A stretch of DNA of 60,102 nt from a virus. Every line of letters begins with the position of its first letter. Position 1 is the stretch's first letter. Below the pieces are notes generated by a model. That model was not told the origin of the DNA. It worked only from the letters and a program-made list of their open reading frames with translations, and did no database searches. Below, piece after piece: positions 1-60,102 of this stretch. The DNA lies in the IMG/VR virus record IMGVR_UViG_3300034257_000006, positions 1 to 60,102 of that record; one strand, written 5' to 3'. The position numbers and the translations under genes were made by a program.

Positions 1-127
1 CCGCTCAGGTCCGCGCCGCTCAGGTTCGCGCCTCTCATGTTCGCGATATCCGAATTACTCCACAACACTGACCCGTTGAATCGATGTTTAATTTCAACCA
101 CAACAACCACCCTTCGTAAAAAGACTA
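1..127. repeat. terminal direct repeat, left copy (circular contig overlap)
   Basis: Bases 1-127 are identical to 59976-60102. The length equals a common assembler k-mer (127), so the likeliest reading is the overlap left when a circular or circularly permuted molecule is assembled, not a biological terminal repeat. It holds a second partial copy of the start of the pentapeptide-repeat gene (minus strand, up to about base 101-110), which should not be counted as a separate gene. Confidence 0.9.
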
Positions 128-577
128 CTTCCACCTCACCAAAAGCCCCTGAACCTCATCCCTCGCCGTACCCGGCGACATGTCATCGTAGATCCGCTGA
201 AGGAGTGTGTAATCGACCTTGACGACGACACTCTTCTTAATTGGCTCTCTGTTTCGGAGTACAATGTTGCTGATTTTCAGGTTCAGATTTCCTCCGTCAT
301 GTCTCGATTTCGATTCACACCCATACAGCGGCCAAGTTCCTGTTTTCAGCAGATAGCACAAATCAGCAGCCTCGAAGACACTGCTTCCGAATGCGATCCG
401 AGGTTTTTCATATGCGTACAGACCGACTCCAATTACCAACCGAACAGCACTCTCCCCCGCCGTCCCAAACTCCGAATCAACCCTCCACGTCAGCGTTCCC
501 GCCTTACCGTCGTAAACAAGGTGAAACCGCATGAAGTCGAGGAGATCCTGACCGGAGAGATCAGATACTGCGTTCAT
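125..577 (-). CDS. degenerate HNH-fold-like protein
   Basis: A 150-aa protein of unassigned function. The start chosen has GGAGG seven bases upstream. Its layout follows HNH_3-type endonucleases: an N-terminal segment resembling the TGxLxW motif (AGTLTWRV), a middle segment like the small beta motif before the catalytic site (FEAADLCYLL, then TGTWPLYG), and a tail with NLKISNIVLR resembling the NRxxNLR motif. The catalytic DH pair expected after the WP motif is not seen (YGCESKSRHDGG instead). It is similar in plan to the protein at 680-1123, so the two look like paralogues that kept the fold but probably lost nuclease activity. Inference from motif order only. Confidence 0.7.
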   Translation of the reverse strand: MNAVSDLSGQDLLDFMRFHLVYDGKAGTLTWRVDSEFGTAGESAVRLVIGVGLYAYEKPRIAFGSSVFEAADLCYLLKTGTWPLYGCESKSRHDGGNLNLKISNIVLRNREPIKKSVVVKVDYTLLQRIYDDMSPGTARDEVQGLLVRWK

Positions 578-683
578 CGTCGCCTCCGTCGATATCCAAG
601 GCATCCGCATTCACCGAATCCACATTGATCCACGCCGCTGCGATTAGAATGCAGAGAAGCAAGAATGTCAGTACGCCAATCAT
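561..683 (-). CDS. small membrane protein, 40 aa
   Basis: A short gene with a near-perfect ribosome site (AAGGAGG, seven bases before ATG). Residues 4-17 are strongly hydrophobic (VLTFLLLCILIAAA), followed by an acidic tail (NADALDIDGGDDE), so it is a single-pass membrane or secreted peptide. It overlaps the upstream gene by an ATGA junction at 680-683 and overlaps the start of the next gene by 17 bases, which argues for translational coupling. No family recognised. Confidence 0.65.
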   Translation of the reverse strand: MIGVLTFLLLCILIAAAWINVDSVNADALDIDGGDDERSI

Positions 684-1123
684 CGTTTAACCTCCTTCAA
701 AGCCATCAGTTCATCCGCCACCACGCCTTCTCCATGAAACCGAAGAGTCTCAGCGACAGTCTCGATCATCCTCCGAGGCACCCAGCAGGCTCGCCCCTGC
801 TTCACATACACAGGCCGGCGGCGAGACCGGAGATTCTCCGGACGCAGATTCCGACGTCCCTCCTTCGACTTATCGGCGAACACCACGCCGTGCTTCGGCC
901 AGTGTTTCTTCCAGAGGAACCAGCAGATATCTGCAGCATCGAACGAGCGGTCGATGAAACGAACAACGAGCATGTCGTGTCCCTGAACTGTTTCGACGGA
1001 AACAGGGTTAGCGCCGATAAACGGTCGAAACTTTGAACCGTTGCGCCAGTTCAGATGACCCAGGACCTTGTTGTAGAACAGGTTATTTCGGATGAGATCT
1101 TTGTCTTCGGATGAGATCTGCAT
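680..1123 (-). CDS. degenerate HNH-fold-like protein, paralogue
   Basis: A 147-aa protein with AAGGAAC eight bases before the ATG. It shows the same order as the protein at 125-577: LGHLNWR near the N-terminus, SFDAADICWFLWKKHWPKHG in the middle and NLRPENLRSRRRP after it. This resembles the HNH_3 arrangement, but the histidine-aspartate positions after the WP motif read GVVFADKSKEG, so the active site looks altered. The C-terminal third (residues 105-147) is basic and unrelated. Possibly a DNA-binding protein derived from a homing endonuclease. Family assignment is my inference. Confidence 0.7.
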   Translation of the reverse strand: MQISSEDKDLIRNNLFYNKVLGHLNWRNGSKFRPFIGANPVSVETVQGHDMLVVRFIDRSFDAADICWFLWKKHWPKHGVVFADKSKEGRRNLRPENLRSRRRPVYVKQGRACWVPRRMIETVAETLRFHGEGVVADELMALKEVKR

Positions 1124-1317
1124 TATGTGTGTTCCTTCGTGTCAACAACCCATTGAACCGACTTGTCTTTAATTTCAACAGTGACACACCCTGCACTGTT
1201 TCCTTTGAGAAGATCGAACAGTGCGGTCATTATCAATTGGTCCGATGACGTCTGAGACACCATGAACATGTTCTGGACTCTATCTGTGATAGAGGATCGC
1301 TCTGCATAAACCTGCAT
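1123..1317 (-). CDS. hypothetical protein, 64 aa
   Basis: Unrecognised. The ATG start overlaps the stop of the upstream gene (ATGA type), so expression is probably coupled. The C-terminal part (GCVTVEIKDKSVQWVVDTKEH) looks like two beta strands; the N-terminal half is helical and ends in a hydrophobic patch. No catalytic motif seen. Confidence 0.65.
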   Translation of the reverse strand: MQVYAERSSITDRVQNMFMVSQTSSDQLIMTALFDLLKGNSAGCVTVEIKDKSVQWVVDTKEHT

Positions 1318-1562
1318 CACCCACCGTCTTTCTTCGTCGCCCTGAAAATCACATACCCTTCATGGATAGACGCTTTGAAACTAAGCCCTCTGGTCTGTGC
1401 TGCGCTTTTAACTGCTGAACGAAATGAAGCATCCTTGCATTCGTAGTCTTTTCCTCGAACAGCTTTCCATGTGTCACCATTGAGCCACAGATCCCAGTTG
1501 TATGGGATCCCTGAGATTGACCTTCGATCACTTAGTTCACTGTCATCAACGCGATCAGCCAT
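1317..1562 (-). CDS. hypothetical protein, 81 aa
   Basis: Unrecognised small protein. The C-terminal 60 residues (WKAVRGKDYE ... SFRSAVKSAAQTRG ... GYVIFRATK) have the basic, alternating look of a small alpha/beta nucleic-acid-binding domain, but no named motif is present. GAAGGGTGG lies just upstream of the ATG. It heads a run of overlapping small genes read leftwards. Confidence 0.65.
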   Translation of the reverse strand: MADRVDDSELSDRRSISGIPYNWDLWLNGDTWKAVRGKDYECKDASFRSAVKSAAQTRGLSFKASIHEGYVIFRATKKDGG

Positions 1563-1595
1563 TACACACCACCCTTCGAAACATTGTTAATACGT

Positions 1596-1784
1596 TCACC
1601 GATGCTTCTTCTCTTCAATGACATCCAGTTCATGGAACACATGTTCCCTGAAAATATCGTCCACATACTGTATCTCTTCAAACCATGTCCCGGTGTTATC
1701 CATTACACGAACAGGTGTCATCGCACCGGTCAGCAGTTCACGGAGAATTTCAAGGATGATTTTTCGAACTTCGTCTTCGTTCAC
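1596..1784 (-). CDS. hypothetical protein, 62 aa
   Basis: Unrecognised. Starts at GTG overlapping the upstream stop as GTGA. Residues 1-20 form an amphipathic helix rich in E, L and I (EVRKIILEILRELL); the remainder is acidic and likely helical. Could be a small dimerising accessory protein; no function can be assigned. Confidence 0.6.
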   Translation of the reverse strand: MNEDEVRKIILEILRELLTGAMTPVRVMDNTGTWFEEIQYVDDIFREHVFHELDVIEEKKHR

Positions 1785-2008
1785 GGCTTATCCACCTGTC
1801 TCAATTGCACAACGACGCTAGCTCTCTCATGACGAGCAGTCAGATACTTTTTCGACCCATCCGAATCAACCAGACCCCCAGCAATCGACGGCAACTTCTT
1901 TTGGCTGAACCCAACGCTCTCGACGACCGCGTACACACCGATGTCTTCGAGGAAGACGACGTCATTGATTTTTAGATTGATCATACTATCGTCTATTTTG
2001 TCGCTCAT
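1781..2008 (-). CDS. hypothetical protein, 75 aa
   Basis: Unrecognised small beta-rich protein. I placed the start at the internal ATG (MSDKIDD) because GAAGGGG sits about nine bases before it, within the recurring leader TTTTACGAAGG; a longer reading upstream lacks such a site. The sequence INLKINDVVFLEDIGVYAVVESV suggests a small barrel (SH3/KOW-like look), but that is only an impression. Confidence 0.6.
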   Translation of the reverse strand: MSDKIDDSMINLKINDVVFLEDIGVYAVVESVGFSQKKLPSIAGGLVDSDGSKKYLTARHERASVVVQLRQVDKP

Positions 2009-2085
2009 CTGATTAAGCCCCTTCGTAAAAATTGAAAACTCCGAACCGACGATTCCAGTGTGCAGTAACTGTGTAACGAACGCCG

Positions 2086-2403
2086 TTACTCGTCGGTCGG
2101 AGCAGGTTCCTTGCACCTCGACTGCCATGCTGCGCGGATTTCAGCGAGCATCCTGTCGCACTCTTCAGTTACAATTTTGGCCGCTTCATGGAATGGGCCA
2201 GACAATTCTTCGCATCGCTTGCAGTGCGTGAAAAACGAGGAATCAGTCAGTGCCCCATCGATTAGATCATTACATGAAAGCATTACGCAACTCTCACAGA
2301 GATCCTTCCCGCACCCGCAGCATGTTCTCAGTGCAGTACGCATACCGCACAGATCACATGTGACTTCGAACGACTGAATTGTCTTAGTAATTTCTCGACG
2401 CAT
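2086..2403 (-). CDS. zinc-binding protein with three CxxC pairs
   Basis: A 105-aa protein with CDLC, CCGCGKDLCESC and CKRC spaced along residues 16-70, typical of a treble-clef or B-box-like zinc module. The C-terminal part is a helix (AAKIVTEECDRMLAEIRAAW). The start is preceded by the leader AAAGGTGGTGTTGTG, the same string as before the gene at 2418-2723. A protein- or nucleic-acid-binding adaptor is plausible; the exact family is not known to me. Confidence 0.7.
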   Translation of the reverse strand: MRREITKTIQSFEVTCDLCGMRTALRTCCGCGKDLCESCVMLSCNDLIDGALTDSSFFTHCKRCEELSGPFHEAAKIVTEECDRMLAEIRAAWQSRCKEPAPTDE

Positions 2404-2417
2404 CACAACACCACCTT

Positions 2418-2723
2418 TCACCTTAAAAACCGTTTATGTGCTTCATTGCCTTCGTCGAGCATGACGCCTTCGGACAGCAGGCATCGACAGATTCTTTGAT
2501 GATCGACAACGCCGCCCATGTGGCCGATCATCTTGCCACGTTCGCCGATTTCATGGTCGTACTCCCAGACGAGAGTTTCTTCTCCTCGCATTCCTTCGCT
2601 CCCGGCTGCAGCGATGTCGTACGTCCGTTCAATAGTCGAAACGAAGAAGCACTTTTTTCCGTGATAGACGTAAGACTGCCAGACTTTTTTGTTTTTCCTG
2701 ACGTCGAGTGCATCATGTAACAT
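2418..2723 (-). CDS. hypothetical protein, 101 aa
   Basis: Unrecognised. Start chosen at the ATG directly after AAAGGTGGTGTTGTG, a leader shared with the gene at 2086-2403. The N-terminal half looks beta-rich (SYVYHGKKCFFVSTIERTYD), the C-terminal half helical. A good sigma-70-type promoter (-35 TTGACA at 2770-2775, -10 TATTGT at 2747-2752, spacing 17) lies upstream, so this gene probably opens a transcription unit running left. Confidence 0.65.
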   Translation of the reverse strand: MLHDALDVRKNKKVWQSYVYHGKKCFFVSTIERTYDIAAAGSEGMRGEETLVWEYDHEIGERGKMIGHMGGVVDHQRICRCLLSEGVMLDEGNEAHKRFLR

Positions 2724-2746
2724 CACAACACCACCTTTCTCCACGA

Positions 2747-2775
2747 ACAATAACGCCACACAAACACATTGTCAA
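2747..2775 (-). promoter_or_regulatory. sigma-70-type promoter for the leftward small-gene run
   Basis: On the minus strand TTGACA (2775-2770) is followed after exactly 17 bases by TATTGT (2752-2747), a four-of-six match to TATAAT. Upstream, 2799-2790, is GGGAATAATT, which recurs as GGGAATTATT 21 bases before another TTGACA at 7314. Expected start site is near 2740, giving a short leader before the ATG at 2723. Confidence 0.5.
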
Positions 2776-2791
2776 CACAATTATAGAAAAA

Positions 2792-3058
2792 TTATTCCCT
2801 ACTTCGATTTTTTGTTTTTTGTCGGTGCGTCCATGCGTGCTTCAAATAAATGCCCCACTCCATTGCAGCAGCGTAGGCTTCGTCTCGGTCAGTGAAACAT
2901 CCTTCCGTCGTTTCTGTGTACACAGGGATGACTGGCATTGATTCACCTTTCTTCGGTGGGACCGACAGCAGTCGTCCACCGATACGATGACCGCGATCGG
3001 TTAGAAGGTCGAATGATCCGTCACTCATTTCATTTACTCTGATTCTCACCTGCATCAT
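2792..3058 (-). CDS. hypothetical protein, 88 aa
   Basis: Unrecognised. The ATG overlaps the stop of the gene upstream. The first 55 residues look like a beta sheet (VRIRVNEMSDGSFDLLTDRGHRIG, then MPVIPVYTETTEG), followed by a helix (DRDEAYAAAMEWGIYLKHA) and a basic tail. The fold resembles small DUF-type phage proteins with a terminal helix, but I cannot name it. Confidence 0.65.
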   Translation of the reverse strand: MMQVRIRVNEMSDGSFDLLTDRGHRIGGRLLSVPPKKGESMPVIPVYTETTEGCFTDRDEAYAAAMEWGIYLKHAWTHRQKTKNRSRE

Positions 3059-3492
3059 CGCACTCCGGCCAGCAGCACATCGCCAATAAACACCCGAAAC
3101 TCATCCACCGTATAAAAGCACAACCCAGTACTCGCTGCCAGATCCCAGCAGCCGACTTTCTCCCGCTCGTAAGTCACCCAGATCTTCAACATCTCATCCG
3201 GATCCGAGATCTTCATTGACGTCACCTTGCTCAGCACAATCGTGTTGTCCGCTGAGTAGTCCATCGCATTTCCGTCGCGCGGAAGCACCATGGCTCCTCT
3301 GTACCATATTCCAGAGAGCAACCGCCACACCGGATGCGTCGTGCCGTCGATCACAACGGCTATCTGTTTCACGCCGAGCTTCGAGATTACGTTCGTTGTG
3401 ACTAGCCGAGTGTGGCCTTGCCAGCAAACGCCGTTGCGGTCGATGTAGATGCCGGGAGCCCACACGATCATTCTTTTGGCGATGGAGGTCAT
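3055..3492 (-). CDS. hypothetical protein, 145 aa
   Basis: Unrecognised protein. It has a basic N-terminus, a beta-rich centre and a C-terminal segment (GLCFYTVDEFRVFIGDVLLAGVR). No signal peptide, transmembrane helix or catalytic motif is clear. It is overlapped by four bases at both ends by its neighbours, so it is likely a real member of the operon. Confidence 0.65.
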   Translation of the reverse strand: MTSIAKRMIVWAPGIYIDRNGVCWQGHTRLVTTNVISKLGVKQIAVVIDGTTHPVWRLLSGIWYRGAMVLPRDGNAMDYSADNTIVLSKVTSMKISDPDEMLKIWVTYEREKVGCWDLAASTGLCFYTVDEFRVFIGDVLLAGVR

Positions 3493-3746
3493 TGAACCAC
3501 AATCTGCATTTTTTCTGTAAATTTATCCGATAACTGAGACAGGTGTTGAAACACTTCTTTTGCCGTGTCCATGTCTCCGCAAACCATTACAAACGGAAGA
3601 TCGAAGCAGTGCCACTTTCCTGGCTGAATGCTTTGCGCCTGGGGCTGATGTCTTGCGTTCATGTATTCGACAAGTTCATCTGGAAACTGAACTCCAGATC
3701 GTCTTTGCATTTCGTCAACACTAAGATTCCCAAGCATAAACGCCAT
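3489..3746 (-). CDS. conserved phage-type protein, 85 aa
   Basis: The pattern MLGNLSVDEMQRRSGVQFPDEL followed by PGKWHCFDLPFVMVCGD matches, as I recall it, a small protein family common in phages and prophages (EMExRxGvxFPdEL ... pGkWHCFDIPFvlvCGd). Its function is not known to me. AGAGGGGGC precedes the ATG with an eight-base spacer, and the start overlaps the upstream stop. The last 25 residues form a helix likely used for dimerisation. Confidence 0.75.
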   Translation of the reverse strand: MAFMLGNLSVDEMQRRSGVQFPDELVEYMNARHQPQAQSIQPGKWHCFDLPFVMVCGDMDTAKEVFQHLSQLSDKFTEKMQIVVQ

Positions 3747-4096
3747 CACAAAAGCCCCCTCTCGAAGTCCAACACATAATCCTCAATCCGCTCAAACGCA
3801 TCCAGCACGATACGCTCCAGTTCATTGTAAAACCCTAAGGAGTCCATCTCCTCCCCATCGTCATCAAAAACCTTCAACTCAACAACCCGAGGCTCCGAGA
3901 TCTCCACCTGATACGGACGCGACGTATCACCATCCGCAATCTCCGAGATCGTCAACTTCCGCGCCTCACAACGATACTCAACTGTTGCCGTCCCGAAGAT
4001 GGCATCAGTGAATTGGAATTCTTCCCACCACCAGCGTCCAGGACGGATGCCTGTGCCTCGGTTTGCGTCTTTGCGATGCACTGCGAATGATGCCAT
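3746..4096 (-). CDS. hypothetical protein, 116 aa
   Basis: Unrecognised. Start set at MASFAVHRK; a longer reading would need TTG. Residues 20-45 are aromatic and beta-rich (GRWWWEEFQFTDAIFGTATVEY); the C-terminal 45 residues form an acidic helix (ELERIVLDAFERIEDYVLDFE). Likely a small cytoplasmic protein; no named family. Confidence 0.65.
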   Translation of the reverse strand: MASFAVHRKDANRGTGIRPGRWWWEEFQFTDAIFGTATVEYRCEARKLTISEIADGDTSRPYQVEISEPRVVELKVFDDDGEEMDSLGFYNELERIVLDAFERIEDYVLDFERGLL

Positions 4097-4107
4097 GATA
4101 CTTTCTT

Positions 4108-4338
4108 TCAGCAATTAACCATGAAATGGATTCGATCTGGATAATCACCGCAGGCACACTGAGTCTGCCATTCGTCGCCTTCTTTTCGGATGACTTGAGT
4201 CCATCCGTTTGAAGTTCCTGATGCGTTCAGTGAATTGCAGACATCAAGGATCTCCTCATCTGTTGCATCGGCAACTGCGCAAACCTGCATTGAAGCGATT
4301 CCAGCGAATGGCCACGTGATTTCGACTCTGTTCATCAT
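4108..4338 (-). CDS. hypothetical protein, 76 aa
   Basis: Unrecognised. AAGGAGTCA precedes the first of two adjacent ATG codons. It has a beta-alpha-beta look (VEITWPFAGIASMQVCAVAD, then DEEILDVCNSLN) and two cysteines near the end (TQCACGDYPD) that could bind metal. Its start overlaps the end of the frameshifted Lar-like reading frame at 4335-4536. Confidence 0.65.
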   Translation of the reverse strand: MMNRVEITWPFAGIASMQVCAVADATDEEILDVCNSLNASGTSNGWTQVIRKEGDEWQTQCACGDYPDRIHFMVNC

Positions 4339-4536
4339 TGACTCCTTAAATTCCATTGAACGATTGCCAAAGCGGCGGCTCTTTCTTCCCACTGATCTTT
4401 GTCGCCGTCGCCAGCAGTTTGAATGCGGACTTCTGGTCCACTTGCTCCACACTCATCACAGAAGACTCGACGCCATCGAGCCTTCTGCGACTGTGACTCT
4501 TGAACTGTTACAGAACAGACAGTTTGATGGTGTCAT
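4335..4536 (-). pseudogene. Lar-like restriction-alleviation protein, interrupted by a +1 frameshift
   Basis: The gene starts with ATG overlapping the upstream stop (ATGA at 4533-4536) and encodes MTPSNCLFCNSS in that frame, which then stops early. The +1 frame encodes VFCDECGASGPEVRI, then AALAIVQWNLRSQ, and stops in overlap with the next gene's ATG. Together the CxxC, the CDECGASGP and the WNxR signatures are those of Lar-family zinc proteins, which modulate type I restriction. Both ends fit neighbours perfectly, so the 202-base gene carries one extra base. This could be a true frameshift mutation, programmed +1 frameshifting, or an assembly error. Confidence 0.7.
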
Positions 4537-4697
4537 TTTACGTTCTTAGTATGTGTGATAACCATAAGCTCACCTGCGAGCTTGGCGATAATAAATTCCG
4601 CATTGCGATCTGGCGCAGGAAGCCCAAGTCCCCTCAACGCATCGCTGATAATCCTGCGAGCATTCACCCACTCAGCTACTGCTTCTCCGTTTTTCAC
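4533..4697 (-). CDS. hypothetical protein, 54 aa
   Basis: Unrecognised short protein. I chose the GTG that overlaps the upstream stop (GTGA); a GTG eight codons earlier is also open. The sequence is helical (EAVAEWVNARRIISDALRGLGL) with a hydrophobic C-terminal segment (FIIAKLAGELMVI). The stop overlaps the ATG of the Lar-like gene. Confidence 0.55.
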   Translation of the reverse strand: MKNGEAVAEWVNARRIISDALRGLGLPAPDRNAEFIIAKLAGELMVITHTKNVK

Positions 4698-5053
4698 TCC
4701 GGCACCATCGCATTTCCACACGCTTCGGCGAGGTGCAGCTCTACTTCATGATCGGCCATCGGCTTGCCGTACTTGATGATCGAATCAACCATCCAGTCGT
4801 ACCCACAGAATCCCGACGACTGAAGTCGCAACTTCCGAGCCTGATTCGAGTTCAATTCATGAACATCGATCCCGGCACACCATCCGTCATCCCATGAGTA
4901 ATGGTATCGACCATGTTCAAGGATTTTGACGGCAGTCTTGATTGACTCTTTGCCGACGAACGACCGGATCGTCGCGTACTTGCGTCCTTCTCCGTACCAC
5001 TTCCCGTTCCACGATGGACAACCGGGCATACTGAGTGTGAATCCGAGCATCAT
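4694..5053 (-). CDS. hypothetical protein, 119 aa
   Basis: Unrecognised. Start at the MMLG pair, with GAAGGG upstream in a leader close to the recurring TTTTACGAAGG type. The sequence is rich in aromatic and glycine residues (WNGKWYGEGRKYATIRSF, HYSWDDGWCAGIDVHEL), suggestive of a compact beta fold. It sits just downstream of the primase-polymerase gene, but nothing links it to replication. Confidence 0.65.
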   Translation of the reverse strand: MMLGFTLSMPGCPSWNGKWYGEGRKYATIRSFVGKESIKTAVKILEHGRYHYSWDDGWCAGIDVHELNSNQARKLRLQSSGFCGYDWMVDSIIKYGKPMADHEVELHLAEACGNAMVPE

Positions 5054-5136
5054 TTGAAAATTTCCCTTCGTTAAAACCATTCATCGACCACACCACCACC
5101 GACACTCTACCAATTAAACTACAATAAAGCAACAAT

Positions 5137-6879
5137 TTATTCCGAAGATTTTTCCGCCCTTGCTAACCATCGTCCATAGAGTGGTCCTCTTCTGAACTGT
5201 TTTCGTTCAAAACCCAGTGATTCCAGCGTCTCGTGGATCTGTCGAGAATTTATTGTGCCACCGTATGACGACCGATGTCGCCGGCTGACTTCGTCGATCT
5301 TCACGAGGATCCACACGGCTTCGCCATCGAAGTAATACCCGGTCAGCGGATCATCCTTTTCGCGGATGTCTGTGAGTCCGCCACCGTTCGGCACGCACTT
5401 CATTCGACCTTTGAATGCGTGGCCTTTGTCGATATAGAGTTGCAGGCCAGTCATGAGTTCGTCCTTATTGCCGATCATCGCCAGCACAATGTCTTCTATC
5501 TGATCGGCGATGCCGTTTTCTTTTTTCTCTTCGACGTCGGCCATCTTCTCAAGGAACTCGCGCAGGCCACGGGTGATTCCGTTCTGTTTCTTCTTGTCGT
5601 TGTCCTTGCCGTTCCAGATCGTCTTCCAGTCCCACCAAACGAACGACTGATTCAGGGCGAACAGTCCATTCGTCTGCTGCTTCATTCGCAGCGCAAACGA
5701 ACCTGGAGCCATGAATTCTTTCGTATGCATCGACACTTCATGTTCGCCTACCATAACCTGAATTAAATCCTCGTCGCCCTTCGTGACGTACTTCGCCTTC
5801 CAGTCACACTGCCACTCATCAATCCGCTCAGAATCCTGCTGCGTATGATCCATCGAAGGGTCCGGAACAAGTCTGATCCCGTGTCTCTTCAGGTAAGATC
5901 CGAATGACCTGTCATCAGCCGCCGACTCAGGAGCAGTCAGTTTCTGCTTTGCTTCGATCTCTTTGAGGAACTCGCCGTACATGAACGTCCGACTCGACTC
6001 GAAGATCACCTTCACTTCGGCTTCTGTCTTCGGCGGTTCACAGACGAGCAGGTTTGCCCCGGCCAAGGCCATCCAGACGTTGTCGATCGCGTCCTGTTCC
6101 TCGATCCCGTTGATACCTCGGATCTGGAACTCGCGACGCCACAGATGATTCGCCTGAACCAGCAGGGCATTGTGTCTTCCTGGGTGTCGCACCTTGCCGA
6201 TCTGCGATCGGAAGCACTTCGCATCACCGTTGCCACTGCTCGAAACACCAGAGGCTTTCTCTGCCCACTTCTTGCACGCCAGATCGACGATATGTTTCGG
6301 AAGCGGAATTATCGGGATGTCATCCGGCGACATACCTGGGATCCACTCGTACTTGGCTCCATTCTGGTGGATCGATGGCGGCGCAACGGACTGTGTCTCT
6401 TTGCCACGACCACCGAACCGCATCTCCAGTCCGTTGACGGTGAGGCTCGCCTTACCGGTCTCCGGAAGATCCGGAGTCCATCGGTAGATTCGATGGAGGC
6501 TCTTACCCGACGTGTACGTTGGAGCTGCATACCCCTGCAGGATCAGGTCTGCGAACTCACGCCCTTCGGGAGTATCATCTTCGAGATCGACGACTGCTTT
6601 GTCTGCCGGGATCCCGTGACACGGACCAAGGACGATCCCGACGTTCCACGGATCCTGCCATTGCTCCCGAATAACTTCTTCATCCTGCGTCGCCGACTTC
6701 CCCCATGCCGAAGCGACGGGGTGCTTACCGATGGAACCTTCGCAGTCTTTACTGCCGCAGGAACAGGTTGTCGTGTTGCCACGGAAGATCGGGTAATGGA
6801 GACGGACAGGATAAAATCCCTGACGGGCCAGATCGACGACAGCATCGGCTACGGCAGAAGTCACTACGCGGCACTCCAT
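5137..6879 (-). CDS. bifunctional DNA primase-polymerase (AEP superfamily)
   Basis: A 580-aa protein whose N-terminal 230 residues match the Prim-Pol (primase/polymerase N-terminal) domain used by phages and plasmids to start and extend DNA. Visible signatures are the Cys-containing insertion CSCGSKDCEG with KHP (about residues 38-53), the acidic metal site VVDLEDD (about 97), the HxY-type SGKSLHRIYRW (about 124) and EMRFGGRG with APPSIH (about 150-175). Residues 230-580 contain no Walker A helicase motif, so helicase action must come from another gene (10702-12102 or 55442-57694). The C-terminal region may be a primase-associated or DNA-binding part. The largest gene in its block, read leftwards after 6903-7229. 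Confidence 0.88.
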   Translation of the reverse strand: MECRVVTSAVADAVVDLARQGFYPVRLHYPIFRGNTTTCSCGSKDCEGSIGKHPVASAWGKSATQDEEVIREQWQDPWNVGIVLGPCHGIPADKAVVDLEDDTPEGREFADLILQGYAAPTYTSGKSLHRIYRWTPDLPETGKASLTVNGLEMRFGGRGKETQSVAPPSIHQNGAKYEWIPGMSPDDIPIIPLPKHIVDLACKKWAEKASGVSSSGNGDAKCFRSQIGKVRHPGRHNALLVQANHLWRREFQIRGINGIEEQDAIDNVWMALAGANLLVCEPPKTEAEVKVIFESSRTFMYGEFLKEIEAKQKLTAPESAADDRSFGSYLKRHGIRLVPDPSMDHTQQDSERIDEWQCDWKAKYVTKGDEDLIQVMVGEHEVSMHTKEFMAPGSFALRMKQQTNGLFALNQSFVWWDWKTIWNGKDNDKKKQNGITRGLREFLEKMADVEEKKENGIADQIEDIVLAMIGNKDELMTGLQLYIDKGHAFKGRMKCVPNGGGLTDIREKDDPLTGYYFDGEAVWILVKIDEVSRRHRSSYGGTINSRQIHETLESLGFERKQFRRGPLYGRWLARAEKSSE

Positions 6880-6902
6880 TTATGTGTTCAACGCACAGTG
6901 TA

Positions 6903-7229
6903 CTAGAGGCAGTAATGCCTATTGTATGAACCTGCTTCAACAAAAACGCCACACACTGGACAGTAGTGTGGCTGTTCATTCTTCGCAACCGTCTTTTCTT
7001 CTTCCACCATATCTTGTGGCAACGAAGGTATTGGGCACCAATGGGTAGGATCGCTTCCTCCATCTGTGAATGCGTCGTTGCTGTGCGTCTGCCACGGATT
7101 CAAAGGCCTGTGCTCTGGATCCCAGTGCCCCACTTCGCACCGAAGCGGCGTCGTCGTGTATCCACTCGGCCCAAACAAAAGTATCCACGTCCCACCCTTC
7201 GGCGCAGTTTCAATTGGCTGCAGATTCAT
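6903..7229 (-). CDS. DUF551-like protein with C-terminal zinc ribbon
   Basis: A 108-aa protein. The opening PIETAPKGGTWILLFG and the later THWCPIPSLPQ correspond to the PIETAPKDGxxILL ... THWMPLPxPP pattern of a widespread phage protein group (DUF551-like). The C-terminus adds CPVCG and HYC, a likely zinc ribbon. AAGGAGAA lies before the ATG, inside the recurring TTTTACGAAGG leader. It is the first gene of the leftward block and faces the rightward block across about 108 bases. Confidence 0.75.
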   Translation of the reverse strand: MNLQPIETAPKGGTWILLFGPSGYTTTPLRCEVGHWDPEHRPLNPWQTHSNDAFTDGGSDPTHWCPIPSLPQDMVEEEKTVAKNEQPHYCPVCGVFVEAGSYNRHYCL

Positions 7230-7337
7230 CGTTATTCTCCTTCGTAAAACAACAACATTACCCGCCATCCAAAAAACATTCAATAGTTTCATGGGAATTA
7301 TTCGACAATAGTGTTGACATCCTTTTGGAGAGATGCA
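7230..7337. promoter_or_regulatory. divergent control region between left and right gene blocks
   Basis: This 108-base gap separates the leftward gene ending its start at 7229 from the rightward block. It carries TTGACA at 7314-7319 and GGGAATTATT at 7293-7302 on the plus strand; the same pair of motifs occurs at 2770-2799 on the minus strand. No good -10 box lies 17 bases after the plus TTGACA, so the rightward promoter is not certain. The minus strand has the leader TTTTACGAAGG (7249-7239). Confidence 0.4.
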
Positions 7338-7424
7338 ATGCTTTGGTTTATTGGTGTTCCTGTTGTGTTGATTTGGTTCCTGAACGGGTTGACGTTTGGG
7401 TTTGAATTTTTGGAGAATGAGTGA
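7338..7424 (+). CDS. small hydrophobic peptide, 28 aa
   Basis: A short frame with GGAGAG six bases before its ATG and a TGATG junction to the next gene. Residues 2-22 are almost entirely hydrophobic (LWFIGVPVVLIWFL), so if made it is a single membrane helix. It would be the first gene of the rightward operon. Evidence is limited to ribosome site, coupling and composition. Confidence 0.5.
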   Translation: MLWFIGVPVVLIWFLNGLTFGFEFLENE

Positions 7425-7636
7425 TGAATCTGTATCTACTGAAACGCGATGACTATGATTACGACGAGCACGACGAAGCACTTATTCGTGCTGAAAGCGA
7501 ACAAAACGCAAGGAACATCGCAGAGAAGGAACTGACTGCGCCAAAAGATGCGTGGACTGAAGAGAAGGCAACTTGTGAAATTGTGACCGTTGATGGGTAT
7601 CTCGGCGTGGTTATTGAATCTTTTAATGCAGGTTGA
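7424..7636 (+). CDS. hypothetical protein, 70 aa
   Basis: Unrecognised. TTGGAG precedes the ATG. The N-terminus has a DYDYDEHDEA stretch, then an acidic helix (ALIRAESEQNARNIAEKEL) and a beta hairpin (TCEIVTVDGYLGVVIESF). This arrangement, a short helix with flanking strands reading YLLKR ... AxxxIxAxSExxAR, resembles small phage proteins that package with RNA- or DNA-binding neighbours, but I cannot name it. It is followed directly by csrA. Confidence 0.65.
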   Translation: MNLYLLKRDDYDYDEHDEALIRAESEQNARNIAEKELTAPKDAWTEEKATCEIVTVDGYLGVVIESFNAG

Positions 7637-7656
7637 ATTTTTGGAGGATGAGTAAG

Positions 7657-7827
7657 ATGCTCGTAGTTTCTCGGAAGAACAGCGAAAAGATCATCATCAA
7701 CGAGAACATCGTTGTCACTGTGGTCGATATTGGTAGTGGACGCGTTCTCTTGGGAATCGAAGCCCCGAAGGAAGTGAAGATTGTTCGGTCGGAATTGGTT
7801 TTTCAGGATGGGCTCTGTGGAAAGTAA
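7657..7827 (+). CDS. csrA: CsrA-family translational regulator
   Basis: A 56-aa CsrA/RsmA homologue, a dimeric RNA-binding protein that grips GGA motifs in mRNA leaders. Visible family features: the LVVSRK start (family LxLTRK), NIVVTVVDIGSGRVLLGIEAPKEV (family signature GxVrLGIeAPkdV) and the conserved arginine in KIVRSEL that contacts RNA. I start at the ATG of MLVVSRK because GGAGGATGAG ends six bases before it; an ATG three codons earlier sits too close to that site. Length and residues look intact, so it is likely active. It precedes the attC-like array, and could rewire host translation or compete with host CsrA. Phage CsrA genes are known but uncommon. Confidence 0.93.
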   Translation: MLVVSRKNSEKIIINENIVVTVVDIGSGRVLLGIEAPKEVKIVRSELVFQDGLCGK

Positions 7828-8026
7828 TGCGAAACTTGCGGAAGCAATAGACAATGCCTGTAAGTCACTTCCGAGCGACTGTCATGTGCATCTGGTGATG
7901 GAGCAGTTCGCCGCCAACGTGCTCCTTGAGGTTGATGGCAAAGAGGTTGATTTTTCTTCGAATCGCGAAACACTGGCAGACACAATCAACGATGCGGTTG
8001 AGGCTGCGCAGGATCTCAACGGTTGA
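7808..8026 (+). CDS. hypothetical protein, 72 aa
   Basis: Unrecognised. It overlaps the last 20 bases of csrA in another frame, so its translation is likely coupled to csrA. The start is taken at MGSVESNAK; an upstream TTG is possible. The fold looks alpha-beta-alpha (KLAEAIDNACKSL, then HVHLVMEQFAANVLLEVDG, then ETLADTINDAVEAAQ). It is followed nine bases later by the first attC-like palindrome. Confidence 0.6.
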   Translation: MGSVESNAKLAEAIDNACKSLPSDCHVHLVMEQFAANVLLEVDGKEVDFSSNRETLADTINDAVEAAQDLNG

Positions 8027-8034
8027 GTGATCCT

Positions 8035-8120
8035 GCTGAACGCTGCCGCTAAAACGCGGCTGAGACAAATATAGTTTAATCTGACGGTCGGAAGCCGTCG
8101 TTTTCAGCGGCTTGTTCTGA
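8035..8120 (+). other. attC-like palindrome A
   Basis: An 86-base imperfect inverted repeat nine bases after the stop of the previous gene. Left arm GCTGAACGCTGCCGCT plus AAAACG pairs with right arm CGTTTTCAGCGGC plus TTGTTCTG, with one unpaired base between GCCGCT and AAAACG, as in integron attC sites. An inner hairpin GACGG/CCGTC lies at about 8082-8099. The outer boxes are TGAAC and GTTCTG rather than the strict consensus. Confidence 0.5.
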
Positions 8121-8154
8121 CTCCGTGTCTTGTAGGTTCTATGGAGGTTATATC

Positions 8155-8520
8155 GTGAAAGGGTTCATTGAAGTTATCGGGTGGCTGTTCGCTGGTATCT
8201 TTGCAGTTGGGCTTCTCCTGGGCATTGGATGGGTCGTTCAAGGTAACGACTTTTTCATGTACCAGATGTTCGCTCCGAAGTACGAGAGCGTGCGGCGCGA
8301 AACGTTCGAACAGTCAAAGGCATTCAATCAGGGGATGATTCAGGAACTGCAGGACATGCAGTTTCAGTACGTCAAGGCCGCGCCGGAACACAAAGTCGCG
8401 TTGGCGTCGATCATCCTGCATCGCGTGGCAGATTATGACGAATCGAAACTTCCGACGGACCTGAGATCGTTTGTCTCAGGCTTGCGCCGGGAGCGATCCT
8501 TTACTGGAGAGAAAGAATGA
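8155..8520 (+). CDS. membrane-anchored protein, 121 aa
   Basis: GGAGG lies seven bases before the GTG start. Residues 2-27 form one hydrophobic helix (FIEVIGWLFAGIFAVGLLLGIGWVV), so the protein is anchored with a long helical domain facing one side (residues 45-110, RRETFEQSKAFNQGMIQELQDMQFQYV). It overlaps the following lipoprotein gene (ATGA), suggesting the pair act together at the envelope. Similar in look to DUF-type phage envelope proteins encoded upstream of lysis genes. In the cassette reading, this pair is one cassette. Confidence 0.7.
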   Translation: MKGFIEVIGWLFAGIFAVGLLLGIGWVVQGNDFFMYQMFAPKYESVRRETFEQSKAFNQGMIQELQDMQFQYVKAAPEHKVALASIILHRVADYDESKLPTDLRSFVSGLRRERSFTGEKE

Positions 8521-9005
8521 GAGTGATTTTGGCGTTGATGACCTTGTTGCTTGTCGGATGCGAAATGGAAAAGAGCATCGACACTGTTCAACGAGAGCAA
8601 CAGGAAGTTCTTTTGAAAGAGGCAACGTCAGCAGTTGGAATGCCTGCGATTCACAATTTTCGCGAGCGAAAGATACTGAAGGACATTCTGGAACTTCGGG
8701 ATCAGGACGGACTGGTTACGTTCACGTACATTTTCAATGAACTGAATGGCACGCTGGTGTTCCTGGGTGAATCGATCGGCTACGGCATTCCTTACGCAAC
8801 GCAGTTCACGAACCCGGAGAAACTGGAGAGGGTTCATAAACTCGAAGCTCTTTACGAGGTCTTGCCTCAAGCTGATCCGAACGGCTTGTATTCTCCTGCG
8901 GCTGCGGAAGGAACGTGGATCTTGATGAAAGATCCAAAGGGAAGCGACGTGAAGCCGGTGTACGTTGAAGCCCGCGTCATTGTGTCGCCGTTCAGGCTAC
9001 TCTGA
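8517..9005 (+). CDS. putative lipoprotein, 162 aa
   Basis: The N-terminus MRVILALMTLLLVGCEMEK is a lipoprotein signal with lipobox LVGC, so the mature protein should begin at Cys15 and sit on a membrane. The mature part has a helical start, then a beta-rich region (LVTFTYIFNELNGTLVFLGESIGYGIPYATQF) and ends with YVEARVIVSPFRLL. It recalls a family of phage/prophage lipoproteins of unknown function. The start overlaps the stop of the membrane protein upstream. A superinfection-exclusion role is conceivable but unproven. Confidence 0.75.
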   Translation: MRVILALMTLLLVGCEMEKSIDTVQREQQEVLLKEATSAVGMPAIHNFRERKILKDILELRDQDGLVTFTYIFNELNGTLVFLGESIGYGIPYATQFTNPEKLERVHKLEALYEVLPQADPNGLYSPAAAEGTWILMKDPKGSDVKPVYVEARVIVSPFRLL

Positions 9006-9090
9006 TTGCTGGCATGGATGCCAAGCAACCGCTTGTGCTCACGCGAGGCAGGATGCCGGACGTGAGTAGTCAGAACGCTTGGCGTTTCTG
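9001..9090 (+). other. attC-like structured site B (multi-hairpin)
   Basis: Directly after the lipoprotein stop. TCTGA (9001-9005) can pair with TCAGA (9070-9074) and enclose two hairpins: TTGCT GGCAT / ATGCC AAGCAA (9006-9028) and CTCACG/CGTGAG (9038-9066). A third hairpin, CAGAACGC/GCGTTTCTG with one unpaired T, occupies 9071-9090 and carries the GAACGC box shared with the other sites. The loop GGCATGGATGCC also occurs in site E. Confidence 0.4.
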
Positions 9091-9119
9091 GACCGCCTTA
9101 CATTTTTGAAAGAGATTCG

Positions 9120-9449
9120 ATGCAAACGAAAACGGAAGAAACGAAGCCGGTTCCAGAACAAGCCATTGTTCACACGCCTGGACCGTGGTTTACCCTGCAT
9201 GAAAGCTCAGCGATCGGAACAGGCGATATGACGATCGCCAGAGTGTACTGGTCGGAAGGGCGTAGTGACGCTGAGAACACGGCGAACGCTCGACTGATGG
9301 CAGCGTCACCAGACATGCTTGATGTGCTGAACAGGTTCGTCGCGTGGGACAAACGATACCCAAATAACACAATCCACTCCAAGGCTGGGGAGTGGCAACT
9401 TGATGAACTATTCAACGCCGCACGTGCGGTGATTTCGAAAGTCGTGTAA
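9120..9449 (+). CDS. conserved phage protein (HTPGPW ... ANARLMAASPDML family)
   Basis: A 109-aa protein. The signature HTPGPWF near residue 19 and ENTANARLMAASPDMLDVLNRF near residues 57-80 define a very common phage and prophage protein family of unknown function. AAAGAG lies upstream of the ATG. Its stop TAA is the first three bases of the TAAC box of site C, exactly as cassette ORFs often end in an attC site. It forms the whole of one putative cassette. Confidence 0.8.
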   Translation: MQTKTEETKPVPEQAIVHTPGPWFTLHESSAIGTGDMTIARVYWSEGRSDAENTANARLMAASPDMLDVLNRFVAWDKRYPNNTIHSKAGEWQLDELFNAARAVISKVV

Positions 9450-9508
9450 CGCTGCAAGTCTGCGGCGATTACATGGATGTCTTCGTCCGCAGCAATTGCT
9501 TGTTATGC
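9444..9508 (+). other. attC-like palindrome C
   Basis: The clearest attC-like site, about 65 bases. Left box GTGTAAC (9444-9450) pairs with right box GTTATGC (9502-9508); inner arms CAAG/CTTG and CTGCGG (9460-9465)/CCGCAG (9487-9492) enclose an apical region with ACATGGATGT. Its TAAC includes the stop codon of the upstream gene, and the next ATG follows 20 bases after the right box. A T7 run follows at 9511-9517, so it might also act as a terminator. Confidence 0.6.
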
Positions 9509-9528
9509 AGTTTTTTTAGGAGTGAGCA

Positions 9529-9897
9529 ATGTCTGGTATTCAATTCAGAGGCCGCAAGGATCACGAGCATTTAGATTCATCGTACAATTTGTGGGATGGC
9601 GAACATTTAGGAGACATCTCATCGTGGCATGCTGGTGATACCGTGGCTGTCTGTTTCGCGATCAGCAAAGAGCAAGAGAGTCTGATTCTCGACAACACTG
9701 AGTTGCCTGTCGGCAGCGGACTCGCCAGCGTGATGTGTGTTGTCGTTCGTCGCAGCCATTCGATCATCTGGAGGTCAGTTGGTCGGTTCGAATCGCTGAT
9801 AACGTGCTCAGTGCTGCTCGAAGCGGAGAGCGGACAATGGGAGGATGTGTTGAGGTACATCATATTCGGAAAGATGCCAGATCACTGGTCTGCATAA
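9529..9897 (+). CDS. hypothetical protein, 122 aa
   Basis: Unrecognised. AGGAG is placed nine bases before the ATG. The centre (DTVAVCFAISKEQESLIL ... GLASVMCVVVRRSHSIIWRSVGRFESLITCSVLL) is beta-rich and globular without known motifs. The stop TAA is again shared with the TAAC box of the following palindrome. It stands alone between two attC-like sites, like a cassette gene; unknown-function single ORFs are usual in integron cassettes. Confidence 0.65.
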   Translation: MSGIQFRGRKDHEHLDSSYNLWDGEHLGDISSWHAGDTVAVCFAISKEQESLILDNTELPVGSGLASVMCVVVRRSHSIIWRSVGRFESLITCSVLLEAESGQWEDVLRYIIFGKMPDHWSA

Positions 9898-9978
9898 CGC
9901 TTGGCACTTGTTGTCCGCGCGGAGTATTTTCAATTTCGAAGAACGTGGCACGCGGTCGGCAACGTGCCGTTGTTAGGG
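9892..9978 (+). other. attC-like palindrome D
   Basis: An 87-base site. Left box GCATAAC (9892-9898) overlaps the stop TAA of the upstream gene; right box GTTAGGG (9972-9978) lies nine bases before the next ATG. Paired arms: GGCAC (9903-9907)/GTGCC (9964-9968), TTG/CAA, CCGCG (9915-9919)/CGCGG (9951-9955), with mismatched bases between them. This is the second-clearest attC look-alike. Confidence 0.58.
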
Positions 9979-9986
9979 GGCTAGTG

Positions 9987-10301
9987 ATGCACAAGGGATT
10001 TAGGGACGCGATTCACGTTCCATTCGTCATGGTAACGTGCGGAGACACATTGAGGCCCGCGGAGAAGTGTTCACTGAGAGACGAAAACCAGTGTGTTCGG
10101 TGGCAAGGTGGAAGCCCTGATATTGAACCAATGTGGCACGGGATAGCCGATCCATTTCGGGAATCGGAAATACCTTCCGGAGAGGTGTTTCCGTTGTACA
10201 TTCGAAAGGAATGTTTTCACGGCCTCACGCACGATTTTCAAATTGAGGTTCACGACAGAGGCGGCACAGGCACATGCCATAGCGTTTGCGATATCTTCTG
10301 A
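9987..10301 (+). CDS. hypothetical protein, 104 aa
   Basis: Unrecognised. The ATG chosen is the one directly after palindrome D; a long in-frame extension upstream would cross the palindrome and the previous gene and is unlikely to be used. The protein has a small beta-rich centre (HVPFVMVTCGDTLRPAEK) and a Cys near the end (GTCHSVCDIF). No catalytic pattern seen. GGGGGC precedes the start. It is the sole ORF of its putative cassette. Confidence 0.55.
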   Translation: MHKGFRDAIHVPFVMVTCGDTLRPAEKCSLRDENQCVRWQGGSPDIEPMWHGIADPFRESEIPSGEVFPLYIRKECFHGLTHDFQIEVHDRGGTGTCHSVCDIF

Positions 10302-10305
10302 GTCC

Positions 10306-10374
10306 CCCTAACGCCGCGTGCTAACCGGTTTGGAGTGGCATGGATGCCTGTCCAAAGCCGGTGATTAGTGGGCC
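10306..10374 (+). other. attC-like palindrome E
   Basis: Starts with CCCTAAC (10306-10312) four bases after the stop codon. A long stem follows: CTAACCGG with TTTGGA (10321-10334) pairs with TCCAAA and CCGG with TGATTAG (10351-10368), with one unpaired G at 10357. The tip GGCATGGATGCC matches that of site B. The right box reads GATTAGTG, not GTTA, so it is the most decayed of the set. Confidence 0.45.
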
Positions 10375-10396
10375 AGTCGATTTGTGATTCGTTGAA

Positions 10397-10417
10397 CGCT
10401 GCCAATCATTGGCAGCG
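10397..10417 (+). other. short perfect hairpin F (possible truncated cassette site)
   Basis: CGCTGCCAA (10397-10405) and TTGGCAGCG (10409-10417) pair perfectly around TCA, and the motif TGAACGCTGCC at its left end matches site A. No T run follows, so it is a poor terminator. It might be a remnant of another attC-like site. Confidence 0.35.
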
Positions 10418-10489
10418 GGGAAGATTTCGGAGAGTGGGCAGCGGTGGTCGCTGTCCAATGAATTGGCTTTTTATCTGCAGAGGTGGATT

Positions 10490-10705
10490 ATGGATGAGCG
10501 AGCAATATGGCTGAAGAGAGAAAACGACAACACGCTGACGGTTTCTGTCGAGGCTGGCGGCCAGTGGGTCGAGGTAATCCGAGAGCACGGCGATGGGCCA
10601 ATCAGTCACATCGTCGAACCGTCTGGAATCGAGAGGCGGATCAAAGAAGCTGCCACCGATTTCTCAGAAAAGGATTTGGCTGCATCTGGCGGATATGTGC
10701 GATGA
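10490..10705 (+). CDS. hypothetical protein, 71 aa
   Basis: Unrecognised. GAGGTGG lies directly before the ATG. The reading MDERAIWLKRENDNTLTVSVEAGGQWVEVIREHGDG suggests a small beta sheet followed by a C-terminal helix (IERRIKEAATDFSEKDLAASG). The stop overlaps the start of the SNF2-like helicase gene (ATGA), so it may be an accessory partner of that enzyme. Confidence 0.65.
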   Translation: MDERAIWLKRENDNTLTVSVEAGGQWVEVIREHGDGPISHIVEPSGIERRIKEAATDFSEKDLAASGGYVR

Positions 10706-12102
10706 GTGAACTCTGGTCGCACCAACCAAAAGCGATTTTATATCTGAACGAGCATGAAGCGTCGATGCTCGACGCGGCGATGAGCAGCGGTAAATCCTAC
10801 ATGTCAGTGCAGAACTGCAAGCACTGCGCTGCTCACAGAAACGCACGCACTCTGATTTTGTGCCCCGCTGCCGTTCGTTCTGTATGGAGAAGGGAGTTCT
10901 TTTTTCACGCACCAGATCAGTTCGACGTTGTCATTCTTGACGGCAAGCAGAACTCAGGAAAGAAAGCAGAACTGGTTTACGAGGCACTGCGACTTCAACA
11001 GTCGCATGGCAGGCCTCTGGTAGCCGTCGTGAATTACGAGTCGTTTTTTCTTGATCCTATCTGGAAAGTCCTGAACTCAGTTCTCTGGGATAAGCTGATT
11101 TGCGACGAGTCACATCGAACAAAGTCGTACTCCGCACAATGCAGCAAGCATGCATGGAAGATCGGAAAACGATCTGCTTCAAGGACCGGACTGACAGGTA
11201 CGCTGATGCCGAACAATCCAGGGAACGTCTTCAGTCAATATAGATGGCTGGACGAAAGGATCTTCGGTAAATTCTGGGGGGCGTTCAAGCAAGAGTACGC
11301 AGTGATGAGTCAATTCATTCCACATAAGGTCGATAAGTGGATAAACCTTGAAGAATTAAACCGAAAAGTGAACCTCATACGGTATCACATCCAGAAGTCA
11401 GTGCTCGTTCTTCCAGAGAAGCAGGACATCATAATCGAGGTGAACCTGTCTCCTGCCGGGATGAGGATATACCAACAAATGAGAAAAGAGTCGATCGCCT
11501 ACATCAAGAAGTCGATCGACGGACCAGAGACAGATGAACTGAAGACCGCGATCGGATCCAATGGAGCTGTCCAGTTCCTTCGCCTGCTTCAACTTTCACA
11601 GGGGTATGTCACAGACGACGAAGGCGACGAAGTAAACACAGACACAGAAAAACGCCGTGCATTACTGGACCTGATTCAGGATTGCGGAGAACCTGTCTGT
11701 GTGTACGGCTGGTTCCGTCACGATTTAAAATGCGTCGAGCGGTGTTGCGATATTTTGGGACTTCGGTACGGCGAGATCTCAGGTCGTCGCAAGGATCTTA
11801 CTGAGCACGCTACGATGCCAGACGATATCGACGTTATGGGCGTTCAGTGCAAATCTGGTTCTGCTGGCATTGACCTCACGCGAAGTCGAATCGGGATCAT
11901 CATGAACAGTGGTCTTCTGTCGCATGGAGACTTTGACCAAATGATCTCAAGGCAGGTAAGAACGAATCAGAAATCCAACGTAGTCTTTTATCATCTAGTG
12001 ACAAAGGGAACCGTCGAAACGAAGTTGATCGACGAACGAGGCCGTAAACGTGAAATCGTGGAAGTGTTGTTGTCCGAAATGAAGGAAGAGGAGGTGTTCT
12101 GA
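10702..12102 (+). CDS. SNF2/DEAD-like superfamily 2 helicase
   Basis: A 466-aa protein in which I take the start at MSELWSHQPK, overlapping the upstream stop; a longer in-frame reading has no ribosome site. Superfamily 2 motifs are visible: Q-motif-like WSHQPKAILYL, Walker A as SSGKS (residues 28-32), LILCPAAV (motif Ia), motif II as CDESH (about 133), TGLTGTLMPN (motif III, S/TAT-like) and C-terminal DQMISRQVRTNQ with a QxxxRxxR arrangement (motif VI). Length and motif spacing match SNF2-type helicases that phages encode near replication genes. It lacks an accessory DNA-binding domain. It may unwind or remodel DNA for the primase-polymerase. Confidence 0.9.
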   Translation: MSELWSHQPKAILYLNEHEASMLDAAMSSGKSYMSVQNCKHCAAHRNARTLILCPAAVRSVWRREFFFHAPDQFDVVILDGKQNSGKKAELVYEALRLQQSHGRPLVAVVNYESFFLDPIWKVLNSVLWDKLICDESHRTKSYSAQCSKHAWKIGKRSASRTGLTGTLMPNNPGNVFSQYRWLDERIFGKFWGAFKQEYAVMSQFIPHKVDKWINLEELNRKVNLIRYHIQKSVLVLPEKQDIIIEVNLSPAGMRIYQQMRKESIAYIKKSIDGPETDELKTAIGSNGAVQFLRLLQLSQGYVTDDEGDEVNTDTEKRRALLDLIQDCGEPVCVYGWFRHDLKCVERCCDILGLRYGEISGRRKDLTEHATMPDDIDVMGVQCKSGSAGIDLTRSRIGIIMNSGLLSHGDFDQMISRQVRTNQKSNVVFYHLVTKGTVETKLIDERGRKREIVEVLLSEMKEEEVF

Positions 12103-12527
12103 TGTCAAAGAAGCAAACAATCGACGAGTTTATGTCTGACGTAGAACGCGGAATCGGCTTGGCTCAATACATCGCCGCCAACGAATTCACATGGTGGCAC
12201 GAAAAGCTGACGCAATCCGCAGTCCGCAAACTGATCAAGCAGAACACAGGTCACGTCATTCCCAGAGTCAAAGGCGCATTCAAAGATTTCTGCGCCGTGA
12301 ACATGAGCATCTACCTGAACCGCTCATGGCGACGCAAACCGACGTCAACGAACCTTGACCTGACCGCAGACCAATGGGATAAGCTGAAGACCATCGTAGA
12401 AAAACTGAAGCCACAGATCGAAGGCCAGGGTATCACCGTCGCCTTCGACGTCATCCGCACAAAGATCTCGACGAGCCCAAAGCAACTCATCGGCTTACGA
12501 AAACGAATGCATTATTGGGATAATTAA
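12102..12527 (+). CDS. hypothetical protein, 141 aa
   Basis: Unrecognised. It starts in overlap with the helicase stop (TGATG). The protein is basic and mostly helical, with KLIKQNTGHVIPRVKGAFKDF and SWRRKPTSTNLDL in its centre, consistent with nucleic-acid binding. No catalytic residues stand out. Position between the helicase and other replication-type genes suggests a helper role in replication. Confidence 0.65.
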   Translation: MSKKQTIDEFMSDVERGIGLAQYIAANEFTWWHEKLTQSAVRKLIKQNTGHVIPRVKGAFKDFCAVNMSIYLNRSWRRKPTSTNLDLTADQWDKLKTIVEKLKPQIEGQGITVAFDVIRTKISTSPKQLIGLRKRMHYWDN

Positions 12528-12547
12528 CTTTACAGGACAGTGAGAAT

Positions 12548-12955
12548 ATGGCTACAATTGGCGAGTTGGCAGCGGAGTTTGAGACGTTGGTACGGATCAA
12601 GAAGAACGCTGCTGACACGGAGTCACAGTGCAACAAGGATATTGAGCGTGTGCAGCAGCAACTTCTGGACATGATGTCGGATGAGGGGTTGCCGTCGATC
12701 AAGATGGATTCAGGGATGACGCTGTTCCGTCGGTGCGAAAAGTATTATGGTGTTGCAGAAGGACATGAGAAGGACGAGCTGGTCAACGCATTGGCTAACT
12801 GCGATTTGACACGGGATCTTGTGTCGGCGAATTACAACGCCAACACACTGAGGTCACGGATGGCAGAGATTGAAGCGAACGGCGAGGTGCTTCCGGAAGA
12901 AGTCACTCGGTTGCTGAAGCTCACAGAAAAATACAAGGTTGGACATCGATCATGA
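12548..12955 (+). CDS. coiled-coil phage protein, 135 aa
   Basis: Helical protein: residues 1-45 form a long coiled coil (LAAEFETLVRIKKNAADTESQCNKDIERVQQQLLDMM) followed by the motif EGLPSIKMDSGMTLFRRCEKYYGV and a second helical part. This arrangement (a coiled coil, then GLxSIkxxxGxTlf) resembles a common phage protein family encoded beside recombination or ssDNA-binding genes. Function unknown; it might load or couple helicase or annealing proteins. The stop overlaps the next start. Confidence 0.65.
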   Translation: MATIGELAAEFETLVRIKKNAADTESQCNKDIERVQQQLLDMMSDEGLPSIKMDSGMTLFRRCEKYYGVAEGHEKDELVNALANCDLTRDLVSANYNANTLRSRMAEIEANGEVLPEEVTRLLKLTEKYKVGHRS

Positions 12956-13179
12956 AAATAAAACGAGGAGTCCCGATTCCTCCGCATAAAGGTGCCGGTC
13001 GCCCACGCGAACACAAGTTCGAAGAGATGGAAGTCAACGACTGCGCTGAGATCGAATCGAGCTACCAGTCGATCTACGGCTGCATCGGTCGGTTCAAGAT
13101 GAATCGGGAGTTTTCGAAGTGGGAGTTTCGCATCTTGAAGAAGGGTGCGAAGAAGGTTGAGGTTTGGAGGGTGAAGTAG
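12952..13179 (+). CDS. conserved small phage protein, 75 aa
   Basis: The pattern KRGVPIPPHKGAGRPREHKFEEMEVNDC followed by GRFKMNREFSKWEFRILKKGAKKVEVWRVK resembles small basic phage proteins of the type KGVPvPpxxxxGRPxKYPFdxMevGDsF, probably nucleic-acid binding. Its 3' end (GGTTTGGAGGGTGAAGT) is repeated at 13333-13349 as part of a tandem duplication with the tRNA genes. Confidence 0.7.
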   Translation: MKIKRGVPIPPHKGAGRPREHKFEEMEVNDCAEIESSYQSIYGCIGRFKMNREFSKWEFRILKKGAKKVEVWRVK

Positions 13180-13331
13180 AGTTTCTGGGGAACCCAGCAT
13201 TGGCGAGCAAGTCCGACTGTACATCGGATCGACGAAAGTCTGTGCAGGTTCAACTCCTGCGGTCCCCACTGGCGTTTAGTGTTTTCCAGTTTTCCAAAGG
13301 AAAAGTTTTATGAGTGGTGAAATGAAGGTGT
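13161..13331 (+). repeat. tandem duplication unit 1 (ORF tail, tRNA, ORF head)
   Basis: This unit contains the 3' end of the 75-aa gene, tRNA-Tyr, a spacer (GGCGTTTAGTGTTTTCCA) and the first seven codons of the 277-aa gene ending in an in-frame stop (MSGEMKV then TAG). The same order recurs in 13333-13515. Outer parts match almost perfectly, while the tRNA cores differ, so the duplication carried a tRNA gene whose two copies diverged or were swapped. Confidence 0.75.
13187..13268 (+). tRNA. tRNA-Tyr (GTA)
   Basis: An 82-base tRNA-like fold. Acceptor stem GGGGAAC pairs with GGTCCCC with one mismatch, discriminator A13268. The anticodon stem TCCGA/TCGGA encloses loop CTGTACA, anticodon GTA (13219-13221). 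The long variable arm (GAC-GAAA-GTC) is the one expected for bacterial tRNA-Tyr. T arm GCAGG-TTCAACT-CCTGC is perfect. Oddities: the D arm is weak, the base after the anticodon is C instead of a purine, and CCA is not encoded. It could help decode phage tyrosine codons, or be a decayed copy. Confidence 0.75.
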
Positions 13332-13332
13332 A

Positions 13333-13515
13333 GGTTTGGAGGGTGAAGTGATTCATGCTCGCAAGGGCGTGTTGATCAAGGCTTGTTGTACCAAGTCACA
13401 TGGAAAGCTGTTGTATCGTTCGGCGAAGTGGTTCGAATCCACATTGATCAAATGGCGTTTAGTGTTTTCCAATTTTCCAAAGGAACAGTTTTATGAGTGG
13501 TGAAATGAAGGTGTA
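13333..13515 (+). repeat. tandem duplication unit 2
   Basis: Second copy of the unit described at 13161-13331. It begins with GGTTTGGAGGGTGAAGT and ends with the true start of the 277-aa gene. The spacer differs from unit 1 at few positions (GTTTTCCAATTTTCC against GTTTTCCAGTTTTCC), while the tRNA-like part at 13373-13451 is unrelated to tRNA-Tyr except in length and position. Confidence 0.75.
13373..13451 (+). tRNA. tRNA-like gene, anticodon not assigned
   Basis: Acceptor TGATCAA (13373-13379) pairs perfectly with TTGATCA (13444-13450), followed by discriminator A. The T arm has GTGG-TTCGAAT-CCAC, a textbook loop. Between them a D-like arm GCTT/AAGT and a short TCG-TTCGG-CGA variable arm can be drawn, but I find no convincing seven-base anticodon loop with a five-pair stem. 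It is either an unusual tRNA, a pseudo-tRNA or a tRNA mimic. It occupies the same place as tRNA-Tyr in the neighbouring duplicated unit. Confidence 0.5.
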
Positions 13516-14326
13516 TGAGCGTACGGACTTTCTGGCATTGGTGCCAGGTTCGGACGTTGCTGAAGCGATGGAGATGAATCGTGACGGTGACGAAGGGTTC
13601 TCGGAGAGAGATCTTGTCAGCGTGAAGTCCCCATCCGGAGGCGGATTGTTCTGGACAGTGAAGGGCGCAAATGGAGTCGAAAGCGTTCCGTCGCTGGAAG
13701 GAGTTATCGTGTTCAGGTGTCTTCGCGGTAATCTGTGGAAGTCTGACGACACAAGTACGGACAGGCCTGTCCTGACGTCATTGGACATGAAGGTCGCCAG
13801 ACTGGAAATTCCGTGGGAAGAAGTTCCTGCTGACATGCAGGCTGTCCTCCCGAATCACGAACTGACGGTCGAAGAGATCCGCAAGGACGCACGGTTCGCA
13901 AACGTCACGGACGAGAACCTTCCGCGATTGTTCTGGTGGGATGGTCCAAATAAACTTCCGTACTGCGAATTCGGGTCATCGACAAAGCCCGGTTCCAAAG
14001 GCAAGCGAGCTAAGGACTACCAGATCCTGTACTTGCTTCGGAAGAATGAAGGCCTGCCGATCCGGATCCAGCTCGGCCCGACGGCGATTCAGACGGTACG
14101 TCAGTTCTTTAATCAGATGACCGACGTTCCGTTTGTTCGCGCTGTGATCAAGATTTCTTTGAAGGAGGAGGTCAACGTGACCGGCCAGAAGTATTCGTTG
14201 CCAGTTCTGGAACGAACTGGAATTCTGCCTGCAGATGTCGGCGCTGACATCAATGAGAAGTACCGTCATCCGATCAAGGCGGCACACGAAGCAGGACGAC
14301 TCAACTTCGTAGACACGGAAGAGTAA
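13493..14326 (+). CDS. conserved phage replication-associated protein, 277 aa
   Basis: A protein of 277 residues of a type common in siphophages and mostly listed as hypothetical. The recurring parts are VKSPSGGGLFWTV (about 41-54), LEGVIVFRC (about 66), the later CEFGSSTKPGSKGKRAKDYQILYLLR (about 160-185) and LGPTAIQTVRQFFNQMTDVP, which echo LPPTSLKPFRxY in relatives. In relatives a cysteine cluster marks a zinc site; here the Cys set is reduced. The order of genes (helicase, coiled coil, this gene) hints at ssDNA binding or recombination, but that is inference. AAGGA lies before the ATG. It ends the rightward block and is followed by a strong terminator. Confidence 0.75.
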   Translation: MSGEMKVYERTDFLALVPGSDVAEAMEMNRDGDEGFSERDLVSVKSPSGGGLFWTVKGANGVESVPSLEGVIVFRCLRGNLWKSDDTSTDRPVLTSLDMKVARLEIPWEEVPADMQAVLPNHELTVEEIRKDARFANVTDENLPRLFWWDGPNKLPYCEFGSSTKPGSKGKRAKDYQILYLLRKNEGLPIRIQLGPTAIQTVRQFFNQMTDVPFVRAVIKISLKEEVNVTGQKYSLPVLERTGILPADVGADINEKYRHPIKAAHEAGRLNFVDTEE

Positions 14327-14367
14327 TCATCTCATGGCGGAGATGGATGGCAATGAATGCCGAATTG

Positions 14368-14401
14368 GCCTGGGTGAACGGCGTCGCCCGGGCTGTTTTT
14401 T
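14368..14401 (+). terminator. rho-independent terminator ending the rightward block
   Basis: GCCTGGG (14368-14374) pairs with CCCGGGC (14387-14393) around a 12-base loop and is followed by TGTTTTTT. It lies 40 bases after the last rightward gene, where the two blocks converge. Confidence 0.85.
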
Positions 14402-14421
14402 ATGATAATGAAGATTCATGT

Positions 14422-14763
14422 CTAGCCAACAATCAGACGCAGATTCCTCGAATCCGAATCGCCGTCCGACTGTTCCCACGACACTTTAACGATCACTTCG
14501 TCGTCTGACTCAACGCCTCCGGACAAAAGAACAAGGATCGCCCTTCCTGCTTCCAGTTCTCTGCCTGCACATCCGCTTACTGAATCAACCTCCATGTCTT
14601 CGTCGATTACTTCAGTGGCTTCGATTTCCAGGTCTTCATCTTCTGTTGTTGCAGTCACTGATGTGGCGGTCACTCCGGCAGGCATGAATCTAAGATCGAC
14701 CCAAAACGTTTTTGATGCGTCTGGGTGTTTACAGAGAAGATTGATTGAGGATGTGCAACTCAT
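14422..14763 (-). CDS. putative virion fibre/Ig-like protein, 113 aa
   Basis: Unrecognised. It has a beta-rich, acidic sequence (FWVDLRFMPAGVTATSVTATTEDEDLEIE, then GRAILVLLSGGVESDDEVIVKVSWEQSDGD) that recalls short Ig-like or fibre-attachment proteins of phages. The order (LamG fibre, HNH enzyme, then this gene) and length fit an appendage accessory. The most distal gene of the leftward structural block. Confidence 0.6.
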   Translation of the reverse strand: MSCTSSINLLCKHPDASKTFWVDLRFMPAGVTATSVTATTEDEDLEIEATEVIDEDMEVDSVSGCAGRELEAGRAILVLLSGGVESDDEVIVKVSWEQSDGDSDSRNLRLIVG

Positions 14764-14774
14764 AGAATACCCTT

Positions 14775-15260
14775 TTACGACACCTTAGACCTGCGTCTTA
14801 CCTTCTTAAAGACTGCGTCTTCAGGAGCCCATCCTCTGTTTAGTCGCTCGTGTATTGTTTGATTATTCAGACCAACTTCCTCAGCCCACTCTGAGACACA
14901 CTTCGTGACCCCGTTTATCTCCAAAAGTCGATTGTTTCTTTTGTTGCGATGCTGTTCAAATCTCGTCGCCCAGCGACAATTTTCTTTGAAATACCCAAGT
15001 GAATTATCCACCCTGTCGATCGACATTCCATCTTGGCGATCGCCCATGTCTTCAAGAAAGTTTTCAAAAGATTTTTCCCAGCGATCGCATACCGAGATTC
15101 CGCGACCACCGTAGTCTTTATAGTTATGACTCTTAATGTTGTTGCATCGGCTAAGCATCATCGTCCACGATTTATACTCTGGCGATACCTTCCCGGTTTT
15201 AGCATGCCCGTGTGTCGTTCGTCCCTTGCGAATATGTTTCTGCAAGTTTACCTTACTCAT
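14775..15260 (-). CDS. HNH-type homing endonuclease-like protein
   Basis: A 161-aa protein. The pattern YKSWTMMLSRCNNI, then DYGGRGISVCDRWEKSFENFLEDMGDRQ, then SIDRVDNSLGYFKENCRWAT and Q-rich NKRNN is the signature of a family of phage HNH/homing-type endonucleases; the N-terminal basic part may contact DNA, and the C-terminal (EWAEEVGLNNQTIHERLNRG) is a helix-turn-helix-like module. The enzyme at 44445-45074 is a paralogue. It sits between structural genes as free-standing mobile genes do. AAGGAA lies before the chosen ATG; an upstream start is less likely. Confidence 0.85.
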   Translation of the reverse strand: MSKVNLQKHIRKGRTTHGHAKTGKVSPEYKSWTMMLSRCNNIKSHNYKDYGGRGISVCDRWEKSFENFLEDMGDRQDGMSIDRVDNSLGYFKENCRWATRFEQHRNKRNNRLLEINGVTKCVSEWAEEVGLNNQTIHERLNRGWAPEDAVFKKVRRRSKVS

Positions 15261-15290
15261 GTTCGAATTCCTTAAAGCACTTCGGACCAA

Positions 15291-15319
15291 GACCCCGGAT
15301 GAACCAACATCGCGGGGTC
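15291..15319 (-). terminator. hairpin after the LamG fibre gene
   Basis: GACCCCG (15291-15297) pairs with CGGGGTC (15313-15319) around a 15-base loop, within the gap after the fibre gene. No T run follows on the minus strand, so terminator activity is doubtful; it may protect the mRNA end. Confidence 0.35.
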
Positions 15320-15332
15320 ACTTTATTGTACA

Positions 15333-17006
15333 CTAACAGTCACCGAATTCCCAGACAGTTTCAGCATCCTCAAAGTACCACCCGCACGTCGGCGTTCCGA
15401 ATACGAACGGTGTAAACTCATGTCCAACAGCAGTGAAAGAAAACGTAGCAGAACCAGATCCGACTTTGTCTGCCAATCCGACTGCGGATGCGGCGATTGA
15501 AAATGTGGCTGCACCTGAACCGGCGATATCTGCGTTGCTTCCTGCAATTGCAGAGAAGCTGAAACTGGATGATCCAGATCCTGATACCTCTGCGATTCCG
15601 CCTGCAGCCGAAGTAAAGTTGAAACTCGCTGCACCTGATCCTGTGCCTGGCAGGATTCCAACGCCTGCTGCCGTAAAGTTGAAACTGGATGAACCGCTCC
15701 CAGTAACGTCAGCACTTCCGCCAGCAGCCGCTGTGAAGTTGAAACTGGAGGAACCCGCCCCCAGTTTGTCGGCTAATCCTCCGGCCTCTGCCGCGAAATT
15801 GAAACTCGCAGAACCGCTTCCTGTTCCTTCAAGGATCGGCTGACCAGTAGCCGTAAAATTGAAACTGGATGATCCAGAACCAGTTACATCAGAAGAGCCG
15901 CCGGCAGCAGCAGTAAAGTTGAAGCTCGACGAACCACTGCCAGCGACGTCTGCTGCCCCACCGGCGGCAGATGTAAAGTTGAAGGTTGCCGCACCGCTGC
16001 CTGTTCCTTCAAGGATCGCATCGCCAGTAGCAGTGAAGTTGAAGCTGGAGGAACCAGAACTTGTGGCGTCCAATGCGCCACCGGCTGCAGCCGTGAAGTT
16101 GAAGTTCGCCGCACCACTACCTGTTGCGTCTGCTTTTCCGACTGACGCTGCAGTGAAGTTGAAGCTGGATGAGCCAGATCCCGTGGCGTCTTTTGCACCA
16201 CCGGCTGCTGCAGTGAAATTGAAACTTCCGGAGCCGCTACCAGTGTCAATCACATTTACCGATAACCCAATCCGGATTCTCGGTTCCAGTATCCCTGCGA
16301 ATGGTTCCGTATAAAGTCGTTTTGCCTCATTTGGACTTAATGCTCGACTGTAGATCCGAACACTGCCGATCATTCCATTAAACCACGTTACAGCATTCAG
16401 ATCACTGCGAACACCGATGTATGTTTTGTTTGCTTGATTTCCTATACCAGTATTAGTATTCGCAGCCCCTGTTTGCGGAACTCCGTTAATGTAAAATGCT
16501 GTTGTGTTCGCAACAGAATCCCACACAGCTACAATGTTTTGCCAAACTCCTGCTGCTGGTGTGCTCCATTGAGTTCCGTTCGTGCTTGTCTGAAACTGGC
16601 TGTGTTTCGTAACTATTTTTTCAGAAACCCCATCACGAAGAATCTGTATGCTGCTGCTTCCGTCCTGAATTTCAATGAATCGCGGATAAATCTGCAGAAA
16701 ACTGCTGATGTTCAGCCACATCGAAACACTGGTTTGCGTCGATGTGATTGATGTTCTGTTGGTGGCAACTACATAGTCATCCACACCATCATACAGAACC
16801 GATTTTCCATGCTTTCCAACAGTTCTTAGAACACCACCAGTTAATGTTCCGTTATTATTTTTCGCAACATCAACCGCTATATTTCCACCGCCCTCATTGA
16901 ATAGAAATAGCGTGGCAAGTCCTCGTGATATCGGGTCTCCCCAGTTTATTTGAGAACCTGCTGGTGGCTTAACAAACCCCCATGGTTTTGTTTTGAACGC
17001 AGCCAC
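15333..17006 (-). CDS. LamG-domain tail fibre with 14 tandem 20-residue repeats
   Basis: A 557-aa protein. Residues 10-50 (KPPAGSQINWGDPISRGLATLFLFNEGGGN) and the following 180 residues match concanavalin/LamG-type fibre proteins; this fold often binds glycans on the host surface. From about residue 255 to 535 a 20-residue repeat is present about 14 times, each with a GSGSSSFNFT core followed by AAAGG and a variable acidic part. The low complexity suggests an extended stalk or beta-stacked shaft. The C-terminus (FGTPTCGWYFEDAETVWEFGD) may be the tip. Probable receptor-binding or accessory fibre. No chaperone or autoproteolytic motif is seen. Confidence 0.8.
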   Translation of the reverse strand: MAAFKTKPWGFVKPPAGSQINWGDPISRGLATLFLFNEGGGNIAVDVAKNNNGTLTGGVLRTVGKHGKSVLYDGVDDYVVATNRTSITSTQTSVSMWLNISSFLQIYPRFIEIQDGSSSIQILRDGVSEKIVTKHSQFQTSTNGTQWSTPAAGVWQNIVAVWDSVANTTAFYINGVPQTGAANTNTGIGNQANKTYIGVRSDLNAVTWFNGMIGSVRIYSRALSPNEAKRLYTEPFAGILEPRIRIGLSVNVIDTGSGSGSFNFTAAAGGAKDATGSGSSSFNFTAASVGKADATGSGAANFNFTAAAGGALDATSSGSSSFNFTATGDAILEGTGSGAATFNFTSAAGGAADVAGSGSSSFNFTAAAGGSSDVTGSGSSSFNFTATGQPILEGTGSGSASFNFAAEAGGLADKLGAGSSSFNFTAAAGGSADVTGSGSSSFNFTAAGVGILPGTGSGAASFNFTSAAGGIAEVSGSGSSSFSFSAIAGSNADIAGSGAATFSIAASAVGLADKVGSGSATFSFTAVGHEFTPFVFGTPTCGWYFEDAETVWEFGDC

Positions 17007-17009
17007 TAG

Positions 17010-17537
17010 TTACGTATCCGTGTAAGTGATTGCTCTGTAAGCAATGACAAGCTCTGTTCCTGGTGAGTCGTCGAGCAGTGCCGCTCCTGTGCAATTCCGA
17101 ATGGCCAGACTCCACCCGTCAGGCACGATACCACCGCACATCTGACCGATCGTCAGGAACCCATCAAGGATCTGAGATGTGATCTTGTATGGTATTGAAA
17201 GTGGCCCCTTCATACTGTTGGGATCGCTGATGACTGCTGTGCCTTCGGAGCCTGTTGGCAGAGTCGTTGTGCCGAAATTCGCAGCAGCAACCCATGCACT
17301 ACCATCGTATACCCAGGGCACGACGTAAACGTAAAGTGCCTGGTCGTTAGCTGGTGCTGTCGCTGCAGTGGCAAGATGAAACATCACCTCGTAGTCAATA
17401 GCCAAGACAGACGTAAGATTATCCACCCGTGCTGATTGCCATCCTCCAAACGGGTCACTGGAGTCGTTTGCCAGTGATGCCAGATTTGTCAGAGTAAGTT
17501 CCATCCAGGTACCATAGGCAATTTTGCTTGTAGTCAT
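17010..17537 (-). CDS. putative tail-end structural protein, 175 aa
   Basis: Unrecognised. It has a beta-rich sequence (VLAIDYEVMFHLATA, ALYVYVVPWVYDG, GWSLAIRNCTG) and no signal or membrane helix. Located between the LamG fibre gene and other tail-end genes, so it is probably part of the distal tail or of an appendage. It is separated by only a few bases from both neighbours. Confidence 0.6.
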   Translation of the reverse strand: MTTSKIAYGTWMELTLTNLASLANDSSDPFGGWQSARVDNLTSVLAIDYEVMFHLATAATAPANDQALYVYVVPWVYDGSAWVAAANFGTTTLPTGSEGTAVISDPNSMKGPLSIPYKITSQILDGFLTIGQMCGGIVPDGWSLAIRNCTGAALLDDSPGTELVIAYRAITYTDT

Positions 17538-17543
17538 CTGATC

Positions 17544-18026
17544 TCAGCTCCTTCGCGCCGCGTCAACTTCATCGGATGTGATTGCACGCTCGAATCCCAG
17601 TGTCGCTGGAGCAACATCTGACCCAGTGCCTGCTGAGAGGATCTTTTCAATCACTGTCGCTGATCGCTTATGCGCTGATGCTAACGCCAATTTCAGAGTG
17701 TTTTGCGATCCGCAAAAGTCATCAATTGCCGCCCTTGTTGCTGGTATTGAAGGTCTTGTTTCTCCGGTGATTACCCAAAACAATGAGTCCCTCTTGGACA
17801 CAGTTAATGCGTCGAGCTGTGTCGCGGCACCGACTGTCTCCATGATTGATTGACGATATTCCTGACTCGTTGTTAATGTTTTCCAGACGATGAACGCCGG
17901 ATTAGCGAGCGAATTCAGGTGATCTCGAATAAATCCGAGACCGTTTCCGTCTGATGCCTGACTGGCAAGAGACGGATCAGACAGGATGTACGCCTTTACA
18001 ATTGCTTTATGTGGTCCAGTAAGCAT
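17544..18026 (-). CDS. hypothetical tail-region protein, 160 aa
   Basis: Helical protein with no recognised family. It runs TGPHKAIVKAYILSDPSL, FIRDHLNSLANPAFIVWKTLTTSQEYRQ, RPSIPATRAAIDDFCGSQN. The general pattern (a small helical protein preceding a fibre-linked gene) recurs in phage genomes and the residues LTTSQEYRQSI...TARAAI recall DUF-type virion proteins. Function unknown. Confidence 0.6.
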   Translation of the reverse strand: MLTGPHKAIVKAYILSDPSLASQASDGNGLGFIRDHLNSLANPAFIVWKTLTTSQEYRQSIMETVGAATQLDALTVSKRDSLFWVITGETRPSIPATRAAIDDFCGSQNTLKLALASAHKRSATVIEKILSAGTGSDVAPATLGFERAITSDEVDAARRS

Positions 18027-18061
18027 TGCTGTTGTCCATTTAATTCATAAAAACCAGACAA

Positions 18062-18517
18062 TTACGTATAGCTGATCTCGTTCGTGCTCTGGTTGCCAGA
18101 TTCCGCAGGACTTGCAGTATGCAGTGACAGGTACAGACTTCCCGCTGCCGATGAGTTCTGAAGACCAGCCGCATCACCCACGACGGCCCAGTCCGTATTG
18201 TTGAAAAACAACAGCAGGAATTTATTCGCTGCTGCGGTCGTCATCGCGTCGGATGCGGCCTGAGTGATTACTGTCGTCGTGTCCAGTTTTGGTGTCACAC
18301 CAGCGACAACGCTGATGTTGGGTGTCACCGCACCGAAAAATACCAGGTCGTTCGCACCGCCAATGGCTTCCGGACCAAGGCCGAAGTGTGTGACTGTACC
18401 GCCAGCACCACCGGCCATTGCCGGGAAAGTGGCTATTGTGCCCAATGTGGCTGTGTTGGTGCTGACAACCCAGTCAGTTCCATTTCTGCCTTTAGCGACT
18501 CGTGCATAAGCTGTCAT
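18062..18517 (-). CDS. tail fibre-like protein, 151 aa
   Basis: The C-terminal SLYLSLHTASPAESGNQSTNEISYT matches the motif (Y/L)vSLHTAdPGexGnQtTNEaxYt typical of phage tail or minor structural proteins. The rest is Gly/Ala/Thr-rich and beta (ATFPAMAGGAGGTVTHFGLGPEAIGG, FFGAVTPNISVVAGVTP). A virion-surface role is likely. Confidence 0.75.
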   Translation of the reverse strand: MTAYARVAKGRNGTDWVVSTNTATLGTIATFPAMAGGAGGTVTHFGLGPEAIGGANDLVFFGAVTPNISVVAGVTPKLDTTTVITQAASDAMTTAAANKFLLLFFNNTDWAVVGDAAGLQNSSAAGSLYLSLHTASPAESGNQSTNEISYT

Positions 18518-18520
18518 CGA

Positions 18521-18760
18521 TTAACTCCTGGATAAAACCTCGTCCACAAACAGTTTTGCACGCTGCATACCGGCATTGTGCCTCATGAATTCAACTACCT
18601 TTTCAGGCGTGCCATGAATCTTCAAAAGCTCACCGAATGCTACCACAGCCTCGATGATTCCGTTCGGATTATTCTCATTGCATCCGAATTCTACCAGAAC
18701 TTCCGGCGTCAATGGATGCTCAGGACTTCGCTTTTCAATTCGGAAAATGTATTCACTCAC
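18521..18760 (-). CDS. hypothetical protein, 79 aa
   Basis: Unrecognised. It is acidic and helical, with VEFGCNENNPNGIIEAVVAFGELLKIHGTPEKVVEFM. Its start overlaps the sigma-factor gene's stop by four bases, so the two are coupled. It could be a small partner or inhibitor of the sigma factor; that is inference from position only. Confidence 0.6.
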   Translation of the reverse strand: MSEYIFRIEKRSPEHPLTPEVLVEFGCNENNPNGIIEAVVAFGELLKIHGTPEKVVEFMRHNAGMQRAKLFVDEVLSRS

Positions 18761-19380
18761 TTATCGTACTTCCTGCGATGTTGCTTATAGTGCTTATTGC
18801 AAAGCTCATGTCGTCTTGAAGGATTCTCGCAACCTTGAACAGAGCACGATCGTTTTTGCTTTCCACGTATCTCTGGGATGTTCCCGTAGGCAATAGCCAC
18901 TGCCAAAAGTTGATATGCCCTCGCTGCCCTCGCCTCAATCTTCCATGGTTTGCATCCGTAAAGATCTGCGATTTCTCGACATGAGAATCCTGAAAGACAG
19001 TAGCGAATGACAGCGAAGCAGTCCGCTGGAAGTTTGCTGATTGCGATCTGCAACCGTTGGATCAGTTCACGATGTTCAATTGATTCACAAACTGGACGTT
19101 CATTACTCAGGACATAGCTCAAATCTCCATCGTCGCTGTTTACAGCACGAACCCCGATGTTCCTGCGAGTATGCCATTCACGTTGGTTGTTGACAATGAC
19201 CTTTGTTGCGAATGTTGCGAATGTGCAATCTCTTTCGAGATCAAATGCCGCAGCCGCCTCACACAATCCAATCGAAGCGTCTGAAAACTGTTCTGTGTCT
19301 TTGACGGGGATTCGCTGTCGCCTGGCATATGGTAACGACAGGATGCAGGCAAGTCCAATATGATCTTTTGGGTCAACCAT
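18757..19380 (-). CDS. sigma-70-like factor with C-terminal zinc knuckle
   Basis: A 207-aa protein. Region 2 of sigma-70 factors is visible as QFSDASIGLCEAAAAFDLERDCTFATFATKVIVNNQREW (about residues 33-70; the family reads GLxxAxxxFDxxxGxxFxTYA). Region 4 follows as LPADCFAVIRYCLSGFSCREIADLYGC (about 120-150), a helix-turn-helix for -35 recognition. Region 3 is short. The last 30 residues hold CSVQGCENPSRRHELCNKHY, a zinc-knuckle-like tail also seen in phage endonucleases. It is encoded amid tail and lysis-type genes; it may drive late transcription. Start taken at MVDPK; a GTG three codons earlier is possible, and neither has a strong ribosome site. Confidence 0.82.
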   Translation of the reverse strand: MVDPKDHIGLACILSLPYARRQRIPVKDTEQFSDASIGLCEAAAAFDLERDCTFATFATKVIVNNQREWHTRRNIGVRAVNSDDGDLSYVLSNERPVCESIEHRELIQRLQIAISKLPADCFAVIRYCLSGFSCREIADLYGCKPWKIEARAARAYQLLAVAIAYGNIPEIRGKQKRSCSVQGCENPSRRHELCNKHYKQHRRKYDK

Positions 19381-19413
19381 CAGCGACACTCTGGAACAGT
19401 TTTACAGACGAAT

Positions 19414-19977
19414 TCAGTAGTTGTGTTCTACGGTGGTTCCTGGCTCTCCAGGCAGTCTAACAATACCCCAGTCGCGTGCTGTAAAATTGCGAGCGCCACT
19501 AAATATGCCTCCATCGCTGTGTCCACGTTTGCTTGTTCCGCCGCGCAAGGATCTTCCGGTGGATCGCGTGTCAGTCCATGAGACTTTGTGTCCGTTTGGT
19601 GTAGTGACTTCAATGCGTCCTGAAGTGATTGAGACCGGGTTTCCAGCAGTGTCATCAGTCGCCTGACTTTGGTTGTTTGCTGTTTCATGGTCGTGGATGT
19701 TCGCGATTTTTTTGCCATGCTCTTTTTGCTCCGCTTGAAGATTTTCGATGATCTTGTCTTTGGCTTCCATCTTATTGTCGTACAGCGACTGGAGATGATA
19801 TCCTATATTCCCAGACCAGAATGTTAGAACGATGATCATCCCTGCCAGAATTCGGCAATCAAACAGAAGCCTTCGCTTGTTTCCTGTTATGCCATCGTGA
19901 TAAATCAGCCTGGTCGCTGCCACACACGTTGCCAGGATGAACATCACACAAACGATCTGATATTCAACTCGCATCAT
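19414..19977 (-). CDS. membrane protein with coiled coil, 187 aa
   Basis: Two hydrophobic segments (residues 6-23, 40-60), then a coiled coil (NKMEAKDKIIENLQAEQKEHGKKIANIHDH) and a hydrophilic tail (RSTGRSLRGGTSKRGHSDGG). The layout fits an i-spanin-like or other envelope protein. It overlaps its upstream neighbour by an ATGA junction and belongs to a run of four small membrane genes (19414-20716), the best place to look for holin and spanin genes. Confidence 0.65.
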   Translation of the reverse strand: MMRVEYQIVCVMFILATCVAATRLIYHDGITGNKRRLLFDCRILAGMIIVLTFWSGNIGYHLQSLYDNKMEAKDKIIENLQAEQKEHGKKIANIHDHETANNQSQATDDTAGNPVSITSGRIEVTTPNGHKVSWTDTRSTGRSLRGGTSKRGHSDGGIFSGARNFTARDWGIVRLPGEPGTTVEHNY

Positions 19978-20171
19978 TTTCTCAACGCCTCAATAATGTT
20001 CGGTATGGCAGATCCCAGCGCGAGAATGGCAGCTACTACAAAGACCATCCAAAATGCCTGACTCGCGTTCCGGCCTGAGATGTGAAATTTGCCTCCTGGA
20101 ACACGAAGGAACATTCTGTCGATTTCACGGTCGCTGTCGTGTTCATCGTCGTCCACCGTTGCACCTTTCAC
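19974..20171 (-). CDS. small membrane protein, 65 aa
   Basis: The C-terminal half is one transmembrane helix (SQAFWMVFVVAAILALGSAIPNIIEAL); the N-terminal 30 residues are acidic and then contain FLRVPGGKFHISGRN. It overlaps the following and preceding genes. Holin or spanin accessory is possible; no family recognised. Confidence 0.62.
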   Translation of the reverse strand: MKGATVDDDEHDSDREIDRMFLRVPGGKFHISGRNASQAFWMVFVVAAILALGSAIPNIIEALRK

Positions 20172-20524
20172 TGCTTTTGGCTGTCGTCCACTCTCTTCGA
20201 CATCGCTTCTGATCTAACGTCTCCAGCGTCCTGCCTTGCATCGCTCGCGTCAATTCGAGCACGGTTTTCAGCAATCGCTCCTGCGTTATCCTGTGCCTTG
20301 AGCCGCAGAGACTCCATGATCGTTTCCTGAAGCCCAACGATTTTCTTCTCCAGCGAATCAACCTTAGCTTCCAGTACACCCTCTCGCTTTTCACACGTAG
20401 TCAGAGCCAGTTTTACGTATTCGTGAGACTTCTCAGTCGAGAACCATAGCTTTCCGATCGCTGTCGTTAATGCCAATCCGATCGCAGACGCGATGACAAG
20501 CATCGTTGCTTCAGAAATCTCCAT
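20168..20524 (-). CDS. spanin/holin-like membrane coiled-coil protein, 118 aa
   Basis: N-terminal transmembrane helix (LVIASAIGLALTTAIGKLWF) followed by a long coiled coil (CEKREGVLEAKVDSLEKKIVGLQETIMESLRLKAQDNA...). This is the layout of i-spanins and other lysis-cassette proteins. Start taken at MEISEATM, with GTGAGG ten bases upstream; a GTG three codons earlier is also open. Confidence 0.65.
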   Translation of the reverse strand: MEISEATMLVIASAIGLALTTAIGKLWFSTEKSHEYVKLALTTCEKREGVLEAKVDSLEKKIVGLQETIMESLRLKAQDNAGAIAENRARIDASDARQDAGDVRSEAMSKRVDDSQKQ

Positions 20525-20536
20525 TGTCCGCACGCC

Positions 20537-20716
20537 TCACTGAATGACGAATCCAAAAACCTTCCAGCCAAGCAGGAACAACAGCACGAACATCAAGAAA
20601 CTTCCAGACAGCATGAATCGATCTACTGGCCGATCTGCAGGAGCTTTATGATAGAAGAATCCACCAATGAACATCCACAACAACATCAAGATCCAGAAAA
20701 CCAACCCTTTTGACAC
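20537..20716 (-). CDS. two-helix membrane protein, holin candidate
   Basis: A 59-aa protein with AGGAGG seven bases before its GTG start. Two hydrophobic helices are evident (LVFWILMLLWMFIGGFFY and FMLSGSFLMFVLLFLLGWKVFGFV) with a short loop of charged residues between them: class II holin topology. The start overlaps the stop of the methyltransferase gene (TAGTG). Not a proof of holin function, but the best candidate in the window. Confidence 0.65.
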   Translation of the reverse strand: MSKGLVFWILMLLWMFIGGFFYHKAPADRPVDRFMLSGSFLMFVLLFLLGWKVFGFVIQ

Positions 20717-21651
20717 TACGCACCTCCTCTCCGATACAACCACACGTCGCCATGCTGCACCATATTCAGTCCTTCTACTTGATGGAATGGGCTCGCTGCA
20801 ACACGAACAGACCTGAGTTTCGATGATAATTCAGCTAAAAGCGTAGGGTAAAGATACGCTGTTATGACTGTAGCTCGGGATGCATCGAAATTCCGGGCGT
20901 CTCCCTGTTCCACCGTAATCAGATGAGACAGCCCGGAATCATTGATTGCCTGACGGGCAACTGAGACTCGTGTGTGGTCCAGTTCCACACCGATTCCTCG
21001 GATGCCACGACGTGCCGCAGCTATCAGGATGCGTCCGTCTTCGCACCCCAGATCAGCCAGGACATCGTCAGATCGCAATTGCATAAGATCCAGCATCTGC
21101 TCAATGAGAGCGATTGGACACGGCTGCTGGTCGTCTGGGAGAGACGACTGATACGCCTGCATCTGCCTGCGATATTCAGCCTGTTTGGCTCGAATCGATC
21201 GGCACATGCCGCAGTTGCAGTTGCGATTGTACGTCTCAAGGTCGATTGTGCCCCATCCTGACCATTGGATGTAGCGGGATGGTGGCGACCTGTTTATTTT
21301 TGCCTGAGGAATCGACACGTTCTCTGGATATGTCGATTCGGACGACACGTCCCATTCGAATTCGTACGGGACGTGCGGAACCGTAAAACCGAATCGATGC
21401 TTACACTGCGCGATCGTCAGCACGTTCTCAGCAGGCCATCCGTTTTTGATGAACAACGCTTTCCGCGCAGGGCAGTTCCGGCACCATGATTCGCTGACGA
21501 TGTAGCGTGTCCGTTTCTTGACTTTTACCTGCTGCACTTCGGCAGGCTGAGCTACAGCATATCTTCCTGTCGGATGGAAGATCTGCATCCCATCCGAAGG
21601 CAGCATAGACACAGTAATCAGCAAATGCATGATGTGCAGCATCGTCTTCAT
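20716..21651 (-). CDS. secreted thioredoxin-fold plus SAM methyltransferase-like fusion, 311 aa
   Basis: The start is at MKTMLHIMHLL with GGAGGGAT upstream. Residues 1-17 look like a signal peptide. Residues about 40-100 resemble a thioredoxin-type domain: VSESWCRNCPARKALF (CxxC) and the cis-Pro-like VPHVPYEFEW. A central linker has CNCGMC. The C-terminal 130 residues match class I SAM-dependent methyltransferases: VLADLGCEDGRILIAAARRGIRGIGVELD is the SAM-binding motif. A secreted methyltransferase is odd, since SAM is cytoplasmic, so either the signal peptide is a membrane anchor facing in or the domain is not catalytic. Unusual fusion. Confidence 0.72.
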   Translation of the reverse strand: MKTMLHIMHLLITVSMLPSDGMQIFHPTGRYAVAQPAEVQQVKVKKRTRYIVSESWCRNCPARKALFIKNGWPAENVLTIAQCKHRFGFTVPHVPYEFEWDVSSESTYPENVSIPQAKINRSPPSRYIQWSGWGTIDLETYNRNCNCGMCRSIRAKQAEYRRQMQAYQSSLPDDQQPCPIALIEQMLDLMQLRSDDVLADLGCEDGRILIAAARRGIRGIGVELDHTRVSVARQAINDSGLSHLITVEQGDARNFDASRATVITAYLYPTLLAELSSKLRSVRVAASPFHQVEGLNMVQHGDVWLYRRGGA

Positions 21652-21653
21652 GA

Positions 21654-22460
21654 CTATCCCTCCTGAGTTGTAGGTAACGTCCAGAACGTATGAACGCCGA
21701 ACGTCTGCTCGAAAGTTTTGAGCGTCAAGTAAGCTCGTCCTTGCTGACCGTACTGAACACCCCACGAATTAGCCATGTCAAACACTTCTTTGCCAGCCAC
21801 GATGCAAAGATCGTCAACGCACACCGAATGATTCCCTCGCCCATTGTCAGCGCCAGCGATTCCATTGCTGTCTAATCGCTGAAAGTTACCGCCAGCATGA
21901 ACGGCGACGACACAGGGCCACTGCTTTGCAAGTGCCGTCCGAAGTCCTCGAATCGTCTTTACAGGACGCAGCTTGAAGCCTTTGTGCTTCGCTGCTGCGG
22001 CATCTGCACCGGCAGGCATCTGTTTCCGGTAGATCAGATTCGCCGGGACCAAGGATAGCGGTGGCGCGCCGTGTTCCTCTGCGACCTTTAATCCATCGGA
22101 CAACATGCTTCCGTTGTCCTGATTCCCATTCATCCATGCGTACATGTACGATCCGGATAACTTCTTCAGGCCATCACGGAATCCGCGTCGATAGCGACCT
22201 CTCGCAATGACACCGGAAGTTCCCCATCCATTGCATGAACCGTACGACAACTGATCGCACATCCATGTTGAATCGAACATCTTGCGAGAAGGTTTGCGAT
22301 TCGGATCTGTGATCGCCTTTCTGATTTCTTCGTCAGTCCATTCTTCCACCGCTCCAGGTGCTGCTGCAAACGCAGCAAGCATCCCTGTATCCGGAGCAAG
22401 TGAGCCAAGTCTTCGTGTGTTTCCGTTAATATCAACGATCTGCTCGATTTCGTCAGCCAC
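21654..22460 (-). CDS. papain-like (C1A) cysteine protease
   Basis: A 268-aa protein with the catalytic triad of C1 peptidases: Cys in DQLSYGSCNGWG (about residue 75; papain motif QGxCGSCW), His in GNHSVCVDDL (about residue 213) and Asn in MANSWGVQYGQQGRAYL (about residue 232, motif NSWG). No signal peptide, so maturation or export would need other partners. It may act as a virion-associated or lysis enzyme that attacks protein layers of the host surface; papain-like enzymes are not the usual phage lysin. It sits in the membrane/lysis cluster, next to a lipoprotein gene. Confidence 0.85.
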   Translation of the reverse strand: MADEIEQIVDINGNTRRLGSLAPDTGMLAAFAAAPGAVEEWTDEEIRKAITDPNRKPSRKMFDSTWMCDQLSYGSCNGWGTSGVIARGRYRRGFRDGLKKLSGSYMYAWMNGNQDNGSMLSDGLKVAEEHGAPPLSLVPANLIYRKQMPAGADAAAAKHKGFKLRPVKTIRGLRTALAKQWPCVVAVHAGGNFQRLDSNGIAGADNGRGNHSVCVDDLCIVAGKEVFDMANSWGVQYGQQGRAYLTLKTFEQTFGVHTFWTLPTTQEG

Positions 22461-23238
22461 CTGTAAGCCTCCCTACTAGCAATTTGAGTTCATCGAATGT
22501 TGCCGGAAGTGGCCCGCGATGAACTATGATGCCCGTCCCTTTGTCTGTGATGACAATCCCAGGAGCAGCACTATTGAGCTGTCCAATCGCTTTGACGCCT
22601 TCCGATTCAGTCGTAGCGATATCGTAAAGCCGATACTCACTGCCGGAATCAAGCAATTCATTCCACGCGACAAGTCCATTTAGAACAGTTGCGACAGGCA
22701 ACGACGTATTTTCGGAATCAGTGATTACTGACAGCCGAACATGAGGAACGACTGGAAAAGGAGGATCTGGATCTGGGTCCGGATCTGGTTCTGGTGGTGG
22801 ACGCGGCCCCATCACATTCAGCGTTCGCCTCACGCGATCAACGTCTGGAGTCACCAAATCCGCAACCTCAACCAATACGACACGCCCCTTTGCGACCGGC
22901 CTCACAAGCATGATGCACTTGCCGCTGTAGGTACGTTCCTCGAAATCTCCTGAGCCATCTGCGAACCGACTGAACACAGTCCACGGACCAACCTTTCGAG
23001 TAACGGCGACAACTCCAAGAGGAACAGACACAATCGAAAAATCCGTATCCGACTCAACGATATAGAGTCTGTCTTCTGAAAGATCCATTACTGGCATTGG
23101 TGCAGGAGGACCGACCGGAGAAGGCAACATCGGCCATCGGATTGACGGGGAGACTGTTGGAGACGGATCATCACCACGGCATGACAAGGAAGCAATCACA
23201 ATGATCGTTGCCCCGATAACAATGTCTTTGAGACGCAT
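22453..23238 (-). CDS. lipoprotein with proline-rich linker, 261 aa
   Basis: The signal MRLKDIVIGATIIVIASLSCRGDD ends with a lipobox-like LSC, so it is probably a lipoprotein. The mature part has a beta-rich domain (residues 55-135), a linker of PDPDPDPDPP type (about 150-165) and a C-terminal domain (VRLSVITDSENTSLPVATVL ... GSEYRLYDIATTESEGV ... IVITDKGTGIIVHRG) with a thioredoxin-fold look. It overlaps the protease gene. Function unknown; an envelope-associated partner of the protease is plausible. Confidence 0.68.
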   Translation of the reverse strand: MRLKDIVIGATIIVIASLSCRGDDPSPTVSPSIRWPMLPSPVGPPAPMPVMDLSEDRLYIVESDTDFSIVSVPLGVVAVTRKVGPWTVFSRFADGSGDFEERTYSGKCIMLVRPVAKGRVVLVEVADLVTPDVDRVRRTLNVMGPRPPPEPDPDPDPDPPFPVVPHVRLSVITDSENTSLPVATVLNGLVAWNELLDSGSEYRLYDIATTESEGVKAIGQLNSAAPGIVITDKGTGIIVHRGPLPATFDELKLLVGRLTGG

Positions 23239-23582
23239 TAGTCATCGTCTCCCAGTGCATGACCAGCAGCCAGTACAGCATTGATTGTTGGACCGTCAGC
23301 CTTCATAGCTTCGATCAACTTCGTCTCAGCAATCTCGTACAGATCAGCCCGTGATAATTTCGGAAAGCGTTTCCTGTCAGATCGTGACGCTTGCCTGTGG
23401 GCTTTGTTCGCAGCCTGCCGAGCCGCCGGAATGCAGTCGTTAACAAGGTCCGGGTCCATGCGACCTGTCGCCTCGTTGTAGGCCGCTCGCAACACATCGT
23501 GCGGATTTTCGCTCGACGTCTGCTGAAAACATTTTGCAATGATTGGGCCAAGTAGCCCGAGAATGATCGTGATCCAGTCCAT
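23238..23582 (-). CDS. membrane-anchored protein, 114 aa
   Basis: N-terminal hydrophobic stretch (WITIILGLLGPIIAKCF), then a helical, basic domain with AARQAANKAHRQASRSDRKRFPKL and a helix-rich C-terminus. A similar order (short anchor and a helical domain) is seen in phage-encoded membrane proteins of unknown function. The gene starts one base from the lipoprotein stop. Confidence 0.62.
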   Translation of the reverse strand: MDWITIILGLLGPIIAKCFQQTSSENPHDVLRAAYNEATGRMDPDLVNDCIPAARQAANKAHRQASRSDRKRFPKLSRADLYEIAETKLIEAMKADGPTINAVLAAGHALGDDD

Positions 23583-23616
23583 TTTAACACTCCTTCTGTT
23601 GAAAATAACCGATCCC

Positions 23617-23676
23617 CTCCCGGCAGTGGCGTCCCTGAGCTACAGCCGAAGGAACCGCAACCCAGCCTGCCGGGAG
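23617..23676 (-). other. structured RNA/DNA element with perfect 10-bp stem
   Basis: CTCCCGGCAG (23617-23626) and CTGCCGGGAG (23667-23676) are perfect inverted repeats enclosing 40 bases that can form smaller pairings. It fills most of the 98-base gap between two genes, a rare gap in this genome. No T run follows in either direction, so it is not a standard terminator. Possible mRNA processing site or leader fold for the next gene. Confidence 0.5.
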
Positions 23677-23680
23677 AGTT

Positions 23681-23953
23681 TCAGTCAGGGGAAACGCTTG
23701 TAACTATGTTTAACAACCCGAACGCGAATAGCCAACCACAAACTCCCGTATCCATGAAGTACGCCACAGGAATACCGATCCAGAAGCCACAACAGATCAC
23801 GCATTGGATTCCAGTATTTTGCCATGTGTCTTCTGGGTATCTGTCCGTTACCAACTTTCTGAGCCGCGCAAATAGACCGAACGGGCCATCTGTTCCTGAG
23901 AAAGAGTATGCGAGACCGAACGTGATCACGGCTGTTACAACATAATCGAACAT
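23681..23953 (-). CDS. DUF1360-like membrane protein, 90 aa
   Basis: The sequence DGPFGLFARLRKL followed by GIQCVICCGFWIGIPVAY and LFAFGLLNIVTSV matches small membrane proteins of the DUF1360 type (DGPFGxxxrlR ... CPFCxxfWxg). About three hydrophobic segments. Start taken at the ATG overlapping the upstream stop (TGATG), with GGAG eight bases before it. Confidence 0.72.
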   Translation of the reverse strand: MFDYVVTAVITFGLAYSFSGTDGPFGLFARLRKLVTDRYPEDTWQNTGIQCVICCGFWIGIPVAYFMDTGVCGWLFAFGLLNIVTSVSPD

Positions 23954-24630
23954 CACCGTCTCCTCGATCCACCGGCACCATGTGCCATAAACGCCTTCTT
24001 CGATCTCCCCGGATCAAGCGCTGATCCGTTAGCCGTCGCTGTTTTCACTGTCGTCTGCGCAAACTTCGCCACGATGTTTTCTTTCCAGCCGGCCCACTTC
24101 AAGCCGTTGATCTGGTTTCCAACAATCTGTTGAGGCGGGATCAGATTCGAGTTCATAGAATGTCTAACATAGATCCAGCTCGGTTCGAAGCACGCTTCAA
24201 TGGTTCTGCCGACATGCGTGGAGTCATCGACGAACATTGTCGCTGAGACGATGTTGTCCTTCGATCTCCAGACCTTCAGTTTGCCTTCGTTGAAGATGTA
24301 GCCATTCGGAAAACTCAGCAGAGTATTCTGCTGAGGCTCAGGAATCTTTCGCAGCGTCTCGATGAACGTGGGGCACAGGAAGTCGTCGTCGCCGACTTCT
24401 ACTTCGATTCGCGGTCCAACAGGGAATTTCAGTTGCGACGCCATGAAAGGAGAGAACGCCTCTCTCCTTGCTGTCCATCTCGGATCCATTGGAGACTGGT
24501 CCATAGCAACAAAGAACGCTGTGTCCGTCTGATTCTTCAGAGACTTAATCAGAGTGTTCTGAGTTATCGCAAGTCTGTAGCGACTTGAGTCGTGCTCGAA
24601 GTATTCAGACCTCACTCGTATGTAGATCAT
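23953..24630 (-). CDS. glycosyltransferase-like protein (putative rhamnosyltransferase type)
   Basis: A 225-aa protein. The N-terminal pattern RYRLAITQNTLIKSLKNQTDTAFFVAMDQ and the following GPRIEVEVGDDDFLC (a DDD metal site) resemble putative rhamnosyl transferases (PF11316-like) that lack a membrane anchor. The C-terminal region (NGSALDPGRSKKAFMAHGAGGSRRR) is basic. Its start overlaps the next glycosyltransferase gene by 26 bases, and it belongs to a seven-gene glycan island. Confidence 0.7.
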   Translation of the reverse strand: MIYIRVRSEYFEHDSSRYRLAITQNTLIKSLKNQTDTAFFVAMDQSPMDPRWTARREAFSPFMASQLKFPVGPRIEVEVGDDDFLCPTFIETLRKIPEPQQNTLLSFPNGYIFNEGKLKVWRSKDNIVSATMFVDDSTHVGRTIEACFEPSWIYVRHSMNSNLIPPQQIVGNQINGLKWAGWKENIVAKFAQTTVKTATANGSALDPGRSKKAFMAHGAGGSRRR

Positions 24631-25456
24631 ACCGTTCCTTCGGCTGTGGGTAGAGTTTCAATAAATCCCCCGGCTCCGCGCCGATCCATTTTCGACACTG
24701 CCTCGTGCTTGATCCGCCACGAGGTGCATCGTGTCCCATCGACGAGTTCGATACACCTGCTGGCAATGGAGACCAGTGTAGCACCAGACTCGGTGAATAG
24801 TGCCAGATCTCTTTGCCCATGTCTACCAATGTTCTACTAATCCATGTATCGACGGCTTTGCGTTCCCATGACTTCGTGTTCTTGTCCTTCGCCTGAGTGT
24901 GGGAGCCTTTCCATGCGTCGATCGATTTGTGGTAAACGAGTTCTTCAAGGACGTGTCTCGGAAACACAAGAGCCAGTGATCCGACGAGGTTGTTCGATCG
25001 CGAAACGAACGTGCCGTTCTCTCGGATGATCTTTGCTTTGAACAGACCGTTGCCTGATGCGTACTGCGCGATGTTCGGGCAGTATAGTGAAACGCAGCCA
25101 CAGTTCTCGGAAGGCCACAGATCTCGCTCCAGAAGAGGATAGATTCCGTTAGCGAACAAAGCGTCGTCTTCGCAGATGAGGAACGTGTCGGCCATGTCTG
25201 TGATTTCGAGGAGATCACGTCCGGCTTGGATCCAGTTACCGAAATTACCGAAGACACCTTCTTTTGACCACGCGAAAGTGTTGAGTTCCGTCTCAACTGT
25301 TGGTCTCTGCACACACAGATACTCCGTTCTCCGAATGCAGCAACCCGGCTCGCAGAACAGTATCGGCGCAACGCCGAGTCCGGCGAGCGAACTGACGACT
25401 TCTTTGTATGTCGGTTTTGGGCGTGGGGCGACGATGATGCCAATTGCGAGTTTCAT
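24605..25456 (-). CDS. glycosyltransferase, 283 aa
   Basis: Starts with MKLAIGIIVAPRPKPTYKEVVSSL and contains an acidic metal site (FLICEDDALFANGIYPLLERDLWP, about residue 90), the usual EDD motif of GT-A-fold enzymes. The middle (SLALVFPRHVLEEL) and the end (HWSPLPAGVSNSSMG) look like acceptor-binding loops. It probably transfers a sugar onto a virion or host-surface component. The ATG overlaps the upstream stop. Confidence 0.78.
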   Translation of the reverse strand: MKLAIGIIVAPRPKPTYKEVVSSLAGLGVAPILFCEPGCCIRRTEYLCVQRPTVETELNTFAWSKEGVFGNFGNWIQAGRDLLEITDMADTFLICEDDALFANGIYPLLERDLWPSENCGCVSLYCPNIAQYASGNGLFKAKIIRENGTFVSRSNNLVGSLALVFPRHVLEELVYHKSIDAWKGSHTQAKDKNTKSWERKAVDTWISRTLVDMGKEIWHYSPSLVLHWSPLPAGVSNSSMGHDAPRGGSSTRQCRKWIGAEPGDLLKLYPQPKERYDLHTSEV

Positions 25457-25674
25457 GATGCAGACTGCTTGCAAAGATGAACAGTAAACATTGGATCTGA
25501 TCTAATGCTGACGAGGTATTCGTTTAACTTTTCGTTCTTAATTTTCCGCATTTCATACCCTGCAGTGTATCCAGCCATCCAATGCGACGACGCTGTTTCA
25601 TCAATCGCACTGGGTTGAATCGCCGCTGAAAATCCATTGGACCATTCTTTGCCAATTTCATACTTGGGCCTCAT
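25453..25674 (-). CDS. hypothetical protein, 73 aa
   Basis: Start at MRPKYEIGKEW, overlapping the end of the next gene (ATGA). A longer reading upstream would run through the neighbour without a ribosome site. It contains KEWSNGFSAAIQPSAIDETASSHWMAGYTAGYEMR, a helical pattern (GxxAG) reminiscent of small phage proteins ending WxAGYxAGxxx. Function unknown. Confidence 0.6.
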   Translation of the reverse strand: MRPKYEIGKEWSNGFSAAIQPSAIDETASSHWMAGYTAGYEMRKIKNEKLNEYLVSIRSDPMFTVHLCKQSAS

Positions 25675-26405
25675 TCCAGTTTCTCCTTTATAAACCGACT
25701 CAATGGTCCTTCGACTTTCCTTGACCGCAACAGCATGTTGCTCGTCTCTTCGCGTTCTTTGGCTTTTGGATCGATGGTTCCGTCGGCGTACGGCGTGACT
25801 CTGCCGGCCCAATTTTTAAAGGGATGGCCGAGGTGCAATACCTCAAATGGAGGGCGAACGTGTTTTTTGTCTGGCCACTTCGAATGGAAGAACGAATCAG
25901 CACTTCCGGCCCATGTGAAATCAAGTGAATGCCAAGGTGGAGGACCGAGTACAGTGTCTGATCCGTGAAACAACTGGCAAAATCCGGCGAACTCTTCGTT
26001 TGTTCGCAGCCTCTTATACTGACGCCATTTTCTTTGTTCTGGAATTCCCGTAGAGATATCATGCTTTATTCGACGGTGTGGAACGTAAATGCAGCCTGGC
26101 ACTGGAATGAAAGAATGACGATTCTCCGGTATTGCGATGTCTGCGTCGATGTTCAGTAACCAACCATCCCGTCCAAAGACATCATATGCCTCTTCAATTG
26201 CTGCGAACTTATTCAACTTCGCGCCACGTCGATAAAAGACATCAGTGATATGAACTCTCGCGCCATTCGCCTGAGCAACGTCGATTGTTTTCGTGTCTCT
26301 AGCGACAGTCACAACCATCGTCTCTTCGATGAAAAATTTGTGCGTCGGCAACGTCATCTCAAGGATGTCACCATAATCGACTGAGACGCAAACTGCCCTT
26401 ACCAT
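25671..26405 (-). CDS. glycosyltransferase-like protein, 244 aa
   Basis: GT-A look: VCVSVDYGDILEMTLPTHKFFIEETMVVT at the start, then DGWLLNIDADIAIPENRHSF with a DxD-type NIDADI motif (about residues 87-96). The later HPFKNWAGRVTPY is typical of acceptor-site regions. The first ATG with a plausible ribosome site was used (MVRAVCVS). Likely adds a sugar within the same pathway as its neighbours. Confidence 0.75.
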   Translation of the reverse strand: MVRAVCVSVDYGDILEMTLPTHKFFIEETMVVTVARDTKTIDVAQANGARVHITDVFYRRGAKLNKFAAIEEAYDVFGRDGWLLNIDADIAIPENRHSFIPVPGCIYVPHRRIKHDISTGIPEQRKWRQYKRLRTNEEFAGFCQLFHGSDTVLGPPPWHSLDFTWAGSADSFFHSKWPDKKHVRPPFEVLHLGHPFKNWAGRVTPYADGTIDPKAKEREETSNMLLRSRKVEGPLSRFIKEKLE

Positions 26406-26941
26406 TTTCTCGCCCACCATGAAGCCATCTCATCATCCGTTAAATACACTTGCAACCCTGTCTTTTTCCTGAACTCTTCAACCGCATAAACCACACCCGG
26501 CAGACACGAATTGAAATCGTGACCTGCGATTATTCCCCCGTCCATCACCTTTGGGAACCAAAGACCAATATCCCTGCTCACGCTTTCGTAATCGTGCAGT
26601 GCGTCGATGTATACGATGCCAAATAAATCGTACTCCAGATGAGCAGCCGCCTCTTCGCTCGTCATTCGAAGCACTGAGTATCGACCATGAAATTCATCCA
26701 TTGCCATCATGGCGATCTGCATGTCCTGATCTCTGTCTCGGCTTGAATCGTCCGAGCATGGATAGTACGTTTCATTACCTTCAGTAAATCCTTCCCATGG
26801 ATCAACAAGCGTAATTGTTCCTCGGAATCTCTGCATGAACGACTTCGCAAAAACACCCTGGTGCGTTCCGATCTCAACTGCCGTCTGCAATCCAAGTGCG
26901 TTTGCGATGTCGGCCAAACATTCTCTTGTCGCAAGTCTCAT
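26399..26941 (-). CDS. SAM-dependent methyltransferase (methyltransf_24 type)
   Basis: A 180-aa enzyme. TAVEIGTHQGVFAKSFMQRF is the SAM-binding motif I, ITLVDPWEGF the acidic-loop region, FGIVYIDALHDYESVSRDIGLWFPKVMDGGIIAGHDF the motif around the catalytic aspartate/histidine found in TylF/MT24-like enzymes acting on sugars or small molecules. The size is a little short but complete. It overlaps the next glycosyltransferase gene and likely methylates a glycan. Confidence 0.83.
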   Translation of the reverse strand: MRLATRECLADIANALGLQTAVEIGTHQGVFAKSFMQRFRGTITLVDPWEGFTEGNETYYPCSDDSSRDRDQDMQIAMMAMDEFHGRYSVLRMTSEEAAAHLEYDLFGIVYIDALHDYESVSRDIGLWFPKVMDGGIIAGHDFNSCLPGVVYAVEEFRKKTGLQVYLTDDEMASWWARKW

Positions 26942-27876
26942 CGATGAGAGTTTCCAATGTAATCAACTGTTGACTTCAGTGACTGCTCAGACACTTCTGA
27001 CCGCAGTGTCACAAACTGAACGTCGCGATCCGGCTTCTTCGGTTTGTAGATTTCAGCGTGTGTTGCAGAAACCTGTTCACGACCAGATTCATCCTGCGCC
27101 AATGATCCGTGCCCGCGAAGAGGAACTCCGCATCCATGGCAATGATGCCTGACCTGTGCTGCGTAGGCTTGCATGGGTTGCTTCCACCACCCATTGACTA
27201 CAGGAACGCCTGTGTCCGGATAATCCGGATCCCATTGATGCAGAATCGACTGCGCTCCAGCGATTTCGCAGAACCACGCCCTGAGTTCTCCACGGAACAT
27301 GCCGACCATGGACGACCACTGCTGATTGATGTCGCACTTAGAGATTAGATCCCATCGTTCTGCTTCGTCTTCGATGACATCCTGCATAGCGACGTAAACG
27401 GGTGAATGGCGTGAATCTTCGTGCAGACCGAATGGACGAGATTCAGGCCAGTCGCGTTTAAATTCGTCGTAGGCTTCGCGGTCGAGATGGACATTCAGGT
27501 TTGATACCAGAGGATTGAATGTCTTCCGGATTATTTTTCCGTGCCCCTTGGGATGATTGCACCAAAGACCACAACGAGACTTGCGAATGCGCGTGCTCAG
27601 TATTCTGCACAACTGGTCGAACTTCGGATGCATCGCAGGGTTGCCTCCGAAGATCCCAACAACACCGAAGTAGTCTTTCAGTGTAATGACAGCCTGCTCA
27701 AACAGTTCAGGAGTAATCATCGTCAGCTTACCACCGAGATTCGACCCCTGTGTACACCCGAAGCATGCTTTGTCGCATGCACGAGTGATATGGATCTGGA
27801 CAATCCCGCCCATCCATGCCGCTTTACGCTTCATGCCGGGAGAAACCATTTTGCTCAATGCTTCCTGCTCGTTCAC
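26938..27876 (-). CDS. radical SAM enzyme
   Basis: A 312-aa protein. The radical SAM cluster motif is seen as CDKACFGC (CxxxCxxC, about residues 34-41). IFGGNPAMHPKFDQLCRIL follows as the glycine-rich SAM-binding part, and HHCHGCGVPLRG near residue 245 may hold a second iron-sulfur or metal site. Radical SAM enzymes are rare in phages and here lie in a glycan cluster, so a sugar or nucleotide modification is likely, though substrate is unknown. Confidence 0.85.
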   Translation of the reverse strand: MNEQEALSKMVSPGMKRKAAWMGGIVQIHITRACDKACFGCTQGSNLGGKLTMITPELFEQAVITLKDYFGVVGIFGGNPAMHPKFDQLCRILSTRIRKSRCGLWCNHPKGHGKIIRKTFNPLVSNLNVHLDREAYDEFKRDWPESRPFGLHEDSRHSPVYVAMQDVIEDEAERWDLISKCDINQQWSSMVGMFRGELRAWFCEIAGAQSILHQWDPDYPDTGVPVVNGWWKQPMQAYAAQVRHHCHGCGVPLRGHGSLAQDESGREQVSATHAEIYKPKKPDRDVQFVTLRSEVSEQSLKSTVDYIGNSHR

Positions 27877-28595
27877 TTCAGGCTCCTGACTGCGTCGAAT
27901 TTGTGCAGTCGATTACTCCACACTGTGAAGCGATCTTCCTTGGGATGCGTTCCAGGAGGGTAAAACACAGAGGATGGATTGTCCGCAATCTTCTTGACGG
28001 CGAATCTCTTGAATGCCGATCCGACCCGCTCGTCATTCAAGACGATAGGTTCTGTGACAGTCGGTACGTGGTAATGACATTCGATCCGGATTTCTCCGTC
28101 CAATTCACAAACGTCTTCGCACGCAGCAATTGCCAGTTCGAAGTCTTCAACATGATCAATTGCGTTGACTGAGATCACTGCATCGAATGTCTCGTTCGTG
28201 TTAATGTCTTCCATGCAGGACTCAATCAATTCTGCACCATTACCATAGACTCGATATCCACATTCGTTATACCAGGAGTGCAGTGGATCTAGAGAATGCA
28301 TTGATGCCCCCACGAAGAACCGACTCAGACCCAATGGACCTGATCCCACTTCAAGAACATGTTTCCCAGAGAAGTACGTTGGCTCGACGAACAGCCGTTT
28401 GCAGTATCGCCACTTGTCGCAATTGATCCACGTCTCGATAGCGTTCAGTTCTTCAGTTTCGAGGTGGGTTATTTTCTCGAAGTCCTTCGGAGCATTGATG
28501 CCGTACATCTCTCGGCACCCTCCTCGGAACCAGTGAACGTAACGTCCAATTTCATCCTTCCAGAACTTCTTCTCTTCGTCATTCTTCTCGGTCAT
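27873..28595 (-). CDS. class I SAM methyltransferase, 240 aa
   Basis: VLEVGSGPLGLSRFF (about residues 77-90) is SAM motif I, MHSLDPL motif II, FDAVISVNAIDHVEDFELAIAACEDV motif IV and the helix after it, typical of small-molecule methyltransferases. The N-terminal 60 residues are helical and charged. It overlaps the radical SAM gene by four bases. Likely a methyltransferase of the glycan island. Confidence 0.83.
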   Translation of the reverse strand: MTEKNDEEKKFWKDEIGRYVHWFRGGCREMYGINAPKDFEKITHLETEELNAIETWINCDKWRYCKRLFVEPTYFSGKHVLEVGSGPLGLSRFFVGASMHSLDPLHSWYNECGYRVYGNGAELIESCMEDINTNETFDAVISVNAIDHVEDFELAIAACEDVCELDGEIRIECHYHVPTVTEPIVLNDERVGSAFKRFAVKKIADNPSSVFYPPGTHPKEDRFTVWSNRLHKFDAVRSLK

Positions 28596-30085
28596 CGCAC
28601 TTCTTCCTTAAACCAGTCTTCACTCCATCCACGAGGAGCGACTTTCTTGCCGATTGGCATAAACTTGATTCCATGCGGCTGCACAATAACCCGCGACGAA
28701 TCAGGAGTAATCTTACTGTTCCATTCCTCGTAGTCTTTGCAGTTCCATGAAAAATGTTCATTCGTGTGTGGGGATGGAAGGAAATACGGAGTCCATCCAA
28801 GTGCAACTGGGTCTGCTTCGGAAACTCCTGCGGCAATGAGTTTCTTTGCAAGCAGAAGATCTTCACCGAGCGACACGCTGTCATATCCTCCAGCATGCTC
28901 AAAGGCAGATCTTGTTATTCCCCATGCCCCCTGATACGCCTTGTCTGTCTTATCTTGTCTCCCCCATGTTTCAGACCTTTGCAGGTTGCTTCCGCTGCGA
29001 ATTAAAACTTGACTGCATCTCGACCAGTCAGATCTTGAAAGAGCGTGTTCAGTGGCCTGCAGTGCATCCGGAAGAAACAAGTCGTCGTCGTCCCAGAACA
29101 CAAACGCATCGACGTCTGGCATCATCGCCGCAATCGCATTTCGTTTTTCTCCGAGAGTAGCGTGCCTTTCGTTCCTACTGACAATCTCCCACCTGTCGCT
29201 ACTGGCTGGTTCAAGTTCTCCGCAGTCGTCATACGCAATCAGCCTTGCGTTTTTGTACGTCTGCGACTCGAAGCATGAAATCAAATGACCGAGCAGTTTC
29301 GGCCTTCTGAATGTTGCAACACAGACTCCGATTTTCATTGTGTCTTCTCGTTTGTCGAGATCCCTGAATATCTTGTGTATGCAGAGCTTCGACTTATTGC
29401 GTTTCATCCACGCTCTCGGTCCTGTATCTCCTGCAACTGCCATTTCACTCGGATGCTTCCTTGTCATGTAGGAGTGATTCAGCCCGATCGCGACAGTGGA
29501 TCCGTTCGTCTTAATGTCTTGTGTCGAGAAGAACTTTTCTACCTCGGTGTCCACTTCTATCGGAAGGAATGTCTCAAGAGGCCATCGCTCGTAATTATCG
29601 CATCCCTCCATCGCTCTTGTTAGAGATATTTCACCGAGTTCGCACCAACCTGCGTTGCCTCCAATTAGTTTGTCGTTGATCTGATCAACCCATCGTTCTG
29701 CAACTGGGCTTCCTTTTGCGCAGTAGCAATAACCGGCAATGACTCTTCTCGGAGGAGTTGACCACTCTGACGCGGCGATATCTGCTCCTGTGTCAAGATG
29801 CTTAGGACTACGAAGCATCACTGTGTCTGCGTCAATGTACAGACCACCGTAAAGGTGCAGACATGCAGCGCGAACACAGTCCGACTTTACTCCAAGCTCC
29901 TTAATCTTCTTCCATGATGAATGCAACACACCGTCAGGAATGTACTTACTGATGTTCTCTGACGTCACATGATGAAACAGACATCCGTCCAGACATTGAT
30001 ACCTGATGCTGTCAAGGCAAAGGCTGATGTACGGCCACTGCTTTGATCCCGGCGGTTTTTCCCAGTACGTGAACACGTTCAACAC
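28592..30085 (-). CDS. two-domain glycosyltransferase (GT32-like plus GT2)
   Basis: A 497-aa protein. The N-terminal half (residues 1-230) has the GT32 DXD region CLHLYGGLYIDADTVMLR, used by capsular and O-antigen sugar transferases. The C-terminal half begins at MKIGVCVATFRRPKLLGHLISC and shows the GT2 hallmarks DDCG and VFWDDDDLFLPDALQ (DDD/DxD). A fused enzyme could carry out two successive transfers. Start taken at GTG right after the upstream stop, with AGAGGT upstream; the longer reading has no site. Confidence 0.85.
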   Translation of the reverse strand: MLNVFTYWEKPPGSKQWPYISLCLDSIRYQCLDGCLFHHVTSENISKYIPDGVLHSSWKKIKELGVKSDCVRAACLHLYGGLYIDADTVMLRSPKHLDTGADIAASEWSTPPRRVIAGYCYCAKGSPVAERWVDQINDKLIGGNAGWCELGEISLTRAMEGCDNYERWPLETFLPIEVDTEVEKFFSTQDIKTNGSTVAIGLNHSYMTRKHPSEMAVAGDTGPRAWMKRNKSKLCIHKIFRDLDKREDTMKIGVCVATFRRPKLLGHLISCFESQTYKNARLIAYDDCGELEPASSDRWEIVSRNERHATLGEKRNAIAAMMPDVDAFVFWDDDDLFLPDALQATEHALSRSDWSRCSQVLIRSGSNLQRSETWGRQDKTDKAYQGAWGITRSAFEHAGGYDSVSLGEDLLLAKKLIAAGVSEADPVALGWTPYFLPSPHTNEHFSWNCKDYEEWNSKITPDSSRVIVQPHGIKFMPIGKKVAPRGWSEDWFKEEVR

Positions 30086-30810
30086 TATCCAAACCTCTGC
30101 CGCAAAAACAACTTCATCGTCGGGTTCCAACACTTCGAGCAGTAGTTCATGAAGTTCACGTCCAATGCCTCAAGCTGCTGCCGTGTCGCCGGTCTCAATA
30201 GACGCTTCAGAAACCTCGGATACGTGACTCCCTGCCATGTTTCGCCGTATGGTATCGCCTCTTCTGGATTATGAAACGTATTTCCATACAGAATTTCAAA
30301 CAAAAGCAGTTGAGTCGGGAACTCGTACTCGGCGATCATTGCCTGTAAGTTCGTCTTCATGAAGACATGCGGCAAATGTGTTCCGTACTGCAGGTTCGGC
30401 TTGCCGTGTTTCTTCAGTGCTGCGAACGTGACTCTGATACACTGGTGCCAGACTGCTTTGACATTAACTCTGTACCATGGATCGTACCGAGGGACTCGCA
30501 TGTCTTCGATGGTCGTCGGCTTCATCATGAATGTGTCGTCCATCATCCAGACAAACTCTTCATCGACGAGTTCGCTGGTAGCGCACACCATGATTTTCTT
30601 CTGCGTGTCGCGGAATGGCATGCGCGCCGGTGCGTCGCGGATCCCGAAGAACTGTTTCATCGGGATCAGTGGACCGTCGTACCACGGTGGCTTTTGACCG
30701 ACGACAAGGAACGTCGGCGTTCCGGCGAAGTTTTTACGAACCGACGCCATCGACAGCCGGAGTTCTTCGCCGCTGTCGGGTGCCTGAACGTAGAAATATA
30801 CGAATTGCAT
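30085..30810 (-). CDS. glycosyltransferase-like protein (Stealth/capsule type)
   Basis: A 241-aa protein. The central VDEEFVWMMDDTFMMKPTT (about residues 84-100) contains a DD metal site as in Stealth/capsular polysaccharide phosphotransferase-like or GT enzymes. The start is a normal ATG preceded by GGAGG. It opens the glycan island and sits next to the tail structural genes. Confidence 0.7.
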   Translation of the reverse strand: MQFVYFYVQAPDSGEELRLSMASVRKNFAGTPTFLVVGQKPPWYDGPLIPMKQFFGIRDAPARMPFRDTQKKIMVCATSELVDEEFVWMMDDTFMMKPTTIEDMRVPRYDPWYRVNVKAVWHQCIRVTFAALKKHGKPNLQYGTHLPHVFMKTNLQAMIAEYEFPTQLLLFEILYGNTFHNPEEAIPYGETWQGVTYPRFLKRLLRPATRQQLEALDVNFMNYCSKCWNPTMKLFLRQRFG

Positions 30811-30829
30811 TTATCCTCCGTGATTTGTA

Positions 30830-31843
30830 TCAGACGCTCTCTGATGGGCATGGGTCCGTTTCGCCTTCGCATCGAGCGCCCTCAACAATCCATGACCAGC
30901 ATTGAATCATTTTCGGCTCCCCAGTGAGGGGGCAGCATTCCCAGACTTCGTGCGGGATTCGTACAATTTCGTATTCACCGGTCTGAACGTAATAAACCCT
31001 ATTGGAAGTAACTGCCTCACCCGAAGACTCAGAACTACTGCATGTCTCACCTGTCCATTGAATCAATGCTTCTCCGCCGATCTTCAGCGGAATCACCCGG
31101 AGATCTCTCGCATAAACGAATGTGCCGTTTCCGGTTGGTGTCTGACGACCTGAGTCCGGTGTGTTGGCACAGCCTGTTGCCTCTGGGGACGGATCTTCGG
31201 CTTCCGCAATTGCACAGATATCGCATCCATCAACGTCAGATACACTTGAAGACACAGATTCAGAGCCTGGTGCGCATCCGGCAGGATTGTCCGTTAGCTC
31301 CATGCGATACCAGCCAAAACCAAGGCATGCTCGCGTGATCGCTGTTTTTGGAAGTACGGATGACGATCCAGCGGACAGGACTTCCCATCGCTTCGAGTCT
31401 TCGTTGTACGCGATGTAGAAGACATCGCAGGCCGATTTCCATGCTGTGTCTACGTCTTCGGATGCAGATTCTGAATCGCAGAAGGCTCCGGAGAGACCGG
31501 CAACTGGATCCCATGCGCGGAACGGAGTCGTCAGCGTTTCTGCTCCATGCGTACCACTGGCTCTGTTGAGCCGAACTTCACTCACCAGACCTGAAGGTGC
31601 GTCATCAATTGCGGTTGCTGCGAGATCGGTTACTTCCTGAATAGAGAAGTCTTCGACCGCAACAACGAGCTTCAGAAACGGCTTCCGCATGTTCGCCGAT
31701 TGGTTTCCGAGCGTCTCGTTCACCAAAGACGACCCCATTCCCAGCATGATCTCTCTGCGAGGAATCTCTGACTCCTGAATCGTGCGGTTCAGGCGATCAG
31801 CGTAGATATGATCTCCAGATCTGTATTTCTTCTGATTCGTCAT
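30830..31843 (-). CDS. putative tail structural protein, 337 aa
   Basis: The N-terminal RSGDHIYADRLNRTIQESE matches phage baseplate or tail-fibre-connector proteins. The rest is beta-rich with long Ser/acid-rich stretches and many cysteines (GCDICAIAEAEDPSPEATGCA, ETCSSSESSG, EVWECCPLTG, ARCEGETDPCPS). Possibly the distal or central tail protein. It overlaps the next gene by four bases. Confidence 0.65.
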   Translation of the reverse strand: MTNQKKYRSGDHIYADRLNRTIQESEIPRREIMLGMGSSLVNETLGNQSANMRKPFLKLVVAVEDFSIQEVTDLAATAIDDAPSGLVSEVRLNRASGTHGAETLTTPFRAWDPVAGLSGAFCDSESASEDVDTAWKSACDVFYIAYNEDSKRWEVLSAGSSSVLPKTAITRACLGFGWYRMELTDNPAGCAPGSESVSSSVSDVDGCDICAIAEAEDPSPEATGCANTPDSGRQTPTGNGTFVYARDLRVIPLKIGGEALIQWTGETCSSSESSGEAVTSNRVYYVQTGEYEIVRIPHEVWECCPLTGEPKMIQCWSWIVEGARCEGETDPCPSESV

Positions 31844-32949
31844 AAGTCTGGATTCAAAATGTCAGTGAAATCCTTGGCTTCAAACAGATCTTCGCCTGTT
31901 TCTAACTGAACTCGTTCCCAAGTGTCTGTTCCGACGGTTCTGTCAAAGAAAAGATGATTCCATCCCCTGATGTTTGCGCCGTCAACAATTCTCTTCTGCT
32001 TGAAGATCAACTTCAATGTCGTCGTATTTCTGTTGTCCACACGTATGTTTGGTCGCATTCCACCGAAGGCATCGGTTCGTCGGTTCCTGTCTTCCTGCCA
32101 ATCAACGAACAAAAGTGTTTCATCATCGTAATCACTGCACTCTGCCGTCTCTGATCCTCCTGGATCATAGTCGCACGAAAGGATTGATCCCCACTCCTGA
32201 AGGTTCACAGTGCCTCTGTATGGTGCTAAATGCGTTTCAATGGCGCAAATCCGATTCACCGGAACATTGTGCCAACTGACAATAATGTCAGCCTTTGGGA
32301 TGATCTTGTAAGCGTAACTGTCAGCCTTCAGTCTTCGATCTGGACCTGCAGGAAGGTCTGCCCACACGAGGTTTCCGTTCGGAAGAGTGAACATCTCGTA
32401 TGCCGGATTTCGCTCGACGCTGATGCAGGTGTTTTCAAGAATATGATCGGCTGTCTCCCACAGCCCACTCAGTTGATTGAAGAACACGCAGTCACACGGA
32501 TTTTCTTCGTATGTGATTGTGACTCTGCATAAGCATTCTGAGTTGTCCATTCCTTCCGGGTATTCACGCCAGTATTTCTCCATCTCATTCAGGGAAACAG
32601 GATCAGTGATTAAGTCGCTCGTTCCCGAGAAGGTTTCGTGGCTCACGTTAAAGCAGCAACTCGTAACCGCTTCAATCGAGAATGACGTTGCCACAAGGTT
32701 CAGTTGACCATAGATCTTGTCGTTGAATCCAAATGGGAACAGAGAAAACGGAAACGGAGCGGGAAGAAAAGGCATGTCCTGAATGCCGTCTTCGTGGTAT
32801 TTCCCGATCTGGCGCAGCGCGAACTCTTCAGCGTATTGGCAATTAACAAGGAACCTTCGTGTCGCCGAAGCCTTTCCGGACTGGTACTGCGGAAGACCAG
32901 ATGGATGATCCGCCTTAACCTCGAATGCGTAGTCACTGTAGAAACTCAT
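31840..32949 (-). CDS. putative tail structural protein, 369 aa
   Basis: Unassigned protein with a mixed beta sequence and paired cysteines (SCCFN, SECLCRVTITYEENPCDCVFF). It has no coiled coil or signal. Located between the tape measure gene and the other tail structural gene, it is most likely the distal tail or tail-associated protein of the siphophage. The segment NHLFFDRTVGTDTWERVQLETGEDLFEAKDF at the end is conserved-looking. Confidence 0.68.
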   Translation of the reverse strand: MSFYSDYAFEVKADHPSGLPQYQSGKASATRRFLVNCQYAEEFALRQIGKYHEDGIQDMPFLPAPFPFSLFPFGFNDKIYGQLNLVATSFSIEAVTSCCFNVSHETFSGTSDLITDPVSLNEMEKYWREYPEGMDNSECLCRVTITYEENPCDCVFFNQLSGLWETADHILENTCISVERNPAYEMFTLPNGNLVWADLPAGPDRRLKADSYAYKIIPKADIIVSWHNVPVNRICAIETHLAPYRGTVNLQEWGSILSCDYDPGGSETAECSDYDDETLLFVDWQEDRNRRTDAFGGMRPNIRVDNRNTTTLKLIFKQKRIVDGANIRGWNHLFFDRTVGTDTWERVQLETGEDLFEAKDFTDILNPDL

Positions 32950-35795
32950 TGTGCAACCGCCCTCATGTCCTTCTTCTTTATCGCTTCTGTTGTCTGGTCC
33001 TGCGACATTACGAGTTTCCAGAGTGGCGGCAGAAACTCCATCATCGCATCTCGGATAGCCGCTGCCTGACGGTCGTTCTGTTCCTGGATTGACGGTATGC
33101 TTGGAACATTGAAGAGACCTTGGAAGAACCCAAGCTGACCAGACCGTCTCTCATCTGCACCTCGATTGCCAGAAAGAAGACTGTCTCCGCTGTTTTTGAA
33201 GAAGTTCACAAGACGTTCTTCGTTTATAGCCTTCGTCAAGACTTCGATTTCTTTGCGAAGATCTTCCTGAGACTTAATCAGCTTGTCGTCCACACCAAGG
33301 ACGTTCGTCTGCAGCTTTTTTACGAAATCATCGAAGTTCGTGAACGTCGATACCTTGTTCTTCTCTTCCGACTTCTTCAGTTCATCCTGTGACTTCTTCA
33401 GAAGACGACCAAGTTCCAATTGAAACAGTGCTGACTGCGTTTCGTTAGCCGCGTTCGCCGCTTGTATCCCTTTTAGCCCAGTATTCGGATCCGCTGACTT
33501 CAGTGCTTTTGTGATCAGTTCGTCAATCCCTTGGCGGATCTTGTCGTTCTTCAGAAAGATCTCTTCAATCTGCGAGGCACCTTCAAATGCGAACCCATTC
33601 AATTCCGCCTGCGCGAGCTTAATTCCGAATGCGAGTTCTTTGTTCTTGTCGATGATTACGTCGAGACCCTGAATGATGTTTTGGTTCTCGATCTCTTGGT
33701 TCTGCAATGAAAGTCTGTTTATCTTTTCTAGTTCTGTTCCAAGGTCACTAAGTTGAGTTTTTAACCCCTTTACCTTCTCTTCTGATATGCCTTTGAAGAA
33801 GAAACCATCCGTCTCTTTTTTTGCTTTGTCGAGTTCTTCAATTATCTTATTGAATGACGCTCTGGCTTCAATAATATCCTTCGAGGCAGATGGTGATCCT
33901 TTGCTGACGGAATTCTGTGATTTTATTAAGTCATCATTCGCTTTAATCAGAAGGTCTATTGCCGCAGTTACCTCCTCTTGTTCTCTCTTCACTGCTTTTG
34001 GATCAACAGGCGTTCTATTAAACAGACCAGACTGATCCGGTCTTCCGATGTTCTTGAATCTTATTTGCTCAAGTTCTATCACGGAACCTATATCTCGTGA
34101 TGCTCTCTCAAAAGCCTTTGACTCATCAAGCGACTTTGTGATTGCTGAAACCGTCTTCTGATTGTCGTCTCTCTTCGAAAGAAGATCGTTCGTTCTCTTC
34201 ACTACATCTTCAATGGATTTTGCATCTCTAAGATCACGCTCAAACTTTGAGCTTCCGATTTCAAGGCCAACATTGAATTCAGCGTCTGCGACGTTTCGTT
34301 TTATCTTCTCTCCAATATCCTCAAGTTTCGCTTCGACTTCCGACAAAGACTGAAGCCATTCAACCATCTTCGGAAGAATCACAATCGCAAATGCAGATCC
34401 GATACCGGCAATCAGCGGAAGCTGCTTTGCCCACCCCTTACCGATAGCGTCTTGAACTTCTTTTGTTCTCGACATATCGTTCAGGAGAAACGCCACGTTG
34501 TTCGCCGCGCCTCGGACACCACCGGCAAACCCGTTTAGACTGAAGCCAACCGAAAAGTCTTCAACCGCCTGTCCGAGCTGATATGCGTTGTTGCTCAGGT
34601 TATTGAACGAAGAACCTTTTTTGGTTGCTTCTTTCTGTATTCGCAGCATCTCTGCGCGAACTCCACCTGTGGTGAACTGCGTATCGTCTAAATTGTTGAG
34701 CGTTATTCCGAGACGTTTAAATTCATCTTCAACTGACTTCGTAACTCCATTCAGCGCAGTAAAGTCCGAAATGAATCGCTGCAGGCTTTCGTCTGTTCCG
34801 TCGAATGCCCTCGCAGATTCCTTCAGTGCAAATTCCAGCCTCTTGATATTGCCTGCAGTTTCAAGTATCTCCGCCCGCTGATCCGCCGATATCCCCTGCA
34901 CCGCCTGATGTCGCAGAGACGACTCGACGTTGAATCCGACACGAAGTGTTCTGTCTTCGTCGCTGAATTGGTTGAAGATTCCACGATTGACAGACTTTGC
35001 GTCCGCAATTGAATCTGCCTTTATTCGCAACGCATCAAGTTGATCAGAGAGTCTCTGAATCTGTTGGCTGGCGTCAGTAACGTCGATCAGGTTTTCAGAT
35101 CGAATACCTTGAGACAGTTTTAGCTTTGCTGCGTCGATCTGTTCGTTAAGGCGAGCGAACTCTCGCGAGATCCCTGAGTCTTCACTGGCTGATACAGAGC
35201 CCTTTACGTTCTTCACACTCAGCAATGATCTTTCAACTGCTTCCCTCTGCTCTCTAAATGACTCGCTCCTGTCGAATGTTGCAGTTTCAAGTCCTGATGT
35301 TCGTATCTTCTCTGCTGTTACTTCTCTGAGGATTGCGAGTTCATTTTCTCGAAGTTCTATGATCCGAAGAACAGCAGCGATCTGGTCGTCTTCTACTTCC
35401 GTTGTAGCGAAAGTTCTTGCTTGACCTGCCACTTCGTTCGAGAGATTCTGGAGCCTGTCTTTGATGTCTTTGTCATTTGCAATACGGACATCCACAGACA
35501 GAAACGCCTTGTCTCTGTTGAATTCAAGGACAGCAAGACGCAAGTCTCTTCGCAAACGTGCTGCCATATCATCTTCTGGGCCTCCACCTCCACCTCCACC
35601 GCCGCCTCGACCACCTCCGCCCCCACGCCCTCCTCCTCCGACAACAGGATTAGGAATGTTCAAAGGAGGGATGTTTGCGTTGATAAACCGCTCTCTGACT
35701 CTGTTTATCACGCTCTCGGTGATCGCGTCGAAGTCCTGATCGAACCGTGGCTTGATGTTGACGAAGATGTCAAGCAGTGAGTCATCATCCGCCAT
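32946..35795 (-). CDS. tail tape measure protein, 949 aa
   Basis: Largest gene in the window. The 949 residues are mainly helical and coiled coil. A glycine-rich run (GGGGRGGGGGRGGGGGGGG at about 52-72) follows a short N-terminal domain, and hydrophobic segments occur near residues 420-480 (VAFLLNDMS; LPLIAGIGSAFAIVILPKMV). These, its size and its place downstream of the chaperone pair identify it as the tape measure, which sets tail length and enters the host membrane. By the usual rule of about 0.15 nm per residue the tail would be about 140 nm long. Confidence 0.88.
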   Translation of the reverse strand: MADDDSLLDIFVNIKPRFDQDFDAITESVINRVRERFINANIPPLNIPNPVVGGGGRGGGGGRGGGGGGGGGPEDDMAARLRRDLRLAVLEFNRDKAFLSVDVRIANDKDIKDRLQNLSNEVAGQARTFATTEVEDDQIAAVLRIIELRENELAILREVTAEKIRTSGLETATFDRSESFREQREAVERSLLSVKNVKGSVSASEDSGISREFARLNEQIDAAKLKLSQGIRSENLIDVTDASQQIQRLSDQLDALRIKADSIADAKSVNRGIFNQFSDEDRTLRVGFNVESSLRHQAVQGISADQRAEILETAGNIKRLEFALKESARAFDGTDESLQRFISDFTALNGVTKSVEDEFKRLGITLNNLDDTQFTTGGVRAEMLRIQKEATKKGSSFNNLSNNAYQLGQAVEDFSVGFSLNGFAGGVRGAANNVAFLLNDMSRTKEVQDAIGKGWAKQLPLIAGIGSAFAIVILPKMVEWLQSLSEVEAKLEDIGEKIKRNVADAEFNVGLEIGSSKFERDLRDAKSIEDVVKRTNDLLSKRDDNQKTVSAITKSLDESKAFERASRDIGSVIELEQIRFKNIGRPDQSGLFNRTPVDPKAVKREQEEVTAAIDLLIKANDDLIKSQNSVSKGSPSASKDIIEARASFNKIIEELDKAKKETDGFFFKGISEEKVKGLKTQLSDLGTELEKINRLSLQNQEIENQNIIQGLDVIIDKNKELAFGIKLAQAELNGFAFEGASQIEEIFLKNDKIRQGIDELITKALKSADPNTGLKGIQAANAANETQSALFQLELGRLLKKSQDELKKSEEKNKVSTFTNFDDFVKKLQTNVLGVDDKLIKSQEDLRKEIEVLTKAINEERLVNFFKNSGDSLLSGNRGADERRSGQLGFFQGLFNVPSIPSIQEQNDRQAAAIRDAMMEFLPPLWKLVMSQDQTTEAIKKKDMRAVAQ

Positions 35796-35955
35796 TAAAG
35801 TTCGCTCCTAGGGCCAGGTACGCTTCGACAAGTGTCAGGCTCATTGCGTCGGCGAGGCTCATTCCGCTGCCTCTGGTGATCGCCACAGCCATCATCTTAT
35901 AGCGGTTTCCGGTCGGCGCATCCACTGGAACCTTCGGCTCTACAGTGATTTTCAT
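35785..35955 (-). CDS. tail assembly chaperone, T-like frame
   Basis: A 56-aa frame starting with ATG that overlaps the stop of the upstream chaperone (ATGA at 35952-35955) and overlapping the tape measure start by 11 bases. It lies in the -1 frame relative to the upstream chaperone, and the slippery heptamer at 36003-36009 lets ribosomes enter it, giving a fused protein of about 213 aa. This is the classic G/GT arrangement. The sequence (VPVDAPTGNRYKMMAVAITRG) is short, as T-type extensions are. Confidence 0.75.
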   Translation of the reverse strand: MKITVEPKVPVDAPTGNRYKMMAVAITRGSGMSLADAMSLTLVEAYLALGANFNGG

Positions 35956-36425
35956 GCTGGCTGGGTGCCCGGCGGGCTCTGGTCTCCGCTCGGGCCATCG
36001 GAGTTTTTTAAGTTGTTCCTCTCATCCGTCGCAAGGAACGCAACTTTTAACTCAGCTTTCTCTTCGGGAGTAGCACGGTCCCAGATGTCTTTGACTCTGG
36101 CGAATCCCTTCTTCCAGTCTTCTTCTTTGCCTTTAACGGCAGGAATCGGCAGGCACTTCCAAAGAGAGTACAACCAGCCTTCGTCAGACTTATCAAAGAA
36201 CATCTCTTCTTCATACGATACTGACGAGGAGTTCGTGTACACGGTCTTCATCGCAATCTCGACGAAGATCCTATAATTTTCTTCCGGCATTTTGTCCGGA
36301 AGTCCCTGAAGCAGAGACCATGGTGTTGCCCTTCGAGACTTTATGAAGTCCACCTTATCGACAAAATCGATCAGGTATCTTGGCCTCACCACCACGTCTG
36401 TTCCGCCGATAGACACGGTGATCAT
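35952..36425 (-). CDS. tail assembly chaperone, G-like
   Basis: A 157-aa protein between the major tail protein and the tape measure, where chaperone G is encoded in siphophages. N-terminal beta part (MITVSIGGTDVVVRPRYLIDF) then helices (ENYRIFVEIAMKTVYT; DWKKGFARVKDIWDRATPEEKAELKVAFLATDERN). A slippery sequence follows codon LKN near residue 139-141. It folds with its GT fusion to wrap the tape measure protein. Confidence 0.75.
   Translation of the reverse strand: MITVSIGGTDVVVRPRYLIDFVDKVDFIKSRRATPWSLLQGLPDKMPEENYRIFVEIAMKTVYTNSSSVSYEEEMFFDKSDEGWLYSLWKCLPIPAVKGKEEDWKKGFARVKDIWDRATPEEKAELKVAFLATDERNNLKNSDGPSGDQSPPGTQPA
36003..36009 (-). promoter_or_regulatory. -1 programmed frameshift site (A AAA AAC)
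   Basis: Codons TTA AAA AAC on the minus strand contain the heptamer AAAAAAC. A -1 slip here continues through CTCCGATGG... in the frame of the 56-aa ORF without stop codons and reaches its end, making the longer chaperone of about 213 residues. The ratio of both forms is expected to matter for tail assembly, as in phage lambda. Confidence 0.75.
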
Positions 36426-36437
36426 TGTGTGTTCCGA

Positions 36438-36938
36438 TTACCCAGCCTGTTCAGTCTGGCATGTACTTTGAATCGATGGATGAACAACCCATCGCTGAAC
36501 GTCGAATCCGTAGTTCAAAATAATCGGCTGGTTTCCTGCGATGTCGTAAATAACTGGAACTGATGTGATTCGAACGACTGCCTCGAAATAGAGGTTTTCG
36601 TCAGGATTAGCAACAACTGCGCCGTCATCCCAGATCTCGGTACAGTCCTGAGCCCAGCGAATCCGATGCAGACTGTTAATACACAGCATTCCAGGACCAA
36701 CGCCACTGTGGCATGCATACGCAAGATTTCCTGCGCGAGCGACTGTTCCGCAGGCGGACAGTTCTGCTCCGCCGCTCGACGAAGTCACGAGTTTCGGCGT
36801 GGTCGATGTTTCGGTGACGCCGACTAATGTGACGTGTGGCAACAGATCCCACGTTTCAGCCGCTGATCCTGCGTTCGTGTCGAGCAGCACGCATGCCTCA
36901 GATGCACAGCACAAAATGTCGCCAGGCGTAAAAGCCAT
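36438..36938 (-). CDS. major tail protein (putative)
   Basis: A 166-aa beta-rich protein directly upstream of the chaperones, the usual position of the major tail tube protein. Sequence features: TWDLLPHVTLVGVTETSTTPKLVTSSSGGAE, then a region with many Cys (GDILCCASEACVLL near the start). No coiled coil or signal. The assignment rests mainly on position and composition. Confidence 0.7.
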   Translation of the reverse strand: MAFTPGDILCCASEACVLLDTNAGSAAETWDLLPHVTLVGVTETSTTPKLVTSSSGGAELSACGTVARAGNLAYACHSGVGPGMLCINSLHRIRWAQDCTEIWDDGAVVANPDENLYFEAVVRITSVPVIYDIAGNQPIILNYGFDVQRWVVHPSIQSTCQTEQAG

Positions 36939-36950
36939 CTCAATTCTCCA

Positions 36951-37370
36951 TTAAACCGAAGCAGAAACAGATTCCGCGACTTGGTGATACGAACCCCTGA
37001 ACAACAGACTGCAAACCACTTCACTTCCGGCAACTCGAATTGACGATGCTGGACTTCCTGTCACACAGAAACATCCACATGCACCGAGATCTGTGCAGCC
37101 ACCGTTATACAACCAGTTCTCAATAAGATCTCTGAACTGTCTCGCCATGTTCTTCTTCGACGAATCGAAGTAAGCCTTGATGTCGATCGTCCAGACTTTC
37201 TGTGTAGCAGAACTAGTTCTGAGTCCTGCCGTTGTGCTCGCCTTCAGCACCAAATACGGAACGCAGTCTTTGCATTCCCTCTGATCAATGAAATGATTTT
37301 CCGACTTGATGGGTGTGCAGTCCAGCGATCGCAGAGCATCAAGTATCGCTCTTTCGACGCAACAGGACAT
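36951..37370 (-). CDS. tail terminator-like protein, 139 aa
   Basis: Cys-rich protein (MSCCVERAILDALRSLDC, QRECKDCVPY, GGCTDLGACGCFCVTG) with the KVWTIDIKAYFDSSKKNMARQFRDLIENWLYNGG core that resembles tail terminator or head-tail completion proteins (gpU-like; helix-beta domain). Located between connectors and the major tail protein, as expected for the terminator. Function by inference. Confidence 0.6.
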   Translation of the reverse strand: MSCCVERAILDALRSLDCTPIKSENHFIDQRECKDCVPYLVLKASTTAGLRTSSATQKVWTIDIKAYFDSSKKNMARQFRDLIENWLYNGGCTDLGACGCFCVTGSPASSIRVAGSEVVCSLLFRGSYHQVAESVSASV

Positions 37371-37500
37371 CGCATTCCCTCACTGCAGTGATGTTTTCGA
37401 TCTTAACGCCGTAACTCTCAACAGCAAGTGCTTCTGCGACTTCCGGCGAATATGTTTCCACTTTGATCGGCGTGCCACAGCCATAGACGATGTATTTCAT
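37339..37500 (-). CDS. small protein, 53 aa, between connectors
   Basis: GAAGG lies eight bases before its ATG. The frame MKYIVYGCGTPIKVETYSPEVAEALAVESYGVKIENITAVRECD runs into the start of the next gene and overlaps it by 32 bases. The beta-alpha-beta look and ribosome site suggest a true small gene. No family recognised. Confidence 0.55.
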   Translation of the reverse strand: MKYIVYGCGTPIKVETYSPEVAEALAVESYGVKIENITAVRECDVLLRRKSDT

Positions 37501-37532
37501 TCTTTGCCTTCGTTTGTTTCAATCCGCGACAG

Positions 37533-38021
37533 TCATTCTGTCGATTCAAACGCAGCCTTTGCGACGTTCGCGATTGTCTGCCTGCCTCGCATGAATAACG
37601 GAAGTACCCAAGGCCGTCCAGACTGGTTATGCATCAACAGGTAATTCATCCTTCGATTCACAACATGACTCGGAGAGAATCCTACAAAACCGTTGATCGT
37701 TCCAGAATCTGATTTAGCCCCACCATCTACGTAATTCGCAAGAAAGTCGCCAATCCTCCTCTGATCCCTCGCAAAACCCTGCCTTGTAGTGTTGTTCGGA
37801 TTTTCCCACCCATTTACTGGCCCAAACCCTCCAGGCTTATGCCCTGCGTATGCATGAGGAATTTCACCATATCCAGAATGCGGCGGCGCAATTGTCTCTT
37901 GAAGTCCAAGTTGATACTCTTGTGCCAACTCTTTCGCTGCAGCGCGAATACAGGCTTCCAGTTTCCTGTTCAGCTTCTCCTTAATCGCTTCCGTATGATC
38001 AGCGAACGTGACAGAGAACAT
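37533..38021 (-). CDS. neck/HK97 gp10-like protein, 162 aa
   Basis: GGAGG lies six bases before the chosen ATG. N-terminal helices (AIKEKLNRKLEACIRAAAKELAQEYQLGLQETI) and a later NYLLMHNQSGRPWVLPLF look like the HK97 gp10-type minor tail or head-tail joining protein. It is flanked by connector-type genes. The long reading upstream has no ribosome site. Confidence 0.65.
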   Translation of the reverse strand: MFSVTFADHTEAIKEKLNRKLEACIRAAAKELAQEYQLGLQETIAPPHSGYGEIPHAYAGHKPGGFGPVNGWENPNNTTRQGFARDQRRIGDFLANYVDGGAKSDSGTINGFVGFSPSHVVNRRMNYLLMHNQSGRPWVLPLFMRGRQTIANVAKAAFESTE

Positions 38022-38691
38022 TGTCCGCCTCCAGTCCGACAATGTACGGCACAAAGACCCCGTTGTCAGTGACTCGTGTGATTCGGTAAGATCCGTACTT
38101 GTCCTTCAGTCGATGGCTTGCCGATGGACGAACTGACAGAGGCCATCGCACTAAGGATCCAGAAAAATTGTAGACGAGATCCTTTGAGTCGTTTCGCGTC
38201 TGGAGAGAACCTGTTTCGGCGAGTATCTTTCCTTTGACTCTGCCGACTCGTCTCGGTCGAGCCACGTTATCGCATTCTCCGCAGTCCGTGCAATCGAGGT
38301 CGAATACATCGATATCTTCCGTGAGATTGAAACATGCTGCCACAGACCGCACATGCATGACCTTGAGGCAGAACAGATTCAGTTCCGTCACCGAGTAAAT
38401 CACCCACTCGACGCCATCTGAATCTGTGATCGTTCCGCCAATTCCGACCTCGACCGAATTCTCCAGCATCGACAACCGGAAGATCTTGTCTGCTGCATGA
38501 ACGCCGGCCTGCGGGTTCACCGAGGACATCTTGATGCCGCTGGACCGCGCATGATAGAACTCTGTCTGCTCTCCGCAGTAATCCAGCGTGACCGTCTCGT
38601 AGTCGCAGAATGCCGTGAGCCAGTCTTCGCAGGCGCAGAGAATGTCCGCACAGCACGATTCAGACGAAGATACCGAGGAAGAGTGGCTCAT
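37999..38691 (-). CDS. head-tail connector-like, Cys-rich protein, 230 aa
   Basis: A beta-rich protein with an N-terminal Ser/Cys-rich tag (SHSSSVSSSESCCADILCACEDW) and a CTDCGEC motif near residue 136, a possible zinc or disulfide site. Its place between the small Cys protein and the gp10-like gene fits a head completion protein or stopper. Not assigned to a named family. Confidence 0.6.
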   Translation of the reverse strand: MSHSSSVSSSESCCADILCACEDWLTAFCDYETVTLDYCGEQTEFYHARSSGIKMSSVNPQAGVHAADKIFRLSMLENSVEVGIGGTITDSDGVEWVIYSVTELNLFCLKVMHVRSVAACFNLTEDIDVFDLDCTDCGECDNVARPRRVGRVKGKILAETGSLQTRNDSKDLVYNFSGSLVRWPLSVRPSASHRLKDKYGSYRITRVTDNGVFVPYIVGLEADNVLCHVR

Positions 38692-38996
38692 CTTCTGTAC
38701 CTCCGCTGGTTACGGACTGGCGTTACAGTTGCACATGTGTCACCGACGCACGTGTGCGGTTTGACGCACGGCACATGTACGAACTCGTACAGTTCACTGG
38801 ATGATCCGCAGTTCTTTTTCTCGTATAGTCGCTGGTACACTTTCAGGACTTCAATCTTCGCTTTCAGCCCCGGAGTACCGTCTCTTGTCGTGTCGCCTTC
38901 TTTCCATATGTGCGCATCGCAGGACTCAGTCGCGATCTGTTCCGACAGATCGCAGATCTTCTGTTCCAGCTCTTCGCATGAAAGACAGTCCGCCAC
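38688..38996 (-). CDS. small Cys-containing head-tail protein, 102 aa
   Basis: An N-terminal helix with CLSCEELEQKICDLSEQIATESCDA and a C-terminal beta part with CVKPHTCVGDTCATVTP. This helical-zinc pattern (CxxC, ExxxxI) recalls small head-tail proteins (gpFII/gpW-like region), but cannot be fixed. Its stop overlaps the next gene by four bases. Confidence 0.55.
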   Translation of the reverse strand: MADCLSCEELEQKICDLSEQIATESCDAHIWKEGDTTRDGTPGLKAKIEVLKVYQRLYEKKNCGSSSELYEFVHVPCVKPHTCVGDTCATVTPVRNQRRYRR

Positions 38997-38998
38997 AA

Positions 38999-39265
38999 CT
39001 AAATCTCCACGAGGTGTCTCTGCTTACCCGTTACCGGAGACTCCATCATGAATGGAGCGAAGTCCTTGTACAACTCTGACTCGTCGATCGCCTTGCACAG
39101 CGGCCACACCGCTTCGACGTCGTTGAGGCATTTCGCAGACTTGTACTCGAACGAATCTGCGTACAATTCCTTCGCATCTTTCTCAGTGATCATCTCATTC
39201 GACTTGATGATCTTCGTCATTCCGCCAGGCATTCTGAGTGCCCAGATTTTCGATTGACCCGCCAC
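38999..39265 (-). CDS. hypothetical protein, 88 aa, after major capsid gene
   Basis: Unrecognised protein encoded directly downstream of the capsid gene. Helical: EMITEKDAKELYADSFEYKSAKCLNDVEAVWPLCKAIDE. It is preceded by the leader TTTTACGAAGGAG. Probably a virion or assembly protein by position. Confidence 0.55.
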   Translation of the reverse strand: MAGQSKIWALRMPGGMTKIIKSNEMITEKDAKELYADSFEYKSAKCLNDVEAVWPLCKAIDESELYKDFAPFMMESPVTGKQRHLVEI

Positions 39266-39280
39266 ACTTCACTCCTTCGT

Positions 39281-39322
39281 AAAACGACAAGAGCGGCGAC
39301 AATCACTCGTCGTCGCTCTTGT
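39281..39322 (-). terminator. hairpin after the major capsid gene
   Basis: On the minus strand ACAAGAGCGACGAC (39322-39309) pairs with GTCGCCGCTCTTGT (39300-39287) with one mismatch, followed by CGTTTT. It lies 24 bases past the capsid stop, where partial termination would leave the downstream genes less expressed. Confidence 0.7.
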
Positions 39323-39345
39323 CTTCTCGGTTGTTGTTTTGCCAA

Positions 39346-40584
39346 TTACGCTGATTCAGATTCCGAACCGGTCATCCACACAGCCTTCTGTGGATCCTTG
39401 ACCCACGCATAACCCTTGCTGTACGAATCGTACCGGGCCACGATGCGTTTCTTCTGGTCGTCGGAGCACAGCGTCAGCCGCTTGACTTCAGGCCGAACCT
39501 GATATGTCCAGGCAAGGAACTCGTTCAGTTTCCCGAAGAAGATCCACTCGTTCGCCTGCGCTGCCGTCAGGTTGTATCGCAGCATGATCCTCTGAACCAG
39601 ACGGATGTACGCCTTCGGCTGGAACGTCATACCGTTTGCCATCGCCGGAGGCATGAAGTAGTGAATCGTGTCTCCGGATCCAGGACATGTTGCGTCCTTC
39701 TCAACGCTGGTTGCATTGAGGATCGGGTTGATTCGGTCGCGTGTTCGCTGACTGGTGAACACGTCAAGACCATCTGTGCTCATTGACATCGGTCGAGCAT
39801 GAACCATGTCGGTCATGTCGTAAAACAAATTCTTGATGACCTGCAGGTCTTCACCGCAGAACAGCGATTCTGCCGTAGCATTCACCCATGGACCACTGGA
39901 CCCGTCTCCGAAGACAGTCCCGTATCCTGAGTCGTAGAAGATAGCGTATTCCGTGTCAGACCGGTTCCATGTCGTGTTGTAACCGATCATCGCGTCGATC
40001 AGTCGCTCTTCACGTTCCAGGTCGTGTGCGTCGCGAATCTTTGGAACCTGTTGCATGAAGTATCCGTTGGGATCCTTGCACAGTGCCTCACGAGTTACCG
40101 CAAGGCCGAGACCCCCGGCCTTGCCGTTCGGATGCTGCAACCAGTCCGTTGCCATGCCGTAATCCGGCGCAGCTTCCAGTTCGCAGACTTCGTGCCACTT
40201 CATATCGCTGAATGCGCCGAAGTCCTTGAACGACTCTTCGCACTCGCCGCGTGACTCTGTGCCGACCAGATTACTGATCATGTACTCTTCGCGTGGATTC
40301 TCACGCAGCGAGTTCCGGATGACGATCTGAGCCATCTTATTGAACGTACCGCTGGTGATTATCGCCTCAAGCACTGAGTCTTCGATACCTCGATTTCCCA
40401 TGCTGGACTTCTGTCGCCAGTTCGCTCCAAGATCCTGCTCCAGGCAGACTTCAAGGTCGATGTCGAATGGCTTAAGAGCGCCAGCCTCCATTGCAACGTT
40501 GATTCCCTCAAGGACAGAATTCTCCTCTTTCTTGTGCTCACGCAAGTCACGCAGGAGGGTCAAAGTATGTTGGCGATTCGCCAT
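39346..40584 (-). CDS. major capsid protein
   Basis: A 412-aa protein in the classic place downstream of protease-scaffold and decoration genes. It follows the HK97-like plan by order and length: an N-terminal arm with charged helices (LLRDLREHKKEENSVLEGIN), a middle domain and a C-terminal part rich in aromatic residues (NEWIFFGKLNEFLAWTYQVRPEV). The N-terminal extension may be cleaved by the encoded protease. A terminator-like hairpin follows, matching its likely high expression. Confidence 0.82.
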   Translation of the reverse strand: MANRQHTLTLLRDLREHKKEENSVLEGINVAMEAGALKPFDIDLEVCLEQDLGANWRQKSSMGNRGIEDSVLEAIITSGTFNKMAQIVIRNSLRENPREEYMISNLVGTESRGECEESFKDFGAFSDMKWHEVCELEAAPDYGMATDWLQHPNGKAGGLGLAVTREALCKDPNGYFMQQVPKIRDAHDLEREERLIDAMIGYNTTWNRSDTEYAIFYDSGYGTVFGDGSSGPWVNATAESLFCGEDLQVIKNLFYDMTDMVHARPMSMSTDGLDVFTSQRTRDRINPILNATSVEKDATCPGSGDTIHYFMPPAMANGMTFQPKAYIRLVQRIMLRYNLTAAQANEWIFFGKLNEFLAWTYQVRPEVKRLTLCSDDQKKRIVARYDSYSKGYAWVKDPQKAVWMTGSESESA

Positions 40585-40635
40585 GATTCACATCCTCAAA
40601 AAGTCTACACATAAACCAGCTACAAAACTCGTGCG

Positions 40636-41178
40636 TTATGTAGAGAACTCGACTTCTGCGTACGCGACAGCGTCTGGACCGGAACTCTTCACCGCACGGA
40701 ACACAATGTCACCGGCAGTCGTTGACTTCTGAATCGTGTTGTTGCTCAGAAGATTGCTTCCAGCGACTTTACCGAAAGTAAATCCCTGTCCGATGATCCA
40801 TGTCGTCGGTGCATCTGCTCCGTCAGTATCGACGATACGGTATGCTCGTCGGAACCGGTTTCCTGTGCGACGCCATGCAACCGGAATACAATCCGGACGA
40901 TCGTTGCAAACGCCATCAGATGAGTCAATTTCCTGCAGACTGACCCCGATAAACTTGGCTGCAGCCGCAACCTGAGTTGTCGTCAGGTTCGTGTCCCAAG
41001 CCTGATCCGTCTGAATCAGAGCGGCAGTCAAAACTCCAGTGGTCGTGTCTGATCCCAGGAAGTCACCTGGGCAGATATCCACGAGCGTGTCTGGCAGGCT
41101 CAATGTGCGGATTTCAGCATCGCCAGGAACATGACCATACTGATGCATAACGTCGAGACACTGTGGCATTTCACTCAC
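40636..41178 (-). CDS. head decoration-like protein, 180 aa
   Basis: Encoded between capsid and protease genes, the usual decoration-protein locus. It is beta-rich with a PGDFLGSDTTTGVLTAALIQTDQAW region and a Cys-containing loop (NDRPDCIPVAWRRTG). No lysis or catalytic pattern. Assignment by position and composition. Confidence 0.65.
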   Translation of the reverse strand: MSEMPQCLDVMHQYGHVPGDAEIRTLSLPDTLVDICPGDFLGSDTTTGVLTAALIQTDQAWDTNLTTTQVAAAAKFIGVSLQEIDSSDGVCNDRPDCIPVAWRRTGNRFRRAYRIVDTDGADAPTTWIIGQGFTFGKVAGSNLLSNNTIQKSTTAGDIVFRAVKSSGPDAVAYAEVEFST

Positions 41179-41247
41179 TCCAAACTCAGGGGATCACAAA
41201 ACAAAGCAGGGATAAACCCTGCCCAACCGGAATCTCCGGGGAGTCGT

Positions 41248-42237
41248 TTACTTCTTCAGGCCAAGTGACTCGAAGATGTCGTAAGGCTTCGAACCAGCAG
41301 CAGCCTTGCGTCCTGGTCGATACGCAGGTTTTTCTTCGACCTCTTCCTTGACCGGCTTTTCTTCCTCATCGTCTTCATCCGGAACTTCGACGAGCATCGG
41401 CGACAACTTCGACAGGACGCCAGTGAACTTCTTGCGGGTCTCTGCCTTCATCTCGCAGGCGCACTCGACGATTTCAGTCAGAAGTTCGGCTTCCAGTTCA
41501 ACACCTTCGAACGCCGTGCCGATTTCCTTTGTGACGTCGGTCTTCAGCTTCTCAGCGGCCTTCTCGGACTCCAAGGCATCGAGACGCTTCTTCAGGTCGG
41601 ATGCTTCCTTCTTTGCAGCGTCGAGTTCCGCCTGCTCCGTCGCAGACTTGTTTGTCTCGGCTAGAATCTCAGTGACGAGTTCAGGGTGTTTTTCGCGAAG
41701 GGTCTTGAGATCCATGATTTCTTCTTCCTCGTGTTCAAAAATTCCGTCCGTCGTTCCCGGTCGTGTCACAACGTCCAGTGAACGCAACATTTCAATGGAC
41801 TCAACAACCTGATCTCCGGCCTTGTTCCGGCGTCCGTTGTCCGCGTACTTCACTGCCGAGTTGATCGACATGCCGAAGGACTTCGGCGCAAACAGAACAT
41901 CCCAGATAAACTGTTCTGCGACCTGGTTCTTCGGATTGAAGTGGATGTCGCCAAAATGACCGTGCCCCGGCTTGTATTCAATGGCAGTCCCAACAACTCC
42001 AAACTTATCACGGTACGAACGGGGTGTTGTCGCTGTCGGTGGATGGTCGATATAAATCGACGCGCCAGACAACAATTTCTTCGCAGACTCACGAACCCCA
42101 GGCGTTTCGTAGTCTCTGCGGTTCTTCGACCGAACGCCGAGGAGCTTAACGCCACGGATGATCCCCTTTTCGCGATCGATGCGATCTTCGGCGATTGCCT
42201 CAAATGCGTCTTCCTGCGTTTCAAGGACATCGGTCAT
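41248..42237 (-). CDS. prohead protease fused to scaffold
   Basis: A 329-aa protein. Residues 20-175 resemble prohead proteases: GIIRGVKLLGVRSKNRRDYE, then SGASIYIDHPP with a His-Pro and SFGMSINSAVKY with a Ser, the expected catalytic residues (His/Ser). From about residue 176 a coiled-coil, Lys/Glu-rich scaffold begins (MDLKTLREKHPELVTEIL, LDAAKKEASDLKKRLDALESEKAAEKL). An internal ATG at 41713-41715 with GAGG upstream could make scaffold alone, as in lambda Nu3. The C-terminus (EKPAYRPGRKAAAGSKPYDIFESLGLKK) likely binds capsid protein. Confidence 0.78.
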   Translation of the reverse strand: MTDVLETQEDAFEAIAEDRIDREKGIIRGVKLLGVRSKNRRDYETPGVRESAKKLLSGASIYIDHPPTATTPRSYRDKFGVVGTAIEYKPGHGHFGDIHFNPKNQVAEQFIWDVLFAPKSFGMSINSAVKYADNGRRNKAGDQVVESIEMLRSLDVVTRPGTTDGIFEHEEEEIMDLKTLREKHPELVTEILAETNKSATEQAELDAAKKEASDLKKRLDALESEKAAEKLKTDVTKEIGTAFEGVELEAELLTEIVECACEMKAETRKKFTGVLSKLSPMLVEVPDEDDEEEKPVKEEVEEKPAYRPGRKAAAGSKPYDIFESLGLKK

Positions 42238-42341
42238 TTCGATTTTCCACCGGTTTTCGGTTTCTTCGGTTTACTGCAAGCGCACATTGCTATTTCCTCG
42301 TTTCTTCGTTTGTAAGAACTTCCTGAACTACTGCAACTCAT
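42234..42341 (-). CDS. small basic protein, 35 aa, between portal and protease
   Basis: Encoded in overlap with both neighbours (ATGA at 42338-42341 and 42234-42237). The sequence is Ser/Cys-rich at the start and basic at the end (CACSKPKKPKTGGKSK). An internal ATG with GAGGAAAT upstream would give 17 residues. Function unknown; junction geometry supports a true gene. Confidence 0.6.
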   Translation of the reverse strand: MSCSSSGSSYKRRNEEIAMCACSKPKKPKTGGKSK

Positions 42342-43945
42342 TTTTGGACTTTTTTCTCTGGATTTCCCTTCGAGACGCCTTTTTCCTTCATCGGATCCGT
42401 TTTCTTCTTCGTTGTCGGTCCCGGAAGTGCCGCTGTCGTCGCCAAACTGCTTCCTTTTGGCAGTTCCAGTTCGTTCTTGAGTTCTGATTGACGCTGGGCC
42501 TGTTCTGACTCTCTGTCGAGCTTCTCTGAAGCGAGCCAGGTCTTGCCGGACAGCTCGCCGCGATCCCAAAGTTCCTGCTTGAAGCTAAATTCTTCCGCTC
42601 GGTTCCTTGTCTGAACTTCTGGTGGTTGAATATGCAGGAAGATATCGTCGATATCGTTCTCGGTGATGCCTTCAACTCCCTTCGATGCCGCATATCGCAA
42701 CGCCTGCATCAGAATTTCTTCGTCTTCGTTGACCATCTTGTGTTGCTCGTACTTCATAGCCTTGAAAAACGGGCCTTCCGAGACCAACGTCGAAGCAAAA
42801 TTTCCTTCTGAGACGTTTGCGGTCAACATAAACTCCGGGAGTTTCATTCCAGCGGCGCAGGCGCGCAGGAGCGCGACGAGAACTTCGATCTGATTGCTGT
42901 TGCCAGCGCCGGTTTCAGGGAATTCGTACTTCACCGTGCCAGGTACCGTTACAACTGACGCAGACGGGAAGTCGAATGTTTCATTCTGTCCGGTAGATCC
43001 TCCACCGGTTTGCTGTGATGCGAGCCAGCTTCTAACCTGATCTGCTCCTTGACTTGCGTTTATCGTTCGAATCGCGCCGAACGCAGCTTGAAACGCCGAA
43101 ACGCGCATCAAATTTGCCAGCAGTTTTTTAGCAAATATCATTTCTTCGCGTACAGGCCAGAACAGCGTCAGGCCGCGTGGATCGTTTCCGAGTACATTTC
43201 GTTTGCGGTGGAGAACTGCCGTGTTCGCCTTCAGCAAAGAACGATCTGGAACGGCTCCGAGGACGGAGATGAACTTCAGGTCAGGATACCAATCGTTTTC
43301 GATGAAGTAACTGACTGGTTTATACCTGATGTCGTTCGTTCGACGGACTCCCAGCAGATCAATGAACTTCTTCGGATTCAAGTTATCTCCTGGATCTGAA
43401 TCCTGGTAATCGCTGTCAGGATCATCCTCCAGGTCTGTCGGTTCTGCGAAATATACTCGTAGAATACCGTCGTCATCGTAGTAAAGAAGGTCGAACACTT
43501 CTCCGTGACGATCGCACCTGTGGGAGACTTCGGATTGGCGTAGCGCCCAAGAATTCTCTTTCAGCCATTTTTCAAGGAATCGCTCGACTTTTTTTACCGC
43601 AGTCGCGTTGGGAGCATTTTCATCTTTAGGCTTAACCGTAATCGAATGACCAGTGTCAGCGATGTAATACGACCTGTTATCCTTAGCGTTTGATCCCCAA
43701 CACACCCTGCTCAGGCTGTCGCCGAGCATCATTACCTGATTGACGCCGACCGTTCCTTCTGTGGTTGAGTACGGCTCGTCTCCTCCATCTGGAAACGTAT
43801 CGTCGTTGTCCTGCGTTCCTCCGCAGCTAGCGCCAAGCTCCTCCATTATCGTCCGAGCAACTTTCATCGCCTGAATGTCGTAGCGCTCGGCTTCAACGGC
43901 GAAGATGTGGTTTTCGTCGTGGCCGTTTAGACGGTTTGTCTGCAT
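42338..43945 (-). CDS. portal protein
   Basis: A 535-aa protein. AGGAG lies nine bases before the chosen ATG. It holds the long helical and mixed regions typical of portals, e.g. DTFPDGGDEPYSTTEGTVGVNQVMMLGDSLSRVCWGS, KVERFLEKWLKENSWALRQSEVSHRCDRHGEVFDLLYYDDDG, ADQVRSWLASQQTGGG and NRAEEFSFKQELWDRGELSGKTWLA near the end. It forms the vertex channel for DNA entry and is placed between terminase (upstream) and protease genes, as usual. Confidence 0.85.
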   Translation of the reverse strand: MQTNRLNGHDENHIFAVEAERYDIQAMKVARTIMEELGASCGGTQDNDDTFPDGGDEPYSTTEGTVGVNQVMMLGDSLSRVCWGSNAKDNRSYYIADTGHSITVKPKDENAPNATAVKKVERFLEKWLKENSWALRQSEVSHRCDRHGEVFDLLYYDDDGILRVYFAEPTDLEDDPDSDYQDSDPGDNLNPKKFIDLLGVRRTNDIRYKPVSYFIENDWYPDLKFISVLGAVPDRSLLKANTAVLHRKRNVLGNDPRGLTLFWPVREEMIFAKKLLANLMRVSAFQAAFGAIRTINASQGADQVRSWLASQQTGGGSTGQNETFDFPSASVVTVPGTVKYEFPETGAGNSNQIEVLVALLRACAAGMKLPEFMLTANVSEGNFASTLVSEGPFFKAMKYEQHKMVNEDEEILMQALRYAASKGVEGITENDIDDIFLHIQPPEVQTRNRAEEFSFKQELWDRGELSGKTWLASEKLDRESEQAQRQSELKNELELPKGSSLATTAALPGPTTKKKTDPMKEKGVSKGNPEKKVQK

Positions 43946-44008
43946 TTTGCGGTTCTCCTGAAACAAGGTTACGGTGTTTCGGCGGAATTCGCAAGATACC
44001 AATTAAAA

Positions 44009-44034
44009 CAGCACTGGATTGGGGTCCAGTGCTG
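44009..44034 (-). terminator. rho-independent terminator before the portal gene
   Basis: On the minus strand CAGCACTGGA and TCCAGTGCTG pair perfectly (10 bp) around CCCCAA, followed by TTTTAATT. It ends transcription after the 44074-44391 gene, so the portal gene probably has its own promoter or relies on readthrough. Confidence 0.8.
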
Positions 44035-44073
44035 CAAACTTTTTCAATTCGAGGTCAGAGTCTTCTCGGTGTA

Positions 44074-44391
44074 CTACGGAGTTGGCTCTGGGTCAGGTTC
44101 ATCCCGAATAGCAACAATAACATGTGCCAGATCCGTCGCAGGTAAGGGTGTTTCGAGATCACCCACTGTGAATGTGTACGAAACAGATGTCGCTTCGAGT
44201 CCTTCGCTGTCGGTCGTTACGACCTGAAAAGTGAATGTCTGCGCGGGTTTCACCACGATCATCACTTCTTCAACGTCTGGCCCGAATTCCGATGTCGTCT
44301 CTGTTCCGTCGATCGTCAAAATCATCTTCTGTGACTTCAAGTCCTGTGAAGGACTCTTTCGCCAGGTAAGTTTCACGTCAGCAACACGCAT
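44074..44391 (-). CDS. Ig-like/beta-sandwich protein, 105 aa
   Basis: A beta-rich protein with VADVKLTWRKSPSQDLKSQKMILTIDGTETTSEFGPD, then TFTFQVVTTDSEGLEATSVSYTFTVGD, the pattern of Ig-like or fibronectin-like virion decorations. It is preceded by a clear terminator on its 3' side and sits next to the HNH gene, at the terminase side of the portal. Possibly a capsid decoration or fibre accessory. Confidence 0.6.
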   Translation of the reverse strand: MRVADVKLTWRKSPSQDLKSQKMILTIDGTETTSEFGPDVEEVMIVVKPAQTFTFQVVTTDSEGLEATSVSYTFTVGDLETPLPATDLAHVIVAIRDEPDPEPTP

Positions 44392-44444
44392 AATTACACT
44401 CCATTAAAAACAAACGCCTTTAACTGCGAAACAGATCGCAGTTT

Positions 44445-45074
44445 TCATTTCTCGACAATATCACGCCATCTGCCTCTTCCAAGAAAAGGGAGATTTATCG
44501 TGTCATGATCACTCAGCCCGCGATTCATACGGGAATGCAGAGTGCCTGGATGCACTGAAAGGATTTCTGCCCAAGCAACTACACACATTGTTTTTCCATT
44601 TGCAGTGATAAGCCTGTTTGTTCTTTTGTTCCGCTCTTGATCAGACTTCGTTACCCACCTGCAGTTTTCTTTTTCGTAATTTCCATCATTGTTTATCCTA
44701 TCGAGGAACATTCCTTCCCCCGGCTCTCCCATGTCCGAAAGGAAATCCCCGAACGAATTCCTCCATCTTTCACAAACCTTGATTCCTCGCCCTCCGTAGT
44801 TTCGATACTCTGAGCTTGATTCAGTATGGCAGCGTTCATTCATTGCTACCCATCGCCAATAAAGAGGAGTATCGCTTCTTCCGTGTGTAATCCTAGCGCA
44901 TCCGCAACTCTTCGTTTCTCCACGAGCAACATGACTGCATCGGTATACTCCACTCCGACCGCACTCACATTTGAAGACCGCTACCGGCATTCCTCTTTTG
45001 TTGCTTCGAAATTTATTTCCAACCTGCGTCAGCCTGTTGTTCGAAATCCGACTGTCAGAATCCCTAGTTTTCAT
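44445..45074 (-). CDS. HNH-type homing endonuclease-like protein, paralogue
   Basis: A 209-aa relative of the enzyme at 14775-15260. Shared parts are the CRCG-like start (VFKCECGRSGVYRCSHVARGETKSCGC), LYWRWVAMNERCHTESSSEYRNYGGRGIKVCERW, GMFLDRINNDGNYEKENCRWVT and a C-terminal helix-turn-helix-like AEILSVHPGTLHSRMNRG. The extra N-terminal Cys cluster may hold zinc. It sits between small zinc genes and the Ig-like gene as a free-standing mobile gene. AAGGAAAC precedes the ATG. Confidence 0.85.
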   Translation of the reverse strand: MKTRDSDSRISNNRLTQVGNKFRSNKRGMPVAVFKCECGRSGVYRCSHVARGETKSCGCARITHGRSDTPLYWRWVAMNERCHTESSSEYRNYGGRGIKVCERWRNSFGDFLSDMGEPGEGMFLDRINNDGNYEKENCRWVTKSDQERNKRTNRLITANGKTMCVVAWAEILSVHPGTLHSRMNRGLSDHDTINLPFLGRGRWRDIVEK

Positions 45075-45084
45075 GCCGTTTCCT

Positions 45085-45258
45085 TCACACGAACTCTGTC
45101 CACCAACTACAACGTCCTCTGATAAAGCCGAGCGGTATACCAGCATTCGGCAGCACAGTTATTATGCCCTGATCACACAGGAAGCTGACAGTCTGAATCA
45201 GCATGAATTTGCGGAATTCAGGATCTTTCGACTGACACTGTTTACACTTCTTTGGCAT
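45085..45258 (-). CDS. small protein with CxxC, 57 aa
   Basis: Start at MPKKCKQCQSKDPEF, overlapping the upstream stop (TGATG), with GAGG upstream. The CxxC and a later Cys may bind zinc. The C-terminal part (GIITVLPNAGIPLGFIRGRCSWWTEF) is hydrophobic. It lies just before the HNH gene, whose insertion may have altered its 3' end. No family recognised. Confidence 0.55.
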   Translation of the reverse strand: MPKKCKQCQSKDPEFRKFMLIQTVSFLCDQGIITVLPNAGIPLGFIRGRCSWWTEFV

Positions 45259-45482
45259 CAGTACAAATCCTCGAAAACGTAGTCTTTTCCGGAGCAGTCC
45301 GGACAAAGTGTGAATTCGTCTTTACTTGTAAAGCCGTGAAAGTATTGCACCGTCCATCCATCAAGATGAAGTTCAATTCTGCTCGCGTCTCTTCGAGCGA
45401 AGCAGTTGTTGCACTTTGCGAGGAGAACTTCGTGTGGGTTGTCGGTGCGACGTAGGATGAGGTCTTTGTGGAGGATGGTCAT
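45258..45482 (-). CDS. zinc-ribbon protein, 74 aa
   Basis: Two CxxC pairs (AKCNNC and LCPDC) about 35 residues apart mark a zinc ribbon. Between them a beta hairpin (SRIELHLDGWTVQYFHGFTSKDEFT). AAGGA lies seven bases before the ATG. It starts where the gene upstream ends and is one of three consecutive small zinc genes before terminase. Confidence 0.65.
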   Translation of the reverse strand: MTILHKDLILRRTDNPHEVLLAKCNNCFARRDASRIELHLDGWTVQYFHGFTSKDEFTLCPDCSGKDYVFEDLY

Positions 45483-45483
45483 A

Positions 45484-45747
45484 TCAATCCTTTGACTCAA
45501 GCGTTATGACCGAGAACAAGGTACGCCCACCTTTGTACTCATAGACGTACGCAAATTGGTGTCCGTTTTCACACTGCACGTTTGTTACAACATCCTTGCC
45601 ATCGTTTTTGGATACAGTCCCGATTAGTTCAACATGTTCGTTTCCGCACAGAGGACACTTTGGGTCTATCATGAATGTGTCATGCGAAATCTGCGATACT
45701 CGACGAACCGCATCGTCTGGATTGTGGTTCTTGTAATGGTGTGTCAT
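45484..45747 (-). CDS. zinc-ribbon-like protein, 87 aa
   Basis: CPLCG at residues 31-35 and CENGHQ near residue 59 form a zinc ribbon with a CxxC...CxxxH pattern, followed by beta strands (QFAYVYEYKGGRTLFSVITLE). It overlaps the terminase stop by four bases. Possibly a DNA- or RNA-binding regulator; not a known terminase subunit. Confidence 0.62.
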   Translation of the reverse strand: MTHHYKNHNPDDAVRRVSQISHDTFMIDPKCPLCGNEHVELIGTVSKNDGKDVVTNVQCENGHQFAYVYEYKGGRTLFSVITLESKD

Positions 45748-47162
45748 TTATTCGGCTTCCTCAGTTCTTCGTAGTATCGATCCAGATGGCCTGGAAGCTG
45801 TTGTGCCATGTCGAGGCTGTCAGGCCCATCATCATGCTTTCCAGGTCCAGGTATCCCGTCGAATGACCGTAACTGCGACAGAAGCAGCGTTGTGCCTGGA
45901 TTCTCCAGAAATCTAAATTCTCTTCGTGTGATCTGGCCGTCGAGTCTGCGGATGCGAAGTTCCTTTTTGAGCATGTCCTGAACCGGAATTATGATGTTGC
46001 CGGATCGCAGGTACTTGCTTAGGGCGTAATCCTTGTTCTTGTCGGCGTACGCCATGATCAGATTGAGGAACAACTCCTGAAACTGCAGTGACTCACATCC
46101 AATCAAGTCGCCGGATCTGATTCTGTGGTGGTCCTGCTCGCAGAACAGGAACAAGTCTTCCACGATCTCGCTCGGTGATCGACGTTTCATGTCACAATCG
46201 ACGTACTTCAATTCTGACGTTTGTGCGATACATGTTATCGCTGAGTAGTCACCCTTCTTCTGTGACTTGCCTTTGCTCGCATCGATCGCAAACATCCGCA
46301 CGATGTCGTTCGCATGCTTCGGTATCGGGAACTTCTCGTACGGAATGAAGACTCCGATGAACAAATCCCTCGGCCACTCCACATCCGTCTTACTCGATGC
46401 CAGCCAATTACCAAGAAGATACCGCTCCATTTCACTCTGGTCCATCGCCTCCAGGTTCTTCTCGTAGTCCGGGTCTTTCTCTTGTAAGAACTCGTTGTCT
46501 TTCAGTGTCGATGGAATGAACGTAACTGACGTTGTGGCTGTCGTTCCGTTCGGCTTGAACTGTGGCTCGTCGAACCACGTAAAGTCGTCGCCTTTCATCA
46601 TGCAGTGCTTGACGACGCCTGCCATCTCTGGTTTCGGGAACCCTGTCTCCGGGTTGATCCATTGAAAAATCAATCTGTACACCCACGAATCGTTGTCAGG
46701 ATTGCAACTCATTTTGAGTCGTGTTTTGATTCCGGACTTTGACCTACACCGGGACCATATGTACTTCACGTATTTGAGGGGGAACTGCGTTGCTTCGTCG
46801 AACGCTACCCAATCGAACTGAGCGCCTTGATACGACTTCAGTGTCTTTTCGTCCTGAATCGTGTTCAGGCTGATCTTCGATCCTGATGGGAACCTGAACT
46901 CTGCTGATGTATGGTTGTAGATCCCGTTGAACGGCTCGTACAGTTCTTTGCAGTGGTCGAGCAGTCCGCCGGGGTTCGATATTTCAGGGAACAGGCGGCG
47001 GAAGATTGCGCCTCGGAATGCTTTTTGGGCGTGTGGGCCTTGGACGTGACGCAGCGGATCAATGGTAAGGGCGTGAGTTTTCCCGCCGCCTGCAGCGCCT
47101 CCGTAGACTGTCCAGTCGGCGGTTGAGGAGACGAACATGTACTGTGGATTTGAGAGTTTCAT
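45744..47162 (-). CDS. terL: terminase large subunit
   Basis: A 472-aa protein with all the landmarks: Walker A GGAAGGGKT (residues 21-29), Walker B WVAFDEA (118-124), a C-terminal motif RLKMSCNPDN, and the nuclease domain with MFAIDASKG (about residue 300) and DDGPDSLDMAQQL (about residue 440), where acidic residues bind metal. It packages DNA into the procapsid through the portal. The order in the window is TerL, then small zinc genes and an HNH gene, then portal. No recognised small terminase subunit lies next to it. Confidence 0.93.
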   Translation of the reverse strand: MKLSNPQYMFVSSTADWTVYGGAAGGGKTHALTIDPLRHVQGPHAQKAFRGAIFRRLFPEISNPGGLLDHCKELYEPFNGIYNHTSAEFRFPSGSKISLNTIQDEKTLKSYQGAQFDWVAFDEATQFPLKYVKYIWSRCRSKSGIKTRLKMSCNPDNDSWVYRLIFQWINPETGFPKPEMAGVVKHCMMKGDDFTWFDEPQFKPNGTTATTSVTFIPSTLKDNEFLQEKDPDYEKNLEAMDQSEMERYLLGNWLASSKTDVEWPRDLFIGVFIPYEKFPIPKHANDIVRMFAIDASKGKSQKKGDYSAITCIAQTSELKYVDCDMKRRSPSEIVEDLFLFCEQDHHRIRSGDLIGCESLQFQELFLNLIMAYADKNKDYALSKYLRSGNIIIPVQDMLKKELRIRRLDGQITRREFRFLENPGTTLLLSQLRSFDGIPGPGKHDDGPDSLDMAQQLPGHLDRYYEELRKPNK

Positions 47163-47174
47163 TTCGATTCAATG

Positions 47175-47405
47175 TTAGTCTTCTTCGTCACCCAAAGACA
47201 CCTGCAAAATCCTGGCACCTGATCTCGTACACAGCCCCATGCAGACTGTTTGTCCACCACGCCAGGATAAATAGAATTCTTCTCTCTGACTGTCTAAGCT
47301 CGTTACACCTGTTAATACCAGTGCATCGAACCGTTTTGCTAGTGCGTCTACAATCTGGTCTGTTGTGTAGAGGCTCAAATCTGTGTCTTCTGGAACGTCG
47401 CTCAC
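47175..47405 (-). CDS. conserved small phage protein, 76 aa
   Basis: Start at GTG overlapping the upstream stop (GTGA), with GGGAGG seven bases before it. LSLYTTDQIVDALAKRFDALVLTGVT matches the pattern LxxystdeLixeLxxRxdaxvv seen in small phage proteins of unknown function. The rest is beta-rich (FYLSWRGGQTVCMGL). Confidence 0.65.
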   Translation of the reverse strand: MSDVPEDTDLSLYTTDQIVDALAKRFDALVLTGVTSLDSQREEFYLSWRGGQTVCMGLCTRSGARILQVSLGDEED

Positions 47406-47791
47406 TTCGCTGCCTCCCTTCGTTTCAAAAACTCTTCCTGATACTTTGACTTGTACCACTTCGCCAACAGATCCTCCCGACTCGGTCCAAGCCCATACCT
47501 CGCGCGGCATGCACGTCCGCATCCGCCGCTCCTGGAAATCAGTCCGCCTTCGGCGTTGTACTCGAATTTACTGCCGCCTTCGTGCAGGTCCGTGTACGTC
47601 CCGTTGGACTCAAACTGACGGGCGACGACTTTTGGCTTTGTGATGTCCGGGTAGGGGACGACGTAGGGGTATGTTTTACGGACTTGACTCGATGACGGAG
47701 ATTTTTCTTGCGGTGGTGTCGTCTGCTTCTGGGATGGCGGTGAAGCCTGGAGGGCCGAGCACAGAAACAACAGAATCAGGAGATGGCGCAT
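47402..47791 (-). CDS. secreted protein, 129 aa
   Basis: N-terminal signal peptide MRHLLILLFLCSALQAS; the remainder is Pro/Ser/Lys-rich and then compact (YVVPYPDITKPKVVARQFESNGTYTDLHEGG) with GCGRACRARYG near residue 90. Probably exported or periplasmic. The 5' region overlaps 116 bases of the next gene upstream in another frame. Confidence 0.6.
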   Translation of the reverse strand: MRHLLILLFLCSALQASPPSQKQTTPPQEKSPSSSQVRKTYPYVVPYPDITKPKVVARQFESNGTYTDLHEGGSKFEYNAEGGLISRSGGCGRACRARYGLGPSREDLLAKWYKSKYQEEFLKRREAAK

Positions 47792-48107
47792 AAGGTTCGC
47801 TTTCTCTGTTAATGAATGTGGCTTGGGATGTCCTATTCATGGTATTCTCCAGATTAGCCAAATCCTCAATGCATTTCTGAAGGTTGAATTTGCCTTGACG
47901 AACTTCAGAACGAAGAGAAAGGGTTATACTGGTTACTTCTGTCTCCGGAAGAAATTCACCGGAATCAATTTTCTTTATGTGAGTCAGTGCAATAAACGAC
48001 TGACCGTTTATGTCAACACTGAGAACGTAACTCAGCACGTGCTCAGGTATGGATATGTGGTGCTCATCTCGCAGGTCACTCAGGATTTTCAGTAAAAAAC
48101 CGATCAT
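47676..48107 (-). CDS. hypothetical protein, 143 aa (long overlap with its neighbour)
   Basis: Mostly helical and beta mixed protein (FLLKILSDLRDEHHISIPEHVLSYVLSVDINGQSFIALTHIKKI). Its last 38 residues overlap the secreted protein gene by 116 bases in another frame, so either the two genes overlap or this one ends earlier. It is flanked by short gene overlaps upstream (four bases). Unknown function. Confidence 0.55.
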   Translation of the reverse strand: MIGFLLKILSDLRDEHHISIPEHVLSYVLSVDINGQSFIALTHIKKIDSGEFLPETEVTSITLSLRSEVRQGKFNLQKCIEDLANLENTMNRTSQATFINRESEPYAPSPDSVVSVLGPPGFTAIPEADDTTARKISVIESSP

Positions 48108-48304
48108 TGCCTGTATTGACTCCCGTCTGATACGCTCTCGATGATCAAATTCTTCCTGTCGCAGTGCTCAGCGAGCATCGCTATCTTCGATCGGTCGTTG
48201 CTCCAGAATTCTGATGGGTGTCCGCCTACCCATCCGGTGATCGGGAGCCAGAACTTCCAGCAGTACACGACGGTGCCGCGCGGATAGGAGTTCTTTGTGG
48301 TCAT
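48104..48304 (-). CDS. hypothetical protein, 66 aa
   Basis: Start at MTTKNSYP with AAGGAGT upstream; the reading before that has no ribosome site. The sequence TVVYCWKFWLPITGWVGGHPSEFWSNDRSKIAMLAEHC is aromatic-rich and compact. It overlaps the genes on both sides by four bases. No family recognised. Confidence 0.62.
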   Translation of the reverse strand: MTTKNSYPRGTVVYCWKFWLPITGWVGGHPSEFWSNDRSKIAMLAEHCDRKNLIIESVSDGSQYRQ

Positions 48305-48534
48305 TGCACTGACTCCTTGAGTCGATTCTTGAATGCTGCCCACGTTTCGTATTCGATAATTCCGAATCCAGTCGCATCATGCCCCAGTTCTTCGATTCCG
48401 GCTTCAACACAAGCAGCGTTCGTGACCCTTGTTGCAATTGCATCGTCGCTCATGAGACTGCAGACTTCCATGAACGACAGTTTGATACCTGTCTGGCCTT
48501 TGAGTGCTTCGAATAACATTTTCTCGATGCTCAT
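48301..48534 (-). CDS. hypothetical protein, 77 aa
   Basis: Start at MSIEKMLFEAL, with GGAGC upstream and the ATG overlapping the stop of its neighbour. Helical; contains EVCSLMSDDAIATRVTNAACVEAGIEELGHDATGFGIIEYETW. Possibly a member of a family of small helical phage proteins; not named. Confidence 0.6.
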   Translation of the reverse strand: MSIEKMLFEALKGQTGIKLSFMEVCSLMSDDAIATRVTNAACVEAGIEELGHDATGFGIIEYETWAAFKNRLKESVQ

Positions 48535-48773
48535 TGGGACTTTGCTCCGCAAAATGGACAGTACGCGCAGTAGATCAGTGGTTTTCGTTTTCCTCGCCTC
48601 GGTTTGTCAGACCAAACGACAGAAACGAACGGACCTCCCATGACTGCAATCTTTTTGGCAAAATCAAACTCCAGCGCGGATTCCAGCTTGAGACCGTCTT
48701 CTGCGAGCCTCTTGTTGATCTCATTGACGCATTTGCATTTAGAGACACTTTTTGTCTTTGGCGCAGAAGCCAT
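48531..48773 (-). CDS. conserved zinc-ribbon phage protein, 80 aa
   Basis: CKCVNEINKRLAEDGLKLESAL at the start and CAYCPFCGAKSQ at the end, with basic RRGKRKPLIY between. This recalls a family of small phage proteins with CxCVxxINxxLxxxxxxL and a terminal CPFCG zinc site. Start at MASAPKTKS; the ribosome site is weak, so the start is less sure. Confidence 0.65.
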   Translation of the reverse strand: MASAPKTKSVSKCKCVNEINKRLAEDGLKLESALEFDFAKKIAVMGGPFVSVVWSDKPRRGKRKPLIYCAYCPFCGAKSQ

Positions 48774-48774
48774 G

Positions 48775-49035
48775 CTACTTTGACTCCATTGCATCTGTGA
48801 TCTTGTCCTGTTCAATTTCTTCGTAGGATCTTGTTCGCCACTGCGAAGCATCTGGTAACTGAGTAGGGATCATCACGCTCGTCACCGATGCCTTCGGTCC
48901 CGATGTCGGTCTGCCTTTCGCTGCTGATGCCTGTGATGCAAGCAGCACGAACGCTGCCTGACGGGCTTGCGTCTCGCTCTCGGCGTTTGTGACGTCAATA
49001 TCGACGGTGACTCGGAATCGGTAGGGGGTTGTCAT
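48775..49035 (-). CDS. hypothetical protein, 86 aa
   Basis: Start at MTTPYRFRV with GAAGG upstream, overlapping the upstream stop. It is composed of a beta hairpin (YRFRVTVDIDVTNAESETQARQAAFVLL), a helix and an acidic tail (TRSYEEIEQDKITDAMESK). Unrecognised. Confidence 0.62.
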   Translation of the reverse strand: MTTPYRFRVTVDIDVTNAESETQARQAAFVLLASQASAAKGRPTSGPKASVTSVMIPTQLPDASQWRTRSYEEIEQDKITDAMESK

Positions 49036-49232
49036 TGTTGGGCCTTCGGTTGAGGGACTGTGTTCCCGTTGCCATCGACACTTATGGACGTGTGACGGGG
49101 TGGGGTTCTCTGGATCCGGGCGTCGTCCGGGATCTTTACGACCTCGTTGGAGACGAGTGTTCCGCATTGGTTGCACCAGTGCGTGTCGCGGGCGATGTGG
49201 GTTGTAGGGTTGTTACAGTGCGGGCAGTTCAT
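49032..49232 (-). CDS. zinc-ribbon protein, 66 aa
   Basis: MNCPHCNN and HWCNQCG give two CxxC pairs about 17 residues apart, a simple zinc ribbon; the rest is hydrophilic (RIQRTPPRHTSISVDGNGNTV). It overlaps both neighbours by four bases. Presumably DNA/RNA or protein binding. Confidence 0.68.
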   Translation of the reverse strand: MNCPHCNNPTTHIARDTHWCNQCGTLVSNEVVKIPDDARIQRTPPRHTSISVDGNGNTVPQPKAQQ

Positions 49233-49471
49233 TTGTCGAAGAGATTCTCTTTTAGAGGCGCGGGAATCGGACGGTTTGTGATTTTGTCTGGCATAGTCAT
49301 TGCCTGGGAGTAGACATAACGAACTTCAGTTCTTTGATCGCGGTCTCTTGCGTTACAAGGCGGATGCGACACACAGACTCCGCCAGCAATCTGCCAGCCT
49401 TCACGAAGATGCTCTGTTACCTGCTTGTCGAAGAATGGACCGTCGCCTGACATGATTACTTTGTAGTGCAT
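49229..49471 (-). CDS. DUF1737-like protein, 80 aa
   Basis: MHYKVIMSGDGPFFDKQVTEHLREGWQIAGGVCV resembles the DUF1737 pattern (YkvvxxxxxxxLxxxVnxxlxxGWxxxGGv), a small protein of unknown function found in many phages. The end (ITNRPIPAPLKENLFDK) is basic. Overlaps the upstream gene by 16 bases. Confidence 0.7.
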   Translation of the reverse strand: MHYKVIMSGDGPFFDKQVTEHLREGWQIAGGVCVSHPPCNARDRDQRTEVRYVYSQAMTMPDKITNRPIPAPLKENLFDK

Positions 49472-49686
49472 TGTGGGTCAATCAGTTTCAATTCGAATCT
49501 CTGCACTATCGGATTGGACGGATCCACTCCGTCTTCCGTGCAAGGAAGAGAAATCACCGTTAATGTCGGTGGATCGTCCCTGTTGAAGTCCAAACGAAGG
49601 ACCAGTGACACTGTGTGTTCCGGTAATGGACCGAACAGTTTTTTTAACGCGTCGAATACTGCCCAGGAGGATGCGGTTGGTTTCAT
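49456..49686 (-). CDS. hypothetical protein, 76 aa
   Basis: Unrecognised. Helix at the start (SSWAVFDALKKLFGPLPEH) and a beta-rich end (PTLTVISLPCTEDG, FELKLID). A possible TACAAT box lies 12 bases before its ATG, so this gene may begin a transcript. Confidence 0.6.
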   Translation of the reverse strand: MKPTASSWAVFDALKKLFGPLPEHTVSLVLRLDFNRDDPPTLTVISLPCTEDGVDPSNPIVQRFELKLIDPQCTTK

Positions 49687-49864
49687 GGTGCTGAATTGTA
49701 GAGGAATTGTTGTTTAATTGGAAGTTCGTTTTGTTTTATTTTTTGAAATTTGCGGGGGACGGACCAAAAGCGTCCACTTCGTATACGTCGATTTCGTCGA
49801 TAGATCGCCGATAAAGCCCCAGCGGACCGCCGTTACCGACGATCCGCCAGGTACCTTGCGTCCT
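49687..49864. other. intergenic stretch, 178 bases, no gene
   Basis: No convincing frame on either strand. The minus-strand sequence before the 76-aa gene is AT-rich (CAAATTTCAAAAAAT) with a TACAAT box but a poor -35. The other half holds short hairpins such as GGACG/CGTCC and GCGGA/TCCGC; none is followed by a T run. Confidence 0.45.
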
Positions 49865-50653
49865 TCACTTCAGAATCTGCACAAACCCGCTACCATCATT
49901 CATCACGGCGTTACGCTGCTCAGTCGTTCCACTCTTCAACCGCAGGGCGCAGATCCTACCATACCCTGCCCTGGTGGCCGTCGGGTCTAGGTATCTCAGG
50001 TCCGATAGGTCACCGTCAAATGTCTCCCACATGTGCGACGATCCCGGCAATCGGTATCGACCAGGTATCCGCTGCCGCAGGGCTCCATTGCCTGCGAATC
50101 CGTCGCCAATCTCGGCGAAACACACGGCCACGTTATCGCCTTTCTCCAAGAGCTCAATGCAGGCTGGTCCATTGTTGCCACTCCACGACCAGCATATACG
50201 ATAATTGGCTGGCAGCGCGCCCTGTCTCGATGTCACCTTTGAATAATCGTAGAAGCCTACGTCAGGGTGTGACTGAGGCACGTTGTACCTCTCCCAAGGT
50301 ATGTCGGAGAAAGCATTCAGCCTTACAAGTAGCTTCCTTCCTGCTGCTTCCTCGCGAATCCAGGCAAGGCGTATTTCGCGGTTAAGCTGTTCAAGGAATC
50401 CCTCGCGGTCACTCTGCCAGAACAGCGTTTTATTGATACGCCCTGCCATCACAGCCGGCCATACCATCGCCATACCGGAATAGCCCCCGACACACGCGCG
50501 CTCACATGACGGCACCGAATGCGGACAATTCGATTTTCCAGTGCCCGCATAGTCCGCCGGCGACAACGATACGCTGTAAACAGCGTATTCGGTCTGTTTG
50601 TCTTCGGATTTTCGAAGTTTGGTCTGATACGATGCCGGAGTGAGTAGCCTCAT
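49865..50653 (-). CDS. gp88-family phage protein, 262 aa
   Basis: Protein of the gp88 (mycobacteriophage-type) family: KSNCPHSVPSCERACVGGYSGMA with a Cys set, then GRINKTLFWQSDREGFLEQLNREIRLA, LLVRLNAFSDIPWERYNV, YDYSKVTSRQGALPANYRICWSWSGNN and CAVCFAEIGDGFAGNG-like regions. These proteins are conserved in many phages and have no established function. The cysteines may form a metal site. The ATG follows GAGAGACACGC, a weak site. Confidence 0.78.
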   Translation of the reverse strand: MRLLTPASYQTKLRKSEDKQTEYAVYSVSLSPADYAGTGKSNCPHSVPSCERACVGGYSGMAMVWPAVMAGRINKTLFWQSDREGFLEQLNREIRLAWIREEAAGRKLLVRLNAFSDIPWERYNVPQSHPDVGFYDYSKVTSRQGALPANYRICWSWSGNNGPACIELLEKGDNVAVCFAEIGDGFAGNGALRQRIPGRYRLPGSSHMWETFDGDLSDLRYLDPTATRAGYGRICALRLKSGTTEQRNAVMNDGSGFVQILK

Positions 50654-50844
50654 GCGTGTCTCTCCTCGACAAAGTACGCGGTTTCCTGTTTTCCGTTGAG
50701 TACAGTGTCAACGGTTCTTCCCTCAAGTGATCCCGACGGAGTCATCCAGTCCGAGGTATACGGATACTTACTGTTGATGATCCGAGGGTGAACATTCATT
50801 TTCCCGACGGTCGCGAAGAACCGCTCTTTGGTCGTCTGAATCAT
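50650..50844 (-). CDS. hypothetical protein, 64 aa
   Basis: Start at MIQTTKERFF with GAGGTTTCGCC before it. The sequence ends with YPYTSDWMTPSGSLEGRTVDTVLNGKQETAYFVEERH. It is beta-rich and compact. Overlaps neighbours by four bases. Unrecognised. Confidence 0.6.
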   Translation of the reverse strand: MIQTTKERFFATVGKMNVHPRIINSKYPYTSDWMTPSGSLEGRTVDTVLNGKQETAYFVEERHA

Positions 50845-51026
50845 GGCGAAACCTCGCAATCCAGTATCGAGGCCGCAGTGTCGATGATGACCTGGCGAAC
50901 GATGTCGGCCTGGTCGTCGATTTCCTGCTCAGAGCGTTCTCGTTCGTCGGAGTCGCGTTCGCGCTGTAGTTCCGATAGTTCGTTGAAGAGTTTTCGAAAT
51001 TCGTCGCGAAGTTGTTTTACGTCCAT
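50841..51026 (-). CDS. coiled-coil protein, 61 aa
   Basis: Almost entirely one long helix: MDVKQLRDEFRKLFNELSELQRERDSDERERSEQEIDDQADIV, a coiled coil with a helical tail. It overlaps the RadC gene end by ten bases. Probably an oligomerising adaptor; no assigned function. Confidence 0.6.
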   Translation of the reverse strand: MDVKQLRDEFRKLFNELSELQRERDSDERERSEQEIDDQADIVRQVIIDTAASILDCEVSP

Positions 51027-51610
51027 TTACTTCCACTCCTATGCTCCTGAATACTCAAAGCCTTTTCCCCCGCTACAATGATATGGTCAATAAGCGGCAT
51101 CCCGATGATCTCAGCGACTGATTCTAGTCGCTCTGTTACGCTGATATCCTGATCAGACGGTGCAGGATCTCCGCTTGGATGATTGTGAACGACCAGAATA
51201 CAATTCGCCGCATCGGCAATTGCCGGACGAAATACTTCGCGTGGATGAACCAGAGAATTCCGAAGCTTGCCGACGGTTATCTGGTGCCGATTTATCGGCT
51301 GGTTCTTTGTGTCCAGCGTAACAAGCCAAAACTCTTCCTGGACGCCATTGCATGCGAGCGCACGGAACTCAGAGAGACAGTACGCCATCGCCGCTGCTGG
51401 AGATCCTATCTTCGTTCGATACGGCGATTGTGGTTCTGCGATTTCCTTGGCAAGCGCGATTGCCGACGATATTCTCCGCGCGTCGCCTATCGGGATTCCA
51501 CGCGCGAGCATTTCATCGATTGTCAGACGGGCGATATCGCAGATTGAATCAGGCAGGCGTTTGCGGTTCTTAGCCGATACGATGTGCTGCAGTGCTTTCG
51601 AAGTTCTCAT
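51017..51610 (-). CDS. radC: RadC-like JAB/MPN-domain protein
   Basis: A 197-aa protein. It begins with MRTSKALQHIVSAKNRKRLPDSICDIARLTIDEMLARGIPIGDARR (UPF0758/HhH-like N-terminal part) and contains the JAB metal-site signature: VVHNHPSGDPAPSDQDISVTERL (HxHPSGxxxPSxxD) near residue 150, with LDTKNQPINRHQITVG and LVHPREVFRPAIADAANCILVVHN before it. RadC/JAB proteins are common on mobile elements and phages and were linked, loosely, to DNA repair. AAGG lies before the chosen ATG; a longer reading would start in the terminator hairpin. Confidence 0.9.
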   Translation of the reverse strand: MRTSKALQHIVSAKNRKRLPDSICDIARLTIDEMLARGIPIGDARRISSAIALAKEIAEPQSPYRTKIGSPAAAMAYCLSEFRALACNGVQEEFWLVTLDTKNQPINRHQITVGKLRNSLVHPREVFRPAIADAANCILVVHNHPSGDPAPSDQDISVTERLESVAEIIGMPLIDHIIVAGEKALSIQEHRSGSKWT

Positions 51611-51638
51611 TTTGTGCCTTGCTAAATTGTGAAAATGG

Positions 51639-51665
51639 AACGGCGAGCACAATGTGCTCGCCGTT
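51639..51665 (-). terminator. palindromic terminator after the 129-aa gene
   Basis: AACGGCGAGCAC and GTGCTCGCCGTT pair almost perfectly (10-12 bp) with a tiny loop, followed on the minus strand by CCATTTTCAC. It lies 14 bases after the stop of the gene at 51679-52068, just before the RadC ribosome site. It could act on both strands. Confidence 0.75.
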
Positions 51666-51678
51666 GGGAATGTGAACA

Positions 51679-52068
51679 CTACGTTACGACGATAGTCATT
51701 GTGTCTGTGATCTTGGCGAGCGACTCAGGTAATTTGCCTTCCTTGATGTACTTCGAAAACGTCGCAGGCGCTAACCAGTTTTCCGTGCGCGTCTGATGTG
51801 CCAAGCCGAGTTCAATACACTTGTCAGTCGCCGCTACGTTGTCAGGACACCCGATTGAACGCACAACAACTGGCTTGAGTAATCGGATTTGCGCGCCGAT
51901 CTTAACGGCCCGTCCTTCCCCGATGTCATCAAGAACCGTTGAATGCAGCGCGTTCATGCGTGCCTCAAGTTCCTTGATTTCCTTCTGTCGCGTGACGATG
52001 AGATCATTTGCAAGCACATACTCGGTGATTGCCTTGTTTGACCGAATGTTTGATGAGACTTGAACCAT
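51679..52068 (-). CDS. coiled-coil protein, 129 aa
   Basis: Long helices in the first 55 residues (KAITEYVLANDLIVTRQKEIKELEARMNALH) then a compact domain (AVKIGAQIRLLKPVVVRSIGCPDNVAATDKCIELGL). CACGGAGTATC lies before the start, part of a local leader with TTTTACGGAG-type sites. Not recognised; could be DNA-binding. Confidence 0.62.
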   Translation of the reverse strand: MVQVSSNIRSNKAITEYVLANDLIVTRQKEIKELEARMNALHSTVLDDIGEGRAVKIGAQIRLLKPVVVRSIGCPDNVAATDKCIELGLAHQTRTENWLAPATFSKYIKEGKLPESLAKITDTMTIVVT

Positions 52069-52125
52069 TTTTGATACTCCGTGAAAATTGTGAACATTGA
52101 AACGATGTAAAAATTGTGAAACTAA

Positions 52126-52383
52126 TTAACACCGCCATATTGGAGATTGCAGAATTCCACCAGTCGTATTTCCTTTTATGTCTTCCGTTCTGTTAATTTC
52201 ACTTTCAGGAAAAACTAAAAGTGTGTTGCTCCCCTCTCTTCCAAAAACAGTGTATTGGTATTCAGATTTGTACGCCCATTTTGGTGACACTGCGATAATT
52301 CCGATTATCATCACAAGTTTTCGACCGTCATTTGTTGGTGCTGCGCCTTTATCCCTGAATATAACTTGCCCTGTCGTCTGCAT
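52126..52383 (-). CDS. hypothetical protein, 85 aa
   Basis: Start at MQTTGQVIFRDKG with AGGGGTTAATA upstream; the reading before that has no site. It is a small beta protein (VMIIGIIAVSPKWAYKSEYQYTVFGREGSNTLLVF). No family recognised. Confidence 0.62.
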   Translation of the reverse strand: MQTTGQVIFRDKGAAPTNDGRKLVMIIGIIAVSPKWAYKSEYQYTVFGREGSNTLLVFPESEINRTEDIKGNTTGGILQSPIWRC

Positions 52384-52444
52384 TATTAACCCCTGAAACG
52401 ATGATAAAATGGAATCGGCGCGGACGTCGTGCCGATGTCGAGCA

Positions 52445-52645
52445 CTACTCTTCTGAATCGTCGTAAAGGCCGGCGATGAGAATCTCTTCCGCCCCGTAAA
52501 CTGCGAGCGCTCCGCACGACTCGCATTCATACTTGCGTGCGTCAGGTTCGACGCCATAGGCTTCATCGCCACATTTGGTACAGAATCCGATTGAGTCGTC
52601 AGACTCGCAAGCTTCCATTACTTCGTCGAGTGTTGGTCGTGTCAT
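52445..52645 (-). CDS. conserved small zinc protein, 66 aa
   Basis: TRPTLDEVMEACESDDSIGFCTKCGDEAYGVEPDARKYECESCGALAVYGAEEILIAGL matches a very common phage/prophage family (xRPTLdEVmeAxexDxxxGFCxxCGxeaxGvePDarxyxCexCGxxxVyGAEElL) with two CxxC pairs for zinc. ACGGAGTTC sits before the ATG. The function is unknown. Confidence 0.8.
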   Translation of the reverse strand: MTRPTLDEVMEACESDDSIGFCTKCGDEAYGVEPDARKYECESCGALAVYGAEEILIAGLYDDSEE

Positions 52646-52683
52646 TGTGAACTCCGTAAAATTGTGAAAGTTGAAAACCACGC

Positions 52684-52794
52684 TCAGTTCGGTTCGACTG
52701 TCTCGTTTCCTGCTGCTGTGTCATATCCAAGCAGCCAATACTGCATTCTTTGTTTCGTTAAGTTTCTCGATCCGGGTCCGACTGCCCATTTCAT
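52684..52794 (-). CDS. small aromatic-rich protein, 36 aa
   Basis: ATG frame with no clear ribosome site that encodes MKWAVGPGSRNLTKQRMQYWLLGYD followed by an acidic end. A composition rich in W and Y and its position in an otherwise packed gene row are the only support. Could be read by coupling to the 32-aa gene before it. Confidence 0.4.
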   Translation of the reverse strand: MKWAVGPGSRNLTKQRMQYWLLGYDTAAGNETVEPN

Positions 52795-52806
52795 TGTTTT
52801 GTATGG

Positions 52807-52905
52807 TCAGGATTCGCGACTGTCTCCGCGTTCAAATGCTTCCTTTCCTTTTCGTTGACATCCCATCATTTGGATTCCCCACCGAATGCTGATTTCGCGT
52901 TTCAT
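52807..52905 (-). CDS. small basic protein, 32 aa
   Basis: ATG overlaps the stop of the gene upstream (ATGA at 52902-52905), so it is likely translated by coupling. Sequence: MKREISIRWGIQMMGCQRKGKE then an acidic tail (FERGDSRES). Unrecognised and short. Confidence 0.5.
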   Translation of the reverse strand: MKREISIRWGIQMMGCQRKGKEAFERGDSRES

Positions 52906-53240
52906 ACGTAAACTCGTTTCACTTCAGTGATCGGGCACCAGTTGCCAGGCATCGTTCCTGTTTCGTTGCTGTACTCAACGAACACCATAATCCACTCATG
53001 GGTGAATCTGTCTGTGTCCATTGCGATTCGGACCCAGCCTATTATTCCGTCGTATTGATCACAAACCGCGCTGCAAATTTCATCCTGAAAAGCATGTCCG
53101 TAAACTCGTTCCATCTTACCGCACGGAATAAACGTCGATCCTGAGTGTCGGTCAACCCAAGGTGCAAGCTCATTAGTGACAGCTTTTAGTTTTCTCTTTA
53201 GGCTTTCGATCTCAAGTTCTAATTCTCGTTTTGTCGGCAT
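52902..53240 (-). CDS. coiled-coil protein, 112 aa
   Basis: N-terminal coiled coil (ELELEIESLKRKLKAVTNELAPWVDRH) and a C-terminal globular part (CGKMERVYGHAFQDEICSAVCDQYDGIIGWVRIAMDTDRF). It starts the leftward row after the large non-coding region. Upstream, AAGGAAAAC precedes its ATG. Unrecognised. Confidence 0.6.
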   Translation of the reverse strand: MPTKRELELEIESLKRKLKAVTNELAPWVDRHSGSTFIPCGKMERVYGHAFQDEICSAVCDQYDGIIGWVRIAMDTDRFTHEWIMVFVEYSNETGTMPGNWCPITEVKRVYV

Positions 53241-53436
53241 CGTTCGTTTTCCTTGTTTGAGTATTTCCCGTTTCCCCCGATGGGGAATTCGTCGTTATGC
53301 TCATTTCGTGCCAATACTGTAAAAATCCGTTTTTCCAGTGTTTTCGTCGTTTCTGTACACTGTTCCGTACACTCAATTCATATAATGATGCACGGAAAAG
53401 TAGCAAAATTGTATAAGAATTGGGCATGTGGCGAGG

Positions 53437-53451
53437 TTGTACAGTGTACAA
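53437..53451. promoter_or_regulatory. perfect palindrome TTGTACA-G-TGTACAA (operator-like)
   Basis: Seven bases mirror each other around one central G. Two GTACACT copies lie near a TATAAT box (53381-53386) at 53355-53361 and 53367-53373. The layout suggests a dimeric repressor or activator site flanking a promoter. No obvious repressor gene is present, so the binder could be a host protein or an unrecognised phage protein. Confidence 0.4.
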
Positions 53452-53560
53452 TGAAAAACGGCGGGATTCATTGATAGATTGAACCGCGCGCGATCTGTGG
53501 CACTGGCACGGCACGGGCACCCAGTGCCGGCGGGGCGGCGGACGCATGGCTGCAGCGGTA

Positions 53561-53640
53561 GGTCGGCAGCAGGTAAAGGTCGGCAGCAGCGGCGGTCGAG
53601 GTCAGCAGCAGTACCTGCAGCGGAAGCGGGTCAGCAGGGC
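53561..53640. repeat. GGTCGGCAGCAG direct repeats
   Basis: Four copies of a 12-base repeat GGTC(G/A)GCAGCAG begin at 53561, 53578, 53600 and 53629; the last is degenerate (GGTCAGCAGGGC). The surrounding sequence is GC-rich, contrasting with the AT-rich ends of the region. Confidence 0.5.
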
Positions 53641-53649
53641 GAGCAGAGG

Positions 53650-53678
53650 TTGACAGGGACTCTGCGTTTCGTTGTAAT
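53650..53678 (+). promoter_or_regulatory. sigma-70-type promoter on the plus strand
   Basis: TTGACA (53650-53655) and TGTAAT (53673-53678) are separated by exactly 17 bases: perfect -35, five of six -10. No gene follows on the plus strand, so transcription would produce a short RNA ending at the terminator at 53927-53955. Confidence 0.6.
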
Positions 53679-53850
53679 GGTGATTCGCCGAAACGCTGTT
53701 TCAGCGTTACTTTGAAACGGCAAAACGAGGTTGCTGCGCTTCTATCCTCGGACCCACGTCGCCCGGTACACTTTCCCTGTAGTCCCAACGCAGACGAGTG
53801 ATGCGCCGAGACGTTTTGCTGATTAGCCTGTTCCCAAAACTGCCATCAAA

Positions 53851-53912
53851 TTGACTACACTAAGATCGCACTGACTACGCATCACAATTTAGTGTTGTCA
53901 CATTGACTACAC
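53851..53912. repeat. TTGACTACAC repeats
   Basis: TTGACTACAC at 53851-53860 and 53903-53912, with the variant CTGACTACGC at 53871-53880, all in the same direction. They lie inside the predicted small RNA; spacing is 20 and 32 bases. Protein-binding iterons are an option. Confidence 0.45.
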
Positions 53913-53926
53913 GCTAACGTCCTCAA

Positions 53927-53955
53927 CCCGATGACACAAATCATCGGGCTTTTTT
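53927..53955 (+). terminator. plus-strand rho-independent terminator without an upstream gene
   Basis: CCCGATGA and TCATCGGG (8 bp) around CACAAA, followed by CTTTTTT. It points at plus-strand transcription through 53685-53926, where no gene is found. It lies across the end of the minus-strand gene that begins at 53941. Confidence 0.8.
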
Positions 53956-54168
53956 AATGCACTTCCGGCACCCCGCTTTCTTCTTAAGTAACCGCCGGAA
54001 CACGTTCCTGAAGATCCGCCGCCACCATGGGACCTTGCGTCTCATAGCACGGACAACGGCATCAGCCTGTTCGAATGAGCGGGTATGGCAGAGCCTGAAA
54101 ACAGCCGGCCCGACAATGCATCCTCGTTGATTGCAGAACCCTGGCCTTTCGCACATGCATTTCTTCAT
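53941..54168 (-). CDS. small basic Cys-rich protein, 75 aa
   Basis: MKKCMCERPGFCNQRGCIVGPAVFRLCH contains five cysteines and a histidine in 30 residues, as in small zinc modules; the C-terminal half is strongly basic (RRKVPWWRRIFRNVFRRLLKKKAGCRKCIKK). This looks like a nucleic-acid- or membrane-binding peptide. It overlaps the stop of the upstream gene (ATGA). Confidence 0.62.
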   Translation of the reverse strand: MKKCMCERPGFCNQRGCIVGPAVFRLCHTRSFEQADAVVRAMRRKVPWWRRIFRNVFRRLLKKKAGCRKCIKKAR

Positions 54169-54863
54169 ATGCTAAGCACAGCTCCGGCGAGAGAGCATCC
54201 ATCGAGAACGCAGCACTGCGGAAGTCCTGCGCACGCGCCAGACGGGAATACACCGTTAACGCAGAACCATCCAATGCGAGACAAGTCGAACTCACCAGCG
54301 AATCCTCCTTCATCGGGAAGGCATTCGCATGCGTCCAAGAGATACTGACGCCATCGTGCATGGTCAGGAGGTGTAGATTGAGGAATGCAATCCAGGGTGT
54401 TTTCTTTGAGAAGTTCGCCTGAATTCAGTTCGAGCCCATTCTCAACACCAAAGAACTGAACAACAACAGTAATGTTGCAGCAATCCTGAACCGTTAAGTC
54501 ATGCGTGAGATACAGCAGCATTCTGATGTTGCATGTGTCCTCCATGCAAAATGGGGGAGGATCAGGAAAAGGACCACCACCAGCAGCGAGATAAAATTTA
54601 CCAGGCAGAACCAATTCGGTGATTGCGAAGTAACAAGTGCATGGCCCGCAGGACCCTTGTGGCCAATCGAACTTATCCGCTGGATTAAGCGGCGTAAAGA
54701 CACCTGACATGCCGTCAATCGCAGGACATGCTGGCGCAGTGATCAGCCACGGGATGTCTATCAGTTCGTCGGGATCAGCGTCACGATCGATTGGAAAACA
54801 TGCCCCGATACACCCACCACAGCAGCCACACTTCAGAATTGCTTCCTTCATGTTGCCTGGCAT
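54165..54863 (-). CDS. Cys-rich protein, 232 aa
   Basis: 21 cysteines in 232 residues, in pairs and triplets (LKCGCCGGCIGACF, GSCGPCTCYF, QDCCNIT, DACECLP, GLPQCCVLDGC). The rest has beta-type strands and a long middle part without motifs. No signal peptide, so it is likely cytoplasmic or a virion protein; the Cys set could bind metal or form disulfides. Start at MPGNMKEAI with GGGAG six bases upstream. Its placement near nuclease genes does not tell its role. Confidence 0.62.
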   Translation of the reverse strand: MPGNMKEAILKCGCCGGCIGACFPIDRDADPDELIDIPWLITAPACPAIDGMSGVFTPLNPADKFDWPQGSCGPCTCYFAITELVLPGKFYLAAGGGPFPDPPPFCMEDTCNIRMLLYLTHDLTVQDCCNITVVVQFFGVENGLELNSGELLKENTLDCIPQSTPPDHARWRQYLLDACECLPDEGGFAGEFDLSRIGWFCVNGVFPSGACAGLPQCCVLDGCSLAGAVLSI

Positions 54864-55216
54864 ACTTCGCTCCCATTGCTTGGCAACACCAGGATTATCT
54901 GCGGCCCTTCGTTCTTGGCTTCACCGGGATCTGACGCCTTGAGCACTGCAAGCTCCACCTGAATCTGCAGTTTCTGCTGCTCCATATTCATCGACTCCAT
55001 CCGAAGAATACGATCGACGGCCTGCAGGCGAATTTCGACATCCTGCGTTTCGTTCATGGCTTGTTCTTCGCAGAACTCTGCGATGGAGTCTTTATCGCGG
55101 ATCTTCCATCGTTCCTGACCGTTCGACTCCCGAAGCATCTTCCCGATCATGCCGTGCGTTTGTCGCGCGGTGAGACCTGAGAATGGTTCGTCTTCGTCGA
55201 AACGTCGATCAGACAT
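54848..55216 (-). CDS. helical protein, 122 aa (small terminase-like position only)
   Basis: Helical protein (MSDRRFDEDEPFSGLTARQTHGMIGKMLRES, then ETQDVEIRLQAVDRILRMESMNMEQQKLQIQVELAVLKASD). The sequence EIRLQAVDRILRMExxN recalls helical small terminase or DNA-binding proteins, but terminase is elsewhere; low-weight guess. GGAG lies before the ATG; eight bases overlap with the upstream gene. Confidence 0.55.
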   Translation of the reverse strand: MSDRRFDEDEPFSGLTARQTHGMIGKMLRESNGQERWKIRDKDSIAEFCEEQAMNETQDVEIRLQAVDRILRMESMNMEQQKLQIQVELAVLKASDPGEAKNEGPQIILVLPSNGSEVCQAT

Positions 55217-55409
55217 CAACAGGCTCCGCAGTAATCGTGAACTTGTATCTCTTGTCCTGCTCGCACTTCATAAACCTGAAGATCGTGTCTGGGTAAAAGT
55301 ATGCATTAGGATCAAGATCAACTTTCGCTAATGTCTTTTCATCGACTTTGTCGAAGCAGAAGTGTTCTCCGTCATCTGAGATCTCGCCTTCGAATTCAAT
55401 GCTGGCCAC
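55209..55409 (-). CDS. hypothetical protein, 66 aa
   Basis: Start at GTG with AAGGGGTGATGT before it. It is acidic and beta-rich (MASIEFEGEISDDGEHFCFDKVDEKTLAKVDLDPNAYFYPD) with a C-terminal strand (KRYKFTITAEPVDV). Unrecognised. Confidence 0.55.
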   Translation of the reverse strand: MASIEFEGEISDDGEHFCFDKVDEKTLAKVDLDPNAYFYPDTIFRFMKCEQDKRYKFTITAEPVDV

Positions 55410-55695
55410 ACATCACCCCTTCCATCACTTCCCGCGCCTCATCAACCGAACGAACTACGACCGAAATCCCATTCGCTGAACGGATCTTCTTCTGCTGCAA
55501 CTTCTGCATCTCCGACTGAACGCCGTCCTCCGACTTCACTTCCATCGCGATGAACATCCCATTGCTGCAAATCAGGATGTCCGGTACTCCTGTCATCCCG
55601 TAGATCGACGCTGCGTACTTCACTGCCCAGGTGTTCGGAAGTTTGTTCAGCATTCGAAGAATCTCGCTTTGGATCCTCGATTCGTTCTTGCTCAT
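55396..55695 (-). CDS. VRR-NUC nuclease domain protein, 99 aa
   Basis: Start at MSKNESRIQSEILRML with GAGGTG upstream. YAASIYGMTGVPDILICSNGMFIAMEVKSEDGVQSEMQKLQQKKI holds the metal site GxPDxxx...ExK and the SxxQ pattern of VRR-NUC (PD-(D/E)XK) nucleases, which often partner with helicases of the SF1/SF2 type. Its first 254 bases are also read in another frame by the helicase gene upstream. Probably a repair or recombination nuclease working with that helicase. Confidence 0.82.
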   Translation of the reverse strand: MSKNESRIQSEILRMLNKLPNTWAVKYAASIYGMTGVPDILICSNGMFIAMEVKSEDGVQSEMQKLQQKKIRSANGISVVVRSVDEAREVMEGVMCGQH

Positions 55696-57694
55696 CCGTG
55701 AACACCTCAGAAAATTGCCAGTAATCCTTCGGGCATGCAAGAAACAATTTTCTTCCTCTGCCATGCTCCACTAAATCTACAATGCATCTGTAATTCTTGA
55801 GAGCCCGAGTAATCACAGTGTACCGCAAACACAGATCTTCAGCGAAGGTGGACTGACTCGCTTTTTCTGAAGAGGTTGCAAGGCAATAGACATCCATGGC
55901 CTGAAGTCCTTTAACCGAATGACAGGATCCTATCCGAATTTTGGGCTCCCGTACCACATCGATTCCAAATTTATCAATTGCCGTGTCAAGCAACAAAAAC
56001 ATGTCCTTGCGCCATTTCTCTTCCAAAACAAAATTCACGAATGCTTCAGCCGCACCCCACTGTTCCAGTTCTTCCAGACGAAACACCAGATCGTGACTGC
56101 ACGTCATTTTTTTCCAGCGAGCCTTCTCTCCACGCTTAAATAACTCTACTCCTTCGTGCTTTGCCGGGAAGTTCTCAGTAAGACGACGAAAATCCTGTTC
56201 GCTGATCTTCTCTCCGTCTCGAAGTGCTCTCATCGTCAGAACGATAGCAATTTTAACCGGGGCTTCCCACTGGGATGACTTTTTCTCCTGAACACTGGCC
56301 CACGGGATACAGAGTTGATCCAGCCTGTCCTTCACACGACCGAGAGCAAACCAAGTTCTGGCAACGATCATCGTATCTCTCTTTGCCATCATCGGCAGCG
56401 CGGCCATGAACTTCGACATCTCAGACATTCCCACAGATCCTCCGTGGATGTCCGAATACGGTTTCCTTTCCTCGTATTCCGAATCTTCTCTTAGTACCTG
56501 TTCTCCCCAGTCTATCACACAGTTGGGATTACGGTAGCTTTTGTTCAGGATGATTCGTCGTCCTTCGTTTTTGGCCTCACGCTCTCTGGACGCGAATACG
56601 GCACTGTCAGACCCTGCGAACGAATACACACTTTGGTACCGGTCGCCTAGACGCCAAAGCTCTCCTGAGGCCTCTGGGAGGCCTTCAGCGATGCGTTCAG
56701 CCACGGCGTCAAGAAGTCTCGAACAGTCCTGATACTCGTCCAGCATCAGTACCTGTATGCCGTACGGCACTGTACCGAGCGGGTAGCAGCGGCGGAAGTT
56801 CAGGTCTGAATCGGCCTCAAACCCAGCAAAACGCATAAGAATGTCGAAAAAATCGAGTTGTCCGCTGTACCTTTTTGCATCCTCAAACTGACGAATCACA
56901 TTCTGAAACTCAGGTCTGTCACACGTGTCACACCCTGTCACACCAAATTCTGAAGAGGTGGTGCAACTTTTTTTCCAGTCTTTTACGCTATATAGAGCAC
57001 TTTTTTTAGTCTCTGTCACACTGTCACACTCTTTTTTAGATTCCGCAGCTGACTTGTTGTTTTCTGTTTCAGAAAAATGTCCCCCTATAAGCGTATAATC
57101 AGACCGGTCAGAACCCTCGAATATGGCTGGTTTTTCGATTTTCGCATCAAAAAACGCTGGCACAGCGGAAGTGTGACAAGGTGTGACAGCGTGTGACACC
57201 TCGCGAATTTGCTGGCTTTTTGTGTCCCAGCAATCTGATGTTGCTGTGACAGACGGGTTTGTCCCGTGTGACACTTCCTGGACGATCAATCGGGAGAGTC
57301 TGGCTCTTGAGATGTCCCAGGCGGTCAATGCTTGGTCGATTTTGTCACCGAGAGTTCCTGCTTCTCCGCCCCTTGGCATACCACAGCACTCTGCGACGAA
57401 TTCTCGACCAGCTTTGGTATCATGATCAATGATCACCTTGCTGTCAAGTGAGAGACCACGAAAAGCCATCGCATGGAGAGTTTTGAAGTGACCTTCAGTG
57501 CGTAACCGATCAGAATCGACGCCAGTGATCACAGCCGCACGCTGGGCAGCTTCCTGACATGCCGCGCGGGAGAACGAGCAGAATGCGATCTCATTCCATT
57601 TGACGCCTTCACGGAGCTTCTGTTCGACAATTTCCATTCCTCTCTGTGTTTTTCCGCTCCCACTTACGCCAACTATTACATATGTAGTTGCCAT
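55442..57694 (-). CDS. UvrD/Rep-type superfamily 1 helicase with iteron-bearing insertion
   Basis: A 750-aa SF1 helicase. Motifs: Walker A GVSGSGKT (residues 9-16), MLDEYQD (motif II, about 322), LWRLGDRYQSVYSFAGSD (motif III), SCHSVKGLQAMDV (motif V) and LCLRYTVITRALKN (motif VI). Residues about 140-259 are an insertion without conserved residues, encoding the repeat cluster at 56917-57273. The last 85 residues overlap the VRR-NUC gene in another frame. UvrD-like enzymes unwind 3' to 5' and could serve replication, with the primase-polymerase. Starts with MATTYVIVGVSG, overlapping the HNH gene upstream by one base. Confidence 0.88.
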   Translation of the reverse strand: MATTYVIVGVSGSGKTQRGMEIVEQKLREGVKWNEIAFCSFSRAACQEAAQRAAVITGVDSDRLRTEGHFKTLHAMAFRGLSLDSKVIIDHDTKAGREFVAECCGMPRGGEAGTLGDKIDQALTAWDISRARLSRLIVQEVSHGTNPSVTATSDCWDTKSQQIREVSHAVTPCHTSAVPAFFDAKIEKPAIFEGSDRSDYTLIGGHFSETENNKSAAESKKECDSVTETKKSALYSVKDWKKSCTTSSEFGVTGCDTCDRPEFQNVIRQFEDAKRYSGQLDFFDILMRFAGFEADSDLNFRRCYPLGTVPYGIQVLMLDEYQDCSRLLDAVAERIAEGLPEASGELWRLGDRYQSVYSFAGSDSAVFASREREAKNEGRRIILNKSYRNPNCVIDWGEQVLREDSEYEERKPYSDIHGGSVGMSEMSKFMAALPMMAKRDTMIVARTWFALGRVKDRLDQLCIPWASVQEKKSSQWEAPVKIAIVLTMRALRDGEKISEQDFRRLTENFPAKHEGVELFKRGEKARWKKMTCSHDLVFRLEELEQWGAAEAFVNFVLEEKWRKDMFLLLDTAIDKFGIDVVREPKIRIGSCHSVKGLQAMDVYCLATSSEKASQSTFAEDLCLRYTVITRALKNYRCIVDLVEHGRGRKLFLACPKDYWQFSEVFTDEQERIEDPKRDSSNAEQTSEHLGSEVRSVDLRDDRSTGHPDLQQWDVHRDGSEVGGRRSVGDAEVAAEEDPFSEWDFGRSSFG
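56917..57273. repeat. TGTCACAC/GTGTGACA iteron-like cluster (origin candidate)
   Basis: Five copies of TGTCACAC at 56917, 56926, 56936, 57014 and 57022, then, in the opposite direction, GTGTGACA at 57171, 57181, 57191 and 57266, plus CTGTGACA at 57244. The three at 57171-57198 are exactly 10 bases apart, i.e. on one face of the helix. The middle, 57030-57170, is AT-rich with TATAAGCGTATAATC and TTTTTTAG. The set lies inside the poorly conserved insertion of the helicase gene, like the lambda origin inside its O gene. Best origin candidate. Confidence 0.65.
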
Positions 57695-58203
57695 TATTTC
57701 GCCCGTACCTTTCCATGGTTTTGGTGGAATCCGTACTTCAATTCGGCTTCCTCTCTCGCTTCAACAGCGTCGTTGAAATCGTCAAAATATCCCAGACTTA
57801 TTTTTCTGCCGTCAATTTTTATATCTGCACGCCACTTTGACGTCTGTTTGAACCAGTGAACTCCGCATTGTCCGCTTTTATTGTTTCTATTGAGTCTTCT
57901 GTTTTTCGTGTTTTCAGACTGAGCGACATCTCGCAGATTTTCAATCTTATTGTTCAGTCCATTCCCGTCGATGTGATCGATTCCTCCCTTTGGCCAATCG
58001 CCGTACGTCATCAGCCAGACTAGGCGATGCACGTAGTATTTTTTCCCCTTGAACCCAACACTCAGATATTCTGTGTTCATTTTCTTTGATTGATATGCTC
58101 CTCCTGCTGGATCTCCAGGTTTCATCTTCTTCGCTCGTGCAATTTTCCACCGCAGCACTCCGTCCTCGATATACCACGTCTCTCTCGCAGTTTCAGCATC
58201 CAT
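57694..58203 (-). CDS. HNH endonuclease with AP2-like domain
   Basis: A 169-aa protein. KYYVHRLVWLMTYGDWPKGGIDHIDGNGLNNKIENLRDV is the HNH_3 catalytic region (VHRLVW, HIDG, N-N-R/K), followed by RNNKSGQCGVHWFKQTSKWRADIKIDGRKISLGYF, an AP2-like DNA-binding domain (GVxW...WxAxIxxxGkxxxLGxF). A typical free-standing homing-type nuclease. Start at MDAETARE with GGAGTG upstream. It ends right at the start of the helicase gene. Confidence 0.92.
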   Translation of the reverse strand: MDAETARETWYIEDGVLRWKIARAKKMKPGDPAGGAYQSKKMNTEYLSVGFKGKKYYVHRLVWLMTYGDWPKGGIDHIDGNGLNNKIENLRDVAQSENTKNRRLNRNNKSGQCGVHWFKQTSKWRADIKIDGRKISLGYFDDFNDAVEAREEAELKYGFHQNHGKVRAK

Positions 58204-58269
58204 AACCCACACTCCAGACACGAAAACACCCGATTCCGCAGATCTGGAAGAATCCACGCTCGGGTGTTT

Positions 58270-58383
58270 TCACCGACAGCGGCAGGCCGATATCGGAATC
58301 AGTTTATCTTTGAGGTCTGCCTTCCAGAACAGACGACGCCGCCCATCATACCGACGAACGCGGATGTATTCAACGACTACCAC
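58270..58383 (-). CDS. small basic protein, 37 aa
   Basis: A GTG frame without an obvious ribosome site encoding MVVVEYIRVRRYDGRRRLFWKADLKDKLIP. Basic and compact, with two cysteines at the end (SACRCR). It fills the gap between the 77-aa gene and the HNH gene. Weakly supported. Confidence 0.38.
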   Translation of the reverse strand: MVVVEYIRVRRYDGRRRLFWKADLKDKLIPISACRCR

Positions 58384-58394
58384 TCACAAACGGA

Positions 58395-58628
58395 TCATCG
58401 CTTCAGCCTCCTTGTCATCCACCCTCGCAATTGCCGAACCACTTCAGATATTGTGAACGTCTCGTTCCCGAGCTGCCACTTTCCGTTGATCCTGACTCGC
58501 CACTTGCTCTGCTGGCTGTGGTATGGGAACAACTGCGGCCACAGTTTTCCACTAAACAATTCCACCTTCATTGACTTGCCTCGAATTTCGGCAAAGATTT
58601 TAACGTCTGGTTTTCGTTTTTCTGACAT
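58395..58628 (-). CDS. hypothetical protein, 77 aa
   Basis: Start at MSEKRKPDVK; AAGGAAAAA lies ahead. Beta-rich start (VKIFAEIRGKSMKVELFSGKLWPQLFPY) and helical end (TFTISEVVRQLRGWMTRRLKR). Strongly basic, so nucleic-acid binding is plausible. No named family. Confidence 0.6.
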   Translation of the reverse strand: MSEKRKPDVKIFAEIRGKSMKVELFSGKLWPQLFPYHSQQSKWRVRINGKWQLGNETFTISEVVRQLRGWMTRRLKR

Positions 58629-58719
58629 ATCCAGAGTTTTTCCTTGTCGTTGCGGTGTATTTCGATTAGGGCTCGGCGATCGCAGATACACGAGTCGATC
58701 GGCAGCCGGTGCATGGGCC

Positions 58720-59025
58720 TCACGTCAGAACCACCCTCTTCCGTTCATTAAAAGTAACAAAGCCACCACCGTCATCCCGCTCATCGACCGAAGACGCCAA
58801 CACCTCGGTACTTTCAAGTCCACAGTGTTCCAGCAGGCACTGCCATTTCTCCGCATCCAGGCAACTCCAGTTCTGCACAACGAACCGCCCACCCATCTTC
58901 GCCACCCTGAAATACAACCACATCTGCCTTCTTCGTTGGTAGTGGCGATAATGTTTCACACGAATCAGATCACCGACGTGAATCGGGATTCCGTGAACGT
59001 CGTGGAAGCCGGTCGGTTCGCTCAT
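58720..59025 (-). CDS. YopX-like protein, 101 aa
   Basis: TGFHDVHGIPIHVGDLIRVKHYRHYQRRRQMWLYFRVAK resembles the YopX pattern (DxxGxxIyeGDivrv ... Y), a small phage protein of unknown function. The ATG overlaps the upstream gene's stop. The last part (SSVDERDDGGGFVTFNERKRVVL) is beta-rich. Moderate confidence in the family. Confidence 0.65.
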   Translation of the reverse strand: MSEPTGFHDVHGIPIHVGDLIRVKHYRHYQRRRQMWLYFRVAKMGGRFVVQNWSCLDAEKWQCLLEHCGLESTEVLASSVDERDDGGGFVTFNERKRVVLT

Positions 59026-59267
59026 TGGATATAGTCGCTTGGTTTGAATGGGACAAACACAACTGGAATCATTTTTACGTCGTATTTTTTGGCGGCGATT
59101 CGTTCAGCGATCGACTGATGTCTGTTGCACTGAGGACTCCTGTACCGCCTACTCAATAATGGGTTTCCGTCGTTATCGACTAACCACCACGAGTCTGTGA
59201 TGATCTGGAACAGCCCGTCTTGTGGAGTATCCCATTTTTCAATCGGAACGTATTTACTTTCGCTCAT
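59022..59267 (-). CDS. hypothetical protein, 81 aa
   Basis: Start at MSESKYVPIEKWDTP with AGAGGA before it, overlapping the pentapeptide gene's stop. Beta-rich beginning (DGLFQIITDSWWLVDNDGNPLLSRRY) followed by a helix and KMIPVVFVPFKPSDY. No named family. The in-frame reading further upstream lies within the pentapeptide gene and is unlikely. Confidence 0.6.
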   Translation of the reverse strand: MSESKYVPIEKWDTPQDGLFQIITDSWWLVDNDGNPLLSRRYRSPQCNRHQSIAERIAAKKYDVKMIPVVFVPFKPSDYIQ

Positions 59268-60076
59268 TCCTCTTGATCCCTCCCCTCTTTCAACGCCTTC
59301 GTCGGCACCGCCGGACTCGCGGCAATAATCTGCTGCAGAATTGGCTTGAAAATTCTCCACATATCCAAAACGCCAGCATCCATCCTGGAAATCGAATCAT
59401 CGTCCATCGTCCACCACGATTCGATTGGATGACACTGGCAACCAATGAAAATGTGAGTCGCAGTGTACACAACAGAGAACATATAGATTTGCAGCGACTT
59501 CACCTCTCGCATGTTTCCAACCGCGCCGTTCAGGTCCGCACCGTTCAGGTCCGCGCCGTTCAGGTCCGCGCCGCTCAGGTTCGCGCCTCTCAGGTTCGCG
59601 CCTCTCAGGTCCGCGCCGTTCAGGTTCGCGCCGTTCAGGTCCGCGCCGTTCAGGTCCGCGCCGTTCAGGTCCGCACCGTTCAGGTCCGCGCGGCTCAGGT
59701 CCGCGCGGCTCAGGTCCGCGCCGCTCAGGTCCGCGCCGCTCAGGTACGCACCGCTCAGGTCCGCGCGGCTCATGTTCGCGCCGTTCAGGTCCGCGTCTCT
59801 CAGGTCCGCGCCGCTCAGGTACGCACCGCTCAGGTCCGCGCGGCTCAGGTCCGCGCCGCTCAGGTCCGCGCCGCTCAGGTTCGCGCCTCTCAGGTACGCA
59901 CCGTTCAGGTCCGCGCCTCTCAGGTTCGCGCCGCTCAGGTACGCGCCTCTCATATTCGCGCCGCTCAGGTCCGCACCGCTCAGGTCCGCGCCGCTCAGGT
60001 TCGCGCCTCTCATGTTCGCGATATCCGAATTACTCCACAACACTGACCCGTTGAATCGATGTTTAATTTCAACCAC
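59264..60076 (-). CDS. pentapeptide-repeat protein, about 270 aa
   Basis: N-terminal VEIKHRFNGSVLW is the usual start of bacterial pentapeptide-repeat proteins (VEIKxRxTGxVL). About 33 five-residue repeats of type A(D/N)LSG follow over 165 residues; they fold into a right-handed square helix that mimics DNA shape. The C-terminal 90 residues are mixed. In phage this may block gyrase or a restriction enzyme. The start is a GTG with GAAGG upstream in the recurring TTTTACGAAGG leader. The contig join lies within the first part of this gene, so its repeat number should be checked. Confidence 0.88.
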   Translation of the reverse strand: MVEIKHRFNGSVLWSNSDIANMRGANLSGADLSGADLSGANMRGAYLSGANLRGADLNGAYLRGANLSGADLSGADLSRADLSGAYLSGADLRDADLNGANMSRADLSGAYLSGADLSGADLSRADLSRADLNGADLNGADLNGADLNGANLNGADLRGANLRGANLSGADLNGADLNGADLNGAVGNMREVKSLQIYMFSVVYTATHIFIGCQCHPIESWWTMDDDSISRMDAGVLDMWRIFKPILQQIIAASPAVPTKALKEGRDQEE

Positions 60077-60102
60077 AACAACCACCCTTCGTAAAAAGAC
60101 TA
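59976..60102. repeat. terminal direct repeat, right copy
   Basis: Identical to 1-127. It covers the beginning of the pentapeptide gene and its upstream leader (TTTTACGAAGG at 60096-60086). See the left copy for interpretation as the join of a circular contig. Confidence 0.9.

Follow-up and report, generated by a model that had tools for sequence, protein, structure and literature searches.

The DNA analysed here (the window) is IMG/VR record IMGVR_UViG_3300034257_000006, a tailed-phage genome of 60,102 bases that is classed as linear and encodes a terminase, a portal protein and helicases. Within a rightward block of small genes, flanked by a leftward primase gene and an SNF2-type helicase gene, lies a series of imperfect palindromes with features of integron attC sites. 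The tailed phage is uncultured, and the array sits in its early region. A first-pass annotation, made from the letters alone, had described palindromes with AAC-type left and GTT-type right ends after the stop codons of small ORFs. This description was borne out, and the arm scan and signature search reported below put the palindromes above chance. There are, however, six of them rather than the five originally counted, the sixth (S6) lying past the end given for the array, and the hairpin cluster proposed at 9005-9100, after ORF 8517, was replaced by a site (S2) whose inner arm falls within the 5′ part of ORF 9120. Beyond the ORF next to S6, no further site was found by arm scan or signature. 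The sites, the cassettes and the adjoining ORF are listed in Table 1, in which the cassette boundaries are those predicted from G|TTRRRY cuts read off the sequence.

Table 1. Sites, predicted cassettes and adjoining ORF of the array, in window coordinates.
Feature	Position	Strand	Description
attC site S1	8035-8120	-	R' GTTCAGC, R'' TCAGAAC; extrahelical G and A 6 bp apart
attC site S2	9070-9174	-	R' GTTCTGA, R'' TGTGAAC; extrahelical G and A
attC site S3	9444-9508	-	R' GTTACAC, R'' GCATAAC; extrahelical G and A
attC-like site S4	9892-9978	-	R' GTTATGC, R'' CCCTAAC; AAC-13 nt-CGAC spacing retained, inner stem atypical
Degenerate attC-like site S5	10306-10382	-	R' GTTAGGG and inner stem good; R'' without AAC
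attC-like site S6	10391-10479	-	R' GTTCAAC, R'' decayed to TAAA; near-perfect arms, extrahelical T and A
Predicted cassette A	8041-9075	+	S1 with ORFs 8155-8520 and 8517-9005; two-gene unit, membrane protein and lipoprotein-like protein
Predicted cassette B	9076-9449	+	S2 with ORF 9120-9449 (phrog_1273)
Predicted cassette C	9450-9897	+	S3 with ORF 9529-9897; atypical codon usage
Predicted cassette D	9898-10311	+	S4 with ORF 9987-10301; weak phrog_17232 match, atypical codon usage
Predicted gene-less cassette E	10312-10396		85 bp, little beyond S5; from the R' cut points of S5 and S6
ORF next to S6	10490-10705	+	Phage-like codon usage; array end

The folding of attC sites and the choice of strand are directed by extrahelical bases, an unpaired central spacer and a variable tip (PMC8946536). 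All six sites read TAAC...GGAC...CGTTA-like on the minus strand. When the boxes were taken as RYYYAAC and GTTRRRY, with AAC and GTT as the minimum, S1 to S4 carried both; the strict RRRY was not present at every site. The AAC is missing from S5, which has no proper R'' box, and from S6, in which TAAA stands in place of TAAC. Two details of the earlier description were correct: the stop codon TAA forms part of TAAC in two cases (9447-9450 and 9895-9898), and the tip GGCATGGATGCC is present twice in the array. In ORFs 9120 and 9529, the predicted cut coincides exactly with the end of the stop codon. In the arm alignments, two extrahelical bases about 6 bp apart, the second of which is an A, occur in one arm of S1, S2, S3 and S6; these four sites are imperfect palindromes in which the central spacer is unpaired and the extrahelical bases keep to one polarity. 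Of the 55 reference sites that allowed the motif to be located, 44 have the A in an extrahelical position. Folding with DNA parameters, which had been proposed as a check, agreed with this polarity, in that S1, S3, S4 and S5 are more stable on the plus strand, corresponding to the attC bottom strand, and the plus strand of S1 folds like such a bottom strand.

How far could such features arise by chance? We defined a strict signature, made up of AAC, a gap of 12-14 nt, SGA whose A is bulged from a 9-bp stem, and finally CGTT. It occurs three times in the window, always in the array (S1, S2 and S3) and always on the minus strand. It was counted 34 times in integron loci, not once in 1.08 Mb of other viral contigs and at a rate of 0.01 per shuffled window. 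This estimate of chance is optimistic because the signature was worded after the sites in the window had been seen, although its elements were drawn from the reference sites. When the AAC was dropped, S6 became a fourth match, against six matches in the 1.08 Mb and 0.24 per shuffle. An arm scan gave four matches scoring at least 11 inside 2.1 kb, all on the minus strand, where 0.12 were expected; S2 scored 15.8 and S4 11.8, and both are also seen in the arm alignment. One arm-scan match elsewhere (35079-35119) was discarded because of its overlapping arms and its position within a long ORF. A first version of a strict box regular expression missed most attC sites and did not distinguish polarity, a tight pattern modelled on S3 had no matches, and a pattern for the tip motif run across IMG/VR had chance-level matches only, which served as a null set.

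Two covariance models were then scored, R1 from 55 and R2 from 95 attC sites, none of them from the window; the reference loci had been gathered via an integron-integrase alignment. With R1, S3 ranks first in the whole window (minus strand, 19.9 bits, E 0.05; 3.6 bits on the plus strand), and the highest score in 0.71 Mb of other viral contigs was 16.4 bits. With R2, S1 (14.5 bits) ranks first and S3 (13.7 bits) second, both on the minus strand, with E-values of 0.27-0.44; for S1, the arm alignment and strict signature agree with the model. In the 60-kb record, S1 and S3 were thus the top-ranking sites, though with modest E-values. Of the others, S2 scored weakly with R2 (4.0 bits), only an edge fragment of S4 was scored (R2, 9.1 bits), and S4, S5 and S6 were not recovered whole by either model. 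S5 had no match at all and is recognised from its arm alignment and fold, and S6 from its arm alignment and the signature without AAC. When applied to known phage arrays, R1 found two attC sites in Tetrasphaera phage TJE1 (21.4 and 20.0 bits) and four in Pseudoalteromonas phage PH101 (19.8-27.3 bits), at coordinates that are not necessarily those of the very sites assayed in PMC9892861, and recovered none of the sites reported for Polaribacter phage P12002L. A weaker third attC-like site of 12.9 bits (244-293 of the TJE1 sequence) lies upstream of the two strong ones in TJE1 and has the same extrahelical-base pattern. The identification of the sites as attC rests on the concordance of several tests.

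We considered that the palindromes might instead be transcription terminators or mRNA hairpins between phage genes, unrelated to integrons. They lie between stop codons and the next ribosome-binding sites, they also fold as RNA, S3 is followed by a T run, and attC sites may themselves act as weak terminators (PMC9892861). Terminators, however, need neither AAC and CGTT ends, nor the AAC-13 nt-SGA spacing, nor a pair of extrahelical bases spaced by about 6 bp and confined to one polarity; the T run is found at S3 and at no other site, the model scores are strongly strand-specific, and the strict signature is absent from the viral control contigs. We therefore regard this explanation as very unlikely.

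No integron integrase (IntI) or other tyrosine recombinase was found in the 60-kb record, and neither PF00589 nor TIGR02249 had a match in it; the record may be incomplete, so that the absence of an integrase from the phage is unproven. A complete integron comprises intI and attI, and with no intI in the record the locus does not qualify as one. It does correspond to a CALIN, that is, two or more attC sites close together with no integron integrase: S1, S2 and S3, which carry the strict signature, lie within 1.5 kb, and the proximity limit used in PMC9892861 is 3 kb. On its sequence, then, the region is very probably a CALIN with six attC sites, at least four of them of good architecture, four ORF-bearing cassettes and one minimal cassette without a gene. 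The earlier proposal of an orphan attC array in a phage without an integron integrase is thus supported by the covariance models, the extrahelical architecture and the controls.

The contents of the predicted cassettes are partly of phage type. ORFs 8155, 8517 and 9120 belong to phage families, and cassettes A and B, like ORF 10490, have phage-like codon usage. Cyanophage S-SRM01 has counterparts of 8155 and 8517 side by side, in the same order and at 57-58% identity, and no attC-like palindrome was seen between or just after the two genes there; ORF 8517 had no match in 292 bacterial genomes, in a search run without a positive control. Homologues of ORF 9120 start at its residue 18, give or take about three residues; residue 18 coincides with the inner edge of S2, and the first residues of this ORF are therefore attributed to the attC arm: judged from these alignments, ORF 9120 is fused in frame to the S2 arm, which supplies the predicted start codon and first codons. 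No search yielded a relative of ORF 9529; one of these searches covered 687 bacterial genomes, without a positive control. The codon scores of ORFs 9529 and 9987 (0.10 and 0.08 bits per codon) lie below those of their neighbours (0.26-0.35), which fits recent capture.

Could the array be an assembly chimera of a bacterial integron and phage sequence? The record is metagenomic, and the codon usage of ORFs 9529 and 9987 is unlike that of the phage. Against this, the GC content of the array (0.517) matches that of the record (0.505), both flanks and most of the cargo have phage-like codon usage, three of the ORFs belong to phage families, and the array crosses several junctions inside one phage region; a chimera is extremely unlikely. 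A further explanation, which we consider possible but clearly not the more probable one, is that the sites are relics of an old capture that have since decayed and lost recombination. S5 and S6 have no proper R'' box, the inner stem of S4 is atypical, the codon usage of cassettes A and B and of ORF 10490 is phage-like, and no integrase was found in the record. On the other hand, S1, S2 and S3 retain both boxes and both extrahelical bases, the atypical codon usage of cassettes C and D suggests recent entry, and phage attC sites with similar scores were active when assayed (PMC9892861). The decayed R'' boxes of S5 and S6 suggest that activity has been lost in part of the array.

Searches for relatives carrying the locus gave no matches. 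Neither the array region (blastn) nor the portal (tblastn) had a match in INPHARED, IMG/VR pattern searches from the helicase, the primase and ORF 9529 gave no relatives, and a scan of the window with Rfam gave nothing at gathering scores. In IMG/VR, the portal has relatives at 74-77% identity, on eight short fragments only, in which R1 had no match. A related phage group thus exists, with its early region outside these fragments. No insertion or excision event was observed, as the searches gave no relative with another set of cassettes. Elsewhere in the window, the minus strand encodes a protein with matches to sigma-factor and HNH endonuclease phage families (18757-19389), a RadC-like JAB-domain protein (51017-51679) and, at the end of the record, a pentapeptide-repeat protein (59264-60085).

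The polarity of the array is unusual. The ORFs are on the plus strand, where codon scores are better and where the family matches also lie, and all four ORF-bearing cassettes are antisense to their own attC. The first-pass annotation had paired each site with the ORF that it follows; because the attC polarity is minus, each site belongs by integron logic to the downstream plus-strand ORF. The canonical cassette has its ORF in the same orientation as its attC, and none of the four does so here. In the reference arrays, 42 cassettes are sense, 6 antisense and 11 ambiguous; at the rate of 6/48, four antisense cassettes in four would have a probability of about 0.0002, if cassettes are independent draws. 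The all-antisense arrangement is nevertheless not unique, because PH101 has at least one antisense cassette on re-scoring. In the PH101 CALIN (25919-27987 of the PH101 sequence), R1 places attC on the plus strand, and the annotation has gp133, gp134 and gp135 on the minus strand; gp134 has a 203-codon frame clearly antisense to attC, and the third unit additionally contains a plus-strand ORF of 82 codons that is missing from the annotation.

That phages can carry CALINs whose attC sites are functional was already reported in 2023 (Qi et al. 2023, PMC9892861), and the novelty first claimed for the present array was thus overstated. In an IntI1 assay, five of six attC sites from the virulent phages TJE1, PH101 and P12002L recombined, both TJE1 and both PH101 sites among them (PMC9892861). 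The present array resembles the CALINs of these three phages in being an orphan attC cluster with small ORFs in a tailed phage without an integrase, and S3 falls in the same score range as the TJE1 and PH101 sites under the covariance model. It differs from TJE1, whose ORFs follow the attC polarity, and, whereas some cassettes of the published phage CALINs encode DNA methyltransferases, none was recognised in the cargo here. With chromosomal (sedentary) integron arrays it shares the attC boxes, the extrahelical bases, cassettes of about 0.4-1 kb, stop codons abutting the attC edge and a gene-less cassette; unlike them, it lies in a phage, has no intI in the record, carries its ORFs antisense and has phage gene families in its cargo. 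It is another example of a phage CALIN, here with all-antisense ORFs and phage-type cargo.

How might such an array work? While it is single-stranded, in replication or on entry of the DNA, the plus strand would fold into the attC bottom-strand hairpin, and an integron integrase acting in trans would cut the R' boxes at G|TTRRRY. This integrase would probably have to come from the host, because none was found in the record. Cassettes could then enter or leave the array, or be swapped with those of host or phage arrays. With a single polarity shared by all sites and phage transcription running rightward, only cassettes with antisense ORFs would be expressed, and selection may retain these.

Phage-borne attC arrays are still few, and the origin of cassettes is an open question in integron biology. 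The array described here adds two cassettes with recognisable phage genes, an ORF apparently started by an attC arm, and an arrangement in which ORF and site point in opposite directions throughout. Should the sites recombine, phages and host integrons would trade individual genes, cassette by cassette. We also speculate, as an unlikely further step, that phage arrays make or sort cassettes: phage genes such as the S-SRM01-like pair and the phrog_1273 gene would become mobile once bounded by attC sites, and the direction of transcription would select the antisense ones. If this were true, phages would be a source of integron cassettes, and not merely their carriers.
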